A DNA stretch of 64,000 nt from Thermococcus profundus. Lineage in GTDB: Archaea; Methanobacteriota_B; Thermococci; Thermococcales; Thermococcaceae. Where the stretch lies: NCBI RefSeq assembly GCF_002214585.1, contig NZ_CP014862.1, positions 434,001-498,000 on the forward strand. Reading direction: 5' to 3'. The translations under genes were made by a program, and so were the position numbers. Positions 1 through 64,000 of this stretch are shown here, piece after piece. Numbering within the stretch: position 1 is the stretch's first letter; each line of letters starts with the position of its first letter. The notes beneath the pieces are model-generated. The model made no database searches and was not told the DNA's origin. It saw only the letters and a list, made by a program, of their open reading frames with translations.

Positions 1-1068
1 GCACGTCCTCACGAAGCGCGCTATCTTGTCGGAGCTGTCTATGTCGAGGACTCCTGCGAAGTGGATCGGGTTGTTTGCCACTATTCCAACCGTCTGGCCG
101 TTCATCCTTCCGAAGCCGACAACAGCGTTCGGTGCGAAATATGGGAGTATCTCAAGGAAGTCCGGGTTGCCGTTTTCGTCCCTGTCGACTATCTCGTAGA
201 TGACCTGCCTCACGTCGTAGCCCTTGTTCGGGTCGTCCGGGACGATGCTGTAGAGGTTCTCGGTCTTCCTGAATGGTAAATCGTTCGTCTTAACCCTCGG
301 CGGCTTCTCCATATTGTTTGACGGCAGATAACCAACGAGGCGCCTTATCAACGCGAGAACTTCCTCGTCGCTCTTGCCTATGAGGTGGGCCTGTCCGCTC
401 TTCTGGGCGTGAACCATCGCACCTCCGAGCTGTATCGGTGTAACCTCGACTCCAGTGACCGCCTTGACGACCTGCGGGCCGGTGATGAACATGAAGCTCG
501 CCGGGTTGTCGACCATCAGGATGAAGTCACCGATGGCAGGGCTGTAAACTGCACCGCCGGCACAGGGACCCATAATCGCTGTGATCTGCGGAACCACGCC
601 GCTGAGAAGCGTGTTCATCTTGAAGATGTCGCCGTATCCCTTGAGCGAGTCGACGCCCTCCTGAATTCTCGCTCCACCGGAGTCGTTGAGGCCTATAACC
701 GGGGCACCGGCTTCTAGGGCCAGCTCCATTATGCGTTTTATCTTCGCTGCATGCATCTCTCCGAGCGAACCGCCCATGACGGTGAAGTCCTGGGCGTAGA
801 CGAAGACGAGCCTTCCGTCGATGGTTCCGTAGCCGGTGATGACTCCATCGGCCGGAAGCTCCTTCTTGTCGAGGCCGAACTCGGTACCGCGGTGCTTCAC
901 GAACATGCCTATCTCAACGAAGCTTCCGGGGTCGAGGAGCTTTTCGATCCTCTCCCTGGCGGTGAGCTTTCCCTTGGCATGCTGCTTTTCAACGGCCTTT
1001 TCGCCGCCCATTTCCATGATCTTCTTCTTCCTCTCATACAGTTCGCTAACCTTTTCCTCCATGCCCAT
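1..1068 (-). CDS. mmdA: Methylmalonyl-CoA decarboxylase alpha / acyl-CoA carboxyltransferase (partial)
   Basis: This gene runs off the left edge; about 356 N-terminal residues are visible out of roughly 520 usual for the family. It is the crotonase-fold carboxyltransferase subunit of a biotin-dependent decarboxylase/carboxylase, which moves a carboxyl group between methylmalonyl-CoA (or another acyl-CoA) and biotin. Visible family motifs are GGSLGEMHAAKI, LNDSGGARIQEGVDSL and the oxyanion-hole stretch GPCAGGAVYSP. The start at 1068 follows GGGGGAG with five bases spacing; a second ATG lies six bases further in. In Thermococcales the partner biotin and membrane subunits are usually encoded next to it, here outside the window. 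The identity is secure at family level; the exact substrate is inferred. Confidence 0.9.
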   Translation of the reverse strand, partial: MGMEEKVSELYERKKKIMEMGGEKAVEKQHAKGKLTARERIEKLLDPGSFVEIGMFVKHRGTEFGLDKKELPADGVITGYGTIDGRLVFVYAQDFTVMGGSLGEMHAAKIKRIMELALEAGAPVIGLNDSGGARIQEGVDSLKGYGDIFKMNTLLSGVVPQITAIMGPCAGGAVYSPAIGDFILMVDNPASFMFITGPQVVKAVTGVEVTPIQLGGAMVHAQKSGQAHLIGKSDEEVLALIRRLVGYLPSNNMEKPPRVKTNDLPFRKTENLYSIVPDDPNKGYDVRQVIYEIVDRDENGNPDFLEILPYFAPNAVVGFGRMNGQTVGIVANNPIHFAGVLDIDSSDKIARFVRTC

Positions 1069-1199
1069 GAGAACTCCCCCTGGGATTAACTGGGCCCTTG
1101 TAGTTTGTAAAGTTTAAAAGGGTTTTCAAGGAAATTCGGGCGGTCTAAAATTGGATATTTTGTCCAACTAGTTCATGAGGAAATTGAAAAAGAATGAAA

Positions 1200-1631
1200 T
1201 CACAGGTGCGCTATTGGGGTCTCGGCTCCACAGGCCTCGCACTTGAGGAAGTGGAAGCGGTCCTTCTTGATGATCTTTGTGTCCGGGCTTCCACAGACCG
1301 GACAGATAACGAACTCCTTGAGGTACTTCTTGAGCTTGTTCCCTATGAGGTACGGTGTAAAGCGGCCCTGGAGTATGGCCCTCCTTCCCTCTATCGTTCC
1401 CGCCGTGGCAACCTCCCTGAGGATGAACTTGAGGAGGTGGTTGGGGTCTCGGTTCATGGCTTCTGCTATGTCCACGAAGTTCTCGATGATCGTCCTGTTG
1501 CCGGCTATCGTGACCTGGGCGGCGGGAACTTCAAAACGTGAGCGGTGGTGCTTCACGTTCTCGGGAAGCTCCTCGTAAGCCTTATCCAAAAGGCCCTCGA
1601 AATCGTAAAAGTCGACCTTTTTCTCGCTCAT
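1200..1631 (-). CDS. eif2b: Translation initiation factor 2 subunit beta (aIF2-beta)
   Basis: This is the beta subunit of the heterotrimeric aIF2, which carries initiator Met-tRNA to the small ribosomal subunit. The 143-residue protein has the family layout: an N-terminal helix, the central alpha-beta domain (about 35-95) and a C-terminal zinc ribbon with CPVC near 110 and CEAC near 128. An ATG six codons upstream (1649) is possible, but the GGAGGTGA at about 1637-1645 would then be inside the coding region, so the start at 1631 is preferred. It lies 69 bases downstream of the previous divergent gene region and just downstream of the MCM gene on the same strand. Confidence 0.95.
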
Positions 1632-1700
1632 CCCTCTCACCTCCATCATAGCTGGACAGGGCGGTTTATAACCTTGTTGCTTAAAATGTGGGGGATGAAC

Positions 1701-4700
1701 TCAGAGGGTCTTGTAAAAGCCTGCCCTCGGCTCGTATATCCTCGCGTCCCTCTTGAGGTCGTTCAGGAGCTTTTTGATGTCGTTCTCGGTTCCGAGTCCC
1801 GCCTGTTTGGCCGCTTCTATCACACTGTCCTCCGGCGCACCGAACTCCCCTTCGCTCTCAAGGGCGTTTATTATGTCTATGAGCTTCTCTATCTTGTTGA
1901 GCTTTCTCGTGCTCTTCCCTACCTCAAGTATCGCGGCGTCCAGTGATCCCTCCTCGTCAACGGCTATCGTCCTCAGCATGTCCTCCACGATCCTTATGGC
2001 AGCTCTCGCGTCCTCCCTTGTGACCGTCTCGCTCAGCCGCATCCTTGCGTGGGCCTCGCTCAGGCGGATCAGTGCCTCAAGCTGTCTGGCAGTTATCGGA
2101 ATTGGCTGGAGCTCTCCTTCGTTCTCCCCGCTCCTCTTGAAGCCCCTCCTCATCCTCACGTAGTAATTCTTTATCTCCTCCATGGCTTCCCTGCTCAGAA
2201 CTGGGTGGACGTTCTTCCTGGCGTAGGCTATGTACTTCTTGAGAAGGTCGTAGGGTATCTTTGGCGTCACCACCTCGGCCTCTCCCCTTCTGACCCTGAG
2301 TATGTGCTCCGCTATGTCCGCGTCCACCTTCTCGTCCGGCTCATCCAAGAGGAGGAATATGAGGTCGAAACGGCTCAGCAGGGTCGGTGGGAGGTCGAGC
2401 TGTTCCGGAAGGGACTTCATCCTGTTAAACCTTCCGAACTTCGGGTTGGCGGCGGCTATGACTGTCGTCCTTGAATTTAAGGTCGCGGTAATGCCCGCCT
2501 TGGAGATGCTGATGGTGTTGTGGAGGACTAATCCATGGGAGACGAAGAGGTGATGCGGCTCGACTGTTACGTCGTAGACCCACTCCCAGCGGTCGTTTTG
2601 AACTTCTTCAGCGCGCTTTACCTTCAGGAAGTTAACGTTTGCGTTCCACCATTCCAGGAACTTGTTGAGTTCCCCCATGGCTAGTGATATCCTCTCCTCA
2701 ACCGCGCTCCGTATTGTTTTCAGGGCCCAGGGATCACTGGCTCCCGCGAGCTTTTTGAGTCTTCCGTGGGTTACCCCGTACTTCTGATAGAGCCAGGCCT
2801 TTGGCAGCAGGTCGAGGGCTTTCACAGGTTCGTCTCTGGATAGTTTTTCGAGCTCTCTCATCCTCTCCGTAACTCTCCGGAGATAGCCCTCGATGAGGCT
2901 TTCCTTCACGAGTTTTTGGTTGAAGTACACCCTCTCCTTTTGGGTCTGGGTTACGCCGAGTATTCTGCCTGCCCTGGTTAGGGGTTTTACCAGTTCCTTT
3001 GGCAGTGCCCTCTCGGATTTTTCAACGATGAACCTTGTGCTGGTTTTTTTGATCTTTGAAACTGTCCCCTGGGAGTAGAGGTGATCCTGGTAGTCTTCGG
3101 CCGCTCTTTGATCTTTGTAGTACTCTTTGAATTCCCCATCAACCTGAACCGGGTACCTCAGAACGCCGAGTGCTATGTCCCCAGGTACGATCCTCTCGGC
3201 GGGTACTTCCTTGATCCTCCCGTCCTCCCAGACCATAATCGGGTGCTCCGGCGTTACGACTATTTCTCTCCCGTTGGAGAAACGGAGCTTTATGAACTTT
3301 TCCGGAGCCTTATGCCGGCTCACGCGGTCTGCTTTTACCCTGACTATCTCCCTCTTCTCCAGATCGTAAGCTAGAAGCTCGATGTCATCAACCGGCAGTA
3401 TCTCTGTGTCCTTGCCGAGGATTATCTTATCGCGGTTCTTCTCGATGAGCTCATCAACGAGTTCGCCTATCTTCACCTTCCTGCCATCGGCCAGGAGGAG
3501 CTCGAAGTCGTGGTGGTAGCTCTGCTGTTCGAGGGCTTCGTGTATCGCGCTTCTGTCCCTGTCGCTCATCTTGTCGAACTCGTCAATGCAGTTGTGGACG
3601 ATTATTCCTTCAGCTATGAAGTTGTGGTCGCCCGGGACGTAAAGGTCGTATACGTAGCCCTCATATGGCACGCGCTCAATTGAGATTATCTCATCCAAGA
3701 AGTAGTCCCTAGTCGCTAGAACCTTGAGCCTTACTAAGGTTTCTGAAGGAATTAGGTGTCCGATTCTATCAATTATCTTTCTTATCTGTATCCTGCTGGG
3801 AGCGTATTTTCCGTGAGCGTAGGCGTAGATAGTACTCCACAGACCGGCTTTCTGGAGCGCGGTGGAGGGGACGGAGTCGAGGATCTCCTTTGCAAGTTTT
3901 TCCATAGGCTTGAGAGGTATCTTGTCGCTGTAGGATGAAACAAGGTGTTTCTTCTCGGGAAGTTCCTTAATTTTGACACTGTAGTCTCTAACCGCGTTGA
4001 GGAGGTTTTCTACGTCTTCTCTGCTGGTTACTCGTATCCTATTTACACCTTTGCCGGGAATCACTCTAGCATAAACGTCGAATCTGCGCAGGAGCATCGC
4101 GAAAGCCCTGTCTTTCTCCATCTCATTGGAGAGAAGGAACTCGATGTGCACGACTCTACCTTTCTTACCCTTCTTGACTGATACGCATCCGTCTGAGTCG
4201 AGTGCACCGGCTATGAACGCTTTGAGCGCTTCATCGTCCAGTGAGAACGCGTTCTTGAGGTTCTCTCCAGTTAAGTACTCGTAGATGAAGGCCAGCAGTG
4301 GAGAACTTATGTGGAACGTTATGGACTCACTCTCCACCTTGTTTCCTGCTACCTCGCTTTTAGTTCTCCTCTTGTATTCTCTAAGTTCGCCGTTGTAGAA
4401 CGCTCTAAATGCTTTTCTGATTCTCTCAATCTGCTCCTGATGAACCTTTGACTGGACGATCCTCACGTGGACTTTTGAACCCTGCTTTGATATCCATCCA
4501 TCGCCGTAGAGGAAGCCAATAAAGTACGCTAGCTCAGGTGTTATATATGCAACTTTGAGCCGTTCCCTGCGGTAGTTTGGCCCGTAAGTAAGCGGGCGCT
4601 CTCTCCATGCTCCATAAACGCCGAGGTCTTTTAGAATCTGTCTGAATTTTCCGACTGTTATTGAACTTTTACCTGAGAGGAAATCCCTTGAAACGTTGTA

Positions 4701-6359
4701 TCTTCTGTTGAACTCGGCGAGACTGCTGTAGTGTTTGAGTATCTCCCTCTTCAGCTCCTCTTTTTCTTCCCTTGTAAGCTTTACTTTCCAACTTTCGGGC
4801 AGTATGTCAAGTATGTAAACCTTGGAGGTGTTGTTCGGTAGCTTTAGAGGTGATATTACCTTGTCCCCAACTCTGAATCTCTCCGCTTCCTTCCACTCTA
4901 GAGTGTTCCCGTCTATGAGCAGGTGATCAGGGGTTAGGGTTATCTCGTTGCCTGAGCGTAGCTTTAGGTGGATTAGATCTCCCTTCCACGACTTCCTGCG
5001 GATTATCGTCGCGGTGCTTTTTCTTGTCTTCAGGGTGGAGAGGTCAAGAGAGGCTACTTCCATGTCCTTCTCCTGTATGTCCACGATTTCGTTGCCTGAG
5101 CGCGCTTTATACGACTTCTGAAGCTCGAACAAGTCCTCTATGCGCTGGTATTTCCCATCGACGAGGACGCGGGAGTCTGGGTGTAGGCAGGCAAACCCAC
5201 CATCGGCTAAGACCAAAACACCGGCTTCCAGCACCCAGGAGCCCGTGAACTCGTCGCGGACGGCGGCCGCTGTGAGGCCGGCTGCGGAACTGCTCTTCCC
5301 ACTCGTATAAATCGCCCTCGGCGCCAGATTGGCCACATAGCGGAGAATTTGACTCTTAGCTACTCCCGGATCTCCAACCAAAAGTACATGGCTCTCTCCC
5401 CTCAGCTTCGTTCCGTCCGGCAGGGTTCTCTGGACTCCACCGAAGAGCGCCAGAGCGATGCCCTTCTTCACCGTCTTATGGCCCCATATTGCCGGCGCTA
5501 TCGAATCCACTATCGCATCCACTATGTCCTTCCTTTTAGCGAGTTCTCTTATCTTCTGCTCGTCCTCTGGGGAGATCTCCAGCTCCTCTATCTCCTTGCT
5601 GAGCTGTTCTATGTGGTTGACCTCGAGAACCTTCTTGAAGATCGGCCTCTTGTCCTTCTGCTCCAGGATTACTCTGAGGATTCCTGTGACGAGGACGCGG
5701 TCGCCTGGAAGGGCGGTGTCAACGAGGTCGTCTAAGAGTATTGCATCGATGAAGCGTGGCATCTGGCCGCCTTTGAGGCTCTCGGGCCTGTCTTGCAACC
5801 TAAAGCTTTGGAAGTTGATGAAGCGGCTCTTCTCGACGTCTAGATCGACGTTCCTGCTTCCGCAGGCGTCGCACTTCGCCGGCTTGATGAGGTTCTCGTA
5901 CGGCCTCTGGAGGCGTACCATCTCGTTCCCGCAGTCCTTACAGACGAAGACGGCTTTCTGCACGAAGGGCTTGACCTCGCTCACGCGGGTGATTATGCCC
6001 TCCACCTGGATGAGCCTGTTTATGTGCTCGCTCCCGAGCTCCTTGACGAGGAGCGTGTGCGGGAGGTTGAAGAAGCGGGCGTGAACTTTGAGCTCGCCTG
6101 TGTACATCAGTTCCTCGCGCAGGACTATCTGGATTGCATCTTCCCCTGCCGCCAGGACTTCCTCCGGGCTGTTGAGGAGTTCCTCCGCCAGTTCGGGATC
6201 GAAGGAATTCAGGTGAGTCCAGTCAATTGTGAGAGAGCGCTTTGGGGTTACCGTGAGGAGATCCTTGAGCTTGCCTATGTAGACGGAGTTGCCCTCGTCG
6301 TCTTTGTACTCCCTCAGAAAGCTTGTGAAGCGTGATATCATCTCCTCCCTTTCCATCAT
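1701..6359 (-). CDS. mcm: Replicative DNA helicase MCM precursor with two inteins
   Basis: This is the hexameric helicase of the archaeal replisome. The 1552-residue precursor contains a 684-residue host protein: residues 1-390, 924-946 and 1282-1552. The N-terminal domain has a zinc motif (CKDC near 140, CDAC near 162). The AAA+ core has Walker A GDPGVAKS near 326-333, Walker B CIDEFDKM beginning at 924, and the arginine-finger segment LLSRFD. The C-terminus is a winged helix. Two inteins interrupt the core at GGFA/CIDE and ALEQQ/TISI. The start overlaps the gins23 stop (ATGA); the second ATG at 6356 fits GGTGA with better spacing and is an alternative. Coupling to gins23 fits their joint action in the CMG-like helicase. 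Confidence 0.97.
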   Translation of the reverse strand: MMEREEMISRFTSFLREYKDDEGNSVYIGKLKDLLTVTPKRSLTIDWTHLNSFDPELAEELLNSPEEVLAAGEDAIQIVLREELMYTGELKVHARFFNLPHTLLVKELGSEHINRLIQVEGIITRVSEVKPFVQKAVFVCKDCGNEMVRLQRPYENLIKPAKCDACGSRNVDLDVEKSRFINFQSFRLQDRPESLKGGQMPRFIDAILLDDLVDTALPGDRVLVTGILRVILEQKDKRPIFKKVLEVNHIEQLSKEIEELEISPEDEQKIRELAKRKDIVDAIVDSIAPAIWGHKTVKKGIALALFGGVQRTLPDGTKLRGESHVLLVGDPGVAKSQILRYVANLAPRAIYTSGKSSSAAGLTAAAVRDEFTGSWVLEAGVLVLADGGFACLHPDSRVLVDGKYQRIEDLFELQKSYKARSGNEIVDIQEKDMEVASLDLSTLKTRKSTATIIRRKSWKGDLIHLKLRSGNEITLTPDHLLIDGNTLEWKEAERFRVGDKVISPLKLPNNTSKVYILDILPESWKVKLTREEKEELKREILKHYSSLAEFNRRYNVSRDFLSGKSSITVGKFRQILKDLGVYGAWRERPLTYGPNYRRERLKVAYITPELAYFIGFLYGDGWISKQGSKVHVRIVQSKVHQEQIERIRKAFRAFYNGELREYKRRTKSEVAGNKVESESITFHISSPLLAFIYEYLTGENLKNAFSLDDEALKAFIAGALDSDGCVSVKKGKKGRVVHIEFLLSNEMEKDRAFAMLLRRFDVYARVIPGKGVNRIRVTSREDVENLLNAVRDYSVKIKELPEKKHLVSSYSDKIPLKPMEKLAKEILDSVPSTALQKAGLWSTIYAYAHGKYAPSRIQIRKIIDRIGHLIPSETLVRLKVLATRDYFLDEIISIERVPYEGYVYDLYVPGDHNFIAEGIIVHNCIDEFDKMSDRDRSAIHEALEQQSYHHDFELLLADGRKVKIGELVDELIEKNRDKIILGKDTEILPVDDIELLAYDLEKREIVRVKADRVSRHKAPEKFIKLRFSNGREIVVTPEHPIMVWEDGRIKEVPAERIVPGDIALGVLRYPVQVDGEFKEYYKDQRAAEDYQDHLYSQGTVSKIKKTSTRFIVEKSERALPKELVKPLTRAGRILGVTQTQKERVYFNQKLVKESLIEGYLRRVTERMRELEKLSRDEPVKALDLLPKAWLYQKYGVTHGRLKKLAGASDPWALKTIRSAVEERISLAMGELNKFLEWWNANVNFLKVKRAEEVQNDRWEWVYDVTVEPHHLFVSHGLVLHNTISISKAGITATLNSRTTVIAAANPKFGRFNRMKSLPEQLDLPPTLLSRFDLIFLLLDEPDEKVDADIAEHILRVRRGEAEVVTPKIPYDLLKKYIAYARKNVHPVLSREAMEEIKNYYVRMRRGFKRSGENEGELQPIPITARQLEALIRLSEAHARMRLSETVTREDARAAIRIVEDMLRTIAVDEEGSLDAAILEVGKSTRKLNKIEKLIDIINALESEGEFGAPEDSVIEAAKQAGLGTENDIKKLLNDLKRDARIYEPRAGFYKTL
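2517..3521 (-). mobile_element. MCM intein 2, Ser1/Thr+1 type, no visible LAGLIDADG motif
   Basis: Residues 947-1281 of the precursor (335 residues) form a second intein inserted between ALEQQ and TISIS. It starts with Ser rather than Cys and is followed by Thr +1, so splicing would use only oxygen nucleophiles. Block B contains TPEH and the C-terminal block reads HHLFVSHGLVLHN. Between the splicing halves is an insert of about 190 residues without a recognisable dodecapeptide pair; it contains helical, charged segments and a possible helix-turn-helix (YGVTHGRLKKL). It may be a decayed or unfamiliar endonuclease. Confidence 0.92.
3591..5189 (-). mobile_element. MCM intein 1 with LAGLIDADG endonuclease
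   Basis: Residues 391-923 of the MCM precursor (533 residues) form an intein. It starts with Cys (CLHPDSRVLVDG), has the splicing block B motif with TPDH, and ends with HN before a Cys +1 of the host. The middle carries two dodecapeptide motifs of a LAGLIDADG homing endonuclease: FIGFLYGDGW near residue 609 and FIAGALDSDG near 715. Both acidic residues are present, so the endonuclease looks potentially active. The insertion point is immediately before the Walker B motif. Boundaries follow from the intact host sequence on both sides. Confidence 0.95.
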
Positions 6360-6850
6360 CCCTCACCGAGCCAGTCGTTTCTGATTTTGGACAGCTCTAT
6401 GTAGATCCTCCTCTCCTCAGGGGAGAGCCGGCCGAGGACTTCAAGGCTGTTGGGCCTCAGCCTCACGGTTTCCAGTATCTTCTTGAAGCGGAGCTCCTTT
6501 AGGTAGCGGAACTTCTTCTTAAGGTTGGCCAGCTTAGTCATCTTGACGCTGAGGACGTCTATGCTGTCGCCGGGATTCCTTCTCACGTAGTTCTCAAGAT
6601 AGTAGATGTAGAACTCGGCCCTCTCGTAGAGCCCCGCCGGGAGCGGAACCAAGGGCTCGCTCTCCCGCTCCTCCGCTATGACTTTGTCTATCTCGCCGAT
6701 TATTTTATCGGTCTCGTCCACAACCTCACCGATACCGCTCTCCCAGAGAACCTTAGCCTTCCAATCCTCTACCAGGGCTATATCGCCGGCGTTCCAGTCC
6801 CCGTAGGGCTGGAGGATCTTGATCGGTATCAGGGCCCTCCCCGTGAACAT
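6356..6850 (-). CDS. gins23: GINS complex subunit Gins23
   Basis: GINS joins MCM and the Cdc45/GAN protein in the archaeal replicative helicase. This 164-residue protein starts with a short beta-rich segment (FTGRALIPIKILQPYG) and continues with a long helical domain, the B-A domain order of Gins23 rather than the A-B order of Gins51. The start at 6850 follows GGTGG; 25 further upstream codons are open but lack a ribosome binding site. Its stop overlaps the MCM start, so the two are almost certainly translated from one mRNA. Placement of gins23 next to mcm matches what is known for Pyrococcus. Confidence 0.88.
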   Translation of the reverse strand: MFTGRALIPIKILQPYGDWNAGDIALVEDWKAKVLWESGIGEVVDETDKIIGEIDKVIAEERESEPLVPLPAGLYERAEFYIYYLENYVRRNPGDSIDVLSVKMTKLANLKKKFRYLKELRFKKILETVRLRPNSLEVLGRLSPEERRIYIELSKIRNDWLGEG

Positions 6851-6988
6851 CCCACCACCTTTTAGCCCGTACCCCCAACGGCTAATAAACCTTCCCGCCG
6901 CTGCGATGATCTTCTCTGTACACATGTCCTCCGAGGTTCACGATAACCCTATAAACCTCCCTTCCCAACCCCGTTTAGGTGAGAGGTA

Positions 6989-7501
6989 ATGCTGATAGGG
7001 ATAATGAGCGATACCCACGACAACCTCCCGGCGATAAGGAAAGCCGTCGAGTTCTTCAACTCGAAAAGAGTCGATCTGGTTATACACGCGGGGGACTTCG
7101 TGGCTCCGTTTGTTGCGAACGAACTCAGGAACCTCAACGCTCCCCTAAAGGGCGTCTTCGGAAACAACGACGGTGAGAGGAAGGGTCTATACGAGGCCCT
7201 TGGGATATACGACGAGCTGATAGAGCTCGAGGCCGACGGGATGAAAATAGCGGTAACCCACGGTACGAACGAGGTTCTCGTCAGGGCCCTTGCCCACAGC
7301 AGGCTCTACGATGTTGTCGTTGTCGGCCACACCCATCACTACGAGATCCGTGAGGTGGGGAGGACCATCCTCATAAATCCAGGGGAAGTCTGCGGCTACG
7401 TTACCGGTGTCAAAAGCGTTGCCCTGCTCGACACCAGGAGGAGAGAGGCCCAGATAATCAGCCTTGATACTGGCGAGCTTTTAGGCGCTATGAGCCTCTG
7501 A
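6989..7501 (+). CDS. Metallophosphoesterase, YfcE/MJ0936 type
   Basis: This is a 170-residue calcineurin-like phosphoesterase. The metal-binding motifs are all visible: SDTHDN (residues 7-12), HAGDF (about 34-38), GNND (about 58-61), a conserved THG (about 88-90) and GHTHH (about 112-116). Single-domain relatives hydrolyse phosphodiesters with two metal ions; the natural substrate is not established. It is divergent from gins23, with 138 bases between the two starts; a TATA-like CCTATAAA lies about 35 bases before the start and GAGGT about four bases before the ATG. Confidence 0.88.
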   Translation: MLIGIMSDTHDNLPAIRKAVEFFNSKRVDLVIHAGDFVAPFVANELRNLNAPLKGVFGNNDGERKGLYEALGIYDELIELEADGMKIAVTHGTNEVLVRALAHSRLYDVVVVGHTHHYEIREVGRTILINPGEVCGYVTGVKSVALLDTRRREAQIISLDTGELLGAMSL

Positions 7502-7524
7502 TCCCATTATTTAGGGCGGTGCCC

Positions 7525-8370
7525 ATGGACGATATCCTCACCCCGAAGGAAAGGCACGACGCCGTTGTTCTGATAGGTGTTGACAGCAGGGAGAACGTGG
7601 AATTCGTCAAGATCTATGCCCTGGACGAGGAGCTGGCTAAGAGAACCCTTGAGGAGTTCTTCAACGCTAGGGGGCTTTTCCCCACTGACTATCGACTCGT
7701 GAGCAGGGGAGTTGAGGACGTTGGGGAGAGGAAGGCCATAACTACGAGGACCGAGTCTTCCCTGAGCTCCGCCCTGGCGAGGCTCGGTCTAAAGCTCCTC
7801 TCCAACGGGGTTCTCCACCTCGGGGATGCAAAAAACGTCTACCAGGTGACCCTCGTCAGTGAGTCCCTGTACGGGAGGATCATGGAGGAACGGGGTGATG
7901 AGCTTGGGCCGGAGAATCCTGAAGAAGAACTCTCCATTGAAGATGTCCTCTCCCTCGGTGTGGACGTCCTGGTGGAGAACCTCCGCGGAATTGAGCTCTC
8001 CGGACTCATACCCCCTGAGACCCTGCTCCTCCGGGAGCCCGATGCTAGGGAGCTGGCGGCGGCCCTGGAGGGGGAGAGGGACTACCAGATAGTCGTCGAA
8101 ACTAAGGATGCTGGAAAGTACTCCGGCTTCGATTTCCCGGTTACCCTAAGGCTTCCCCCGCTGACGGTTGAGGAGTTTTCCGCTGAGCTCTCAGCGAGGC
8201 TGGGCTTTCCGGTGGATCCCGAGTACTTCCGCGCTTATCCCCCTGAGAAGCTCAACCTGAGGAACGTTGAGGCTCTCGCTAAGCTGATAATGACCCTGAT
8301 CGAAAAGAAGGGTCTTTCTAGGGAAGAGGCCCTAAAGCTCGCGGTCAGGCTCAACCTCGGAGAGCTTTGA
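7525..8370 (+). CDS. Uncharacterised soluble protein
   Basis: No family is recognised for this 281-residue soluble protein. It is rich in Leu and Glu, has no signal peptide or membrane segment, and contains repeated acidic helices. The last 70 residues (after PLTVEEF) resemble the helical lid of AAA proteins in tone, but no Walker motifs are present. A GTG two codons upstream sits inside the GGCGGTG binding site, so ATG 7525 is preferred. It lies 23 bases after the phosphoesterase gene and probably shares its transcript. It overlaps the convergent gene at 8351 by 20 bases. Confidence 0.75.
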   Translation: MDDILTPKERHDAVVLIGVDSRENVEFVKIYALDEELAKRTLEEFFNARGLFPTDYRLVSRGVEDVGERKAITTRTESSLSSALARLGLKLLSNGVLHLGDAKNVYQVTLVSESLYGRIMEERGDELGPENPEEELSIEDVLSLGVDVLVENLRGIELSGLIPPETLLLREPDARELAAALEGERDYQIVVETKDAGKYSGFDFPVTLRLPPLTVEEFSAELSARLGFPVDPEYFRAYPPEKLNLRNVEALAKLIMTLIEKKGLSREEALKLAVRLNLGEL

Positions 8371-8917
8371 AGTACTCCACGACCGCTTTTCTGAACCCAC
8401 TGTTGTGCTTTCCGAGAACCGCGTTTACCCTCTCCTTGAGCTTTCTCTCCCTCGCGAGGTAGGATATCAGAAGGCACTCGTCGACGGTGAGGTTCTCCAA
8501 ACCTTCCGGCTCTTTTCCTGTCAAGAGTGCCTCGAAGTAAGGCTTTACCTTCTCCTTCCTTCTCTCGTACTCCAGCCAGTCTATACCAACTGTCTCTCTG
8601 CGCTTAATGAGTTCATGCCCCCTTTTGAAGTACTCCTCAACCAGCGGTCCGAGCTTTGAGGACAGGATTCTTTCAGCGAAATCGTTTATGCCCTGCAGGT
8701 CATCTGAGACCCTCTTTGCGTCCACGGGGTCGAGGCTCATATAGATTGCCTTGGCGGTGAGGTAGCACTTGGCGGCGAAGGGAACCTCCGGTAGGGTTAT
8801 CCGGCCATTTCTAACCTCCACGACATCCCCTTTCCCCTGGCTGAGGCCCTCCAGAACCATGCCCAGCGGATAGCTCAGGGATTTCACGCAGAACTCAAGC
8901 GGGTTCATCTTCATCAT
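8351..8917 (-). CDS. Uncharacterised helical protein
   Basis: This 188-residue protein (183-188 depending on which of three close ATG codons is used) is not recognised. It appears soluble and mostly helical, with a basic, charged C-terminus (KERVNAVLGKHNSGFRKA). No catalytic motif was found. No clear Shine-Dalgarno precedes the ATGs at 8917, 8914 or 8908. The gene is divergent from rtcA and convergent with the gene to its left, overlapping it by 20 bases at the 3' end. The codon pattern is like that of neighbouring genes, which supports a real gene. Confidence 0.72.
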   Translation of the reverse strand: MMKMNPLEFCVKSLSYPLGMVLEGLSQGKGDVVEVRNGRITLPEVPFAAKCYLTAKAIYMSLDPVDAKRVSDDLQGINDFAERILSSKLGPLVEEYFKRGHELIKRRETVGIDWLEYERRKEKVKPYFEALLTGKEPEGLENLTVDECLLISYLARERKLKERVNAVLGKHNSGFRKAVVEYFKALRG

Positions 8918-8964
8918 TGATGCCGTCGGGATTACCCTAGAAAAATCTTTCGTCAGGTTTTTGA

Positions 8965-10026
<1,062 letters not shown>

Positions 10027-10132
10027 TTTTCTTTTTCAATGGGTCCTTCCCTTCGAGGTCTGGGCGGACTATCTTTTATCCTCCTTGTAACGAAAATGTC
10101 TACCGATAACGATTTAAATCTTGATGCCATTT

Positions 10133-10145
10133 CCCCTAAAAGGGG
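10133..10145 (+). promoter_or_regulatory. Short palindrome CCCCT-AAA-AGGGG over the leader of the envelope operon
   Basis: A perfect five-base inverted repeat with a three-base loop ends six bases before the ATG at 10151. Its right arm is part of the only G-rich ribosome-binding candidate (AGGGGTTGG). A TATA-like GATTTAAAT at about 10110-10118 places the transcript start near 10140. The repeat could be a small operator or could mask the ribosome binding site. Function is inferred only. Confidence 0.3.
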
Positions 10146-10150
10146 TTGGA

Positions 10151-13100
10151 ATGAGGAGGTACCTCGCGTCTTTGTTGCTGCTCGTGCTGTCACTGTTCCT
10201 TCTCGCCTCCGCATCGAGCTACTCCCCCCTTTCTCCGGTTCAGATAGAAAAAACAGTCTCTGGTGGGGCCGGAGTTTCTGGGCCTCTTGGTCGGGAAGTG
10301 CCACAGATCCGTAACATGCCCGACTCATACTTTGTGGTTTCCCCCGGTCCTGAAGTTTACCTTCGTCTGGCCGTTTTCGACTCTCCGGGAGATAACTGCC
10401 GGTGGAAAACTTCTGAGGTGATAAACTCAAGCAGGAGCTCTCCTCCGAGTGATCAACCCCCGGAGATCCCCGTGAAATCACTCAGAACAATCAATGTCTA
10501 CTATCCCGCCAACCTCAGCTTCATCCTTTCTCCACTCTACCCCAGGAACTTTTCAGTCCCGGTGGAGTACAATCCACTCCTGGATCTTTACATACCAAAG
10601 GGACCCCTCTCCAACTACTCCATTACATACTGGGAGACGGAGAGGCCTTCCTCCGGCGAGTACTTCCCGGCTCCGGAGGGTTTGTTCAAGTTTTATATGG
10701 GATTCCCCTATAGTTTGATGCATCTGGCTATGGCATTTGGAGCTGCGGACAATCCGGATTATGAAAACCTGCTTGCCCTTGAACGCTTCTTTAGGGAGAA
10801 CTTCATCGTGAGTGAGGATTCAAACTCCGACTGCGAAGGCCTGTTTGACATGGCCTTCAGGACAAGGCGGGGAAGTTCCTACGACATAGCCTCTGCCTTC
10901 GCTGTAATTGCCAGGATGATGGGGTTTCCGACGAGGCTGGTGGCAGGCTACAGGGTTCCGGCCTCCGAAGATTACCGCATCGTCCCATTCTCCAACGTGA
11001 CCTACTGGCCGGAGGTGGAGTTCAGGAATCTGGGCTGGGTCAGGTTTGATCCCGTTCCCTCCTCCCCGGTTGTCTTCACTGAGGCTTCCTACGACAGACA
11101 CTTTAAAATCAGGAACATTCAGGGAAAAGTTTACTGGGATGGTTCTCTGAGGGAGCCGCCTTTTGAGATCGATCTTGAGAGAAAAACCGTCCTCTACTTG
11201 CCAGTCTGGGGAGGCACCTTCCGCTACCTCCGCCTCGTTCCCGGGGACGTGGGGATAGATGTTGTAGATCTCCCGCCGTTTCTTTCCCCCGGTGAGGAAG
11301 CCCGTGTGAGGGTGTTGCTTGTTCACGGACTAGAATTCACGATTTCTTCTGAGGTTCCCGTTGAGAGGAAGGGGGAGTACGAGCTCTCCATAAGGGCCCC
11401 AGATACTCCGGGGGTTTACTGGATCACTTTCACTTCTAAGGGGTTCTCCGTTAAGTTCCCCATAGTTGTGACCGACAACGTCACGGTTACTGTTGAGGGG
11501 TACCCCAGTGAAATAAGGGCCGGTTCGAACTTCACGGTCTTCGGGAGGGTTCTCTGGCATGGTCAGGCCCTATCAGGCGGAACCGTGGAAGCGGTTCTGG
11601 GCCTCAGGAAGGGAGAGGCGAGGTACGTGGTTGGACGTGCCGAGGTGAGAAACGGGAAATACACCATCCATGCGTCGGTTCCCAAGGACATAGCGCCAGG
11701 GAACTACTGGCTCGTCGTCAGATACCTCAACTTCCCTTACCTTGGCGATAGCGACCCCGTCGTGAGGATTCTTCCAGCCGAAAGGATAACGATAGGTTCT
11801 AGCGGGCTCGTTCCGGCCGGCGATTTCAACCTCACCGGAACGGCGCCAAAGGACGTTCCCATAGACGTCTTGCTCGATGGACAAAAAGTAGCCTCCGTCG
11901 TGCCCAAGAACGGCCTCTTTTCGGTTCCCCTCAACGCGTCTCCGGGGGATCATGAGCTTAAACTGATACCCAGATCGGGTGAGCTGGAGCCTTTAGAGAC
12001 CAAGATCACTGCGGTAAAGGTCAATCTCGACATGAAACCCTACTCTTCAATGGGCAGGGACTATCTTAAGCTCATTGGAACCGTTGAGGGCATGAAAGAC
12101 GGGAAGCTGGAGATCCAGACTCCTTCGGGGAAGGTTCCAGTAGAGGTCAAGGACGGCAGGTTTGAGCTCAACCTGCCCGTGGAATTTCCGGAGGAAGGAT
12201 CGAGCGGAGTTAATACACTTCCGTTAAAGTTCCTGATCGATGGGACGACGATCGATGAGAAGGAGATAGCCCTGAGCTCTGGCAGGATACTCCCCAATTT
12301 GCCCACCGTCGTGAAGTCCAACGGTAAGTTCTTCGTCGCCCTTCCCGAGGGTTTGGAAGGCGAGAACCTGAAGTTCAGCATGGGGGCCTTCGACTCATCC
12401 GGAAGGTCGCTGTCCGGGAAGCTCGGGCTTAACCTTGGGGGAAAGAGAATAGAGCTGCCCCTCAAAGGCGGCATCGGCCACTTGGAGATTCCGAAGGCGG
12501 ACTTTGAGGCCCCAAAGGTGAACCTCCCCTCTGTGGGGGATAAAGTTCCGTCCATAAACCTCCCATCCCCCGATGTGAGCGCCCCGATAGGTATCTCCGG
12601 GTTCAGTCCCTCCTTCGGAGGCAACTTCATCCTGTTCCTCATACTGCCCTTTGTCCTCCTGGGCGCGGTTCTCCTCGTGAGGGCAGGGGTTTCCGGTGGG
12701 GTTCCTGTCTCCCTTGACAGGCTTAAGTCCCTCGGAAGTCCTGAGATAGAGCTTGAGCGGGAGGTCTACCTTCCTGGGGAGAAGGTTAAGGTAGTTCTGT
12801 CGAGGGAGTCGGATCTCTACGTCGACGGAAAGCACGTCGGGCACGGCAGGGTATTCTCTCTCAGCCTCCCCGAGGGGGTTCACACCCTAAAAGCTGGAAG
12901 GAGGGAGAGGATTGTCTACGTACTGCGGCCCAAGAAGGCCGTCATAAAGCTCTACGAGGATTACTTCCTGCCCTTCGCTGCATCGCGGGGAGTACGTGTT
13001 GCCGACTCTACTCCAGAGGAGATAAAGGCCGCCCTCCTCTCAAAGGGGCTGCAGGAGGGTCCGCTCTCGCACATCACCCGGATCTTCGAGCTGGCCAGAT

Positions 13101-13177
13101 ACGGCGACGTCGAACTCTCGCGGGAGGAATTTGAGGAGTTTGTGGAGGCCCTCAGAAGCTTGGAGGTGGTCAAATGA
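10151..13177 (+). CDS. Membrane-anchored transglutaminase-fold protein with DUF4129 tail; catalytic Cys and His missing
   Basis: This 1008-residue protein begins with a signal peptide (RRYLASLLLLVLSLFLLAS). A transglutaminase-like domain lies at about residues 190-305. Aligned without gaps to TgpA-type enzymes, the catalytic Cys is replaced by Ser243 (RRGSSYDIASAF), the catalytic His by Thr284 (NVTYWPEVEF), while Asp300 (GWVRFDP) is kept. Then come several Ig-like or beta-sandwich repeats (about 350-790), one membrane segment near 825-850 (NFILFLILPFVLLGAVLLV) and a cytoplasmic DUF4129-like domain at the C-terminus. The stop overlaps the next start. Family knowledge links transglutaminase/DUF4129 proteins to MoxR and DUF58 genes, which follow here. 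It is likely a structural or binding form rather than a peptidase or crosslinker. Confidence 0.85.
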   Translation: MRRYLASLLLLVLSLFLLASASSYSPLSPVQIEKTVSGGAGVSGPLGREVPQIRNMPDSYFVVSPGPEVYLRLAVFDSPGDNCRWKTSEVINSSRSSPPSDQPPEIPVKSLRTINVYYPANLSFILSPLYPRNFSVPVEYNPLLDLYIPKGPLSNYSITYWETERPSSGEYFPAPEGLFKFYMGFPYSLMHLAMAFGAADNPDYENLLALERFFRENFIVSEDSNSDCEGLFDMAFRTRRGSSYDIASAFAVIARMMGFPTRLVAGYRVPASEDYRIVPFSNVTYWPEVEFRNLGWVRFDPVPSSPVVFTEASYDRHFKIRNIQGKVYWDGSLREPPFEIDLERKTVLYLPVWGGTFRYLRLVPGDVGIDVVDLPPFLSPGEEARVRVLLVHGLEFTISSEVPVERKGEYELSIRAPDTPGVYWITFTSKGFSVKFPIVVTDNVTVTVEGYPSEIRAGSNFTVFGRVLWHGQALSGGTVEAVLGLRKGEARYVVGRAEVRNGKYTIHASVPKDIAPGNYWLVVRYLNFPYLGDSDPVVRILPAERITIGSSGLVPAGDFNLTGTAPKDVPIDVLLDGQKVASVVPKNGLFSVPLNASPGDHELKLIPRSGELEPLETKITAVKVNLDMKPYSSMGRDYLKLIGTVEGMKDGKLEIQTPSGKVPVEVKDGRFELNLPVEFPEEGSSGVNTLPLKFLIDGTTIDEKEIALSSGRILPNLPTVVKSNGKFFVALPEGLEGENLKFSMGAFDSSGRSLSGKLGLNLGGKRIELPLKGGIGHLEIPKADFEAPKVNLPSVGDKVPSINLPSPDVSAPIGISGFSPSFGGNFILFLILPFVLLGAVLLVRAGVSGGVPVSLDRLKSLGSPEIELEREVYLPGEKVKVVLSRESDLYVDGKHVGHGRVFSLSLPEGVHTLKAGRRERIVYVLRPKKAVIKLYEDYFLPFAASRGVRVADSTPEEIKAALLSKGLQEGPLSHITRIFELARYGDVELSREEFEEFVEALRSLEVVK

Positions 13178-14190
13178 AGTTCCGGTTCACTGCTGGTCTT
13201 GCGGTGTTCCCGATACTTACAGTGGTTTCACTGTTTATCTTCACACAGCCTCCCCTTGACGCGTACTCGGGTCTTCAGACCCCGCTCCTCTATCTGTTTG
13301 GAGTGCTCTCCCTTGCAAGCCTCGCGGGTGCCTTCGACCTTCCGGTCATCCCCGGCCTTTTGAGGGGGCTTGCGGTTTCAATGTTCGTGTACACGTACCC
13401 CACTTATCCCCCCTACGATCCTTCGCGGCTCCACTTCCAGACGGGCCTCGCGGTGCTGATCTTTGGATCAGTCCTTGCCAAGGAGGCATCCCAGACCCCT
13501 AGGAAGTTTGACCTCCTAGTTAGGGGTGTGGGGCTCTTCGTTGCCTTCCTCGGACTGTCCCAGCTTTTGAAGGATATGGGGGCGCCTCCGTGGCTCTCCA
13601 GTATTTTCTTCTACCTCGGCTTCGCCCCCCTTGTGGTTTACTCCCTCGGATTCGGGGAGGCCCTTCTTGGAGGGGACTACATCGAGAAGAGGGCGAAGGG
13701 GCTCATAATAGCCTTCGTGCTGATAGCCCTCTACGTGGGTGGCAGAGACTACTTGAGGGAGCTGTTCCCGGAGATTGCTTTTCTCATCGACCTTGCCCTC
13801 TTTGTCGCGGTATCGGTCGTTGTGCTCCTCATCGTGGGGAGGTACTTCATGGGTAGCGACCTGGAGCCGTTCCTCCTTGGTGAGTGGGAGAAGCACGAGG
13901 CCAGGGTTAAAATAGTGAAGGATGAGGCCCTTAGGGAGGCCAAGAACGCGATTGACGAGTTCGTGGTGAGAAAGAACAAGCTCCCCCTAATCGCGTACCT
14001 CTCCTACTACGGCTCCAGGGCGTACGGGAGTCCTGATGCGCTGATGGAGGTTATCAAACCCCTCGTCGAATACGAGGGTACATCTTACTCCTCCCTAACT
14101 CCTGGCTGGCTGGTTAAGAAGTACGAGAGGCAGGACATGGAGAGGAGGATCAGGATAGTTGAAGAAATAATCGGGAGGTTGAGGGGATGA
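13174..14190 (+). CDS. Polytopic membrane protein of the MoxR/DUF58 operon
   Basis: This 338-residue protein has about seven or eight hydrophobic segments in the first 220 residues and a charged cytoplasmic C-terminal domain of about 115 residues. No named family was recognised. The ATG overlaps the previous stop by four bases and its own stop overlaps the moxR start, so it is translationally linked to both. The C-terminal helices (EALREAKNAIDEFVVRKNK) might contact the MoxR ATPase, but that is inference. Confidence 0.75.
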   Translation: MKFRFTAGLAVFPILTVVSLFIFTQPPLDAYSGLQTPLLYLFGVLSLASLAGAFDLPVIPGLLRGLAVSMFVYTYPTYPPYDPSRLHFQTGLAVLIFGSVLAKEASQTPRKFDLLVRGVGLFVAFLGLSQLLKDMGAPPWLSSIFFYLGFAPLVVYSLGFGEALLGGDYIEKRAKGLIIAFVLIALYVGGRDYLRELFPEIAFLIDLALFVAVSVVVLLIVGRYFMGSDLEPFLLGEWEKHEARVKIVKDEALREAKNAIDEFVVRKNKLPLIAYLSYYGSRAYGSPDALMEVIKPLVEYEGTSYSSLTPGWLVKKYERQDMERRIRIVEEIIGRLRG

Positions 14191-15197
14191 GTCAGGTTGC
14201 CCTTCCGGAAAACGCCGAACGGGTGGAGACGTACTCTAAAATGGCCGATATAGTCGTCAAGGAGATCTCAAGGGTCTACATAGGGAACGAGCCGGTGGTG
14301 AGAAAGGCCCTCGCGGCCTCGCTTGTTAACGGCAACGTGCTCTTCGAGGATCACCCGGGCCTTGGAAAGACCCTTCTGGCCAAGGCCTTCGGAAAGGCCC
14401 TTGGCCTCAACTACCGCCGCGTTCAGTTCACCCCGGATCTGCTTCCGAGCGACATACTGGGTACCAAGGTCTGGCGCCAGAACCTCGGAAAGTTCGAGCT
14501 CGTTAAGGGGCCGATTTTCACCAACGTCCTCCTCGCGGACGAGATAAACAGGGCACCCCCAAAGACCCAGGCGGCCCTGCTTGAGGCAATGGAAGAGAGG
14601 CAAGTAACTATTGAGGGCGAAACCCTCGTCCTTGAGAGGCCCTTCTTCGTGATGGCCACCCAGAACCCGATAGAGTACGAGGGGACCTATCCCCTCCCCG
14701 AGGCCCAGCTTGACCGCTTTGCCCTCAGGATGAGCGTCGGCTATCCAAAGAGCCTCGACGACGAGATAGCCATACTGGAAGCCAGGATCAGGTGGGCCAA
14801 GGACGATCCGACCGTTGACATGGAGCCGGTCATAGACAGGGGGACTTTCCTGGCCATGCAGGACTTCGTGGAGAACAACATCTTCATCCACAGGGAGATC
14901 CTCAGGTACATAGCGGAGATAGTCAGGACAGCCAGGGCCGACGAGAGGGTTGAGGCCGGTCCGAGCCCGAGGGGAGCGTTAACGCTCCTCAAGATAAGCA
15001 AGGCCAATGCCATGCTCAGCGGGAGGGACTTCGTTATCCCGGACGACGTTAAAGCCTATGCTGTTGAGGCTCTGGCCCACAGAATGGTTCTCAAACCGGA
15101 GTACTCATTTGAGGACGTCACCACGGAGTCCATAGTGGAGGAAGTCCTCAAGAGGGTGGAGGTCCCGAAGAAGTTCAAACCGGGGGAGGAGGCTTGA
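14187..15197 (+). CDS. moxR: MoxR-family AAA+ ATPase
   Basis: MoxR ATPases are AAA+ chaperone-like proteins that act with DUF58/VWA proteins on envelope or metal-enzyme targets. The 336-residue protein shows Walker A HPGLGKTLLAKA (about 55-66), Walker B VLLADEINRAPPKTQ (about 113-127), sensor 1 with FFVMATQNPIEYEGTYPLPEAQ and a C-terminal lid with GPSPRGAL. Length is typical. The start overlaps the upstream stop (ATGA) and the stop overlaps the DUF58 start. Full conservation of motifs suggests an active ATPase, unlike the degenerate transglutaminase domain in the same operon. Confidence 0.95.
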   Translation: MSQVALPENAERVETYSKMADIVVKEISRVYIGNEPVVRKALAASLVNGNVLFEDHPGLGKTLLAKAFGKALGLNYRRVQFTPDLLPSDILGTKVWRQNLGKFELVKGPIFTNVLLADEINRAPPKTQAALLEAMEERQVTIEGETLVLERPFFVMATQNPIEYEGTYPLPEAQLDRFALRMSVGYPKSLDDEIAILEARIRWAKDDPTVDMEPVIDRGTFLAMQDFVENNIFIHREILRYIAEIVRTARADERVEAGPSPRGALTLLKISKANAMLSGRDFVIPDDVKAYAVEALAHRMVLKPEYSFEDVTTESIVEEVLKRVEVPKKFKPGEEA

Positions 15198-16447
15198 GGT
15201 TAGCCAGATCCCTCTTTTACACCTCTGTAGGCCTGGCCCTCCTTGGAGCCCTCACCGAGATGACGGAGGTAATCTACCTCTCGCTCTTCCCGCTCTTTGC
15301 CCTGGCCATTGGACTGGCCATTCGGCCCCCTGCTGGTGTGGCCGTCGAAAGGGAAGTGGGGAAGGGGCCGTACCGCCCGGGCGATGAGATACCCCTGAGG
15401 ATAAGGCTTAGGGTGGAGGGCGGAATGGGCTTCATCCTCCTCCGCCAGCCGCTCCCTCCTGAGGTCGAGCTTGTGGAGGGTTCTAACGTATGGGCAGTTT
15501 TCAAGGGACCCAGGAAGCTGGAGAAGGAGTTTACCATTAAAATCCGCGTTCCGAGGAGGGGACGCTATACTCTTCCCCAGGCGGAGGTCTACGTTGAACC
15601 CCTGCTGAAGTTTGGGCCTGGGGGAGTAATCCCTGCAGGAGACGTCCTGACTGTAACGGTTCTCCCCCTTGTAAAGCCGCCCAGAAGGGTTAGAACCGTA
15701 AACACGCGCTCCCAGATACCCATTCCCCTCACCAGCTACTCCCTGACCGGTCCGATCTCCACGGACTTTAAGGAGATACGGGAGTACCGGCCAGGGGATC
15801 CTGTGAAGTTCATAAACTGGAAGGCGAGCGCGAGGAGGGGCGATGTTTTAGTGAACGAATACGAGAGGGAGGGCAAAAAGACCGTCATGTTCTACGTCGA
15901 TGCCAGGGCGGCTATGGGGGTTGGGAGCTTCATGGAGAACCCCCTTGAGTACGCGGTGTCTCTGGTGGCCTCTTTAGCCTACTACTTCCTCCGGAGGGGG
16001 TACAACGTCGGCCTCTACGTTGTTGGTAGGGGGGAGCTCCTGATGCCTTCCCCTGGCAACAGACAGCTCTACGCAATGGTCAAGAAACTCATGGAGGTCG
16101 AGCTGAGCCAGGGAACGGGCGAGGGTTTTGTCGGAGCTTTCAAAAAGAGTGAGAGGGTTCTCATCCAGTACTCCCCCCTTCTGGTCGTCGTGTCAAACCT
16201 CCTGGACTCGGAGGAACTCAGGACCGCCTTGAAGTCCGTAATGAAGTACTACAAGGGCAGGCCCCCGGCCATGGTCTTCGACCTGTTCCCGTACTCAATG
16301 TTCGAGGGAAAGGAAGTCGAGCTCATAAGGCTGAAGAAGCTCGCGGTGGAGAACGATCTCCGTGGACTGGCCCACGTTTTCCAGTGGGACGTTAGAAAAA
16401 CTGACGTTTCCTCAGTCCTCTCAAAAACCGTGAGGATGGTGAGGTGA
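15194..16447 (+). CDS. DUF58 domain protein
   Basis: The 417-residue protein has two N-terminal membrane segments (about 5-50), a beta-sandwich region and the DUF58 signature with DFKEIREYRPGDPVKFINWKAS given as DFKEIREYRPGD then INWKASARRGD near 193-218. A VWA-like remnant follows (MFYVDARAAM). DUF58 proteins are the standard partners of MoxR. The start is a TTG whose last bases form the moxR stop (TTGA), a coupled start preceded by GGGGGAGGAGG. The gene is followed by one base and then the GTG start of the next operon gene. Confidence 0.9.
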   Translation: MRLARSLFYTSVGLALLGALTEMTEVIYLSLFPLFALAIGLAIRPPAGVAVEREVGKGPYRPGDEIPLRIRLRVEGGMGFILLRQPLPPEVELVEGSNVWAVFKGPRKLEKEFTIKIRVPRRGRYTLPQAEVYVEPLLKFGPGGVIPAGDVLTVTVLPLVKPPRRVRTVNTRSQIPIPLTSYSLTGPISTDFKEIREYRPGDPVKFINWKASARRGDVLVNEYEREGKKTVMFYVDARAAMGVGSFMENPLEYAVSLVASLAYYFLRRGYNVGLYVVGRGELLMPSPGNRQLYAMVKKLMEVELSQGTGEGFVGAFKKSERVLIQYSPLLVVVSNLLDSEELRTALKSVMKYYKGRPPAMVFDLFPYSMFEGKEVELIRLKKLAVENDLRGLAHVFQWDVRKTDVSSVLSKTVRMVR

Positions 16448-16448
16448 A

Positions 16449-17324
16449 GTGATAAAGGCAACGGCGTACTCTCTCAAAGCCCTCCTTGTCGTTCCCCTTG
16501 TGCTGGGCCTTGTGGATGCGGTGCTGGCTGTTCCGGGGGCAGGTGAGCTGATCTCATCGTACTTCCCGTTCATCTCCCCTCGCATACTCCTTCTGTCCCT
16601 CTTCGGAGCGCTCTTTGTTTCCGCATCGGTACTCGGGAGTACCGCCAGGATCATAAAGTTCCTCTCCTGGATCTACGTTATACCTCCTATCCTCGTTCTC
16701 GGCGTTTTCAACAGGGTTATGGAGTACTTCGGGGTAAATCTTAGCCCCTGGGGTCTCAACTTAACCTACCTGGCTTACTTGGTGGTATCCCTCCCCCTGG
16801 CCCACACCCTCGATGATACCGTTAAGCGTGCCAACCGGCTGGAGGAATGGGGGGTAGAGGGCTACGACGGGGCACTCCACGGGGTTCTCGGTTCAGTTGT
16901 TCTTCTGTTGCTCTCAGCGGGGGTGCTCTCACTCCTCTACTACAAGGAGGTGGCCCTCTCGGTTTCCCTTCCCCCTTATTCCCTTACGGTCGTTGTCTTC
17001 GTACTAGGGCTGGCGGCCCTCGTTGGATTCCTGCCGGGGCATGCCAGAAAAACGGTCGCCTTCGTTAAGGCGAAGGTAGAGCTTGGACCAGCTTACGAAG
17101 TCTCTGTCTCCGAAATTTGGGGAAACACCGTTTTGACAATCAAGGACTACGGCAACAGGCAGCTCAGGGAGTTTACGTACTCTTTTGATCTCAACGGAAA
17201 ACCCCCGGACTCAGTGCTCCTGATGAGGGATGGAGTTGAGAGAAAAGTAAGGAAGGTCAGGGACGTGGTTGTGGACGGAGTCAGATACGTTGTATACTCC
17301 AACGAGAGATCTGAGGCCATCTGA
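16449..17324 (+). CDS. Polytopic membrane protein closing the MoxR/DUF58 operon
   Basis: This 291-residue protein has about six hydrophobic segments in the first 205 residues and a soluble C-terminal domain of about 85 residues rich in beta-like sequence (VSVSEIWGNTVLTIKDYG). No family was recognised. It starts with GTG one base after the DUF58 stop, with GAGGTGA just before it. It probably supplies another membrane component of the complex made by the operon. The gene ends 13 bases from the convergent TatD-like gene. Confidence 0.75.
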   Translation: MIKATAYSLKALLVVPLVLGLVDAVLAVPGAGELISSYFPFISPRILLLSLFGALFVSASVLGSTARIIKFLSWIYVIPPILVLGVFNRVMEYFGVNLSPWGLNLTYLAYLVVSLPLAHTLDDTVKRANRLEEWGVEGYDGALHGVLGSVVLLLLSAGVLSLLYYKEVALSVSLPPYSLTVVVFVLGLAALVGFLPGHARKTVAFVKAKVELGPAYEVSVSEIWGNTVLTIKDYGNRQLREFTYSFDLNGKPPDSVLLMRDGVERKVRKVRDVVVDGVRYVVYSNERSEAI

Positions 17325-17336
17325 CGGTTTTCCTTT

Positions 17337-18182
17337 CTACTCCTTCACTTCGACCCCGTAGACCTTCTCTGGGTTCTCAACGTGTATTCTGTACACGTCC
17401 TCCTCTGTGAAGATGCCGTTCTGGAGGAATGCTTTCGTTCTCTTTGGTACGGTCTTGGGTCCGAGAACGGCTCCGGGTCTTCTCCTATCGTCTATGTAAT
17501 CGGTCTCCATCATGAACCGGTTTCCCTGCTCTATGGCAGCTTTGATGTTCTTCCTGCTCGCTATCACGCTCGGAAAGACGCCGACCTCTTCGGCGACCTT
17601 TACAAGAGGAGGCGAGAAGTGCTTGACGACCTTGTGGGGCTTTATCCCCACTTCATTCACGTATCTTCCGAGCTCCCTGAACTTCTCCTCATCAAAGCTC
17701 TCAGTGTGCAGCTGGACCGCGCAGTCTGCCTCCTTGGCGAGTCTCATGCCGTACTTCATGAGCTCTATGCTGGCTTCCCAAATTTCATCGGGAACCGGGT
17801 AGTGCGGCCTGCCTATTTCACCTATTCCTATCGCCTTTCCCTCCAGGCAGAGCCCCTGGGCGTACTCGAGCGCCTTCATTACCTCGTTCTTCGCGTACTC
17901 GAGGCCCTTTTCCCTTGCCAGATAATCGAACTCTGCCGGGTGAACCCCAACGACCGCGTAGGCTTTAACTGGGGTCTCCCTGTTTATCCTTTCAACGAGC
18001 TCAAGGTGGAAGTCCATCGCCTTCATGAAATCCTCAGCCTTTAGCCCCGGGAAGCCGTAGTCGTGAGCCGTTTTGTAGACCACGACGAGGTGCGTTCCTC
18101 CAGCTCTGTGGAACTCCTTAACAGCTTCCAGAAAGAGGCCGTGGTAGGGATCAACGTGAAAGTGGTCGTCCCAGATTATCAT
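17337..18182 (-). CDS. TatD-like metal-dependent hydrolase
   Basis: The 281-residue protein belongs to the TatD branch of the amidohydrolase TIM barrels. Metal-ligand motifs are visible: DDHFHV (about 5-10), GIGEIGRPH (about 120-128), LHTES (about 157-161), KHFS (about 186-189) and METDYIDD (about 224-231). Relatives include TatD DNases and uncharacterised archaeal hydrolases; the substrate is not known. The start follows GAGGTGATGGTATG. It is convergent with the MoxR operon and is the last gene of a leftward run that includes the EF-Tu-like and DUF257 genes. Confidence 0.85.
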   Translation of the reverse strand: MIIWDDHFHVDPYHGLFLEAVKEFHRAGGTHLVVVYKTAHDYGFPGLKAEDFMKAMDFHLELVERINRETPVKAYAVVGVHPAEFDYLAREKGLEYAKNEVMKALEYAQGLCLEGKAIGIGEIGRPHYPVPDEIWEASIELMKYGMRLAKEADCAVQLHTESFDEEKFRELGRYVNEVGIKPHKVVKHFSPPLVKVAEEVGVFPSVIASRKNIKAAIEQGNRFMMETDYIDDRRRPGAVLGPKTVPKRTKAFLQNGIFTEEDVYRIHVENPEKVYGVEVKE

Positions 18183-18191
18183 ACCATCACC

Positions 18192-18500
18192 TCACGACTG
18201 GTATATCTCCAGATCCTCCCCCTTCTCACAGGGGATCTCCCTTTCAAGAATGAGGGCAACTTTGTCGCCTGAGATCGCGAACTCAACTTCCCTGTGATCC
18301 TTCTCTATCCTCATCACAGGGCTCGCTTTCCTCCCCTTGACCTTGTAGCCCGGATAGATTATCCCCTCAACGACCTCCCCCACCAAAACTTGGCGATTTA
18401 AAACCGTCAGTTTCTTCTCCACGCGGAACCTTCCTGTGGGTCTCCTGGAGACTACCTCAACGCTCTGGTTACCTCTCCTCAGGAACCCCAGAAGGCCCAT
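18192..18500 (-). CDS. Small stand-alone EF-Tu domain II-like protein
   Basis: This 102-residue protein resembles domain II of EF-Tu/EF-1A/SelB-type factors: FRVEKKLTVLNRQVLVGEVV, then PGYKVKG and VEFAISGDKVALIL match the beta-barrel pattern of that domain. No GTPase domain is present. The start at 18500 has GGGGGG seven bases upstream; 24 more codons are open upstream without a signal. Its 5' end overlaps the 3' end of the DUF257 gene by 32 bases in another frame. Such lone barrels could bind RNA or act in tRNA-linked reactions, but no role can be assigned. Confidence 0.7.
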   Translation of the reverse strand: MGLLGFLRRGNQSVEVVSRRPTGRFRVEKKLTVLNRQVLVGEVVEGIIYPGYKVKGRKASPVMRIEKDHREVEFAISGDKVALILEREIPCEKGEDLEIYQS

Positions 18501-19206
18501 CAGAATTCCCCCCAATTCTCTCGCCCCATGAGACGATGTCCTTTGGAGACACCAGTACCCTGTTGATGTCATACATAAGAGTGAAGATCGACTTTTTGAA
18601 CCTGATGTCTAAATACTCTCCAGTGTCCTGAAGGTGAACCACGGATGTGGCTATGTCCTCGAGGATCGGGAGTGGGTTGAGTTCAAGATTCTCCAGAATC
18701 GGCACATCAACGATGTAAACGTTGAACCTAACATTGGTATCCATTGAGGATTTTATGGAGTTGATTAGAGCGTAAACTGAACTGAAATCGTTGTGAAATG
18801 CCAAGTACCTCTCCAATCCAGGGTTTATTAGGAGGTGTTTTTTCTTCTCCCTTAGGTAGTCCCTTCTCTTTCTCGTGTACACCTCGGGATCATCTGATAC
18901 ATTTATCCTCCCTGCCACTTTCCCATAATCCTCTGAACCCCCTATCTTGATTACTTCCACTGAATTCAAGTCTATACCTAGTCCCATCATTTCCATGTGC
19001 TTGACGTAGAGAGGGAATATATCGAGGACGTCCTCAATGATAATGCTCATTCCCATCTTTTTTGCGTACTTTGAGAGGACGTATAACGTCATCTCCGCCC
19101 CCATGGATGATTCGTTCTCGATTAGAGTCATGCCTCCTGGCTTCAGCTTTTTCAGAAGGCTCTCAATACTGTCCAGTAACTGTAGAGGGCCGTTAGGTTC
19201 TTCCAA
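18469..19206 (-). CDS. DUF257 family protein, paralogue A
   Basis: This 245-residue protein belongs to the Thermococcales-specific DUF257 family. It has an alpha/beta pattern like a RecA/KaiC fold (TLIENESSMGAEMTLYVLSK, then MSIIIEDVLD) but no Walker A motif, so ATP binding is doubtful. It starts with TTG, with GGAGGTGA five bases ahead; this overlaps the end of paralogue B by 14 bases. The 3' end overlaps the EF-Tu-like gene by 32 bases. No function is known for the family. Confidence 0.85.
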   Translation of the reverse strand: MEEPNGPLQLLDSIESLLKKLKPGGMTLIENESSMGAEMTLYVLSKYAKKMGMSIIIEDVLDIFPLYVKHMEMMGLGIDLNSVEVIKIGGSEDYGKVAGRINVSDDPEVYTRKRRDYLREKKKHLLINPGLERYLAFHNDFSSVYALINSIKSSMDTNVRFNVYIVDVPILENLELNPLPILEDIATSVVHLQDTGEYLDIRFKKSIFTLMYDINRVLVSPKDIVSWGERIGGNSDGPSGVPEER

Positions 19207-19870
19207 TCAGATCACCTCCAAGTTGTATTGGGATGGTTTTCCCCACATCCTTGAGATTGAGGCTTTTTACCACCTTTACCTTTGCCCCTGCAGGCATTGG
19301 TTCCATGCTCATCACGGCCGTTGCCACTCGCTCTATTTCATGCAGAACAGTGGGGCTCATGTCCTCCAGTATTTCTTTGTTAACTAGATAGAATGCTTTT
19401 CTGGTTGGGGCCCCCGTGAACTTCTGAATTGTTAGTATTATTGAATATCGGTCTCTTAAATTCCTGGACAGTAGGAATAAGTGCTCTACGCCTACAACTA
19501 AGTTTATGAAAGTTCCCTCCAACTTGGCCATCGCAGGCTTAACGGCCTTCATGTACTCTCTTGTGTACACCCTGGGGTCAGGGTGAAACTTTACAGTTGC
19601 CAGAACCTTCCCCACATTCTTTCTTCCTCCGGTCTTTACGACGAGGACGTCGCTGAGGTCTATTTCAACGTCGAGCTTTTCTAGATGGGTTTTGAGGATG
19701 TAGAGGGTGTCGAAGTTATCATCTATTAGGAGGGGGATGCCCTTTTCCCTGCAGTACTCGATGAAGAACTTGAGCGTGAACTCCGGTATGTACGAGGGGA
19801 CGTACTCCAGTAGAACCGTCTCCCCCGGGTGGGTTTTTTCCACTATCCCAACCGCGGGCTCGAGCTCCAT
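19193..19870 (-). CDS. DUF257 family protein, paralogue B
   Basis: This 225-residue protein is a clear paralogue of the following gene: ETVLLEYVPS / TLIENESSMG, LLIDDNFDTLYILKTHLE / IIIEDVLDIFPLYVKHME and VYTREYMKAVKP / VYTRKRRDYLRE align in order. It starts at ATG 19870 after AGGTGA. A TATA-like TTTATATC at about 19904-19911 lies inside the last codons of the neighbouring aminotransferase pseudogene, so the promoter of this operon may be made from pseudogene sequence. No catalytic motif is visible. Confidence 0.85.
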   Translation of the reverse strand: MELEPAVGIVEKTHPGETVLLEYVPSYIPEFTLKFFIEYCREKGIPLLIDDNFDTLYILKTHLEKLDVEIDLSDVLVVKTGGRKNVGKVLATVKFHPDPRVYTREYMKAVKPAMAKLEGTFINLVVGVEHLFLLSRNLRDRYSIILTIQKFTGAPTRKAFYLVNKEILEDMSPTVLHEIERVATAVMSMEPMPAGAKVKVVKSLNLKDVGKTIPIQLGGDLIGRT

Positions 19871-19895
19871 GATCTCACCTTATTGTACATTGCAT

Positions 19896-20320
19896 CTACG
19901 TTGATATAAATGTTTTGAGGGATGCCATCAGCTCTTCTAGGAATACCTCGACGTCTTCAACGGTGTTGTAGATGTGCGGCGATGCCCTTATCCCGTAGTG
20001 TCCCAAAACCCCGCGGTGGCTGACAGCTATTCCATTCTCCGCGAGCTTCTTGTGGATCTCCTCTTCTCTCCCGTAGCTCAGGCCGGTTTTTATCGTAACT
20101 ATCGCCGAGCCCTCTGTGAACACCTCAAGTCCCGCGCTGATTGCCTCGTCATTTATCCTCTCAGTTTGAGGTCAACGGAGTTCACATCTCCCTCAAAGTC
20201 GAGGACGTCCGTTAGGAGTTTACTTACCTCGTGGAGAACCGTTAGGGGCATGAGTCCTATGCTTGCGGTGTTGAGGTAGGCTCTAAACTTCCCCAGTGCC
20301 GGAAACATGCTTTTCCTCAT
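19896..20320 (-). pseudogene. Class V aminotransferase, internally deleted and frameshifted
   Basis: Two pieces of a class V (cysteine desulfurase-like) aminotransferase lie end to end. The first, from ATG 20320, encodes an N-terminus with FRAYLNTASIGLMP and ends after 54 codons at a TAA near 20161. The second, in another frame, begins about RINDEAISAGLEV and ends at 19896 with the C-terminal KLAENGIAVSHRG and GIRASPHIYNT segments. About 220-240 central residues, including the PLP-binding lysine region, are absent. The gene cannot make an active enzyme. A later small ORF start (20123) is present but not meaningful. Confidence 0.85.
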
Positions 20321-20386
20321 AGGAATCCCTAGTATGGCTGGATCTTTCCCTTCTTAAAGAATTCGGAAAGAAGAGACGGACTGCGG

Positions 20387-21289
20387 TCAGATAACGGCAG
20401 GAACCCCAGGAATCCTCGGAAACGGCTGCACTTCGGCTATGTGTCCTGCCCCCACCATGTAGCGGATGAGCCTCTCGACGCCTATACCAGCTCCTGCACT
20501 TGGCCTCAGGAGGCCAGCCTTCGCGACCTCAAGGTAGGGCCTGAAGGCTTCGAGGCTTATTCCTGCCCTCTTCATCTTGCGAACTATCACCTCATACTGC
20601 CACTCCCTCTCGCCGCCACTCGAGACTTCTCCATAGCCTTCCGGCAGGTAGAGATCGTAGTTCCTGAAGTGACCTGGTCTCTCTGGATCCTCCCTGTCGT
20701 AGAACTCCCTCTCGATGTCAGTTACCCAGAATGGCTCCTCCATCAGCCTGCTAGCCTCGTCCTCGCTTCCGAACTCCTCGACTATCTCCTCCAGCGTGAA
20801 GCGCTTGAAGGGTGCCCTCACCCTGGGAACCTCGCGCTCAAGCCCCCAGCTTCTTGCCTCCCTGAAGAGGCCGCTGATGAGTCCCTCGATGAGGGTCATG
20901 ACGTCGTCCATGCTCGCGCCGGCTATCTCAAAGTCGAGCTGGGTGAACTCGTAGGCGTGCCTGCCGTCGTCGGCTTCTCTACCTTCGAGCCTGATGTTTG
21001 GGGAGAGAATGAAGAGCCTGTCTATCCCCATTGCGACAGCCATCTGCTTATGGAGTATCATGCTGTGGGTCAGCCTCAGCTTGGAGCCGTAGACTTCGAC
21101 CTCAGGCGGCTTCAGTGCCTCCTCCGCCGCCGGATCCGGCCACAGGGGGTCGGTTATTGAGCTGAGCATCACGGGGAGCATCCACTTGAATCCCTTGCCT
21201 ACCAGATATCTTGTCATATAGTCAATGGTCCTCGTCTGAACTTCCATTATTGGTTCAATCTTTCTTGTAACAATTTGGAGAGCGTTCAT
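20387..21289 (-). CDS. asnA: Archaeal asparagine synthetase A (AsnRS-related)
   Basis: The 300-residue protein is a class II aminoacyl-tRNA synthetase-like catalytic domain without an anticodon-binding domain. Motif 2 (FILSPNIRLEGREADDGRHAYEFTQLDFEIA region, about 96-126) and motif 3 (GAGIGVERLIRYM, about 273-285) are visible. Family knowledge from Pyrococcus abyssi shows that this AsnRS paralogue makes asparagine from aspartate and ammonia through an aspartyl-adenylate. The start at 21289 has GGTGA with five bases spacing; a GTG three codons upstream is inside that site. It is divergent from the ATPase at 21490, with about 200 bases of AT-rich promoter sequence between. Confidence 0.9.
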   Translation of the reverse strand: MNALQIVTRKIEPIMEVQTRTIDYMTRYLVGKGFKWMLPVMLSSITDPLWPDPAAEEALKPPEVEVYGSKLRLTHSMILHKQMAVAMGIDRLFILSPNIRLEGREADDGRHAYEFTQLDFEIAGASMDDVMTLIEGLISGLFREARSWGLEREVPRVRAPFKRFTLEEIVEEFGSEDEASRLMEEPFWVTDIEREFYDREDPERPGHFRNYDLYLPEGYGEVSSGGEREWQYEVIVRKMKRAGISLEAFRPYLEVAKAGLLRPSAGAGIGVERLIRYMVGAGHIAEVQPFPRIPGVPAVI

Positions 21290-21489
21290 ATTTATCACCT
21301 GATTACTGTCAGTGACTTCATCCTTTATGGCTTTTATGCAAATAAACTTGAATTTTGGGCAAAAATCGACATTTAATCAACGATTGTTTTGATTTTATGA
21401 CAAGTTTTTATGGACAAATTGACGTTTAGGATATCCCCTTGGCGATAGCATTATAACGTTCCCCGAGAATCATGTACGGTGGTCAAAGC
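21290..21489. promoter_or_regulatory. AT-rich divergent promoter region between asnA and a P-loop ATPase gene
   Basis: The 200 bases are AT-rich compared with the genes around. TATA-like sequences are GCATAAAAG on the minus strand (near 21330) for asnA and GTTTTTATGG on the plus strand (near 21405) for the ATPase. A weak inverted pair AATCG (21364) / CGATT (21381) lies between them. No ORF or RNA gene was found here. Confidence 0.45.
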
Positions 21490-22071
21490 ATGGGAGTCTA
21501 CATATTCACCCCCGAAGACCTCGTTCGCTATGGGTCTGCAACTGAAGAACAGCTTGAGGTTCTTAAAGAGGCCATTTTGAGCAGGAAGGACATCCTCATC
21601 GCCGGTTCCAGCAGATCTGGAAAGACGAAGCTCGTTGAGGCCTTGATCCACTTCATCCCGGACGACCGAAAAGTAGCCGTTGTCACGGCCTACGGCGAGT
21701 TCAAACCCTTTAGGCCCAACATAGTCGTCATAGACACCCAGTTCGACAGTCAGCCTCTAGAAAGGCGCACTTCCGATGTTATCGAAAAGATAAAGGCGAT
21801 AAATCCCGACTACGTCGTCATTGACACGATTCACACCATCGACGTTGCCCGGGTGTTCAGGGAGCTGATCGACGATTACGCATTCATCGTTACTTCCCTG
21901 GCCCTTGCGGACGATATAAAAGCCGAGGTGAAGCACTGGCTCCGCCTGGACGATGAGACCTTCGACAAGTTTGACATCGTGGTTGAGCTCAAGAGGGACT
22001 GGAGAACTGGGGCAAAGAGGATAAACAGGATATACCTGGTAAAGGATGGGGCTCTGGAACTTATCGCTTGA
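21490..22071 (+). CDS. P-loop ATPase resembling a secretion/pilus ATPase core
   Basis: The 193-residue protein carries Walker A AGSSRSGKTKLVEAL (about 37-51) and a Walker B-like INPDYVVIDTIH stretch (about 104-115). The layout resembles the C-terminal half of VirB11/PilT/GspE-type ATPases (TFxPEDLVRYG opening, then GSSRSGKT), but the N-terminal domain and the arginine-rich linker are absent and it is only half the usual length. ATG 21490 is preferred over 21472 because GGTGGT is six bases upstream. It is a single gene, convergent with the membrane protein at 22061 with which it overlaps by 11 bases. Confidence 0.75.
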   Translation: MGVYIFTPEDLVRYGSATEEQLEVLKEAILSRKDILIAGSSRSGKTKLVEALIHFIPDDRKVAVVTAYGEFKPFRPNIVVIDTQFDSQPLERRTSDVIEKIKAINPDYVVIDTIHTIDVARVFRELIDDYAFIVTSLALADDIKAEVKHWLRLDDETFDKFDIVVELKRDWRTGAKRINRIYLVKDGALELIA

Positions 22072-22858
22072 GCTCTCTTATCAGTGAATCCCACGTGTCC
22101 CTTACAGCGCTCTTCGTCCCTTTTCTAGCCTTTCTCCGGTTTTCCTCCGTCAGGTATCCCCTCCTCCATGCCCAATAGAGAACCCCGTTGAGGAGCAGCG
22201 TTGCCGCAACCGCCACACCGAGTGCACTCACCGTAACGCCTCCTATGGTCTTCTGGGTTCTCCTGAACATCCCAAGGGAAACGTAATCGTCCGGGCTCAT
22301 GCGCCTCATTGGCAGGAATGTTCCCTTCGTCCCAGCCTCCGGGTTGAGGGAGAGCATGTGGTTCCACGTGACGACGTACATCCTCAGATGGGTTCCGTTT
22401 ACGGAGCAGTTTTGAATGATGCTGTTTTCATCGGCCAGTACGCAGCTCCCGTTAGGGAATAGCTTCCCGTGGATGGCCGTGTGTCTATAAGTCTGGAAGT
22501 AGAACGTGCCGTTGTTCGGGTTCACCCTCACGACTTCTATGTCCTCGGTCGCTCCTCCGTAGACTAGCCCCCTGAGGAAGCGGTAGAGTTTGTCTATAAG
22601 GGAGTTTGAGAAGTACTCGTCCTGCCAGACGATGTAGTAGTATATTGTTCCGTGGCGATCCACCATGTAGAGAATGCCCATGGGCTCGTCGCCGGGAGTT
22701 GTGTGGACAACCGGAGCGTACCACTCCACCCTGTCGCTCTGTCCTGGAAGGTATCCTTCCAGAGAGTAGCCGCTTGAGACGAGACCTACGAACCAGAAGA
22801 TGATGACGTTTAAAATGAGCCAGATGGTGATTGCTACCAATTTCTTTTTTGGGATCAT
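22061..22858 (-). CDS. Two-pass membrane protein with extracytoplasmic domain
   Basis: This 265-residue protein has an N-terminal membrane segment (LVAITIWLILNVIIFWFVGLV, about 6-26), an external region of about 170 residues with several N-glycosylation sequons (NGT, NGS, NCS), a second membrane segment (VSALGVAVAATLLLNGVLYW) and a basic cytoplasmic tail. No family was recognised. The start follows GGTGGGT. It overlaps the 3' end of the convergent ATPase gene by 11 bases. Confidence 0.72.
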   Translation of the reverse strand: MIPKKKLVAITIWLILNVIIFWFVGLVSSGYSLEGYLPGQSDRVEWYAPVVHTTPGDEPMGILYMVDRHGTIYYYIVWQDEYFSNSLIDKLYRFLRGLVYGGATEDIEVVRVNPNNGTFYFQTYRHTAIHGKLFPNGSCVLADENSIIQNCSVNGTHLRMYVVTWNHMLSLNPEAGTKGTFLPMRRMSPDDYVSLGMFRRTQKTIGGVTVSALGVAVAATLLLNGVLYWAWRRGYLTEENRRKARKGTKSAVRDTWDSLIRELKR

Positions 22859-22891
22859 ACCCACCACTTCAATAAAAAAATAGAGGGATGA

Positions 22892-24046
22892 TCATCCCTT
22901 AAGCCTTTCTATGACCTCGCGGAGGTTGGCGAGCATATCCTCAATGTCCTCGAAGGTCATGTAGCCCATGTTTCCAATCCTGAAGGTCTTCTCAGCAACG
23001 CTTCCGTAGCCCTTGGCCAGCTCGAAGCCCCTCTTCCTCATGGCATTGTAAACGTCAACGCCCTTCATGCCCTCTGGAACGACAACGGCGGTGATCGTCG
23101 GGCTCTCGTGGCCGGGTTCAGCCAGAATTCCAAGGCCCATCTCCTTGACGCCTTCCCTGATCCTCTCGCTTCTCTTCCTGTACATGCCGAGCCACTCCTT
23201 CTTTCCGCCCATCTTCTCAACTATCCTGAGCACGACGTTGAGGCCGAATATCTGCGGTAGCGGTGGGGTTGAGGGCGTTCCCTTCTTCTTCTCGTTGAAC
23301 TTCTTGTACAGTGGTAGATCGAAGTACCAGCCGCGCTCCGGCATCTTCTCAGCTATCTCAAAGACACGCTCGCTGACCGCTGCCACCGCCAGCCCAGGCG
23401 GAACGCCAAAGGCCTTCTGGCTGCTCGCGAAGACCAAATCGATTCCCCACTCGTCAAACCTTATGTCGGCCCCACCCATGGCTGAAACAGCGTCGACGAA
23501 GAGGAGCTTGTCGTGCTCGTGAACTACCTTGGCCAGCTCAGGGAGCGGGTTTAAAACACCGGTGGAGGTCTCGTTGTAGGTTATGGTAACTGCATGAACG
23601 TCCGGGTTCTTCTTGAGTGCTTCATCGAGCTCCTCCGGCTTTATTGCCTGCCCAGGCTCTTTCTCAAGGACTACAGCCTCCCTCCCGTTGGCCTTGACTA
23701 CATCTGCGAAGCGCTTTCCAAATGCGCCGATGACAGTGACGAGAACCTTTCCTCCGCGCGGGACGGTGTTTCTGACGGCGGCCTCCATGAAGCCCGTTCC
23801 GGAACTCGGGAAGAGGATTACCTCTCCTTTGTTTGCCTCAAGAAAGGCCTTGAGCCTGTTGAGGGTATCAACGTGAACCTCCTTAGCTTCGGCCGAGCGG
23901 TGGCTGAACATCTGGACGCTCATAATCGCGAGAACCTCGGGGAAGCATGCAACCGGGCCGGCGGTGAAGAGCTTGTACTTCGGCTTGACAAGCTCGTAAA
24001 GCTCCCTGTAAGCGTCTTCGTAGGTCATCTCAAACTTCAGCTCCAC
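22892..24046 (-). CDS. Class V aminotransferase (alanine/serine-glyoxylate or pyruvate type)
   Basis: The 384-residue protein is a PLP-dependent class V aminotransferase. It shows the N-terminal LFTAGPVACFPEVL, FPSSGTGFMEAA near 75-86, the aspartate-containing FVDAVSAMGG (about 184-193) and the PLP-lysine region FASSQKAFGVPPG (about 206-218). It resembles alanine-glyoxylate and serine-pyruvate aminotransferases, though in Thermococcales several amino donors are possible. The start is uncertain: the GTG at 24046 has GGTGA with five bases spacing, while ATG 24052 directly abuts it. Unlike the pseudogene at 19896, this copy is intact. Confidence 0.9.
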   Translation of the reverse strand: MELKFEMTYEDAYRELYELVKPKYKLFTAGPVACFPEVLAIMSVQMFSHRSAEAKEVHVDTLNRLKAFLEANKGEVILFPSSGTGFMEAAVRNTVPRGGKVLVTVIGAFGKRFADVVKANGREAVVLEKEPGQAIKPEELDEALKKNPDVHAVTITYNETSTGVLNPLPELAKVVHEHDKLLFVDAVSAMGGADIRFDEWGIDLVFASSQKAFGVPPGLAVAAVSERVFEIAEKMPERGWYFDLPLYKKFNEKKKGTPSTPPLPQIFGLNVVLRIVEKMGGKKEWLGMYRKRSERIREGVKEMGLGILAEPGHESPTITAVVVPEGMKGVDVYNAMRKRGFELAKGYGSVAEKTFRIGNMGYMTFEDIEDMLANLREVIERLKG

Positions 24047-24076
24047 CAGCATCACCTCAATCCTAAATACTGGCAC

Positions 24077-24414
24077 GGATAAAAAGGGTTTCGATAGGAA
24101 GAAACCCCTTGTTTTCGGAACCTTTTCGTTTTTGAAAAGAATCCTACAAAAAAAGTCCGGGAAGATTATTTCCTACGCCCAAGCAAAATATAACCAAGAT
24201 GGGCAGCAGAAGGAGCCTCGGAATAATCCCCGTTGATGAGAAAGGTCTCTCTACCTTCGGTGGATTTCATTCCTATTGGTGTATATCTTCCCGCCTTCCA
24301 TCCAGTAGTTTGCAGTATACATAACACTTGCTTCCTTCAAGAATAGAGGAGGGCGGTCGCCCGCCCTCCAAGCGGTGGTTGCCATGGCCAGCGGCTGCGG
24401 TGGTAACCGTAATG
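24077..24414. other. 338-base gene-poor spacer with a possible gene relic and a hairpin
   Basis: No intact gene was found. On the minus strand from about 24330 to 24166 there is coding-like sequence split over two frames: ASVMYTANYWMEGGK in one, then YTPIGMKSTEGRETFLI and ending HLGYILLGRRK before a TAA at 24166-24168 in the next. This may be the remains of a small gene. A strong hairpin is at 24348-24369. The rest is AT-rich with a run of A at about 24147-24154. Confidence 0.3.
24348..24369 (-). terminator. Perfect 9-bp hairpin downstream of the sugar transporter operon
   Basis: GGAGGGCGG-TCGC-CCGCCCTCC is a perfect 9-bp stem with a four-base loop. It lies 46 bases past the stop of the last transporter ATPase gene (minus strand), followed by TCTATTCTT on that strand. 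It may end or stabilise the operon mRNA. Archaeal termination mostly needs T-runs, so the role is not certain. Confidence 0.45.
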
Positions 24415-25386
24415 TCATCCCTCTCCGGTCCTATGGCAGGCAACCCAGTGCTTCTTCTCAAACTCGATGACCTTGGGTCTAACCTTCCAGCATTTATCAG
24501 TTGCAAGTGGACAGCGGGGAGCGTAGTTGCATCCAGTGATTTCGTATATCCCCTTTTCTTCTTCTTCCGGTTTAATTTCCCCTTTGAACTCCCATTTTAC
24601 GTTGAGGTCCGGCACGCTCTCCAAGAGCATCTTGGTGTACGGGTGAAGGGGATTCTTGAAGACCTTCTCAGTGTCTCCAAACTCCACTAGACGTCCCCTG
24701 TACATTATTAGAGTCGTGTCGCTGATGTAGTATCCCAGGGCAAGGTCATGGGTTACAAAGAGAACTGAAGTCCTCAGCTTGTCTCTGACTTCTCCGAGAA
24801 GGTTCAGAACGTCTATTCTCGTGCTCGCGTCGAGCATTGAAACCGCCTCGTCCGCAACCAGGAGGGAAGGTTCGACAAGCAATGCGCGAGCTATTAGAAT
24901 GCGCTGGAGCTGGCCGCCGCTGAGCTGGTGGGGATATTTTCCAAGGACTTCGTTGGGGTTTAGCCCCACGTCTTCCAGGGATTTAGCTATTAGCTCTTCT
25001 CTCTTCTCTCTGCTTGTGTGTGGGAGGAAATTCTCAAACACCAAATCAAATGCTCTGTCCACGGGGTACAGCGGGTTAAAGCTTGCGAACGGGTCCTGAA
25101 AAACCGCCTGTACGTGCTTGTAATAATACTTTCTGAGCTTATCTCCCTTGAATTCGTTAATATCCTCCCCCCTAAACAGGATCCGGCCTGAAGTGGGTTT
25201 TAAAAGCCTGAGGATGAGCTTCCCAACTGTAGTCTTCCCACTACCACTCTCTCCAACGAGTGAGATAATCTCTCCCTCTCGAATGTTAAAGCTGACATCA
25301 TCAACAGCCCTAATCTGGAAGCCTCCAATGAAGCCTGAAGTGAAGAGCTTAGTTAAATGCTCGATCCTAACTAACGGCTCACTCAT
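24415..25386 (-). CDS. ABC transporter ATP-binding protein, OppF/CbtF type
   Basis: The 323-residue ATPase powers the oligosaccharide/oligopeptide-family importer encoded upstream. Walker A GESGSGKTT (about 45-53), the signature LSGGQLQR (about 157-164) and Walker B LLVADEAVSML (about 178-188) are visible. The C-terminal HPYT segment is followed by a four-cysteine cluster (CNYAPRC, then DKC and VAC) that binds an iron-sulfur cluster in related proteins. Its start overlaps the end of the partner ATPase by eight bases. It is the last gene of the five-gene operon. Confidence 0.92.
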   Translation of the reverse strand: MSEPLVRIEHLTKLFTSGFIGGFQIRAVDDVSFNIREGEIISLVGESGSGKTTVGKLILRLLKPTSGRILFRGEDINEFKGDKLRKYYYKHVQAVFQDPFASFNPLYPVDRAFDLVFENFLPHTSREKREELIAKSLEDVGLNPNEVLGKYPHQLSGGQLQRILIARALLVEPSLLVADEAVSMLDASTRIDVLNLLGEVRDKLRTSVLFVTHDLALGYYISDTTLIMYRGRLVEFGDTEKVFKNPLHPYTKMLLESVPDLNVKWEFKGEIKPEEEEKGIYEITGCNYAPRCPLATDKCWKVRPKVIEFEKKHWVACHRTGEG

Positions 25387-26353
25387 TCCTCCTCACCCCT
25401 AATAAATGGCAAGCGGCCAGGTGATTATCCCCAACACTGACCATTTTGGGTTCAGTATTTTGACAGACATCCATCGAGTAGGGACATCTTGGGTAAAAAC
25501 GGCAGCCAGCTGGAGGATTAAGTAGACTAATCGGATAGCCGGGGATACCCTTCAATTTGGTCTGGTTATAATGCACTCCGATACGAGGCAGGGACTCAAT
25601 AAGCAGAGACGTGTATGGATGTGCCGGCGAGTTGATGACCTCCTCTGTAGGCCCGATTTCAGCTACCTTGCCTGCGTAGAGTATCATAACTCTGTCGGCT
25701 ATCTTATCTAGCAGGGAAAGGTCATGAGTGACAAAAATTATTGCCTTTACAATTCCCTCCCGCATGAAGTAGTGTAGCAACTCGAGAACGACCCTCTGCG
25801 TCGTTACATCAAGTGCCGACGTAATCTCATCCGCAATTAACAAGTCAGGATTCATGAGCGTTGAAACCACCATCGTAGTCCTCTGCCTCATGCCCCCTGA
25901 AAGCTCTATGGGATACATGTCGGCGACTTTTTCACTTAGCTTTACCATCCTGAGCCTTTCTCGAAGAAGCTTTTCAACCTCCTTCCTGTCCTCTGCCCCA
26001 TGCTCCCTGGCTAAATCCCAGACGATGTCTTTGATCTTCTTCGTGGGATTGAGGGCGTTCATAGCGTACTGGGGGATGATTGATAATTCGGTGTATTTTA
26101 TCTTACGCTCCTCTTCCTTGTCCAACTTCATTAGGTCCTTACCCTTGAAGATTGCCTCGCCGCCCATGTGGGTCATTGGGGGCTTCCTAAGGATAAGGGA
26201 GTTGACGAGGGTGGATTTACCGCAACCGCTCTCCCCAGCAATACCAAAAACCTCCCCCTCCTTAACGTCAAATGAGACGCCATCAACAGCCTTAACGAAG
26301 CCAACGGGGGTCTTATAATAGATTTTGAGGTTCTTGACACTCAACAAACTCAT
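25379..26353 (-). CDS. ABC transporter ATP-binding protein, OppD/CbtD type
   Basis: The 324-residue ATPase has Walker A GESGCGKST (about 38-46), signature LSGGMRQR (about 155-162) and Walker B LLIADEITSAL (about 175-185). The oligo/dipeptide C-terminal domain has HPYTSLL and the four-cysteine pattern CRFYPRC, DVC and AAC. It overlaps both neighbours (four bases with the permease upstream, eight with the second ATPase), which indicates coupled translation. Together with the second ATPase it forms the heterodimeric motor. Confidence 0.92.
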   Translation of the reverse strand: MSLLSVKNLKIYYKTPVGFVKAVDGVSFDVKEGEVFGIAGESGCGKSTLVNSLILRKPPMTHMGGEAIFKGKDLMKLDKEEERKIKYTELSIIPQYAMNALNPTKKIKDIVWDLAREHGAEDRKEVEKLLRERLRMVKLSEKVADMYPIELSGGMRQRTTMVVSTLMNPDLLIADEITSALDVTTQRVVLELLHYFMREGIVKAIIFVTHDLSLLDKIADRVMILYAGKVAEIGPTEEVINSPAHPYTSLLIESLPRIGVHYNQTKLKGIPGYPISLLNPPAGCRFYPRCPYSMDVCQNTEPKMVSVGDNHLAACHLLGVRRNE

Positions 26354-27273
26354 TCCCCACCCCTCCTGAGTCTCGGGTTGAAGACCTCATCGAGGCCGGT
26401 GTTTATGAAGTATAGACCTGTTATCAGAAGGGCTATAACTAGTCCCGGCGTGATTGCCCACCACCAGTATCCAAGCTGTATTGCGTTCCACAGTACTGCG
26501 TTCTGGAGGATGATTCCGAGGGATACCCCCTTGGTCGGACCCAGGCCTATGAAGTCAAGACCCACTGCGGCCAGTATGGCACCGCCGAACTGGAGGATGA
26601 AGACCATGAAGACGTAGGAGATCATGTTGGGCATTATTTCCTCGAAGATTATGGCCAAGTCTCTCATCCCTGCTATCTTAGCCAGCGCCACGAACTCTCT
26701 CTCCTTCAATGAGAACGTCTGTGCCCTAACGGCCCTTGCAGTCCATGGCCAGGCGGTAATCCCTATTATAATGCTCTCTATCAGGATGCCCCTGTACGTC
26801 ACATAGGCGGCTATAATGATTAGAAGGGCTAGGGTGGGTATCACGAGCAGGATGTTGGTTAGCATCATGAGTATTTCGTCGGTCCAACCGCCTTTGTATC
26901 CTGCTACAAATCCCACCAGGAGGCCGATTAACGTTGCGAGGCCTCCCCCAACGAGACCCACGAAGAGTGAACTCCTAAGGCCATAAACAACCTGACTGTA
27001 AAGGTCCCTTCCAAAGCTGTCGGTTCCGAGATAATGCTTTACCTTAACTACCCCGTGGGGTGTGAATATCTCCCCTATTCCTCCAGGTGGAATGTTTGGG
27101 GTTGAAGCTTTTGTGATGCTCCTTTCCCCAATTTTAACAACATAGTATCCTAGGGGGTCAAATTTGGAAAACATCGGACCGATTAAAGCGAAAATTATGA
27201 AGAAGCTCACTATTGCAACGCCTATCTTAAACTTGTTGTTCCTCAAGGCGATCTTCAGAGTGTTGCTCCTCAT
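26350..27273 (-). CDS. ABC transporter permease, OppC/CbtC type
   Basis: This 307-residue inner-membrane permease has an N-terminal OppC-type segment, about six membrane helices and the EAA-like cytoplasmic loop EREFVALAKIAGMRD (about 196-210), followed by the FEEIMPNM motif. An external loop of about 50 residues follows the first helix (HYLGTDSFGRD marks its end), which is typical. The ATG starts directly after the stop of the other permease. It forms the channel with that protein. Confidence 0.92.
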   Translation of the reverse strand: MRSNTLKIALRNNKFKIGVAIVSFFIIFALIGPMFSKFDPLGYYVVKIGERSITKASTPNIPPGGIGEIFTPHGVVKVKHYLGTDSFGRDLYSQVVYGLRSSLFVGLVGGGLATLIGLLVGFVAGYKGGWTDEILMMLTNILLVIPTLALLIIIAAYVTYRGILIESIIIGITAWPWTARAVRAQTFSLKEREFVALAKIAGMRDLAIIFEEIMPNMISYVFMVFILQFGGAILAAVGLDFIGLGPTKGVSLGIILQNAVLWNAIQLGYWWWAITPGLVIALLITGLYFINTGLDEVFNPRLRRGGE

Positions 27274-28272
27274 TCATTCTCCCCCCGTGTAGGAGTACTT
27301 AACCCTCGGATCGATCACAACGTAGAGTATGTCTATCACGAAGTTGGCAACAAGGACGTTCAGAATTATCATGAGGAAACATCCCTGTATGAGGAAGTAA
27401 TCCTGGTTGAGTATTCCCTGCATCAGGACGTAGCCTATTCCAGGATATGAGAAGACTACTTCTGTTGTTAGGGCACCTGCAACGATGAGGCCGAGCTGGA
27501 GCGCGAGTCCTGTTACCTGGGGGAGCATAGCGTTCCTGAACGCGTGCTTTAGTATGAGTTTCTCAGATGAGCCCAACGCCTCAAGATAGCGTGCGTAATC
27601 TGCCTCTACTTCGTAGATTATCATATTTCTCATACCTATTGCCCAACCTCCGAGCTGGACGAGGAAGAGGCTGAGGAAGGGCAGCGTCCAGTGGTGTAAA
27701 AAGTCCTTGATAAACGCCCAGCTCAGTGATGGCATTATGCCGTAGCTGTATGCACCCGAAACAGGGAACCAATCCAGCTTAACACCAAAGAAGTACGCAA
27801 GGACTATTGCGAACCAGAAGTATGGTGAAGCTGTCAGGAAGTAGAAGACGGGCATTAAAAATGAGTCTATCTTCTTGCTCTTACCTGCCAGGGCCCCCAG
27901 CCAGTTTCCAACTATCCAGCTGAGAACTATTGAAGGCACGAGAAGGGCAATATCATATGGTAGGGCACTCTTTATGATTTCAGCCACCGGCTTTGGATAG
28001 TAGTAAATGCTTACGCCTAAATCTCCGTGGAGAAGGGCCTTCCAAAACGAGAGATATTGTTCCCAAAGGGGCTTATCCAGACCAAAGGACTGGATGAAGT
28101 ATGAGTGGAGATGTTCGGCAACGTTTGGCAGGGTAGCAAACCTCGATAAAAGCACGGAAACCGGATCCCCCGGCATAAACCTTGGGATTGCCCAGTCTAT
28201 CGTGACCGCGAAGAAGAAGGTTAGTATGTAAATTGTTATCTTCCTCATGAGGTACCTCTTTATTCCGCTCAC
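27274..28272 (-). CDS. ABC transporter permease, OppB/CbtB type
   Basis: The 332-residue protein has six membrane segments and the family motifs RFMPGDPVSVLL near the N-terminus and YARYLEALGSSEKLILKHAF in the cytoplasmic EAA-loop region. The GTG at 28272 has GAGGGG upstream; an ATG eight codons inside also has a plausible GAGG site, so the start is uncertain. About 100 bases separate it from the binding-protein gene, enough for processing or attenuation that would give more binding protein than permease. Confidence 0.92.
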   Translation of the reverse strand: MSGIKRYLMRKITIYILTFFFAVTIDWAIPRFMPGDPVSVLLSRFATLPNVAEHLHSYFIQSFGLDKPLWEQYLSFWKALLHGDLGVSIYYYPKPVAEIIKSALPYDIALLVPSIVLSWIVGNWLGALAGKSKKIDSFLMPVFYFLTASPYFWFAIVLAYFFGVKLDWFPVSGAYSYGIMPSLSWAFIKDFLHHWTLPFLSLFLVQLGGWAIGMRNMIIYEVEADYARYLEALGSSEKLILKHAFRNAMLPQVTGLALQLGLIVAGALTTEVVFSYPGIGYVLMQGILNQDYFLIQGCFLMIILNVLVANFVIDILYVVIDPRVKYSYTGGE

Positions 28273-28373
28273 AGTTTTCCCCTCCGTCTTTCTCTCACTT
28301 TTGATCTGATGAGATTACTCTGGTTTTTGATTTTAAAAGCGCAAAACTGTAAAAAATTGAAAGTGTCGGGAAG

Positions 28374-30233
28374 TCACCCCTTCTTCCTTCTGAGAAGCAG
28401 TGGGACTACTGCGAGACCGACAATTGCCGCCGGCCCACAGATTCCTCCTCCCTTCTTTGAGGAACTGGTGGTAGGTGTGGTCTTGGAAGTTCCAGTAGTG
28501 CCACTAGCCGTGCTGGTTGTCCCGGTCGAAGAAGTAGCGCTCTTGACGGGCTTAATGTGCAGGAGAACCTTTAGGCCACCCATCTGCCAGTAGTTGTTCC
28601 AGGAGATTGGGTATGCGTAGGGGTTCTTCTCGGTGGGCCAGTTGGTCCAGTGGGCCGGGCTGGCCTCAAACCAGGCGCCGTTGTATATTATAGGAATGGC
28701 AGGTACGTCCTTGAGCATTATCTCTTGGAGCTCTTTGTAGTACTGGAGCTTCTTGTTTTTGTCCTTCTCCGTGTTTATGAGTTCGAGGAGTTTGGTGACA
28801 TTATCGTTCTTGTATCTGCCCCAGTTTCCTGAGTAGGAGGGCTTCCCAACCGGTGTGACGTTCGGGTAGAGAACCCAGTTGAACCACTGCCACGGTGTCG
28901 CGTAGACCTGGCTTCCAAAGTTGTTTATTGCCATATCGAACTCTCCCTTTGTCAGGTCTTCCCAGTACTTGCTGTAGTCCGGGAACTTGGGCTCCACGCG
29001 TATTCCCACCGCTCCAAGCTGGTCGCTGATGATCCTGATCATTTCCATCCAGTCAGTCCATCCGTACGGGACTATTATCTCGAACTTCATTGGCTTTCCG
29101 TCGGGGAATTCCCTATAGCCATCACCGTTTGTATCCTTAAAGCCGAGGCTGTCGAGTATCTGCATTGCTTTCTCAGGATCGTACTTCCAGCCGTATTTCT
29201 CCTCGAGGTCCTTCGCCTTTATCTTTTCAAACACTGGAAGTGGGGGAAGTCCAATGGGATCAGCCGGGAGAACCTGGTTCTGCTCTGCCCTTGCGGCGAT
29301 CTCCTTGGGGTCTATTGCATAGGCAAGGGCCCTCCTGAACTCCGGGTTGTTAAGTGGTTCCTTCTGGGTATTGAGGAATAGGAAGGCTGTGTTCGCTGAG
29401 AGGTGATAGGGCTTTTTATCATACCAGGTTACTATTTTGTAAGTGCTCTTCACGTCTGGAACGCCGGGGATGAAGAAGTTGCTCCAGTCGAGGTCACCCT
29501 TAACAAGCATCGAGAGGGCCACGTTGTTGCTGTAAACTATGACGTAAACGATGTACTTTGGAGCCGGCTTTCCAAAGACTTTTATCCCCCACCAGTCGTC
29601 GTTTCTAACCCAGATAGCTCTCATCTGGTCGGTCTTGTAGAGTTTGTACATGCCGGAACCAACGGGGTTGTCGGTGTTGGGGTAAGAAATTGGATCTTTA
29701 ATGTTCTTCCATATGTGCTCCGGGATTATTGGAACGTTGTATATCCAGTACTTCCATTCTTCATAGTGGGGCTTGCTGAATATGAACTGGACGGTTCTGT
29801 CGTCTACAACTTTTACTTGGCTGAGCCAGCCCCAGATTTGGGACCACCCAACTCCCCCGTTTTCCTTGGCGATCTCAAAGGTGAACTTTACATCCTCCGC
29901 GGTCAGCGGCTTTCCATCTTGCCACTTGAGATTGGGTCTGAGCTTTATCTCGTAGGTGTTGTCACTTATCCACTGGCCTGATTCAGCGAGCCAAGGCTCG
30001 AGTTTGTCGTTCAGCGGATCGTAGATAAACAAAGTCTCGTAGAGGAGTCCTATTGTCCCGGTGACTGCAGCCCATGGGGTCAGTGGGTTGAAGTTGTTTG
30101 GCTGGCTCCAAAGGCCACCACCTACGTAGAGGGTCTCATCCCTCGGTAGCTCCTTTGCACTGACGTATCCAGCAGAACTCAAAACGTTTGCAAATACCAC
30201 CAGGGCTATTAGAGCACCCAACAGTTTCTTCAT
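28374..30233 (-). CDS. Extracellular oligosaccharide-binding protein of an Opp/Cbt-type ABC importer
   Basis: This 619-residue SBP_bac_5 protein captures substrate outside the cell. It has a Sec signal peptide (KKLLGALIALVVFANVLSSAGYVSA), the family core (TPWAAVTGTIGLLYETLFIY, FEIAKENGGVGW, AYAIDPKEIAARA) and a Ser/Thr-rich linker (about 565-595). The tail GGICGPAAIVGLAVVPLLLRRKKG carries the CGP-CTERM type signal used for surface anchoring in Thermococcales (CGPAA, hydrophobic stretch, RRKK). The start at 30233 follows GAGGTGGTGTCC. A divergent beta-mannosidase-like GH1 gene suggests beta-linked gluco- or manno-oligosaccharides, as for the cellobiose transporter of Pyrococcus furiosus. Confidence 0.9.
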   Translation of the reverse strand: MKKLLGALIALVVFANVLSSAGYVSAKELPRDETLYVGGGLWSQPNNFNPLTPWAAVTGTIGLLYETLFIYDPLNDKLEPWLAESGQWISDNTYEIKLRPNLKWQDGKPLTAEDVKFTFEIAKENGGVGWSQIWGWLSQVKVVDDRTVQFIFSKPHYEEWKYWIYNVPIIPEHIWKNIKDPISYPNTDNPVGSGMYKLYKTDQMRAIWVRNDDWWGIKVFGKPAPKYIVYVIVYSNNVALSMLVKGDLDWSNFFIPGVPDVKSTYKIVTWYDKKPYHLSANTAFLFLNTQKEPLNNPEFRRALAYAIDPKEIAARAEQNQVLPADPIGLPPLPVFEKIKAKDLEEKYGWKYDPEKAMQILDSLGFKDTNGDGYREFPDGKPMKFEIIVPYGWTDWMEMIRIISDQLGAVGIRVEPKFPDYSKYWEDLTKGEFDMAINNFGSQVYATPWQWFNWVLYPNVTPVGKPSYSGNWGRYKNDNVTKLLELINTEKDKNKKLQYYKELQEIMLKDVPAIPIIYNGAWFEASPAHWTNWPTEKNPYAYPISWNNYWQMGGLKVLLHIKPVKSATSSTGTTSTASGTTGTSKTTPTTSSSKKGGGICGPAAIVGLAVVPLLLRRKKG

Positions 30234-30425
30234 GGACACCACCTCGACCCCGACTTCATAATTAGAGGGGTCTGTAATGTAATAGATAGTGAGTACTTAT
30301 AAATTTTCCCCCAGATTTTATAATAACCTGGGCAAGAATTTATAAAATTGCCCAAACATTTATAAAATTGAACTCCCCAATTATCCAGTAGAGGTAGCAG
30401 TGTAATTTGACTGGAGGTGTATACG
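30234..30425. promoter_or_regulatory. Divergent promoter region of the sugar importer and GH1 glycosidase, with a GGGCAA/TTGCCC palindrome
   Basis: TATA-like TTTATAAG (30304-30297, minus) lies about 25 bases before a likely start of the importer mRNA. On the plus strand two TATA-like elements, at 30338-30346 and 30358-30366, precede the glycosidase gene. The inverted repeat GGGCAA-N12-TTGCCC at 30330-30353 encloses the first of these. It could be the operator of a sugar-responsive regulator. The published Thermococcales glycolytic motif (TATCAC-N5-GTGATA) is not present. Confidence 0.55.
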
Positions 30426-31961
30426 ATGATGCCGGAAGAATTCCTCTGGGGAGTTGGGCAGTCGGGCTTTCAGTTTGAGATGGGCGACAAGCTCAGAAGG
30501 CATATAGATCCCAACACAGACTGGTGGAAGTGGGTTCGCGATCCGTTTAACATAAAAAAAGAGCTTGTAAGTGGTGATCTTCCGGAGGACGGAATTAACA
30601 ACTATGAGCTTTTTGAAAACGACCACAAACTTGCAAAAGATCTTGGTCTCAACGCTTACAGGATTGGGATAGAGTGGAGTAGAGTCTTCCCTTGCCCAAC
30701 TTGGACCGTGGACACAGAAGTTGAACTTGACACCTACGGACTCATAAAGGACATTAAAATAGACAAGTCCACTCTTGATGAACTTGACAAACTGGCCAAC
30801 AAGGAGGAGATCATTTACTACAGGCGCGTTATCCAGCATCTGAGAGAGCTTGGCTTCAAGGTCTTTGTAAACCTCAATCACTTCACACTTCCGGTATGGA
30901 TTCATGATCCACTAGCTGCGAGGGAAAAGGCTCTCACAAACGGGAGGATAGGGTGGGTTTCCCAGAGAACGGTAGTTGAATTTGCCAAGTATGCAGCTTA
31001 CATTGCCCATGCTCTTGGAGACCTCGTGGATATGTGGAGTACTTTCAATGAACCGATGGTCGTTGTTGAGCTTGGCTACCTAGCCCCTTATTCTGGATTT
31101 CCCCCCGGGGTCATGAACCCTGAGGCAGCAAAGCTGGCTATTCTCAACATGATAAATGCCCACGCCTTGGCCTATAAGATGATAAAGAGGTTCGACACCA
31201 AGAAAGCTGACGACGACAGTAAGTCACCGGCGGAAGTTGGCATAATCTATAACAACATCGGCGTCGCTTATCCCAAAGATCCAAACGATCCTAAAGACGT
31301 TAAAGCGGCCGAAAACGACAACTACTTCCACAGCGGACTGTTTTTTGACGCCATTCACAAGGGGAGGCTCAATATGGAGTTCGATGGCGAAAACTTTGTA
31401 AAAGTCAGACATCTAAAGGGGAACGACTGGATAGGGCTCAACTATTACACCCGTGAGGTCGTCAGATATTCGGAGCCCAAGTTCCCGAGCATACCGCTGA
31501 TATCCTTCAAGGGAGTCCCCAACTACGGCTACTCCTGCAGACCTGGCACAACGTCCGCTGATAACAGGCCAGTCAGCGATATAGGGTGGGAGGTCTATCC
31601 GGAGGGTATTTATGACTCAATCGTCGAAGCAAGCAAGTATGGTGTTCCAGTTTACGTTACCGAAAATGGCGTAGCCGATTCGGCTGACATGTTAAGGCCG
31701 TATTACATTGTCAGCCACGTTTCAAAGATAGAAGAGGCAATCGAAAATGGCTACACTGTAAAAGGTTATATGCACTGGGCGCTTACAGACAACTATGAAT
31801 GGGCCCTCGGGTTCAGCATGAGGTTCGGTCTCTACAAGGTTGACCTGATCTCCAAGGAGAGAATCCCAAGGGAGAAGAGCGTTGATACCTACAGAAAAAT
31901 AGTACAGTACAATGGAGTTCCAGACGATCTTAAAGATGAATTCCTTAAGGGGGAGGAGTGA
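30426..31961 (+). CDS. Glycoside hydrolase family 1, beta-mannosidase/beta-glycosidase
   Basis: This 511-residue GH1 enzyme removes non-reducing beta-linked sugars inside the cell. The acid/base glutamate is Glu209 (STFNEPM) and the nucleophile is Glu413 (VTENGVA). The N-terminal FLWGVGQSGFQFEMG and the VNLNHFTLPVWIHDP segment are typical of the archaeal enzymes. By memory it is closer to the Pyrococcus beta-mannosidase type than to CelB, but that needs a search. GGAGGTG lies six bases before ATG 30426. The divergent importer would supply the oligosaccharides. It overlaps the next gene by one base. Confidence 0.9.
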   Translation: MMPEEFLWGVGQSGFQFEMGDKLRRHIDPNTDWWKWVRDPFNIKKELVSGDLPEDGINNYELFENDHKLAKDLGLNAYRIGIEWSRVFPCPTWTVDTEVELDTYGLIKDIKIDKSTLDELDKLANKEEIIYYRRVIQHLRELGFKVFVNLNHFTLPVWIHDPLAAREKALTNGRIGWVSQRTVVEFAKYAAYIAHALGDLVDMWSTFNEPMVVVELGYLAPYSGFPPGVMNPEAAKLAILNMINAHALAYKMIKRFDTKKADDDSKSPAEVGIIYNNIGVAYPKDPNDPKDVKAAENDNYFHSGLFFDAIHKGRLNMEFDGENFVKVRHLKGNDWIGLNYYTREVVRYSEPKFPSIPLISFKGVPNYGYSCRPGTTSADNRPVSDIGWEVYPEGIYDSIVEASKYGVPVYVTENGVADSADMLRPYYIVSHVSKIEEAIENGYTVKGYMHWALTDNYEWALGFSMRFGLYKVDLISKERIPREKSVDTYRKIVQYNGVPDDLKDEFLKGEE

Positions 31962-32218
31962 TGAAGACCATAGCGGTTGATGAAGACACTTGGGAAACGA
32001 TAAAGAAGCTCAAGGCCAAGCTCGACGCACGTTCATACGATGAGGTGCTCAGAAAGCTCATTGAAGCATGGCACCTTGTAGAGTTTGACCTCAAGACGGA
32101 AAAGGTTGTCCTCGATGACGACGAAGCGGAGCTCATAATTAATCTTATAAAAGATAGAGAGAAAGCGAGGGAAAGGGGAGATACCCATGAGAAGGCTTCC
32201 CAAGAGGGTAGTCTTTGA
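31961..32218 (+). CDS. VapB-like antitoxin
   Basis: This 85-residue protein has an N-terminal KTIAVDEDTWETIKKLKAKL segment typical of ribbon-helix-helix-type antitoxins (about 2-25) followed by SYDEVLRKLIEAW. The acidic and charged C-terminal half (DDDEAELIINLIKD) would bind the toxin. It starts one base inside the stop of the GH1 gene and its 3' end overlaps the next gene by 32 bases, the arrangement of a type II toxin-antitoxin pair. Confidence 0.75.
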   Translation: MKTIAVDEDTWETIKKLKAKLDARSYDEVLRKLIEAWHLVEFDLKTEKVVLDDDEAELIINLIKDREKARERGDTHEKASQEGSL

Positions 32219-32675
32219 CCCACCTGCGCTGGTGGAGATAAACAGGAAAAGAAACCGGGATATCTTAGAGTTTATACTTGCCGAGTTCGAAGTTTTTGTA
32301 CCTTTTCCCTCCCTCCACGCTTATTTTCTTGGAAAAGCCTACCTTGGTAGGAACGTCGAGGAAGACCTCTCCAGTTTTGAAGAGATTTACCGGACTATTT
32401 ATCCCGATAGAGACCTGTTGATAAAACTGGTAACTGTAGAATCCTCCCTGATAAAAGAGGGAGTTTTCATGCCCCTAGAGGATCTCCTAACGGGCGTTTC
32501 CGCAATAATGGTTGAAGGTCTCCTCGTCTCAACTGAGCCCGAGAGATTCAAACCACTCAAAAAGTACGGCCTTGACTGCGTGAGTCTTGAGAAGTTCTTT
32601 GAGGAGGTCAGCGAGCTGGCGAAGGAGGAGATAAAAAAGAAGAGGTTAGGGGTAGAAATTGGCACCGTTAAATAA
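32187..32675 (+). CDS. VapC-like PIN-domain toxin
   Basis: The 162-residue protein has a PIN-like layout: an N-terminal strand with Asp (VVFDPPALVEI), a central acidic helix (EDLLTGVSAIMVEGL) and the C-terminal LLVSTEPERFKPLKKYGL, where an Asp is usually found but Glu occurs. VapC toxins are ribonucleases that cut tRNA or rRNA. The motif match is imperfect, so activity is not assured. The overlap with the antitoxin gene supports the assignment. The TATA box of the next gene lies just after its stop. Confidence 0.65.
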   Translation: MRRLPKRVVFDPPALVEINRKRNRDILEFILAEFEVFVPFPSLHAYFLGKAYLGRNVEEDLSSFEEIYRTIYPDRDLLIKLVTVESSLIKEGVFMPLEDLLTGVSAIMVEGLLVSTEPERFKPLKKYGLDCVSLEKFFEEVSELAKEEIKKKRLGVEIGTVK

Positions 32676-32691
32676 AGGTACTTTCGAGAGA

Positions 32692-32699
32692 TTTTTATA
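32692..32699 (+). promoter_or_regulatory. TATA box for a leaderless MFS transporter mRNA
   Basis: TTTTTATA is centred about 26 bases before ATG 32722, so transcription should begin at or within a base or two of the start codon. No Shine-Dalgarno precedes this ATG, which fits a leaderless transcript. Confidence 0.55.
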
Positions 32700-32721
32700 C
32701 TCGTTTCTTTATCATTGGTTC

Positions 32722-33888
32722 ATGGAGCGCGGACGCCTTGCGGGGATATTGCTGCTCATAATCTCTGCCTTCACGGGTACGATGGCCTTCCGCCTCGCCA
32801 CCCCTGCGATAGCATTCTACACGCGCGACATCCTCAAGGCCTCGATGCTCTCCGTCTCAATGGTCTCGATGTCCTTTGTTCTTGCGAGGGCCCTAACGTC
32901 CGTCTTCGGGGGTCTCCTTCTGGAGAAGGATAAAAGACTCGTTTACGTTGGTGCGCTGGCAATGATGGGCAACGCCCTGGCCGTCCAGCTCTATCCCCTA
33001 ACCTCCACTTGGCTTCAGGTTGCTGGGATTAAGCTCCTGAACGGCTTTCTCAACGGCCTGAGCTGGCCGATGGCGCAGTTCGTAATAGCAGTGACAACTC
33101 CCGGCGAGATAAGGGCGAGGGTCACCTCCGTCTACTTCTTCTTTGGAAGCATAGCCTCTCTCCTCGGTAACTACGTGTATGCTTACACCCTTGGATGGGG
33201 CCTGAGCGGGCAGATGTGGATTTCCTCGGCCTTCTTCCTGATAACCGGTCTCATAATGGTGATCAGCTATGTCCTCTTAGGTGGATGGATAACCCCCAGG
33301 AGAAAGAAAACGCCCGACGGGGAGAAACCCTCCCTGAACCCGAAGAGGGTTTTGGTCATAGCGTCTCTGATGGCCGTCATAGTGGCCTTCACCTCCGGAG
33401 AGATAACGTACGTCTATGTCTCCGAGGCACTGGGATTAAACAAAGCCACCACAGCGACGTTGATTGGGTGGACTGGTTTCCTGGCGGCGCTGCTCAGCTA
33501 CGGCGTTTCGTGGCTCGCCGATGTGGGGAGCGAGAGGAGAACTGTAGTGCTGACCTCACTCCTAGCGGCAGTATCCCCTATTCTGGCCGCGGTGAAGAGC
33601 GCCCCGACGGTGTTTACTGGAATTTTCCTGGCCCTTTTTGCATTCCAGAGCTTCCGCCCGGTTTCGAGGAAGGTGCTCGCTTCCTATCACCGTTCCTCCT
33701 TGGCTATTGGAGGAGTCAACGGGGTACAGAACTTGTCAACGTTCCTTGGAGGGATGCTCTTCGGAGTTGCTTACTCTCTGGGGGAGTTCCATGCGTTCTT
33801 GACGGTCAATCTGGCCCTTCTAAGCTTTCTTCCCTTTTCACTAGCCCTTCTGAGGGAAGCCGTTAAGCTTAAAGAGAAGTTGGGATAG
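32722..33888 (+). CDS. Major facilitator superfamily transporter
   Basis: The 388-residue protein has about twelve hydrophobic segments with a charged cytoplasmic loop in the middle (RRKKTPDGEKPSLNPKR, about 192-210). The N-terminal half has an MFS-like pattern (FRLATPAIAFYTRDIL, then GGLLLEKDKRLVYVGALAM matching the family loop 2-3 motif). The substrate is unknown. Open reading frame extends 21 codons upstream, but the promoter TATA lies in that stretch, so ATG 32722 is chosen. Confidence 0.85.
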   Translation: MERGRLAGILLLIISAFTGTMAFRLATPAIAFYTRDILKASMLSVSMVSMSFVLARALTSVFGGLLLEKDKRLVYVGALAMMGNALAVQLYPLTSTWLQVAGIKLLNGFLNGLSWPMAQFVIAVTTPGEIRARVTSVYFFFGSIASLLGNYVYAYTLGWGLSGQMWISSAFFLITGLIMVISYVLLGGWITPRRKKTPDGEKPSLNPKRVLVIASLMAVIVAFTSGEITYVYVSEALGLNKATTATLIGWTGFLAALLSYGVSWLADVGSERRTVVLTSLLAAVSPILAAVKSAPTVFTGIFLALFAFQSFRPVSRKVLASYHRSSLAIGGVNGVQNLSTFLGGMLFGVAYSLGEFHAFLTVNLALLSFLPFSLALLREAVKLKEKLG

Positions 33889-33912
33889 ATGATGCTGCGC
33901 TCTTTCCAAAAC

Positions 33913-33951
33913 TTTTATAAAAGCGAGGGGGAGCTAAGTTTAGGCTTAGCT
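33913..33951 (+). promoter_or_regulatory. L10e promoter with a palindrome at the transcription start
   Basis: TTTTATAA at 33913-33920 is a TATA box. A perfect 7-bp inverted repeat AGCTAAG-TTTAGG-CTTAGCT at 33932-33951 spans the predicted start of transcription near 33942. The ribosomal gene begins at 33975 after GGAGGTGA. The repeat may be an operator or a leader hairpin. Confidence 0.5.
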
Positions 33952-33974
33952 TACGCTCATTTGGAGGTGAGAGT

Positions 33975-34523
33975 ATGGGACTGAGACCAGCCAAGATTGA
34001 TAGGGACGTTGACAAGCCCGCTTACACGAGAAGGGAGTACATACGCGGTGCCCCCGGTCCGAAGATAACGATCTTCGACATGGGCAACCTCTCCGCCGAG
34101 TTCGAGTACGAGGTCAGCCTTCACGCCGAGCAGGCCATGCAGATAAGGCAGAACGCCCTCGAGGCCATCCGTATTCAGGTGAACAGGTACCTCCAGAAGA
34201 ACGTCGGAAGGAGCAACTACCACTTCAAGATAAGGGTCTTCCCGTTCCAGGTTCTTAGAGAAAATCCGATGGCCACAGGAAGGAAGGCCGACCGTTACGG
34301 AAACGGTATGAGGAGGCCATTTGGGAAGCCAATCGGACTCGCCGCTCGCGTCAGGAAGGACCAGAAGATCCTAACCGTCTGGGTGAACGAGAACCACCTC
34401 AAGTTCGCCCTCGGCGCCATGCACAGGGCCAAGATGAAGCTCCCATACAGCGCCTACTACAGAATCTACGACAAAGAAGGCAACGACATCACCACCAAGG
34501 TTCTCTCCACGATGAAGCGCTGA
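33975..34523 (+). CDS. rpl10e: Large-subunit ribosomal protein L10e (uL16)
   Basis: The 182-residue protein is the archaeal/eukaryotic uL16, which sits near the tRNA sites of the large subunit. The opening [21 protein letters not shown] and the [20 protein letters not shown] loop (about 98-117) are diagnostic. In bacteria the uL16 gene lies between S3 and L29; here those two genes overlap at 42.4 kb and L10e is monocistronic 8 kb away. GGAGGTGAGAGT precedes the ATG, and a terminator-like hairpin follows. Confidence 0.97.
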
Positions 34524-34532
34524 AGCGCGTTT

Positions 34533-34552
34533 AAGCCCTCCGGGCTTTCTTT
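34533..34552 (+). terminator. Hairpin and T-rich terminator after L10e
   Basis: AAGCCC-TCC-GGGCTT (34533-34547) is a 6-bp stem with a three-base loop, followed by TCTTT. It begins ten bases after the L10e stop. Confidence 0.6.
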
Positions 34553-34652
34553 ACCAACTTTTGTTGCGTTTCTTGTGATCGGTTTTCTGGCAGGTTTTCC
34601 GTATATTCATAATGATTATTAACGATGCCGCCCTAAACCCAGTGGTGGGAGG

Positions 34653-35795
34653 ATGGTAAGCTCGTACTTTATGAGCCTGCTCCTTAAGATCGGCGTTCCG
34701 GAGGACAGGCTCCTTGTTCTCGAGGGCAAGGGGGGCATAGTCGAGGACGAGTTCGAGGGAATCAAGTACATCAGATTTCGGGATTCTGCGAAGGGCTTCC
34801 GCAGGGGGACGGTAGTCTTCGAGAACGGAGAAGTCGTTCTTGGTTTTTCCCACATAAAGCGCGTCGTCCAGCTTGAGAACGGGATAAAGCGGGTCTTCAA
34901 GAACAGGCCCTTCTACGTTGAGGAGAAGGTCGACGGCTACAACGTCCGCGTCGTTAAGGTTGGGGATAGGGTTCTTGCCCTAACGAGGGGAGGTTTCGTC
35001 TGCCCGTTCACGACCGAGAGGATAGGGGACTTCGTTAACTTTGAGTTCTTCGGGGACTATCCGAACCTCGTCCTCGCTGGAGAGATGGCCGGGCCTGAGA
35101 GCCCGTACATAGTGGAGGGACCGCCCTACGTTATGGAGGACATTCGGTTCTTCCTCTTCGACATCCAGGATAAGGGAACTGGAAAGAGCCTGCCAGTGGA
35201 AGAACGATACAAGCTGGCGGAGGAGTATGGAATACCGCAGGTGGAGCGCTTCGGTCTCTTCGACCGTTCACGGATAGACGACCTCTACGGGCTCATCGAG
35301 AGGCTGAGCCGGGAGAATAGGGAAGGCATCGTCATGAAGACGCCCGACATGAAGAGGATAGCCAAGTACGTGACGCCCTACGCCAACATCAACGACATAA
35401 AGATAGGCTCGCACATCTTCTTCGACCTCCCACACGGCTACTTCATGGGGCGGATAAAGAGGCTCGCCTTCTATCTAGCCGAAAAGCACGTTAAGGGCGA
35501 TGATTTTGACGAGTATGCTAAAGCCCTTGGAAAGGCACTGCTGAGGCCCTTCGTCGAGAGCATTCACGAGGTCGCCCAGGGCGGTGATATAGAGGAAGTC
35601 TTCACGGTGAGGGTCAAGAACATAAGCACAGCCCACAGAATGGTCACCCACTTCGAGAGGCTTGGGGTCAAAATTCACATCGAGGACATTGAAGATTTAA
35701 AGAACGGCTACTGGAGGATAACCTTCAAGCGAGTCTATCCAGATGCGACGAGGGAAATCAGGGATCTATGGAAAGGGCTGGCGTTCGTGGATTGA
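34653..35795 (+). CDS. ATP-dependent RNA ligase, Rnl3/Pab1020 family
   Basis: The 380-residue protein belongs to the archaeal RNA ligase family that can circularise RNAs. Lys92 in EEKVDGYN is the adenylated lysine (motif I). Further nucleotidyltransferase motifs are GEMAG (motif III region), REGIVMKTPDMKRIAKYV (motifs IV and V, about 227-244). The family-specific C-terminal helical dimerisation region is present. ATG 34653 follows GGTGGGAGG. The gene is single, with its own promoter region after the L10e terminator. Natural substrates in relatives include box C/D guide RNAs and rRNA pieces. Confidence 0.92.
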   Translation: MVSSYFMSLLLKIGVPEDRLLVLEGKGGIVEDEFEGIKYIRFRDSAKGFRRGTVVFENGEVVLGFSHIKRVVQLENGIKRVFKNRPFYVEEKVDGYNVRVVKVGDRVLALTRGGFVCPFTTERIGDFVNFEFFGDYPNLVLAGEMAGPESPYIVEGPPYVMEDIRFFLFDIQDKGTGKSLPVEERYKLAEEYGIPQVERFGLFDRSRIDDLYGLIERLSRENREGIVMKTPDMKRIAKYVTPYANINDIKIGSHIFFDLPHGYFMGRIKRLAFYLAEKHVKGDDFDEYAKALGKALLRPFVESIHEVAQGGDIEEVFTVRVKNISTAHRMVTHFERLGVKIHIEDIEDLKNGYWRITFKRVYPDATREIRDLWKGLAFVD

Positions 35796-35863
35796 TGGAG
35801 TTTCAGGATAAGAAGAAAGTGTGGGGTATTCCTTGTTACATATGGAACAATTCAAGGGTGGGC

Positions 35864-37042
35864 TTAACGCTCCCTAGAAGGCCGGTGTTGGAGCCCGTAG
35901 AGGAATTCTGGAACGTCCTTCCCTGAGAGCACCCTGACGTTCCGCGGGTATCTTCCACTTTTAACGTTTCTTCCAGACTTCACCTCGACCCTGAGGCCGT
36001 CTGCTATTGCATCTATCTCGTAGGAGTTTCTGTAGTAGAAGACTTCTCCAAAGATCCGGTAGAGGTGTTCCTGAACCAGCCACTCGTAGAGTGTATCTTT
36101 GCCCACCTCTCTGCGCGTCCAGAGCGCCATGGCCTTTGACACCAGCGGGTCCCTGAGGGCGAGCTTCCTCTCTTTTCTTGGATATACCCTGCCATCGCCC
36201 CCGAGGTAGGGGATCTGGAGGAGCACTCGGAGGGCCTCGAAAATCTCAACGTAATCCCTTGCCGTGTGGGGGGATATTCCAACGGCCTTTGCAATGGAAT
36301 TGAATGAAGTCGGGGAGGGAGCTTTATCGATTATGGCTCCCATCACTTCCCTTGCAAGCCCGGTAGAGCGCTCAAGGGCTTTCAGGTCGGCCTTTATTAG
36401 GCTCACGAGTTCCTCAACTCTCAGGGTTCCGTTCAGGTAGGCCAGATAACCTCCGGTTTTGAGGTAGTTTTCGAAGACCTCCTCGGCCTTCCCCGGGAAG
36501 AAGTCGTCGTAGAAGAGGCCGTAGTAGTCCCTGAAGCTCAGGGGTGTTACAGATACGTCCTTTCCCTTTCCCCTTCTCCCGCCGAAGGTCTCAACGTACC
36601 TCCCGATGAAAAGGGAGATTGAACCCGTAACGGTAACGACATCGTTCCGGAGCTCCCCGCTGTCTATTAGGAACTTTATTGCTTTCCACCAGTCGCGGAC
36701 GAGGCTCACCTCATCGAGAAAGATGAAAGAGCTCTTTACCCCTTTTCTTTTTTTGAGCTTAATGTAGTCCCTTAGAATCTCAAGAAGGTCCCTGTAATCC
36801 TCAAGGACATCGCAGCTGAAGTAAAAGACTTGGTATGGGTTATCCTGTATCAGTTCCCTGATGAGGAGTTTTATCCCTAGTGTTTTTCCCACCCTCCGGG
36901 GGCCGACCACGAAGTTCAGAGAGAACGGTTCCCTGGAAAGCTCGTCGAGCCACTTTGGCCTTATCCTGTAGGGCAGGTTTTCGAAGAGGAGCCAGCTTAT
37001 GTCGGGTTCTCCAAACCACCATGGGTTCTGTGTTTCAATCAT
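35864..37042 (-). CDS. ATPase of the AAA_14/DUF4143 type
   Basis: This 392-residue protein has Walker A GPRRVGKTLGIKLL (about 47-60), Walker B FIFLDEVSLV (about 105-114), a winged-helix-like middle (SFNSIAKAVGISPHTARDYVEIF, about 246-268) and a C-terminal DUF4143 nuclease-like domain with EIDAIADGLRVEVKSG (about 345-360). That last motif matches the E-x-D ... ExK pattern of PD-(D/E)XK nucleases. Such proteins are common in archaea, often variable and strain-specific; their role is unknown. No Shine-Dalgarno is present; a TATA box 27 bases upstream suggests a leaderless mRNA. Confidence 0.85.
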   Translation of the reverse strand: MIETQNPWWFGEPDISWLLFENLPYRIRPKWLDELSREPFSLNFVVGPRRVGKTLGIKLLIRELIQDNPYQVFYFSCDVLEDYRDLLEILRDYIKLKKRKGVKSSFIFLDEVSLVRDWWKAIKFLIDSGELRNDVVTVTGSISLFIGRYVETFGGRRGKGKDVSVTPLSFRDYYGLFYDDFFPGKAEEVFENYLKTGGYLAYLNGTLRVEELVSLIKADLKALERSTGLAREVMGAIIDKAPSPTSFNSIAKAVGISPHTARDYVEIFEALRVLLQIPYLGGDGRVYPRKERKLALRDPLVSKAMALWTRREVGKDTLYEWLVQEHLYRIFGEVFYYRNSYEIDAIADGLRVEVKSGRNVKSGRYPRNVRVLSGKDVPEFLYGLQHRPSRER

Positions 37043-37065
37043 GTTGGGTTATAGCACGGAGACAG

Positions 37066-37131
37066 TTATAAAGATTTTGCAGTATAAGTGCAAATGCATT
37101 TATAAGGAATTTGTATTTCAATTGCAAATAC
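37066..37131 (-). promoter_or_regulatory. Leaderless promoter with two TTTGCA/GTATTT palindromes
   Basis: TTTATAAC (37073-37066, minus) is a TATA box 27 bases before the ATPase start at 37042. Directly upstream of it are two inverted repeats with the same seven-base spacer: TTTGCA-N7-TGCAAA (37076-37094) and GTATTT-N7-AAATAC (37113-37131). Their positions suit binding sites for a regulator. Confidence 0.5.
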
Positions 37132-37272
37132 GGTTCGAATGCCCTTTGAGATGTTATTTCGGCTTCGCGAAGTCCCCTTTGCAATAATTTTTCACACTCC
37201 TCAAACTAAAAAAGGGTGGAAGGGTTCGAAAGCCTTTTAAATAGTCTCCATAGACCCCAGTTCAGCGTTGAA

Positions 37273-38070
37273 GTGACCACAGCGAAGGATGACGGAAAAA
37301 TGGCCTGGCACGTCTTCATTCCAGATTCGCTCCTCGAAGAGACCGACGACCCGAAGATCAGGACGTACAAGGTCGGACAAATCGCTAGAGCCTGCGCAAT
37401 CTTCGGCGTCGAGCACATCTGGATCTACAGGGCTGGCGGTAGGGACGGAAGGTTCATCAAGACTATCTTGGAATACGCGGAAACCCCCCAGTACCTCAGG
37501 AAGAGGATCTTTCCCATTATGTCCGAGCTCAAGTACGTCGGCGTTATACCTCCGCTAAGAACGCCGCACCACAAGCTCAAGGGGAAGCCGAAAGTTGGAG
37601 AAATCCGCGAGGGCTTCGCCTTCAGGAGAGGCAAGCGGGTCTACGCGGATATCGGCCTCGGCGACCTTGCGATGGTCGAGGGGAACGTTGAAGGGCGTGC
37701 AACGTTCAGAATCGTCTCGGTAAAGCCGCTCAGAGTGATGCCAGCGAAGCCGGAGGATTACTGGGGGTACAGGGTGCACCTGAGCAGAAAGTCTCTGGCG
37801 AAAACACTTAAAAAGGCCAGGCTGGATTTGGTCATCGCGACCTCGAGGAAGGGTCGCGACATAAGAGATGTGAAGCTTCCCCCGCTGGAGGGGGAGGTCG
37901 GATTGGTCTTCGGCTCACCGAGGAAGGGCGTGATGGAGCTCCTCGGCGAGGAGGATTATAGCTTTGATCTAATCCTCAACACAATTCCAAATCAGCGGAC
38001 GGCTACCGTCCGCACCGAGGAGGCGTTGCTGGCTACGCTCGCGGTGTTTAATCTCATAAGGAGGGATTGA
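37273..38070 (+). CDS. SPOUT-type RNA methyltransferase (COG2106 family)
   Basis: The 265-residue protein is a SPOUT-fold methylase found ahead of the L3 gene in Thermococcales. The N-terminal half includes [20 protein letters not shown] and the inserted OB-like region ([16 protein letters not shown]). The C-terminal knot region includes [16 protein letters not shown] (about 214-229) and [19 protein letters not shown]. An rRNA target is likely. The GTG at 37273 is chosen because a TATA-like CTTTTAAATAG lies at 37234-37244; the ORF is open back to GTG 37216, which would place the promoter inside the gene. It ends one base before L3. Confidence 0.85.
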
Positions 38071-38071
38071 G

Positions 38072-39115
38072 ATGGGAAAAATACACAGGCCAAGGAGAGG
38101 TTCACTGGCTTACTCCCCGAGAAAGAGGGCTAGGAGTATAGTCCCGAGAATTAAGAAGTGGCCGCAGGACAGCGAGGTCAGGATGCTGGGCTTCGCCGGC
38201 TACAAAGCCGGTATGACCCACATCCTCATGATCGACGACAGGCCAGGGCTCACGAAGGGCAAGGAGATCTTCATGCCTGTTACGGTGGTTGAAGTTCCCC
38301 CGCTCTTCGTCTACGGCATAAGGGCCTACAGGCAGGGCTACCTCGGTCTCGAAACTGCAACCGAGGTCTGGTTCCACGAGCTCAACGACCACGTCAGGAG
38401 GAGGATAAAGACCCTCCCGAAGGACTACAACGAAGATGCATTCCAGGCCAAGCTCGGTCAGCTTGAGGATCTCGTCAATGAGGGCGAGATAGTCGACGTT
38501 CGCCTTCTCGTCCACACCCAGCCGTGGCTCATCAAGCTTAAGAAGAAGCCGGAAGTCATGGAGTACGCCATAGGCGGCGACGACGTCAAAGCGAAGTTCG
38601 CCTACGCCAAGGAGAAGATCGGCAATGAGCTCCGCGCGGGCGAGGTTCTCCATGAGGGAGAGCTCCTCGACGTCATAGGCGTCACCAAGGGTAAGGGAAC
38701 CCAGGGTCCGGTCAAGCGCTGGGGCGTCAAGATACAGTTCCACAAGGCCCAGAGGGCTGGCAAAGGCAGGCACATCGGCAACCTCGGCCCGTGGCACCCG
38801 ACCAGGGTCATGTGGACCGTTCCGCAGGCAGGTCAGATGGGCTTCCACCACAGGACCGAGTTCAACAAGAGGCTCATAGCAATAGGCGAGAACGGCAAGC
38901 TCAAGCTCGACGAGAAGCACGAGATTGAGATAACCCCAAAGGGCGGCTTCCCGCACTACGGAATCATAAGGAGCGACTTCCTCCTCATCCAGGGAACCGT
39001 TCCGGGTTCCTTCAAGAGGATCGTCAGGGTGAGGCCCGCCATAAGGGCACCGAAGAAGAGGCCGCCGGTTAAGAGGCCGCAGATAACCTACGTCAGTAGG
39101 GAGTCCAAGCAGTGA
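38072..39115 (+). CDS. rpl3: Ribosomal protein L3 (uL3)
   Basis: The 347-residue protein is the long archaeal form of uL3, a primary binder of 23S rRNA near the peptidyl-transferase centre. The start [19 protein letters not shown], the [11 protein letters not shown] segment and the [14 protein letters not shown] loop (about 207-220) are typical. It opens the L3-L4-L23-L2 cluster; AAGGAGGG precedes the ATG, which is one base after the methylase stop. Confidence 0.98.
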
Positions 39116-39125
39116 GGTGAGATAG

Positions 39126-39893
39126 ATGAAGGTTAAGGTTTTCAATCTCGAAGGCGAGCCGGTAGAGGAGATTGAGCTCCCCAAGGTCTTCAGCACTCCT
39201 TACAGGCCCGATCTCATAAGGAGAGCTGTCATCGCTTCCTGGACCCACAGGATACAGCCGCAGGGCAGGGACCCGCAGGCGGGCAAGAGGAGGGTCACCG
39301 AGAACATCGGAAAGGGCCACGGGATGGCCAGGGTTGAGAGGATAAAGACCTCCCCGAGGTTCGCTGCCTTCGTTCCCTTCGCCGTCGGCGGAAGGAGAAC
39401 CCACCCGCCCAAGGTCGAGAAGATAATTTGGGAGGACATCAACAAGAAGGAGCGCAGGCTCGCTATAATGAGCGCCATAGCGGCAACCGCTAACTACGAT
39501 CTCGTAAAAGCGAGGGGGCACGTCGTTGACAACGTTCCGCAGGTTCCGATAATAGTCACCGACGACCTTGAGAAGGTCTTCAAAACCGCTCAGACCCGGG
39601 AGATATTCAAGAAGCTTGGCGTCTGGGATGACATAGAGAGGGCCAAGAAGAACACCAAGATCCGCGCCGGAAAGGGCAAGATGCGCGGAAGGCGCTACAA
39701 GAAGGCAAAGGGCCCGCTCGTCGTCGTTGCCAAGAACGAGGGCATCGTCCAGGGAGCCAGGAACCACCCGGGCGTTGACGTGGTCACCGTTGAGAACCTC
39801 GGCGTTGAGCTGCTCGCTCCGGGTACACACCCCGGAAGGCTTACCATCTGGACCAAGGGTGCGATAGAGAAGCTTAGGGAGATCTACGGGTGA
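39126..39893 (+). CDS. rpl4: Ribosomal protein L4 (uL4)
   Basis: The 255-residue archaeal uL4 has the long loop rich in Arg/Gly ([20 protein letters not shown]) that reaches the exit tunnel, and the C-terminal [11 protein letters not shown]. It follows L3 by ten bases with GAGGTGA upstream. Its stop lies in the binding site region of L23. Confidence 0.98.
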
Positions 39894-39898
39894 TGGAG

Positions 39899-40159
39899 AT
39901 GGATCCGTACAAGATTATCGTAAGGCCGGTCGTTACCGAAAAGGCCGTCTCCCTCATTGAGAAGGAGAACAAGCTCACCTTCATAGTGGACAAGAGGGCC
40001 ACCAAGCAGGACATCAAGAGGGCCGTGGAAGCGATGTTTGAGGTCAAGGTTGAGAAGGTCAACACGCTCATCACCATGAAGGGCGAGAAGAAGGCCTACG
40101 TGAAGCTCAAGCCTGAGTACAACGCAAGTGAGGTTGCTGCCAGGATAGGATTGTTCTGA
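39899..40159 (+). CDS. rpl23: Ribosomal protein L23 (uL23)
   Basis: The 86-residue protein sits at the tunnel exit and contacts signal recognition particle and chaperones. Motifs are [17 protein letters not shown] and [18 protein letters not shown]. The start at 39899 has GGTGA five bases before; ATG 39893, six bases upstream, is within the Shine-Dalgarno spacing and less likely. Confidence 0.97.
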
Positions 40160-40172
40160 TGGGGTGAGTGAG

Positions 40173-40892
40173 ATGGGAAAGAGTTTGATTCAGCAGAGGA
40201 GAGGTAAGGGAACCACGACCTTTAGAGCCCCATCCCACAGGTACAGGGGCGCGGTCAGGTACGTTCCGCTCAACCTTACCAAAGAGAAGACCCTCGTTGG
40301 CAAGGTCGTCGAGATACTCCACGACCCGGGAAGGACCGCTCCGGTCGCCAGGGTTAAGTTCGAGAACGGCATGGAGAAGCTCATCATAGCCCCTGAAGGG
40401 ATACTCGTCGGTGAGGAGATAGCAATCGGGCCGAACGCCCCGATAAAGATAGGCAACACCCTCCCGCTTGCAATGATACCCGAGGGAAGCTACGTCTACG
40501 ACATCGAGGGCGTTCCTGGGGACGGAGGAAAGTACGTCAGGGCCGGCGGTTCCTACGCCCTCGTCGTCAGCAGGGAGAAGGACAAGGTCATAGTCCAGCT
40601 TCCGAGCGGTGAACTCAAGCAGTTCAAGCCGAGCTGCAGGGCGACCATCGGTGTCGTTGCCGGCGGCGGAAGGCTCGAGAAGCCGATAGTCAAGGCAGGT
40701 AAGGCTTACTACATAGCCAAGGCAAGGAACAGGTTCTGGCCGAAGCCGAGGGGTGTCAAGATGAACGCCGTCAACCACCCGCACGGTGGTAAGGAGCACC
40801 ACATCGGAAGGCCCTCGACCGTTTCGAGAAGAGCCCCGCCCGGAAGGAAGGTCGGTCACATAGCCGCGAGAAGAACTGGTAGGAGGAAGTGA
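40173..40892 (+). CDS. rpl2: Ribosomal protein L2 (uL2)
   Basis: The 239-residue protein has the RNA-binding OB and SH3-like domains and the conserved C-terminal [13 protein letters not shown] (about 198-210), where the histidine near the peptidyl-transferase centre occurs. A GTG three codons upstream is part of GGTGA, so ATG 40173 is taken. Confidence 0.98.
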
Positions 40893-40897
40893 TGAAG

Positions 40898-41299
40898 ATG
40901 GCGAGAAAGAAGGAGTTTAGGTACAGGGGTTATACCTTCGAGGAACTCCTCAACATGTCACTTGAAGATTTTGCCAAGCTCCTCCCGAGCAGGCAGAGGA
41001 GGAGCCTCAAGCGCGGTCTCTCCCCGGAGCAGAAGAAGCTCCTCAGGAAGATACGCCTTGCCAAGAAGGGCAAGTACAACAAGCCTATAAGGACCCACAG
41101 CAGGGACATGGTCATCCTCCCAGAGATGGTCGGCATGACCATCCACGTTCACAACGGAAAGGAGTTCGTTCCGATCGAGATCAAGGAGGAGATGATCGGA
41201 CACTACCTCGGTGAGTTCGCCCTTACGAGAAAGATAGTCCAGCACGGATCACCTGGTGTCGGTGCAACCAGGTCATCGATGTTCGTTGCAGTCAAGTGA
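40898..41299 (+). CDS. rps19: Ribosomal protein S19 (uS19)
   Basis: The 133-residue protein has the archaeal N-terminal extension ([19 protein letters not shown]) and the S19 core with [17 protein letters not shown] and [12 protein letters not shown]. The binding site GTGA is five bases before ATG 40898, overlapping the L2 stop. Confidence 0.97.
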
Positions 41300-41309
41300 G
41301 GTGGTTTAG

Positions 41310-41780
41310 ATGAGCAGGGGCAGGTTTTCCTACTCATTCCAAAATTTTGATCCCGAGAGGATGGCGAGGGCAAGCGGAAGGGACCTCAGGATTTCACCCA
41401 AGCACAGCGTTGAGCTCCTCAGGGAGATAAGGGGCATGATGCTCAACGACGCTCTCCGCTACCTCGACGACGTCATAGCCCTCAAGAGACCGGTTCCGAT
41501 GAAGAGGCACAACGACAGCCAGGGCCACAAGCCGGGCAGAGGCTTCGGTCCCGGAAGGTACCCAGTCAAGGTTGCCAAGGCCGTCAAGAAAATACTCCTC
41601 AACGCCAAGAACAACGCCGAGCAGAAGGGCCTCGACGTGGATAGGCTCAAGATAATCCACGCCGCAGCTCACAGGGGCCCTGTTCTCAGGGGATACATTC
41701 CGAGGGCCTTTGGTAGGGCCACACCGTTCAACGAGCAGACGACCCACATAGAGGTAGTCGTCGAGGAGATTAGGAGGTGA
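41310..41780 (+). CDS. rpl22: Ribosomal protein L22 (uL22)
   Basis: The 156-residue protein lines the exit tunnel. The archaeal features [20 protein letters not shown] and the C-terminal [20 protein letters not shown] (about 130-149) are present. It precedes S3 and its stop overlaps the Shine-Dalgarno of that gene. Confidence 0.97.
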
Positions 41781-41785
41781 GACTT

Positions 41786-42421
41786 TTGGCGATCGAGAGA
41801 TATTTCATCAAGGAGAACGTTAAGGAGATGCTCATCGACGAGTACCTTGAGAAGGAGCTTAGAAGGGCTGGCTACGGCGGAATAGACATAAAGAAGACCC
41901 CGCTCGGAACCAAGGTTGTCATCTTCGCCGCCAGCCCCGGCTACGTTATTGGAAGGGGTGGAAGGAAGATAAGGGAGCTCACCAGGATTCTTGAGAGGCA
42001 GTTTGGCCTCGAGAACCCGCAGATTGAGGTCGAGGAGATCAAGAACCCCTACCTCAACGCCAAGGTCCAGGCTGTAAGGCTCGCCCAGGCCCTTGAGAGG
42101 GGCATCCACTTCAGGAGGGCGGCTTATTCAGCGATAAGGGCCATCATGAGGAACGGCGCTAGGGGTGTCGAGATAAGGCTTAGTGGAAAGCTCACCGGTG
42201 AGAGAGCTAAGAGTGTTCGCTTCTACCAGGGCTACCTCGCCAAGGTCGGAAACCCCGCCGAGACCCTCGTCAGCAGGGGCTACGCACAGGCTCTGCTCAA
42301 GCTCGGTGTCATAGGTGTCAAGGTCTCGATCATGCCGCCCGATGCAAGGCTTCCTGATGAGATAGAGGTAGTTGAGAAGCCCATAGTCGAGGAAGAGGTG
42401 AGCACCAATGAAGCCGAGTGA
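41786..42421 (+). CDS. rps3: Ribosomal protein S3 (uS3), TTG start
   Basis: The 211-residue protein has an N-terminal KH domain with [13 protein letters not shown] (about 54-66) and a C-terminal S3 domain with [19 protein letters not shown]. The start is TTG at 41786: GGAGGTGA is exactly five bases before it, and the resulting [15 protein letters not shown] start matches the family. A GTG at 41777 is inside the binding site. The 3' end overlaps L29 by 14 bases. Confidence 0.96.
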
Positions 42422-42608
42422 GATTAGGGAGATGAGCATTGACGAGATCGATGAGAAGCTCAGGCAGCTCAGGCTTGAGCTGGCCAAGGAGCGGGGCATG
42501 CTCACCATGGGGACTTCCACCGAGAACCCCATGGTCATCCGGAACCTCAGGCGCGACATCGCGCGCCTGCTTACCATAAAGAGGGAGAAGCTTAGGGAGA
42601 AAAGGTGA
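42408..42608 (+). CDS. rpl29: Ribosomal protein L29 (uL29)
   Basis: The 66-residue two-helix protein binds near the tunnel exit. [20 protein letters not shown] and [17 protein letters not shown] are typical. It begins within the S3 gene after GAGGTGAGCACC, so translation of the two is probably coupled. Confidence 0.96.
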
Positions 42609-42614
42609 GGTTCG

Positions 42615-42911
42615 GTGCCAAGGATTGTTAACCCTCTGGATGAGATGCTCTTTAAGGAGGTCCTGAAGGAGCAGCAGAGAATCCGGGTCTACATAGAGAG
42701 GGCCCGCTACGGAAAGCTCAAGACCATAATCGAGGGCATAGATGAGAAAGAGTTCGACCTTGAGGACATAGCAAAGAAGCTGAAGGCGAAGCTGGCATGC
42801 GGCGGGACCGTGAAGAAGGGAAGGATAGAGCTCCAGGGAGACCACAGAGAACGGGTCAAGAAGTTGCTCGGAGACCTTGGGTTCTCCGAGGATCTCATAG
42901 AGGTCGAGTGA
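42615..42911 (+). CDS. Translation initiation factor aIF1 (SUI1 family)
   Basis: The 98-residue protein is the archaeal eIF1 homologue that checks start-codon pairing. The SUI1 core is seen in [22 protein letters not shown] and [21 protein letters not shown] (about 59-79). It starts with GTG at 42615 after GAGGTTCG. Its last 115 bases also encode the N-terminus of Rpp29 in another frame. Confidence 0.95.
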
Positions 42912-43177
42912 CGGCCAGAAACATAATATGGCACGAGCTCATAGGGCTGAAAGCAAAGGTTATAAGGGCATCTCATCCAGAGCTGGTTGGCATCGAGGGC
43001 TACGTCCTTGATGAGACGCGTAACACTCTCACCATAGGCGGTGATAGGGTCTGGACCGTTCCGAAGGACGTCGTCGAGTTTGAGTTCGAGACGGCCGCCG
43101 GCGAAAGGATTAGAGTCGATGGGAGAAATCTGGTCGGGAGACCCGAGATGAGGTTGAAGAAGAGGTGGCGAAAATGA
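42797..43177 (+). CDS. rnp1: Ribonuclease P protein component 1 (Rpp29), overlapping aIF1
   Basis: This is the archaeal homologue of Pop4/Rpp29, a protein subunit of RNase P, which matures tRNA 5' ends. The Sm-like core runs from [15 protein letters not shown] to [17 protein letters not shown] at 42908 would give 89 residues, but ATG 42797 gives 126, the usual length. The extra N-terminal residues ([16 protein letters not shown], then [11 protein letters not shown]) resemble the Pyrococcus furiosus protein as I recall it (MRRNSKERKNRA..., FRGAHRGRV). The overlap with aIF1 is then 115 bases. The stop overlaps the S17 start. Confidence 0.88.
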
Positions 43178-43518
43178 GAGAGATCGGATTGAAGGTTCAG
43201 CCTCCAGCTGAGAAATGTAACGATCCAAACTGCCCCTGGCACGGGCACCTCAAGATACACGGCAGATATTTCGAGGGAGTTGTAGTCAGTGACAAGGGTA
43301 AGAAGACCGTCGTCGTTGAGAGGCAGCACTACAAGTACCTCAAGAAGTACGAGAGGTACGAGCTCAGGAGGAGCAGGGTTCACGCCCACAACCCGGAGTG
43401 CATAAACGCGAGGGTTGGGGACAGGGTTCTCATAGCGGAGACCAGGCCGATAAGCAAGACCAAGAGCTTCGTTGTAGTTGCCATAACCCAGAGGGCAGAG
43501 AGGGCAGAGGAGGTGTGA
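43174..43518 (+). CDS. rps17: Ribosomal protein S17 (uS17)
   Basis: The 114-residue OB-fold protein has the archaeal N-terminal extension with [24 protein letters not shown] is six bases before the ATG, which overlaps the Rpp29 stop by four bases. Confidence 0.97.
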
Positions 43519-43521
43519 TGG

Positions 43522-43947
43522 ATGGCCAAGAAGGGTGCGGGTGCAACCAGGGGAATTAGCCCCGTCAGGCCCACCAGGGCCCTTCCAATCGGTGCGTACC
43601 TCAAGGTCGCCGACAACAGCGGCGCCAAGGTCATCCAGATCATAGGCGTCGTCGGCTACAAGGGCACCAGGAGAAGACTCGCGAGCGCTGGCGTTGGCGA
43701 CATGGTCATCGCCACGGTCAAGAAGGGAAGGCCCGACATCAGGCACCAGGTCGTCAGGGCAGTCGTTGTCAGGCAGAGGAAGGAGTACAGAAGGCTTGAC
43801 GGCATGCGCGTTAAGTTCGAGGACAACGCGGCTGCAATAGTCACCCCTGAAGGTGTCCCGAGGGGTACCGAGATCAGGGGTGCCATAGCTAGGGAGGCCG
43901 CCGAGCGCTGGGTCAGGCTCGGCAGCATAGCGAGCATAGTGTTGTGA
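43522..43947 (+). CDS. rpl14: Ribosomal protein L14 (uL14)
   Basis: The 141-residue protein has the L14 signature [19 protein letters not shown] (about 29-47) and an archaeal N-terminal extension ([19 protein letters not shown]). GGAGGTG precedes the ATG. It lies four bases after S17. Confidence 0.97.
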
Positions 43948-43957
43948 GGTGAGAGAG

Positions 43958-44323
43958 ATGAAGCTCGATTCCAAGAAACCCGGGAAGCAGAGGAAGTTCC
44001 TCTACAACGCTCCCCTTCACCTCAGGCAGAAGATAATTGCCGCTCCCCTCAGCAGGGAGCTCAGGGAGAAGTACGGTGTCAGGAACCTTCCGGTTAGAGA
44101 AGGGGACAAGGTGAAGATCGTTAGGGGAGACTTCAGGGGCAAGGAAGGGAAGGTCATGGAAGTTGACCTCAAGAGGTACAGGATTCACGTCGAGGGTGTC
44201 ACCCAGACCAAGGTCGACGGCACCGAGGTTTTCTATCCAATCCACCCCTCGAACGTGATAATAGTTGAACTCAACCTCGACGATGAGGAGAGGAAGAAGA
44301 TAATTGAGAGGAGGGCTGCTTGA
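43958..44323 (+). CDS. rpl24: Ribosomal protein L24 (uL24)
   Basis: The 121-residue protein has a KOW motif ([19 protein letters not shown], about 45-63). It helps start large-subunit assembly. GAGGTGA lies before ATG 43958; GTG 43949 is part of the binding site. Its last base is shared with the start of S4e. Confidence 0.97.
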
Positions 44324-45054
44324 TGGCGAGAAAGGGAGCCAAGAGGCACCTTAAGAGGCTTGCCGCTCCGACTTCATGGTACATCCACAGGAAGGAGTAC
44401 AAGTGGGCCGTGAGGCCCAGGCCGGGACCGCACAGCATGGGAACATCAATTCCCCTGCTCTACATAGTCAGGGACTACCTCGGCTACGCCAAGACCGCCA
44501 GGGAAGCCAGGAAGATCCTCAACGAGGGTAAAATCCTCGTTGACGGCAGGGTTAGGAAGGACTACAAGTTCCCGGTCGGAATCATGGACGTTATCTCGAT
44601 TCCCGAGACCGGCGAGTACTACCGTGTTCTTCCAAACAGGATCGGAAAGCTCATACTCCACCCGATAAGCGAGGAGGAAGCGAAGCTCAAGCCCTTCCGC
44701 ATCAACAACAAGAGGATGGTCAAGGGTGCAAAGGTTCAGCTCAACCTCCACGACGGGAGCAACCACCTCGTTGGATTCGCCGAGAAGGACTCATACAGGA
44801 CCGCTTACACTGTCCTCATGAAGGTCCCCGAGAGGGAAGTGGTCGAGGTCATACCCTTCGAGATAGGGGCCTACGTCTTCGTTACCCAGGGTAAGAACGT
44901 TGCCAGGAAGGGTAAGATCGTCGAGGTCAGGCAGTTCCCAATGGGCTGGCCGGACGTCGTCACCATTGAGGACGAGAGCGGCGAGAAGTTCGACACCCTG
45001 AAGGAGTACGCCTTCGTTGTCGGTAAGGACAAACCCGTTATTTCCCTTCCGTGA
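44323..45054 (+). CDS. rps4e: Ribosomal protein S4e
   Basis: The 243-residue protein is specific to archaea and eukaryotes. It has an S4 RNA-binding domain (about 44-105, with [19 protein letters not shown]) and a KOW-type C-terminal region ([19 protein letters not shown]). GGAGGG precedes the ATG, which overlaps the L24 stop. Confidence 0.97.
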
Positions 45055-45065
45055 GGTGAGATGAG

Positions 45066-45617
45066 ATGGAGATAAACAGAGAGGCAATCCTCGCTGACTG
45101 GGAAGCTCATCCTATGAGGAAGCCCAGGATCGCGAAGGTCACCATAAACATTGGAGTTGGCGAGAGCGGCGAGAGACTTACTAAAGCCGAGACCATGCTT
45201 GAGAACCTCGTTGGCCAGAAGCCGATAAGGAGGAGGGCCAAGCAGACCAACAGGGACTTTGGAATCAGGAGGGGAGAGCCGATAGCCGTTAAGGTCACCC
45301 TCCGCGGTGAGAAGGCCTACCAGATGCTCGACAGATTGCTTGAGGCCGTCGACAGGAAGCTCAAGGCGAGCAACTTCGATGAGCACGGAAACTTCTGCTT
45401 TGGAATTCAGGAGCACATCAACATCCCGGGCGTTGAGTACGATCCGGAGATCGGTATCTTCGGCATGGACGTCTGCGTCACCCTTGAGAGGCCCGGCTTC
45501 AGGGTTGCAAAGAGGAAGAGGCAGAGGAAAAAGATACCGACGAGGCACAAGATGACCAAGGAAGAGGGTATCGTCTTCGCTATGGAGGAGTTGAAGGCCA
45601 AGGTGGAGGGATTGTGA
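45066..45617 (+). CDS. rpl5: Ribosomal protein L5 (uL5)
   Basis: The 183-residue protein binds 5S rRNA in the central protuberance. [19 protein letters not shown] (about 24-42) and [19 protein letters not shown] (about 115-133) are signature segments. It follows S4e by eleven bases with GAGGTGA upstream. Confidence 0.97.
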
Positions 45618-45618
45618 G

Positions 45619-45789
45619 ATGGCGAAGGCTGACTACAACAAGAGGAAGCCCAGGAAGTTTGGGAAGGGCGCGAGGAGATGCATGCGTTGCGGCCAGTACG
45701 GCCCGGTTATCAGGATCCACGGCCTTATGCTCTGCAGGCACTGCTTTAGAGAGATAGCCCCCAAGCTGGGCTTTAAGAAGTACGAGTGA
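45619..45789 (+). CDS. rps14: Ribosomal protein S14 (uS14), zinc form
   Basis: This short gene encodes 56 residues starting [17 protein letters not shown]. The zinc site is CMRC (about 21-24) and CRHC (about 39-42), and the RIHGL segment is typical. It starts one base after the L5 stop and precedes S8, the standard order. Confidence 0.97.
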
Positions 45790-45800
45790 GGTGAGAGGAG

Positions 45801-46193
45801 ATGACTTTGCTTGATCCGCTGGCAAACGCGCTTTCACACATGACCAACAGCGAGAGGGTTGGAAAGAAGGAGGTCTACCTCAAGCCCGCCTCCAAACTCA
45901 TCGGAGAGGTTCTCAGGGTTATGCAGGAGAACGGCTACATAGGTGAGTTCGAGTTCATAGACGACGGAAGGGCCGGTATCTACCGCGTTCAGCTCATAGG
46001 CAAGATCAACAAGGCTGGAGCGATTAAGCCGCGCTTCCCGGTGAAGGCCAGAGAGTACGAGAAGTGGGAGAAGAGGTTCCTTCCGGCCTTCGAGTTTGGA
46101 ATACTCATAGTCTCCACATCCCAAGGTGTTATGACCCACAAGGAAGCCATCGAGAAGGGAATCGGCGGCAGACTGATAGCCTACGTCTACTGA
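45801..46193 (+). CDS. rps8: Ribosomal protein S8 (uS8)
   Basis: The 130-residue protein binds the central domain of 16S rRNA. It starts [20 protein letters not shown] and ends with [30 protein letters not shown] lies before the ATG. Confidence 0.97.
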
Positions 46194-46203
46194 GGTGAGA
46201 GAG

Positions 46204-46758
46204 ATGCCGATAGACGCGTGGGTAAGGGAAGAGGTTGAGATTCCTGAGGGAGTCGAGGTTACCGTTGAGGGCAACACCGTCAGGGTCAAGGGCCCAAAGG
46301 GTGAGGTTGAGAGGGAGTTCAGCTATCCCGGTGTTCAGATATTCACCGAGGACGGTAAGGTCGTCGTCTACAAGGAGTTCCCGAGAAGGAAGGACATAGC
46401 CATAGCCAGGACGTTCAGGGCCCACATAGCCAACATGATCCGCGGTGTTACCGAGGGCTTCACCTACAAGCTCAAGGTCGTCTACAGCCACTTCCCAGTT
46501 ACTGTCAAAGTCCAGGGAGACGAGGTGGTCATAGAGAACTTCCTCGGTGAGAAGAACCCGAGGAGGGCCAAGATCCTTCCGGGCGTTACCGTCAAGGTCA
46601 TGGGACAGGAAGTCCTCGTCGAGGGCATCGACAAGGAAGCTGTCGGCCAGACCGCTGCCAACATCGAGCAGGCGACCAGAATAACCAAGTGGGACAGGCG
46701 TGTCTTCCAGGATGGAATCTACATCGTTGAGAAGGCTGGTAAGCCGATAAGGTTCTGA
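46204..46758 (+). CDS. rpl6: Ribosomal protein L6 (uL6)
   Basis: The 184-residue protein consists of two similar domains; [20 protein letters not shown] (about 16-35) and the C-terminal [20 protein letters not shown] are family segments. A GTG nine bases upstream lies in GAGGTGAGA, so the ATG is used. Confidence 0.97.
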
Positions 46759-46768
46759 GGTGTGAGAA

Positions 46769-47149
46769 ATGAACGAGAAGGCGAGACTCCTTAGGATAAG
46801 GGCTAGGATCAAGAGGAAGAAGCCCCGCTTCCTCCGCCAGGAGTGGTGGAGGTATCCCAAGTTCAAGAACAACCCGAAGTGGAGAAGACCCAAGGGAATC
46901 GACAGCAAGATGAGACTCAAGAAGAAGGGCAAGCCGCGCTCACCGAGCATAGGCTGGAGCTCACCAAGGGCCGTTAGGGGTCTTCACCCCAGCGGCTACG
47001 AGGAAGTCCTAGTCCACAACGTCAAGGAGCTAGAAGCTATCGACCCGACCAGGCAGGCAGCTAGAATAGCGGGAACCGTAGGGGCGAGGAAGAGAGAGAT
47101 GATAGTCGCTAGGGCCAAGGAGCTCGGCGTGAAGGTACTCAACCCGTGA
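46769..47149 (+). CDS. rpl32e: Ribosomal protein L32e
   Basis: The 126-residue archaeal/eukaryotic protein is very basic, with [20 protein letters not shown] (about 22-41) and the [17 protein letters not shown] segment (about 72-88). It lies between L6 and L19e as in other Thermococcales. Confidence 0.97.
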
Positions 47150-47159
47150 GGTGAGGGTC

Positions 47160-47606
47160 ATGCTCAAGATGCAGAGAAGGATTGCCGCTGAACTGCTCAA
47201 ATGTGGTGAGAACCGGGTCTGGATCGACCCGGAGAAGATCGACGATGTGGCCTCCGCGATAACGCGTGAGGACATCAAGAGGCTCATCCACGACGGCGTC
47301 ATAAAGAAGAAGCCCGTCAAGGGCCAGAGCAGGGCCAGGGCGAGGGCCTACCAGGAGGCCAGAAAGAAGGGCCGCCACAGGGGCCCGGGAAGCAGGAAGG
47401 GCAAGAAGACCGCCAGGATGGGCAAGAAGGAGCGCTGGATGATGACCATAAGGGCCCTGAGGAAAGAACTTAGAAAGCTCAAGGCCGAGGGCAAGCTCGA
47501 CGAGCACACCTACAGGAGGCTCTACATCAGGGCCAAGGGCGGCCAGTTCAAGAACAAGAGGCAGCTCTACCTGTTCATGCAGGAGCACGGTATCTTGAAG
47601 GAGTGA
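47160..47606 (+). CDS. rpl19e: Ribosomal protein L19e
   Basis: The 148-residue helical protein starts [20 protein letters not shown] and has the basic linker [19 protein letters not shown]. It forms a bridge to the small subunit in archaea. GTG 47151 lies in the Shine-Dalgarno and is not used. Confidence 0.97.
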
Positions 47607-47616
47607 GGTGAGAGAG

Positions 47617-48222
47617 ATGGCACACGGACCGAGGTATAGGGTTCCGTTCAGGAGGAGGAGAGAGGGTAAGACTAACTATCACAAGAGGCTCGCCCTCCTC
47701 AAGTCTGGAAAGCCCAGGCTTGTCGTGAGGAAGACCCTCAACCACCACATTGCCCAGATAGTCGTCTACGATCCGAAGGGTGACAAAACGCTCGTTTCAG
47801 CCCACACCAGGGAGCTCATGAGGGACTTCGGCTGGAAGGGCCACGGCGGGAACACGCCGAGCGCTTACCTGCTCGGTCTTCTCATAGGCTACAAGGCCAA
47901 GAAGGCAGGCATAGAGGAGGCCATCCTCGACATAGGCCTTCACCCGCCGACCAAGGGTTCGAGCATCTTCGCAGTCCTCAAGGGCGCCGTTGATGCTGGT
48001 TTAAACGTCCCGCACAGCGAGGAGATCTACCCCGAGGACTACAGGATAAACGGTGAGCACGTTGCCAACTACGCCAAGGCCCTCAAGGAGGAGGACGAGA
48101 GCCTCTACAGGAAGCAGTTTGGAGGCTACCTCGTCAGGGGCCTTGAGCCCGAGAAGCTCCCCGAGCACTTTGAAGAGGTTAAGGCAAAGATAATCGAGAA
48201 GTTTGAGGGGGCGAGAGAATGA
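47617..48222 (+). CDS. rpl18: Ribosomal protein L18 (uL18)
   Basis: The 201-residue archaeal form binds 5S r[28 protein letters not shown]-like [17 protein letters not shown] and [12 protein letters not shown] are visible. Its stop overlaps the S5 start by four bases. Confidence 0.97.
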
Positions 48223-48926
48223 GCGACCCGAGAGAGATGGCCCAGCGCGTTCTTGAGGAGTGGGAGCCGAGGACCAAGCTCGGCAAGCTCGTCAAGGAGG
48301 GTCAGATAACTGACATTCACGAGATATTCCGCAAGGGTTACCAGATCAAGGAGCCCGAGATAGTTGACGTCCTCCTTCCCGAGGTCAACCTCAGGGAGAA
48401 CCAGGAGGTACTGGACATAGCCCTTACAGTGAGAATGACCGACAGCGGCAGGAGGATCCGCTTCAGGGTTCTCGCGGCAGTTGGCAACAGGGACGGCTAC
48501 GTCGGTCTTGGAATAGGCCACGGAAGGGAAGTCGGTATTGCCATCAGGAAGGCCATTAACTACGCCAAGATGAACATCATCGAGATCAAGCGCGGCTGCG
48601 GAAGCTGGGAGTGCAGGTGCAGGAGGCCGCACTCGATTCCGTTCGCCGTTGAGGGCAAGGAGGGAAGCGTTAAGGTCAAGCTCATGCCGGGGCCGCGCGG
48701 TCTTGGACTGGTCATCGGTGACGTCGGCAAGAAGATACTCAGCCTCGCTGGAGTTCAGGACGTCTGGTCTCAGACCCTCGGTGAGACGAGGACAACCGTT
48801 AACTTCGCCAAGGCTGTCTTCAACGCGCTCTACAACACCAACCGCGTTGCCCTTAAGCCAGAGGACATCGAGCGCTACGGTATCGTCGTTGGAAGGGAGA
48901 TGCCAACGAGCTTCCAGGTTGAGTGA
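48219..48926 (+). CDS. rps5: Ribosomal protein S5 (uS5)
   Basis: The 235-residue protein has the S5 double-stranded RNA-binding domain ([20 protein letters not shown], about 72-91) and the archaeal [16 protein letters not shown] insert. The ATG overlaps the L18 stop. Confidence 0.97.
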
Positions 48927-48937
48927 GGTGAGAGGAG

Positions 48938-49405
48938 ATGGCAAAGCTTGCACTCATCAGGCTTAGGAGCGGGATAAGGGCTAGGGGTGAGGTAAGGGAC
49001 ACCCTCGCCATGCTCCGCCTCCACAGGATAAACCACCTCGTCCTCGTCGACGACACCCCAAGCTACAAGGGCATGGTCCAGAAGGTCAAGGACTACATAA
49101 CCTGGGGCGAGATAGACAAGGAGACCCTTGCAAAGCTCATCAGAAAGAGGGGCAGGCTCATAGGGAACAGACCGGTAACCGATGAGTACGTCCAGGAGAA
49201 GCTCGGCATGAGCATCGAGGAGTTCGCCGAGAAGGTCGTCAACGGCGAGATGAAGCTCACCGATTTGCCAAACATCAAGCCGGTCTTCAGGCTCCACCCG
49301 CCGAGGGGTGGCCTTAAGGGCGGCAAGAAGCGCAGCTTTAAAGAGGGCGGAGCACTCGGCTACCGCGGCGAGAAGATAAACGAGCTCATTGAGAGAATGC
49401 TCTGA
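48938..49405 (+). CDS. rpl30: Ribosomal protein L30 (uL30)
   Basis: The 155-residue long archaeal form begins [19 protein letters not shown] and has the [20 protein letters not shown] segment (about 29-48). GAGGTGAGAGG precedes the ATG. Confidence 0.97.
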
Positions 49406-49416
49406 GGTGGCGAGAG

Positions 49417-49863
49417 ATGATAAGGAGGAGGAAGAAGGTTAGGAAGCTCCGCGGAAGTCACACTCACGGATGGGGCTGCAAGAAGAAGCACAGAGGCGGA
49501 GGAAGCAAGGGCGGTAAAGGTATGGCAGGTACCGGAAAGAGGAAGGATCAGAAGTTCACCTGGGTCATAAAGTACGCCCCTGACAGGCTCGGCAAGCGCG
49601 GCTTCCACAGGCCCAAGGCCGTTCAGTACACTCCGCAGACCATAAACCTCAGCGACATAGACGAGAACCTCCAGCTCTTCCTCGACATGGGCGTTGCCTA
49701 CGAGGAGGAGGGGAAGATAGTCGTCGACACCACCCAGCTCGGCGTCGACAAGGTTCTCGGAACCGGAAAGCTCACCAGGCCCCTCGTGGTGAAGGCCTAC
49801 TACGTCACCCCCAAGGCCGAGGAGAAGATCAAGGCCGCTGGTGGCGAGGTTCTCCTCGCCTGA
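49417..49863 (+). CDS. rpl15: Ribosomal protein L15 (uL15)
   Basis: The 148-residue protein has the basic, glycine-rich N-terminus ([20 protein letters not shown]) that runs into rRNA and a C-terminal L15 core. It is the last spc ribosomal gene before secY. Confidence 0.97.
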
Positions 49864-49901
49864 TTCATTATTTCTTTCAAAGCTTTCACGGGTGTTGAAA
49901 A

Positions 49902-51284
49902 ATGGGCGTCCGCGAAGTGATCTACGCGATCGAAAGGTGGTTCCCCGAGGTTGAAAGGCCCAAGAGGCGGGTTCCACTCAAGGAGAAGTTCATGTGGACG
50001 GGCACGGCCCTGTTGCTGTACTTTATACTGGCTGAAATCCCGCTTTATGGAGTACCCTCATCGGTTCAGGACTATTTCGCGACCTTAAGATTTGTGCTCG
50101 CGGGTAGGAATGGATCGCTCTTAACCCTGGGTATTGGTCCCATCGTTACCGCTGGTATAATCCTCCAGCTCCTCGTCGGTTCTGAGATCCTCAGGCTCGA
50201 CCTCTCAAATCCGGAGGACAGGAGGTTCTATCAGGCCCTCCAGAGGTTGTTCTCAGTTTTCATGGCCTTCTTCGAGGCGGCCATATACGTCCTCGCTGGC
50301 GCGTTCGGCAGGATAGGGGTTGATATGACACTGGCGATAGGGATACTCGTCATAGTCCAGCTTGGACTGGGTTCGACGATCCTTATCATGCTCGATGAGC
50401 TCGTGAGCAAGTGGGGCATAGGAAGCGGTATCAGTCTCTTCATCGCCGCCGGAGTCTCACAGCAGGTCATGGTTAAGTCCCTCAACCCGCTTCCGCTCCC
50501 CCAGAACCCCAACGAGCTCAGCGGTGCCCTTCCAGCCTTCATCCAGCATATAGTCAACGGCGATCTCAGCGGGGCAGTTTACAGGCCGGGACTTCCCGAC
50601 ATAATCAAACTACTGGCGACCATCGTCGTGTTCATGATAGTCGTCTACCTCGAGAGCATGCGCGTTGAGATACCACTCAGCTATGGAAGGGTAACCGTCC
50701 GCGGGAGGTACCCGATAAGGTTCATGTACGTCAGCAACATCCCGATCATCCTCACTATGGCCCTCTATTCGAACGTTCAGCTCTGGGCTAGGCTCCTCAA
50801 CAACTACGGCTACACTTGGCTCGGAACGTTCCAGGGCAACACCCCGGTCTCTGGTATTGCCAAGTACACGGTTCCACCGTACGACGTCTACCAATTGATC
50901 CACAATCCCCTTCAGGCAACCATCTATGCACTCCAGACGATATTCTGGTCGGTGCTCTTCGGTTTCCTGTGGGTTGAGCTGACCGGTCTCGACGCGAAAA
51001 GCATAGCCAGACAGCTTCAGAGCGCCGGACTTCAGATCCCCGGATTCAGGAGGGACCCCAGAATACTGGAGAGGGTGCTCAACAGGTACATCCCCTACGT
51101 TACCTTCTGGGGTTCGCTCACCCTGGCGATAGTTGCAGTGCTGGCGAGCTTCCTGGGTGCCCTGGGTACTGGAACCGGTATCCTCCTGACGGTCGGTATA
51201 CTCTACAGGTTCTACGAGGAAATAGCCAGGGAGCAGGCTACTGAGATGTTCCCGGCTTTGAGGAAGTTCTTCGCAACCAAGTGA
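49902..51284 (+). CDS. secY: Protein translocase subunit SecY
   Basis: The 460-residue protein is the central channel of the Sec translocon. About ten membrane helices are seen. Segments such as PLYGVP (about 46-51), the [15 protein letters not shown] helix, [17 protein letters not shown] and the cytoplasmic loop [15 protein letters not shown] at the end are typical. It lies 38 bases after L15, with GGTGTTGAAAA before the ATG. Confidence 0.97.
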
Positions 51285-51368
51285 TTTCCCCTTTTTCCAC
51301 TTTTGTCTTCCCAAATCTTTTAAAGAAAGGCCCCTACTTTTAGCTGGATCAGTATCAAGGTGGTGTTC

Positions 51369-51959
51369 ATGCCGTTCGTCGTCATGATAACGGGTATTCC
51401 GGGTGTTGGCAAAAGCACGATAACGCGTCTCGCTCTTCAGCGGACCAGCGTAAGGTTTCGGCTGGTTAACTTCGGGGACATAATGTTCGACGAGGCCGTC
51501 AAGCAGGGGCTCGTGAGCCACAGGGATGAGATGAGAAAGCTCGACCCAATGCTTCAGAAAGAGCTCCAGCTCCGTGCGGCCCAGAGGATAGTGGAGATCG
51601 CCAGGAAGGAGCCGGTCCTGCTGGACACACACGCCACAATAAGAACACCCATGGGCTACCTTCTCGGTTTCCCGAAGGAGGTCATAGAGACCATCAGACC
51701 GAACTTCATAGTTATCATCGAGGCCACTCCGAGCGAGATACTTGGAAGACGGCTGAGGGATCTTAAGAGGGACAGGGACGTTGAAACAGAGGAGCAAATA
51801 CAGAGGCACCAGGATCTAAACCGCGCTGCCGCGGTCAGCTATGCGATGCATTCCGATGCCCTTATAAAGATAATCGAGAACCACGAGGACAAAGGCCTTG
51901 AAGAGGCCGTCAACGAACTTGTTCAGGTACTCAATCTGGCGGTGAGGGAATATGATTGA
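51369..51959 (+). CDS. adkA: Archaeal adenylate kinase
   Basis: The 196-residue protein is the archaeal-type kinase that interconverts AMP, ADP and ATP. Walker [14 protein letters not shown] lies at about 9-21 and the [17 protein letters not shown] region (about 85-101) is characteristic. A GTG three codons upstream is in GGTGGTG; ATG 51369 is used. Its end overlaps the next gene by eight bases. Confidence 0.95.
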
Positions 51960-52473
51960 GGGGATATACTCTTTCCTTGATGACCTGTTCGGGGGGTACA
52001 TAGTTCAGCATCCCCTACTGGCGATAACCTTTGCGGGGTTCGTGATAGGTGGATCGTATACGCTGATCTACTACTTCTTCACCGACGTTGAGAAGACCAG
52101 AAAGCTCCAGGAAATGGCCAAGCAGATTCAGAAGGAAATGCGCGAAGCCCAGAAATCCGGGGATGAGAAGAAGATACGGAAAGTCCAGCAGAAGCAGATG
52201 GAGCTCATGAAAATGCAGAGTGAGATGATGAGGGACACGATGATACCGATGTTGCTGACGCTCCCAATATTCTGGATATTCTTCGGATGGCTCAGGAGAT
52301 GGTACGCGGAGGTGGCGATAGCAAAGTCCCCCTTCAACTTCTTCCTCTTCGACTGGTTCCACAGCATGTACCACTCAGCCCTGATGCCCGACGAGCTGGG
52401 ATACTTTGGCTGGTACATTCTTTCGAGCTACATAATCGGTATGGTCATGAGGAAGTTCCTCGACATGGGTTAA
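51952..52473 (+). CDS. DUF106 membrane protein (YidC/Oxa1/EMC3 superfamily)
   Basis: The 173-residue protein has three membrane segments (about 18-40, 100-118, 145-165) with a long charged coiled-coil between the first and second ([20 protein letters not shown]). This is the archaeal Ylp1-like branch of membrane insertases, which helps place proteins in the membrane. Location after secY and adkA is conserved in archaea. The start overlaps adkA. Confidence 0.92.
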
Positions 52474-52515
52474 ATTTAAAAATGATCCCCAAAAAGGAAA
52501 GGCGAGGTGAGAGAA

Positions 52516-52788
52516 ATGAAGCCTATGTACAGGTCAAGGTCATGGAAGAGAAAGTACGTCAGGACTCCAGGTGGAAGAACGGTCATACACTTTGAGCGGA
52601 AGAAGCCGAAGATAGCCCACTGCGCCATGTGCGGCAGGCCGCTCAACGGCGTTCCGCGCGGCAGGCCGAGCGAGCTCAGGAAGCTCCCTAAGACCGCTAA
52701 GAGGCCCGAGAGGCCCTACCCGAACCTCTGCCCGAGCTGCATGAGGAAGGTTATGAAGGCTCAGGTCAGGGCTGGTATCGCTCTCTGA
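52516..52788 (+). CDS. rpl34e: Ribosomal protein L34e
   Basis: The 90-residue archaeal/eukaryotic protein has a zinc site made by HCAMCG (about 36-41) and CPSCMRK (about 73-79). A GTG nine bases upstream lies in the GAGGTGA binding site. Next gene cmk starts eleven bases on. Confidence 0.96.
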
Positions 52789-52798
52789 AGGTGTTTCC

Positions 52799-53368
52799 AT
52801 GCCCAAGGGCTGCCTCGTCATAACCGTCAGCGGCCTGGCCGGCTCGGGAACAACGACCCTCTGCCGGAACTTAGCTAGGCACTACGGGTTTAAGCACATC
52901 TACGCTGGATTGATCTTCCGCCAGATGGCGAAGGAGATGGGGATGAGCCTGCAGGAGTTCCAGGAGTACGCAGAGCTTCACCCTGAGATCGACCGCGAGG
53001 TTGATAAGAGGCAGGTCGAGGCAGCCAAGGAGTGCAACGTCGTCATTGAGGGTCGCCTCGCGGGCTGGATGGTTGAGAACGCTGATCTGAAGATATGGCT
53101 TGACGCTCCGATAATGGAGCGTGCCAAAAGGGTCGCCCGCAGGGAGAACCTCTCCGTTGAGGAGGCCTTCGTAAGGATTGCCGAGAGGGAAAAAGGTAAC
53201 AGGAAAAGGTATTTAAACCTCTACGGCATTGACATCGAGGACAAATCGATTTACGATTTGATCATCAACACGGCCCACTGGGGCCCCGATGGGGTCTTCG
53301 CCATCGTGAAGGCCGCCATCGACCACCTTTCCCCCGTCGGTGACGCGGGGGTAAAGAAAAAACGGTAA
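52799..53368 (+). CDS. cmk: Cytidylate kinase
   Basis: The 189-residue protein phosphorylates CMP/dCMP. Walker A SGLAGSGTTTLCRNLA (about 10-25) and the REKGNRKRYLNLYGIDI segment (about 136-152) match archaeal cytidylate kinases. It is placed between L34e and L14e, as commonly in archaea. Confidence 0.95.
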   Translation: MPKGCLVITVSGLAGSGTTTLCRNLARHYGFKHIYAGLIFRQMAKEMGMSLQEFQEYAELHPEIDREVDKRQVEAAKECNVVIEGRLAGWMVENADLKIWLDAPIMERAKRVARRENLSVEEAFVRIAEREKGNRKRYLNLYGIDIEDKSIYDLIINTAHWGPDGVFAIVKAAIDHLSPVGDAGVKKKR

Positions 53369-53381
53369 GGAGGTGGGATGA

Positions 53382-53633
53382 ATGCCAGCTATTGAGGTTG
53401 GAAGGGTTGCCGTCGTTATAGCCGGAAGGAGGGCCGGGCAGAAGGTCGTCGTCGTTGACATCATCGACAGGAACTTCGTCCTCGTTACCGGCGCTGGACT
53501 GAACAAGGTCAAGCGCAGGAGGATGAACGTCAAGCACCTCGAGCCCCTTCCGGAGAAGATCAACATCGAGAGGGGAGCCGACGACGAGACCGTCAAGGCC
53601 GCCCTCGAGCAGGCTGGAATCGGCCTTGAGTGA
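53382..53633 (+). CDS. rpl14e: Ribosomal protein L14e
   Basis: The 83-residue archaeal/eukaryotic protein has a KOW-like start ([21 protein letters not shown]) and the [16 protein letters not shown] segment. AAGGAGGTGGG precedes the ATG. A hairpin begins at its stop codon. Confidence 0.96.
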
Positions 53634-53647
53634 GGGGCTTCCCCTCA
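53631..53647 (+). terminator. Perfect 7-bp hairpin at the L14e stop
   Basis: TGAGGGG-CTT-CCCCTCA includes the L14e stop codon, and T-rich sequence (TTCTTCTTGTTCTTTG) follows some 20-40 bases later. This is a plausible end for the upstream ribosomal transcript. Confidence 0.5.
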
Positions 53648-53760
53648 CAACTCTTACTATCCCCGTGAATTCTTCTTGTTCTTTGTCACCTTTTGACTGT
53701 TCTTGGCATGAAGATTCTCTGTTATTGAACGTTTTCACATATCGCTTTACGTATTAGGTG

Positions 53761-53769
53761 GATTTATAA
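53761..53769 (+). promoter_or_regulatory. TATA box of cbf5
   Basis: GATTTATAAAG in the 180-base spacer between L14e and cbf5 is centred about 48 bases before ATG 53814, which gives a leader of roughly 22 bases carrying GGTGA. Confidence 0.5.
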
Positions 53770-53813
53770 AGTAGAGAGCGAACTTAGACCGATAACGCTC
53801 ACTGGTGATACTC

Positions 53814-54818
53814 ATGGCGAGGGACGAAGTGAGGAGAATCCTTCCCGCTGACATCAAGAGGGAGGTCGTTGTGAAGGATGAGAAGGCAGAGACCAACCCC
53901 AAGTGGGGATTTCCGCCGGAGAAGAGGCCCATTGAGATGCACATGAAGTTTGGCATAATAAACCTCGACAAACCCCCCGGTCCCACGAGTCACGAGGTCG
54001 TTGCGTGGATTAAGAAGCTCCTGAACCTGAGCAAGGCCGGCCACGGGGGAACGCTCGACCCGAAGGTGAGCGGCATTCTGCCGGTAGCTCTCGAGAGGGC
54101 AACGAGGGTCGTGCAGGCATTGCTCCCAGCTGGTAAAGAGTACGTTGCGTTAATGCACCTTCACGGCGACGTTCCTGAGGAGAGGATACTTGCTGTTATG
54201 AAGGAGTTCCAGGGGGAGATAATCCAGAGACCTCCGCTTAGGAGCGCAGTAAAGAGAAGACTGAGGACGAGGAAGGTTTACTACATAGACGTGCTTGAGA
54301 TAGACGGCAGGGACGTCCTCTTCAGGGTGGGTGTTGAGGCCGGAACATACATCCGTTCGCTCATCCACCATATTGGCCTTGCCCTTGGCGTTGGTGCCCA
54401 CATGGCAGAACTCAGAAGAACAAGGAGCGGCCCCTTCAAGGAGGACGAAACGCTGGTGACGCTCCACGATCTCATCGACTACTACCACTTCTGGAAGGAG
54501 GACGGAATAGAGGAGTACTTCCGGAAGGCAATCCAGCCGATGGAGAAGGCTGTGGAACATCTGCCCAAGGTCTGGATTAGGGATTCAGCCGTTGCCGCTG
54601 TTACCTACGGAGCTGATCTGGCCGTTCCGGGCATAGTCAAGCTCCACAAGGGCATAAAGAAGGGCGACCTCGTTGCGGTGATGACTCTCAAGGACGAGCT
54701 TGTTGCCCTGGGTAAGGCCATGATGACGACCGGGGAGATGATCCAGAAGAGCAGGGGCATAGCCGTCGACGTGGACAAGGTCTTCATGCCGAGGGACTGG
54801 TATCCGAAGATGTGGTAA
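53814..54818 (+). CDS. cbf5: rRNA/tRNA pseudouridine synthase Cbf5
   Basis: The 334-residue protein is the catalytic subunit of H/ACA guide ribonucleoproteins and also modifies tRNA U55. The catalytic Asp82 is in GGTLDPKVSG. TruB-like domain segments GIINLDKPPGPTSHEVV and GTYIRSLIHHIGLALG and a C-terminal PUA domain (about 250-330, VAAVTYGADLAVPGI) are visible. GTG 53805 is inside the GGTGA binding site, so ATG 53814 is taken. It is the last gene before the AT-rich insertion. Confidence 0.96.
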   Translation: MARDEVRRILPADIKREVVVKDEKAETNPKWGFPPEKRPIEMHMKFGIINLDKPPGPTSHEVVAWIKKLLNLSKAGHGGTLDPKVSGILPVALERATRVVQALLPAGKEYVALMHLHGDVPEERILAVMKEFQGEIIQRPPLRSAVKRRLRTRKVYYIDVLEIDGRDVLFRVGVEAGTYIRSLIHHIGLALGVGAHMAELRRTRSGPFKEDETLVTLHDLIDYYHFWKEDGIEEYFRKAIQPMEKAVEHLPKVWIRDSAVAAVTYGADLAVPGIVKLHKGIKKGDLVAVMTLKDELVALGKAMMTTGEMIQKSRGIAVDVDKVFMPRDWYPKMW

Positions 54819-54893
54819 CTCTAAGAGCAAAAATTGCAAAGAGAGCAAAATACTTATATAGCTCTTTATTTGTAATTATCTTTGGTGAGTAAC

Positions 54894-56708
54894 ATGCCTG
54901 TTGTGGGAAGAATAATTCCTGAAGAAAAATCATTGGAAGGTTTGTTATCTGAAAGCAATCGAATGTTTGAAATCCCTAAGTATCAGAGGAGATATAGTTG
55001 GGGAGAGGAGGCATTAGAGTTTTTAAGGGACATTTTTACAGTAGCTAAACACAAAGAATATTTTATTGGACCGATGATATTTATTGATAATGAGACACAA
55101 AACTCTAACACTAGAGTTTATGAAATCATTGACGGCCAGCAGAGGCTAATCACAACAGCAATGATTATAGCCATTATCCGAGATATGTTGTATATTTTGT
55201 CAGAGACTGTTGATGATCAGAATCTTAAAAGCGAAGCCCAAAGTGCTGCTTCGGGCCTTAATAGGCTAATTCTTCTTACAAACTATAGAGGAAGAGCAGT
55301 TGGTTCAAAATTTAAATATTCAGCTTATGATGAAGCTATTTTGAGAACATTAGTTGACAAAGGAGTTGTTAATTGGGTACATAATTACTTAGTAAATAAT
55401 CAGTCATTTGTTCCTAGAGAGGTTAGTAAACATTTGAAGAAACTTCTACGTGAGATGGGATATGGAAAATATTCAACAGTAATCTCAACTTATCTTGATC
55501 TATTTGAAGAAATTCCTAGTTTGTTATTTGGAGTTGATCCTGAAAACGAACTAATCTTGACACCAGAAATTATTACAATGGTGGATATGTTTATTGAAGT
55601 TCTTCAAAACGTCAAGACTGTTGTACTTATTGTGAATAATGAAAACGATGCATTTTTAATTTTTGAAACTTTAAATGATAGGGGTGTTAGATTGGGTCCA
55701 TTAGATCTGATAAAGAATTATCTTTTGATGATTTTAGCCAGAGAGACAAATGATAATGATAAGATAACTTTATATTCTAACCTGTGGGATGAACTAACGG
55801 GGGATAATAGTGATGCTGAGAGATACATATGGTATTATCTTTTAGTTAGGAGATACAGAGATTCTCCTGACTCACCTAAGCTTAGCAAGAAGAATCTATA
55901 TTCAGAGATTAAGAACAAAATACATACATCAGAGGACGTTGAGAATTTTATCATGGATCTTAAGAGAATCTTTGAGTACAAAGATATTCTTCGCGAGAAG
56001 TTCCCTTATGAGTATGATGATTTAGGTGAAGTGCTTACTAGAATTGAATCTCTGGGAGTGAAACAACACTTGCCCTTGGTATTTTCTCTAATACTTTGTG
56101 ATTCTATTGAACCTAAACTTGCTTTTCAGTATCTCTTTGATTTTTATAAACTCGCACTAAGATTTAAAATAACAAAAACAAATTGGAACAAAATAGAGAG
56201 AAGAATAGGGCATTTAATCAATGCAATATGTAGTTCTGACTATGAGAAGTATCAAGAAATTCTTATACAGATAATGCCTTCGGATGAGGTAACTAGGCAA
56301 TCGTTTATTGAGTATGTTGCTAAAAAACGCAATGACAACGTTGCACGGGAAGTTTTAGTGCGGATTAATGAATACATTCTTTCAAAGGAGAGTAGGCACC
56401 TAAGATCTAAACAAGGTCTTACTGTCGAGCACTTAATTCCAATATCGTCTAGTGAGCAGTATCCTGAAATCGACATGTTAGGTAATATCTTGTTAGTGGA
56501 CAGGGAATTAAATTCAAAATTAAAGAATAAACCTGTACCAACAAAAATCAAAATTCTTCTAGACGAAAAAGGAGATGATCTCCCCCTAAACAAAATAATG
56601 CTTGAGAACTTCAAACAAGCATCCAACGACATTAGCAAAGTTAGAAAGGTTATCAAAGATAGAACTATAAACCTAGCTGAACTTTTTGTTGAGGCAACAT
56701 CGATATAA
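54894..56708 (+). CDS. DUF262/DUF1524 protein, GmrSD-type defence nuclease
   Basis: The 604-residue protein joins a DUF262 ParB-like NTPase domain (about 1-280) with PKYQRRYSWGEE near 30 and IDGQQRLITTA near 83, and a C-terminal DUF1524 HNH-like nuclease (about 500-590) with TVEHLIPIS, LGNILLV and LNSKLKNKP. GmrSD-type enzymes cut DNA with modified bases. The gene is strikingly AT-rich, with A/T-ending codons, compared with cbf5 and S13 around it, a sign of recent transfer. TATA-like CTTATATAG lies at about 54852-54860, and GGTGA is five bases before ATG 54894. All key motif residues are present. Confidence 0.9.
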   Translation: MPVVGRIIPEEKSLEGLLSESNRMFEIPKYQRRYSWGEEALEFLRDIFTVAKHKEYFIGPMIFIDNETQNSNTRVYEIIDGQQRLITTAMIIAIIRDMLYILSETVDDQNLKSEAQSAASGLNRLILLTNYRGRAVGSKFKYSAYDEAILRTLVDKGVVNWVHNYLVNNQSFVPREVSKHLKKLLREMGYGKYSTVISTYLDLFEEIPSLLFGVDPENELILTPEIITMVDMFIEVLQNVKTVVLIVNNENDAFLIFETLNDRGVRLGPLDLIKNYLLMILARETNDNDKITLYSNLWDELTGDNSDAERYIWYYLLVRRYRDSPDSPKLSKKNLYSEIKNKIHTSEDVENFIMDLKRIFEYKDILREKFPYEYDDLGEVLTRIESLGVKQHLPLVFSLILCDSIEPKLAFQYLFDFYKLALRFKITKTNWNKIERRIGHLINAICSSDYEKYQEILIQIMPSDEVTRQSFIEYVAKKRNDNVAREVLVRINEYILSKESRHLRSKQGLTVEHLIPISSSEQYPEIDMLGNILLVDRELNSKLKNKPVPTKIKILLDEKGDDLPLNKIMLENFKQASNDISKVRKVIKDRTINLAELFVEATSI

Positions 56709-56765
56709 TTCTTCAATATAATTTGTTTCAAAATTCCTTCTTTTTCCCTTCTTCTGGTGTTTCCC

Positions 56766-57563
56766 ATGCAGGGAAAGAAAGGTCTCAAGCTAATAGTTGA
56801 GACCGTTGTTTTTGAGATTATCGTACTCATGGTGCTTCTCTTTTTTGCCGCCCGCAGTAGTGATGTGCCTGTTGATGTTGGGCTACTCGCGACGATGTTT
56901 GCCCTGTTGATCCCTTTTGGGATTTCTGCTGTCTTCTTCCTTGGCCGATACCTTGAGAAGCACGACTATCGGCGGGAAGACGTTAAGCGGCTCTACATAG
57001 CCCTTGAGGAGACCTGGGGCAGGGACAGGTTCGTGAAGGACGTGCAGGAGATAATTGGTTACCACATAATAGCTTGGTATCTGCTCGGCATGGCCTTTTT
57101 CATGACTGGAAACGTTGTGGAAGCGGCAATTTCTGTTGTCGCCATATCCCTCAAGATTTTTTCATTCACTCCCCTCTTCCTTCTCATGTGGCAGTGGATA
57201 ATAGACATTCCTTTCACTTTGTACGCTCTCGCCTCTGGAAAGGAATGGACGGTAACATCTGCTAGGAACACCGGCCTGTGGATTATACAGGCCTCCATAT
57301 TTGGCGCTGGTTTGCTGGTTGGTATCTATTTCCTGGGACATACCGTAGAGAACTCTTCCCTTGAGATTGTCGAGCGCCTTTTAAAGTTGGGCAGAAACGG
57401 TCACATCATCAAAAACCTCCTCCTGCTGTCCGTGCAGAGTGCCGTCTTTGGTGCCGTTGAGGCTTACTTCTTCCCAAAGCGCAAAAAGCTGGCCTTCCTT
57501 GTCCTCATCGCTGTTGCGGCCTTGGGTACGGTCATTGTTTGGGACATGCTGTTGGGTGCTTGA
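56766..57563 (+). CDS. Polytopic membrane protein of unknown function
   Basis: The 265-residue protein has about seven hydrophobic segments; a charged loop (YLEKHDYRREDVKRLYIALEE) lies between the second and third. No family was recognised. The base composition is like that of the chromosome, unlike the gene before it. GGTGTTTCCC precedes ATG 56766. It could be an accessory of the DUF262 protein, but composition argues for independent history. Confidence 0.72.
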   Translation: MQGKKGLKLIVETVVFEIIVLMVLLFFAARSSDVPVDVGLLATMFALLIPFGISAVFFLGRYLEKHDYRREDVKRLYIALEETWGRDRFVKDVQEIIGYHIIAWYLLGMAFFMTGNVVEAAISVVAISLKIFSFTPLFLLMWQWIIDIPFTLYALASGKEWTVTSARNTGLWIIQASIFGAGLLVGIYFLGHTVENSSLEIVERLLKLGRNGHIIKNLLLLSVQSAVFGAVEAYFFPKRKKLAFLVLIAVAALGTVIVWDMLLGA

Positions 57564-57574
57564 ACCCCTTCACC

Positions 57575-57582
57575 TTTATAAA
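57575..57582 (+). promoter_or_regulatory. TATA box for a leaderless methyltransferase mRNA
   Basis: TTTATAAA is centred 26 bases before ATG 57604, so transcription should start at the ATG. No Shine-Dalgarno is present between them. Confidence 0.55.
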
Positions 57583-57603
57583 CCCATTACCCAATCTCCG
57601 ACC

Positions 57604-58191
57604 ATGGGTCACTACTACTCAGAAGAGCCGAACACTCCGCTGAAAACAAAGACGATCGAAGTCTGTGTTAGGGGGTACTGCTTCAAGTTTGTCACGGCCA
57701 GTGGGGTCTTCTCATTCGGAAAGCTCGACAGGGGCACCGAACTGCTCATTGAGAGCATGGTACTGGATGAAGATTGGAGGGTCTTGGATCTGGGTTGTGG
57801 CTACGGCCCAATAGGCATCGTAGCCTCCCGCTTCGTGGACTACGTCGTCATGACTGACGTGAACAAAAGGGCTGTGAGTATAGCAAGGAAAAATTTAAAA
57901 ATCAACGGCATTAGGAACGCTGAAGTGCGCTGGGGGAGTCTCTACGAACCCGTTAGAGGGGAAAAGTTTGACACCGTAATCACAAATCCCCCGGTTCATG
58001 CTGGCAAGGACATCCTGAGGGAAATAGTTATAAACGCCCCACAGCATCTCAACGACGGGGGGTTGCTTCAGCTGGTCATCCGTACCCGACAGGGCGCAAA
58101 CTATATTAAGGCCCTGATGGAGGAGAGCTTTACCGAAGTGAGAGAGCTGGCTAAGGGAAGCGGATATCGGGTGTATGCCGGGATCGCCTAG
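57604..58191 (+). CDS. RsmC-like class I methyltransferase
   Basis: The 195-residue protein is a SAM-dependent methylase of the MJ0882/RsmC small-domain type. The SAM-binding loop [13 protein letters not shown] (about 61-73), the acidic TDVNKRAVS (about 84-92) and the catalytic NPPVHAG (about 127-133) are visible; NPP(Y/F/H) motifs mark enzymes acting on the exocyclic amine of G or A, so rRNA or tRNA is the likely target. The last five codons and stop overlap the first 15 bases of the tRNA-Ser gene. Confidence 0.88.
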
Positions 58192-58263
58192 CCTGGGATG
58201 GCGCGGGCCTTGAGAGCCCGTGTCCGCTTGGACACCGGGGTTCAAATCCCCGTCCCGGCGCCA
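58177..58263 (+). tRNA. tRNA-Ser (UGA)
   Basis: A class II tRNA folds from here: acceptor GCCGGGA with TCCCGGC, anticodon stem CGGGC/GCCCG with loop CTTGAGA (anticodon TGA), long variable arm TGTCC-GCTT-GGACA, and T arm CGGGG-TTCAAAT-CCCCG. Discriminator G is at 58260 and CCA is encoded. The first 15 bases lie in the end of the methyltransferase gene. Confidence 0.95.
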
Positions 58264-58301
58264 AAATCCTCTACGAAGGATTGACTGGAGGTGTATTGAT
58301 A

Positions 58302-58751
58302 ATGACTGAAAACTTCAGACACATCGTCCGTGTTGCGGGAGTTGATCTGGACGGAAACAGGCAGTTGAGATGGGCCCTTACGGGAATCAGGGGTATAGGC
58401 ATAAACTTCGCCACGATGGTGCTCAGGGTTGCAGGGATAGACCCGTACATGAAGACCGGTTACCTCACAGATGAGCAGGTGGAGAAGATCGAAAAGATCC
58501 TTGAGGATCCGGTCGCCCACGGAATCCCGGCCTGGGCCGTCAACAGGCCGAAGGACTACGAGACCGGTAAGGACATGCACCTCATCACAGCGAAGCTCGC
58601 TATGGCCTGGCGTGAGGACTTCAACAGGCTCAGGAGGATCAGGTCATACAGGGGCATCAGGCTTGAGCGTGGGCTGCCCGTTAGGGGCCAGAGAACCAGA
58701 TCGAACTTCAGGCACGGTAGCACTATCGGTGTGAGCAGGAAGAAGAAGTGA
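58302..58751 (+). CDS. rps13: Ribosomal protein S13 (uS13)
   Basis: The 149-residue protein sits in the small-subunit head. [20 protein letters not shown] (about 7-26) and the C-terminal [20 protein letters not shown] (about 124-143) are typical. GGAGGTG lies eight bases before the ATG. It starts the S13-S4-S11-RpoD cluster after tRNA-Ser. Confidence 0.97.
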
Positions 58752-58761
58752 GGTGGTGTAA

Positions 58762-59304
58762 ATGGGAGACCCCAAGAGGCAGAGGAAGAGGTACGAGACT
58801 CCCTCTCACCCGTGGATTAAGGAGAGGCTCGACCGCGAGAGAGTCCTCATGAGGAAGTACGCCCTCAAGAACAAGAAGGAACTCTGGCGCCACGAGACCC
58901 AGCTCAAGGAGTTCAGGCGTAGGGCGAGGAGGCTTCTCGCGGCCCGCGGAAAGCAGGCCGAGATCGAAAGGGAACAGCTCCTCCAGAGGCTCAACAGGCT
59001 CGGCCTCCTTCCGGCCGATGCCGTTCTCGATGACGTCCTCTCGCTTACCGTTGAGGACGTCCTAGACAGGCGCCTTCAGACCCTCGTTTACAAGAAGGGT
59101 CTTGCCAGGACCATCAAGCAGGCAAGGCAGCTCATAGTCCACGGCCACATAGAGGTCAACGGTCAGATAGTCCGCTCCCCGGGATACCTCGTCCTGAAAG
59201 CTGAGGAGGACGCGATAACCTACGCCAAGAACTCTCCGTTCTCTAAGGAGAGCCACCCGGAGAGGGTTGTTATTGAACAGGCTCAGAAGGGTGAGGCCGC
59301 ATGA
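58762..59304 (+). CDS. rps4: Ribosomal protein S4 (uS4)
   Basis: The 180-residue protein has the S4 domain ([20 protein letters not shown] then [17 protein letters not shown], about 94-135). It is a primary 16S rRNA binder. Its stop overlaps the S11 start by four bases. Confidence 0.97.
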
Positions 59305-59720
59305 GCGAGCAGACACAGGGAGTTAGCCTTAAGAAGAAGGAGAAGTGGGGCGTGGCCCACATCTACTCCTCCTACAACAACACAATAATCCACATCACCG
59401 ACATCACCGGGGCCGAGACCGTCTCCAGATGGAGCGGTGGTATGGTAGTCAAGGCCGACAGGGACGAGCCCTCGCCTTACGCGGCCATGATAGCAGCTAG
59501 GAGGGCCGCAGAGGAGGCCATGGAGAAGGGCTTCGTCGGCGTTCACATCAAGGTCCGCGCCCCTGGAGGGAGCAAGAGCAAGAGCCCTGGTCCGGGTGCC
59601 CAAGCGGCTATTAGGGCCCTCGCCAGGGCGGGTCTCAGGATCGGAAGGGTCGAGGACGTCACCCCGATTCCGCACGACGGCACCAGGCCGAAGGGCGGAA
59701 GAAGGGGCAGACGCGTCTGA
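59301..59720 (+). CDS. rps11: Ribosomal protein S11 (uS11)
   Basis: The 139-residue protein sits at the platform. [20 protein letters not shown] (about 19-38) and the C-terminal [20 protein letters not shown] are signature stretches. The ATG overlaps the S4 stop. Confidence 0.97.
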
Positions 59721-59749
59721 TCCCACAACTTCTTTTTTTGGTGGTGCCC

Positions 59750-60544
59750 ATGAGCAAAACCATGAAGCCCAAATTTGAGGTTCTTGAAAAACGGGAAGAT
59801 TCCATAAAGTTCATTCTCAGGGGGGTTGATGTCGCCTTCGCCAACGCCCTTAGGAGGACTATCTTAGCTGAAGTTCCGACTTTTGCAGTTGACGAGGTGG
59901 AGTTCTTTGAGAACGATTCAGCCCTCTTCGACGAGATAATCGCCCACAGGCTTGCCATGATACCCCTCACCACTCCCCACGAAAGGTTCTCCCTCGATGC
60001 CCTTGAGCTTGATGATCACACCGTCACCCTCTCCCTCGAGGCTGAAGGGCCGGGCATGGTGTATTCCGGCGACCTGAAGAGCGACGACGAAGGGGTAAAG
60101 CCCGCCAACCCCAACATACCGATAGTTAAGCTCGCCGAGGGACAGAGGCTCACCCTGAACGCCTACGCTAGGCTCGGGCGCGGCAAAGACCATGCCAAGT
60201 GGCAGCCTGGCTTCGTCTACTACAAGTACCTCACAAGGGTGCACGTGAGCAAGGATATCCCAGACTGGAAGGAACTCAAGAAGCTTGCCGAGAGGAGGGG
60301 GCTTCCCGCTGAGGAGAGCGACTCTGAAGTCGTTATAACTACGATAAAGGCTTTCTACCTCCCCCGCAAGTTTGAGCAGTACGAGGGTGACAAAATCCGC
60401 GAGGAGATCGTGCCCAATGCGTTCGTCTTTACCGTTGAAAGCAACGGAGAGCTCCCCGTTGAAGAAACAGTGGCCACAGCTCTCAAGATACTCATGAGGA
60501 AGAGCGATAGATTTATAAGTGAACTCCATAAATTAGCCGACTGA
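59750..60544 (+). CDS. rpoD: RNA polymerase subunit D
   Basis: The 264-residue subunit is the archaeal counterpart of Rpb3/alpha and nucleates polymerase assembly with subunit [22 protein letters not shown] given in part as [19 protein letters not shown] (about 25-43) is the alpha-motif. The inserted domain 3 has no cysteines, so no iron-sulfur cluster is expected. ATG 59750 is preceded by GGTGGTGCCC. tRNA-Leu begins one base after its stop. Confidence 0.97.
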
Positions 60545-60545
60545 C

Positions 60546-60630
60546 GCGGGGGTTGCCGAGCCTGGTCAAAGGCGGTGGACTCAAGATCCACTCCCGTAGG
60601 GGTTCCGGGGTTCAAATCCCCGCCCCCGCA
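60546..60630 (+). tRNA. tRNA-Leu (CAA)
   Basis: Acceptor GCGGGGG pairs with CCCCCGC; anticodon stem GTGGA/TCCAC encloses CTCAAGA (anticodon CAA); a long variable arm and T arm CGGGG-TTCAAAT-CCCCG follow. Discriminator A is at 60630. CCA is not encoded. It starts one base after the rpoD stop. Confidence 0.95.
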
Positions 60631-60699
60631 CTCTCATTACGCTCACCCCGTCGGACCTGTCGGTTTCCCACTGTGAGAGAGTGATAAGGAGGTATGTTC

Positions 60700-61065
60700 A
60701 TGGTCAAGAGAACCGGACCAACTGACATAAACCTGAGGAGGCTCATCCGCTACCTCCGAAAGAAGTCGAACGAGGAAGGGGTTAACGTATGGAAGGACAT
60801 AGCCTGGCGCCTTGAGAGGCCCAGGAGGCAGAGGGCTGAGGTGAACGTCAGCAAGATCAACCGCTACACCAAGGATGGAGACGTTGTTGTCGTTCCGGGA
60901 AGCGTCCTCGGTGCAGGAAAGCTCGAGCACAAGGTCACCGTCGCCGCCTGGAAGGTCAGCGAGACCGCTAAGAAGAAGATAGTCGAGGCAGGTGGAGAGG
61001 TCCTCACGATTGAGGAGCTCATTGAGAGAAACCCGAAGGGTAGTGGAGTAACCATAATGGAGTGA
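60700..61065 (+). CDS. rpl18e: Ribosomal protein L18e
   Basis: The 121-residue archaeal/eukaryotic L15-like protein starts [20 protein letters not shown] and has [20 protein letters not shown] (about 64-83). AAGGAGGT lies six bases before ATG 60700; the ATG at 60694 is too near it. Confidence 0.96.
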
Positions 61066-61071
61066 TGGGCC

Positions 61072-61500
61072 ATGAGGATAATTAACGCTGAAGGACTCAT
61101 ACTCGGAAGGCTCGCCTCGAAGGTCGCCAAGATGCTCCTTGAGGGCGAGGAGGTAGTCATAGTCAACGCCGAGAAGGCCATCATCACCGGAAACCGCGAG
61201 GACATTTTCGCCAAGTACAAGCAGAGGACCGAGCTCAGAACCAGAACCAACCCGAGGAGGGGCCCGTTCTACCCAAAGAGGAGCGACGAGATCGTCAGGA
61301 GAACTGTCAGGGGCATGCTCCCCTGGAAGACCGATCGCGGAAGGAAGGCCTTTAGAAGGCTCAAGGTCTATGCAGGCGTTCCCAAGGAGTTTGAGGGTAA
61401 GGAGCTTGAGACCATAAGCGAGGCCCACATGTCTAGATTGGCCACGCCCAAGTACGTTACCGTTGGAGAGGTTGCGAAGTTCCTCGGTGGAAAGTTCTGA
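61072..61500 (+). CDS. rpl13: Ribosomal protein L13 (uL13)
   Basis: The 142-residue protein begins [20 protein letters not shown] and has [20 protein letters not shown] (about 61-80), the archaeal L13 pattern. It lies between L18e and S9. Confidence 0.97.
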
Positions 61501-61511
61501 GGTGAGAGGAG

Positions 61512-61919
61512 ATGAAGGTCATTCAGACTGCTGGTAAGAGGAAGACGGCCGTTGCGAGGGCTACCATAAGGGAAGGAAAGGGCAGGGTTAGGATCAACCA
61601 CAAGCCCGTTGAGATCATTGAGCCTGAGATAGCCAGGTTCACCATCATGGAGCCGCTCATCCTCGCCGGTGAAGGGATAGTTAGCAAGGTCGACATAGAC
61701 GTTAAGGTCGAGGGCGGTGGCTTCATGGGTCAGGCCGAAGCAGCCAGGGTTGCCATAGCCAGGGCCCTCGTTGAGTGGACCAACGACATGAACCTGAAGG
61801 AAAAGTTTATGAAGTACGACAGGACCATGCTCGTTGGAGACAGCAGGAGGACCGAGCCCCACAAGCCCAACCGCTCAACAAAGGGTCCGAGGGCCAAGAG
61901 GCAGAAGTCGTACCGCTGA
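61512..61919 (+). CDS. rps9: Ribosomal protein S9 (uS9)
   Basis: The 135-residue protein has [20 protein letters not shown] near the start and ends with [11 protein letters not shown], whose basic tail reaches the P-site tRNA. GAGGTGAGAGG precedes the ATG. Confidence 0.97.
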
Positions 61920-61951
61920 TGCCTTTCCTTTAAAAATTTGAGGTGATACGG

Positions 61952-62149
61952 GTGATAGTTCCCGTCAGGTGCTTCACTTGCGGTCGCGTGATAGGCGACA
62001 AATACTACGAGTTCAAGGAGAGGGTTGAGAAAGGGGAAGATCCCGAGAAGGTGCTCGACGACCTCGGGATCGAGAGGTACTGCTGCAGGAGAACCCTCCT
62101 GAGCCATGTCGAGCTCATAGACCAGGTAATGGTCTACAAGGTCTACTGA
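61952..62149 (+). CDS. rpoN: RNA polymerase subunit N, GTG start
   Basis: The 65-residue Rpb10 homologue has the zinc site [10 protein letters not shown] (about 6-15) and [12 protein letters not shown] (about 44-55). The GTG at 61952 has GGTGA five bases before it and gives [10 protein letters not shown], the normal start; the GTG at 61943 is in the binding site. tRNA-Pro follows 17 bases later. Confidence 0.96.
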
Positions 62150-62166
62150 AAAACCGGCCTTTCTGT

Positions 62167-62244
62167 GGGGCCGTGGGGTAGCTTGGTCTATCCTCCCGGC
62201 TTGGGGTGCCGGAGACCCGGGTTCAAATCCCGGCGGCCCCACCA
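62167..62244 (+). tRNA. tRNA-Pro (GGG)
   Basis: Acceptor GGGGCCG pairs with CGGCCCC; anticodon stem CCGGC/GCCGG encloses TTGGGGT (anticodon GGG); T arm CCGGG-TTCAAAT-CCCGG. Discriminator A at 62241, and CCA is encoded. It separates rpoN from rpoK. Confidence 0.95.
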
Positions 62245-62278
62245 AAATTTGCACTGGTTGGGTTGGCAGGTGGTGGTC

Positions 62279-62452
62279 ATGTTCAAGTATACCCGCTTTG
62301 AAAAGGCCCGGATAATAGGAGCAAGGGCTCTCCAGATAGCCCTCGGTGCCCCGGTCCTGGTGGACGTTCCGGAAGGGGCTACTCCGCTTCAGGCCGCGAT
62401 AATCGAGTTCGAAAAGGGAATAATCCCCATCACAGTAATACGTCCGAGCTGA
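62279..62452 (+). CDS. rpoK: RNA polymerase subunit K
   Basis: The 57-residue Rpb6 homologue (FKYTRFEKARIIGARALQIA, then LGAPVLV and EFEKGIIPITVIRP) stabilises polymerase assembly. The reading frame is open upstream through the tRNA-Pro gene, but GGTGGT just before ATG 62279 and the family length fix the start. Confidence 0.95.
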   Translation: MFKYTRFEKARIIGARALQIALGAPVLVDVPEGATPLQAAIIEFEKGIIPITVIRPS

Positions 62453-62458
62453 GGGAAG

Positions 62459-63484
62459 ATGACGGTCATAGAAAACGTCATGGGCAGGATTGCCGTCCTC
62501 AGGGGTGGCAAGTACTCCGTCGAGGTGGATGTGGTCACCGACTCTGGCTTCGGCAGGTTCGCAGCTCCCATTGACGAGAATCCCTACCTCTACATCGCGG
62601 AGGCGCACAGGGCTGTCAGCGAGGTCGATGAGATAATAGGGCCTGAACTGATAGGCTTCGATGCCAGCGAGCAGGAGCTGATCGACAGCTATCTGTGGGA
62701 GATAGATGGAACCGAGGATCTCAGCCATATAGGGGCCAACACGGCGCTGGCGGTTTCAATAGCCGTTGCAAAGGCCGCGGCCAGCGTGAGGAAGATGTCG
62801 CTGTACAGCTACATCGGCGGCACATTCACAACTGAACTGCCGATCCCGGTGCTGAGCTTCGCTGAGAGCGATGACTTTGAGTACTACGTACTGGTCAGGG
62901 ATATCATGGAGATAACCGACGTCATTGATGCGATGACAAAGGTCGCTGAGAAGGCCTCCGACAATTCACTTGAAACCCTTTCAAAGGCGAGTGAGGAAGC
63001 TGGTGAGGAGCTCGGTCTCGAAGTCTCCCTCGGGATTGTCCAGAAAAAGCCTATGGGGCTGGAGGAACTAATGACTCTGGTGGAGGACAACAACATCGCC
63101 TACGTCAAGCCCATTGGCGACGAGGAACTGTTCCTTGAGCTCATAGCGGGAACCCACGGTGTTTTCATCGACGGCGAGCATCTCTTCAGGGAGAAGGGCA
63201 TCATCGACAGGAGGTACTACAACGCCCTCTCGATAAAGCCCATAAACCTGGGCACGCTCACGGATCTTTACAATCTGGTCAACGATGTTAAATCCGAGAG
63301 GATAACCCCGATCCTGGCCGAGGCCAGGTATGAGTCGGCCGACGAGGCCCTTCCCCATCTTGCAGTGGGTCTTAAGTGCCCGGCCATGGTTCTGGGGAAG
63401 GACTCGGTGGCCAAGATAAACGAACTAAACCGCATAGCCGAGGATCTCGGCGAAAGGGGTAGGTTGATAACGTTTGAAGGATAG
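62459..63484 (+). CDS. Enolase-like protein with a degenerate active site
   Basis: The 341-residue protein is homologous to enolase but shorter than the usual 420-430. The N-terminal [21 protein letters not shown] and the [20 protein letters not shown] segment (about 83-102) match. Of the barrel, only the [10 protein letters not shown] segment (with the catalytic-lysine position) and AVGL ... [12 protein letters not shown] remain clear. The flexible SGAST loop, the metal-binding aspartate/glutamate segments and the SHRSGET histidine (here EARYES) are lost. In archaea a true enolase gene is often found here between rpoK and S2. A non-catalytic role is likely. It lies six bases after rpoK. Confidence 0.8.
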
Positions 63485-63506
63485 CAAAAAAAGGAGGTTG
63501 AGAAAG

Positions 63507-64000
63507 ATGGAGGAGTATTTGGTTCCGCTCGATCAGTACCTTGCCGCCGGTGTCCACATCGGCACCCAGCAGAAGACTCAGGACATGAAGAAGTTCATAT
63601 ACAGGGTCAGGCAGGACGGCCTCTACGTCCTCGACGTTAGGAAGACCGATGAGAGGCTTAGGGTTGCCGGGAAGTTCCTTGCCCGCTTTGACCCGGAGAG
63701 CATCCTCGCCGTCAGCGTCAGGCTCTACGGCCAGAAGCCGGTCAAGAAGTTCGGTGAGGTCACCGGTGCCAGGACGATTCCGGGCCGTTTCCTCCCGGGA
63801 ACCATGACCAACCCGCAGGTTAAGAACTTCATGGAGCCAGACGTCCTCATCGTCACCGATCCGAGGGCCGACCACCAGGCCATGAAGGAGGCCGTTGAGA
63901 TAGGCGTTCCCATAGTGGCCCTCGTTGACACTGAGAACTTCCTCAGCTACGTTGACCTTGCTATTCCGACCAACAACAAGGGAAGGAAGGCACTTGCGCT
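63507..64000 (+). CDS. rps2: Ribosomal protein S2 (uS2), partial
   Basis: The gene runs off the right edge after 164 codons of about 200. The start [20 protein letters not shown] and the [20 protein letters not shown] segment (about 112-131) are typical of archaeal uS2. AAGGAGGT lies nine bases before the ATG. Confidence 0.96.

Follow-up and report, generated by a model that had tools for sequence, protein, structure and literature searches.

We find that the DNA directly after cbf5 holds one intact gene for a GmrSD-like protein, and we judge it probable, at about 70%, that this gene is a recently and laterally acquired single-protein DNA nuclease of the GmrSD family (type IV-like), lodged in a gene-exchange hotspot. 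A lateral origin is supported by a GC3 of 0.29 and by the absence of the gene at this site from the other 93 Thermococcales genomes and from relatives with the same neighbours. From domain and motif matches, we show that the predicted protein fuses DUF262 to DUF1524 with its nucleotide-site and E-H-N-N motifs intact, and that it lies in a 1.92-kb insert with promoter-like and putative ribosome-binding sequences. Throughout, the window is the whole 64-kb stretch of DNA that was analysed.

A solitary AT-rich gene between cbf5 and ORF268

The gene, its insert and its surroundings have the following window coordinates:

53814..54818, + strand: cbf5 (TruB/dyskerin-family pseudouridine synthase), left flank (Pfam TruB_N, TruB_C_2, PUA, DKCLD)
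54816..56737, + strand: inserted segment, about 1922 bp, GC 0.331 (homology break against relatives with ORF268)
54853..54860, + strand: TATA-like box CTTATATA with an A-rich BRE-like sequence upstream (sequence inspection, motif count)
54884..54889, + strand: putative ribosome-binding site GGTGAG (fits the T. kodakarensis consensus)
54894..56708, + strand: GmrSD-like gene, 604 aa, intact, solitary (ORF list, Pfam, PADLOC, composition, alignment)
54936..55727, + strand: GmrSD_N / DUF262 domain (aa 15–278) with QR 31–32, DGQQR 80–84 and FxxxN 257–261 (Pfam PF03235, 3.9e-31)
56277..56627, + strand: GmrSD_C / DUF1524 His-Me finger nuclease domain (aa 462–578) with E512, H513, N531 and N540 (Pfam PF07510, 4e-9)
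56766..57563, + strand: ORF268 (265 aa from ATG), predicted membrane protein by inspection, resident beside cbf5 in nuclease-less relatives
57604..58191, + strand: class I methyltransferase (MTS domain), right flank of the variable interval (Pfam PF05175, 2.1e-44)
58177..58263, strand not given: tRNA-Ser

The best start is the ATG at 54894 behind GGTGAG, with the stop at 56708; the ORF list also gives a TTG at 54882. In agreement with the sequence-only reading, the composition of the gene is foreign. Its GC of 0.336 and GC3 of 0.291 lie far below those of cbf5 (0.560 and 0.722) and S13 (0.562 and 0.738), and its GC3 is the lowest among the 71 non-overlapping window ORFs of at least 100 aa used as reference (mean 0.660, s.d. 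0.092). A model search of the host genome found a single GmrSD_N gene, the one in the window.

That reading also gave the gene its own TATA box and a good binding site, and as sequence features a TATA-like box and a putative ribosome-binding site are there. YTTATATA occurs once in the 64-kb window, both strands counted, and appears in 3% of mononucleotide shuffles of the 75-nt leader, a test that is weak because the leader is AT-rich. For T. kodakarensis, PMC4247193 places the TATA box about 23 bp from the transcription start site and gives GGDGRD as the ribosome-binding consensus; by the 23-bp rule, transcription of the window gene would start near 54880–54884. A sigma-70-type promoter scan was set aside as not meaningful for an archaeal host.

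The edges of the insert were placed by blastn against G028, G024 and G041, in which ORF268 directly follows cbf5 and there is no GmrSD gene. DNA homology reaches as far as 54815, where cbf5 has its last sense codon, and picks up again upstream of ORF268 at 56738–56743, depending on the relative compared; the gap at 54816–56737 therefore identifies the segment as an insert. One ORF, that of the GmrSD-like gene, lies between cbf5 and ORF268, and the insert holds no recombinase or transposase gene. Because cbf5 ends four residues later in the ORF268-bearing relatives that lack the insert, the stop codon of cbf5 in the window may itself come from the insert. A cbf5 ending at the same Trp codon is also found in G037, G069, G022 and G032.

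The gene had been described as lying between cbf5 and S13, and it does follow cbf5. However, cbf5 and S13 are not direct neighbours here: ORF268, the methyltransferase gene and tRNA-Ser intervene, so the site is a junction of two blocks and not the interior of a tightly packed operon. ORF268 has no Pfam family above cut-off and none in NCBIfam or PADLOC. The methyltransferase gene has a match in all 94 Thermococcales genomes, with a best match of E <1e-100 in 86 of them. The tRNA-Ser overlaps the final 15 bases of the methyltransferase ORF.

We rejected three further accounts of the insert. Integration targeted to a tRNA does not fit, as tRNA-Ser is over 1.4 kb away from the insert, on the far side of the methyltransferase gene, and the methyltransferase–S13 distance is nearly constant (95–274 bp in 59 of the 60 genomes in which it was measurable). 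Transposition as a visible mechanism is rejected, because neither terminal inverted repeats nor a target-site duplication across the edges was recognised and the insert holds no transposase; the repeat listing around the edges gave short or imperfect repeats only, although the traces of an old transposition may have disappeared. Assembly error or contamination was dismissed, since the segment sits inside a 2.0-Mb contig of a two-contig genome (2.04 Mb) with native flanks on both sides.

The same gene at this place in most Thermococcales would argue against recent transfer, and we looked for it; the gene is there in one of the 94 genomes, so recent transfer stands. This also bears on the reading that the gene is ancestral to the superoperon and has drifted in composition, which we regard as extremely improbable: nothing in its favour was found, the related ORF268-bearing genomes show an empty site, and these empty sites refute it unless many losses are assumed.

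The cbf5–methyltransferase junction across Thermococcales

We compared the interval from cbf5 to the methyltransferase gene in the 75 of 94 genomes in which both genes lie on one contig (three with a shortened cbf5 match); the other 19, in which the two genes fall on separate contigs or one of them lacks a good match, were dropped. Interval lengths run from 9 to 4921 bp: below 150 bp in 15 genomes, 150–300 bp in one and above 300 bp in 59, of which 34 exceed 1000 bp. An ORF of at least 150 aa lies within the interval in 42 of the 75. As a control, 11 junctions from secY to rpoD were measured in 60 of these genomes. Nine stay below 300 bp in every genome in which they were measurable (n = 46 to 59). 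The L14e–cbf5 junction also varies (113–4326 bp, above 300 bp in 43 of 49), and the cbf5–methyltransferase junction varies most of all (above 300 bp in 49 of 60). The superoperon is therefore tight except on both sides of cbf5.

Two of the initial claims change in this light. The gene had been assigned to the most conserved part of the genome, an unexpected place for it; its junction is instead one of the two variable ones among the 11, and the next conserved gene is the methyltransferase and not S13, which makes the location less surprising than was claimed. The site after cbf5 had also been called a neutral docking point, to be checked by comparing the interval across Thermococcales. That comparison on the cbf5 side found empty sites as well as other cargo, in 21 families with a member of at least 150 aa (single linkage). 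Docking is thus upheld, but neutrality was not borne out.

Several observations concern single genomes. In the window, L14e and cbf5 are about 180 bp apart (53634–53813), and in relatives the distance is commonly near 840 bp, with an SDR-like ORF (by eye). G014 has 4326 bp at this junction, with a 996-aa ORF that by eye is of P-loop type. In G068, cbf5 and a broken ORF268 relative share a 40.8-kb contig (L161) and the methyltransferase gene is on another; the contig extends past the ORF268 relative, indicating a rearrangement or a large insertion at the cbf5 junction.

Among the cargo, one type of secreted precursor recurs as a family, whose nine longer members come from nine genomes:

L142:944-1939, − strand: secreted precursor
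L146:937-1866, − strand: secreted precursor
L124:827-1783, strand not given: secreted precursor
L138:1155-2060, − strand: secreted precursor
L121:490-1473, strand not given: secreted precursor
L133:1384-2370, − strand: secreted precursor
L099:861-1925, strand not given: secreted precursor
L097:541-1377, strand not given: secreted precursor
L116:774-1469, strand not given: secreted precursor

Their N-terminal parts share a mean pairwise identity of 0.72; the C-terminal parts, of 48–110 aa with 8–12 Cys, have a mean identity of 0.24. The NCBIfam model halocin_C8_dom matches the C-terminal part of L142 at 45.2 bits, above the cut-off of 24, and that of L146 at 19.4 bits, below it; the other members scanned gave no match to this model. 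PMC4158269 describes variable, Thermococcus-specific loci for secreted proteins that are thought to be bacteriocin-like. Further cargo comprises small membrane proteins, an IS607 pair with TnpB (G055), ABC transporters (G018, G021, G093), a CLC channel (G004) and a PKD-repeat protein (G090); for most cargo proteins Pfam and NCBIfam gave nothing useful. When PADLOC was run on ten cargo proteins of other genomes, one matched, the IS607 TnpB of G055 with Cas12f-type models. With one match in ten, the site is not a classical defence island, although it could still be a conflict locus.

Some of this cargo is damaged: ORF268 relatives in G041, G068 and G069 contain stops, and halocin-like precursors are fragments in G037, G069 and G070. 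Such decay, together with the foreign composition and solitary placement of the GmrSD-like gene, would suit a reading in which it is a passenger: a defence gene that once worked, was swept along by hotspot recombination and is now unexpressed or useless at high temperature. However, its reading frame is fully intact, no catalytic residue is missing, and both a TATA-like box and a ribosome-binding site that fits the consensus precede it; we consider the passenger reading unlikely.

The clearest view of cargo movement comes from G080, compared in 100-nt steps with G069, which belongs to a different genus, and with its congener G074. Along cbf5, identity of G080 to G069 is 0.71–0.81, until the final 100 nt of the gene reach 0.92 and the DNA immediately after it 0.98. 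The 400 nt leading up to the methyltransferase gene stand at 0.92–1.0, and past the first 100 nt of that gene identity drops to 0.60–0.74 again. Identity to G074 is 0.98–1.0 upstream and into cbf5, 0.79–0.81 in the last 200 nt of cbf5 and again 0.98–1.0 from about 300 nt into the methyltransferase gene. This pattern is that of an interval imported through crossovers in conserved flanks. The fit is less good at two points: identity to G074 already dips, though less strongly, in mid-cbf5 (0.86–0.95), and it is 0.90 in the 100 nt past cbf5, a stretch common to several genomes of both genera (cluster CL4). Viewed as a whole, L202 (G080) set against L185 (G069) and L204 (G074) is a mosaic interval, 96–99% identical across genera between flanks of about 75%, and its crossovers fall close to the 3′ end of cbf5 and within the methyltransferase gene.

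Most of the sharing is of a more ordinary kind. At least 400 bp of the interval is shared by 131 genome pairs, and the wider region was assessed in 98 of them. Interval identity exceeds that of both cbf5 and the S13–S4 stretch by more than 5 points in eight pairs (not independent, as four of the eight involve G080) and exceeds both at all in 15; the remaining 83 fit ordinary descent. G018 (L091) and G021 (L131) have in common a 2857-bp ABC-type cassette, 96.1% identical and in opposite orientations, with flanks at 91.9–94.0%. The excess of 2.1 points is small, and inversion in place would account for this cassette as well as two insertions. Taken together, the identity profiles indicate that cargo has crossed genera through recombination in the flanks; they bear on cargo other than the GmrSD insert.

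We tentatively propose, at somewhat below even odds, that the cbf5–methyltransferase junction is a standing exchange locus for conflict genes, in which ribosomal-block genes would serve as recombination arms for cassette swaps across genera. The cassettes would carry halocin-C8-like precursors, with a constant secreted N-terminal part and a hypervariable Cys-rich, toxin-like tail, along with membrane proteins possibly acting in immunity, transporters and, here, an antiviral nuclease. Searches of open-licence papers gave no description of a hotspot at this junction. The site outweighs the gene, which adds one archaeal member to the known GmrSD family: it is a concrete place where hyperthermophilic archaea trade accessory genes, at the GmrSD insert without an integrase, tRNA or attachment site in view. 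A long-conserved ribosomal gene order can thus hold a fast-exchanging window, and a candidate family of archaeal antimicrobial precursors is indicated in Thermococcales.

Domains, relatives and possible mode of action

The DUF262/DUF1524 assignment made from the sequence was confirmed by Pfam. PF03235 scores 109.2 bits against a cut-off of 33.2 and PF07510 scores 36.9 bits against 23, so that both domains of the fused protein stand above their curated cut-offs. In the comparison across genomes, GmrSD_C here scores 40 bits, lower than in four other Thermococcus genes (71–102 bits) and higher than in G011, G039, G031 and G016 (25–34 bits). PMC4619093 defines the GmrSD motifs as (I/V)(I/V)DGQQR, a QR pair and FxxxN in the N-terminal domain, and E/D-H-N-N and NxxFxxKK. 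We located Q31 R32, IIDGQQR (D80–R84) and F257–N261, and in the nuclease domain VEHLIP (511–516) and LGNILLVDRELN (529–540), which supply E512, H513, N531 and N540. The motif residues reported by the sequence-only reading, DGQQR, EHLIP and the HNH-like asparagines, are accordingly all present. N540 sits one residue beyond the published L(G/A)NLxLLxxxN spacing, with the same shift in the aligned DndI sequence, and the NxxFxxKK equivalent is a degenerate NKPVPTKIK that retains N and K and has V for F. All of these residues except those of the degenerate motif (Q31 R32, D80–R84, F257–N261, E512, H513, N531 and N540) are invariant in a 7-row alignment of the window protein with four Thermococcales genes (L082–L085) and two plasmid genes. 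In a 25-row alignment with 24 proteins of viral contigs, Q31 R32, D80–R84, F257, N261, E512, H513 and N531 are invariant and N540 is nearly so.

Near relatives or a donor were not found among 115 genomes of the phylum or in plasmid, phage and viral-contig records. A protein search of Thermococcales (E ≤0.001) gave a match in 4 of 94 genomes, the host included: relatives in G068 and G036 align over residues 10–542 at 26% identity, and a second gene in G068 and one in G020 match over 80–90 residues, all at other genomic places. The GmrSD_C model matches in 10 of the 94 genomes, above cut-off in 8, and none of the other matches is at the cbf5 site. Phylum-wide, 5 of 115 genomes have a match. The 72,556 plasmid records gave 193 matches, the best at 27.6%; the 50,697 phage records gave 11, the best at 26.4% over 95%, and one at 43% spans only 13%. 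Viral contigs gave no match in a single-sequence search; an alignment search found 133 relatives, of which 80 were kept, with 21–38% identity in the best segment. By sequence, the nearest relatives share 19–28% identity across most of their length, and specificity can therefore not be transferred from them.

The top PADLOC profile is HEC-06 (187.7 bits, E 8.8e-56, in two stretches), the best of 29 families and one for which no cut-off is given; SspE and type IV profiles match more weakly. PMC12988326 describes HEC-06 as a mostly bacterial system of one gene, shown to act against viruses, whose archaeal copies probably arrived by transfer.

An AlphaFold2 model built from the 25-row alignment has a mean pLDDT of 73.2, with aa 128–182 poor. 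When Foldseek candidates were aligned to this predicted model with VIA-align, DndI topped the ranking (Z 24.4 over 515 residues, 5.8 Å), followed by SspE (Z 21.9 and 20.8) and BrxU (Z 13.8 and 12.9). The rows ranked under BrxU are single-domain matches, of which we interpret ParB alone: nucleotide-bound ParB matches the N-domain at Z about 4.7. Full-length alignments to SspE and BrxU have an rmsd of 16–20 Å, so domain placement differs or is unreliable, and Foldseek itself at E ≤0.001 returned SspE alone, with low TM-scores (0.23–0.35).

Given these matches, the protein could be a DndI- or SspE-like nuclease that senses phosphorothioate, either to leave marked self DNA alone, as DndI does, or to attack foreign DNA that carries the mark. 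DndI is also the best PDB sequence match (9jfl_B; 9JFL is DndI according to PMC11662687), and in that alignment Y30 of the window protein falls on the DndI sensing residue Y25. However, L084 and L085 have a tyrosine there too, and other members of the 7-row alignment carry F; the tyrosine is not specific to DndI, and Y30 is therefore weak evidence. Moreover, self-protection needs dnd genes, and in the host genome the dndC model (TIGR03183) reaches 25.4 bits where 290.4 are needed, on an ORF that by eye is PAPS-reductase-ferredoxin-like, and dndD (TIGR03185) reaches 18.7 where 245.85 are needed. As reported in PMC10952713 and PMC11662687, DNA marks are sensed in this family by DUF262, which binds NTP and hydrolyses it, and nicking or cutting falls to DUF1524; modified-cytosine DNA is the target of GmrSD and BrxU, and phosphorothioate activates SspE but restrains DndI, which becomes toxic to the producing cell when phosphorothioate is missing. 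Because of this toxicity and the lack of dndC or dndD above cut-off, a DndI-type arrangement is unlikely, and by analogy with the family a type IV-like or trigger-dependent enzyme appears the better bet. The phosphorothioate-sensing reading as a whole we hold to be quite unlikely.

For the preferred reading, a laterally acquired type IV-like nuclease, we hypothesize that the ParB/sulfiredoxin-like N-terminal domain would bind and hydrolyse NTP and sense some property of incoming DNA, with modification of a base or of the backbone as the likeliest candidate. A shape change would follow, enabling the His-Me finger domain at the C terminus to nick or cut the sensed DNA, and viruses or plasmids might thus be restricted without a partner methyltransferase. 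The conserved cbf5 and methyltransferase/S13 flanks, in turn, may tolerate insertions between the two blocks and let cargo move by homologous recombination; the gene would be where it is because this junction is an exchange hotspot.

Comparison with known systems

With GmrSD, Eco94GmrSD and BrxU, the window protein shares the layout of one chain with DUF262 followed by DUF1524 and the DGQQR and E/D-H-N-N motifs. In contrast to them, it is very distant in overall sequence, its NxxFxxKK motif is degenerate and its gene has no recognised defence neighbour in its interval. The phosphorothioate-sensing nickases DndI and SspE show the highest structural similarity and the same two domains, and DndI adds the aligned tyrosine; unlike DndI, the window gene has a host without dnd modification genes above cut-off. 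HEC-06, compared by profile match alone, resembles it as the best PADLOC profile and as a single gene. The Thermococcus DUF262/DUF1524 genes L082–L085 have the same two domains and the invariant motif residues, but they are 19–23% identical to the window protein and lie elsewhere in the genome. One of them (L082:477-4354) stands between a DpnII-family restriction enzyme and an N6/N4 DNA methylase, and by eye L083 has the same three-gene order. In Thermococcales the DUF262/DUF1524 family can therefore travel with restriction systems, and whereas the L082 gene is flanked by restriction genes, the window gene stands alone.
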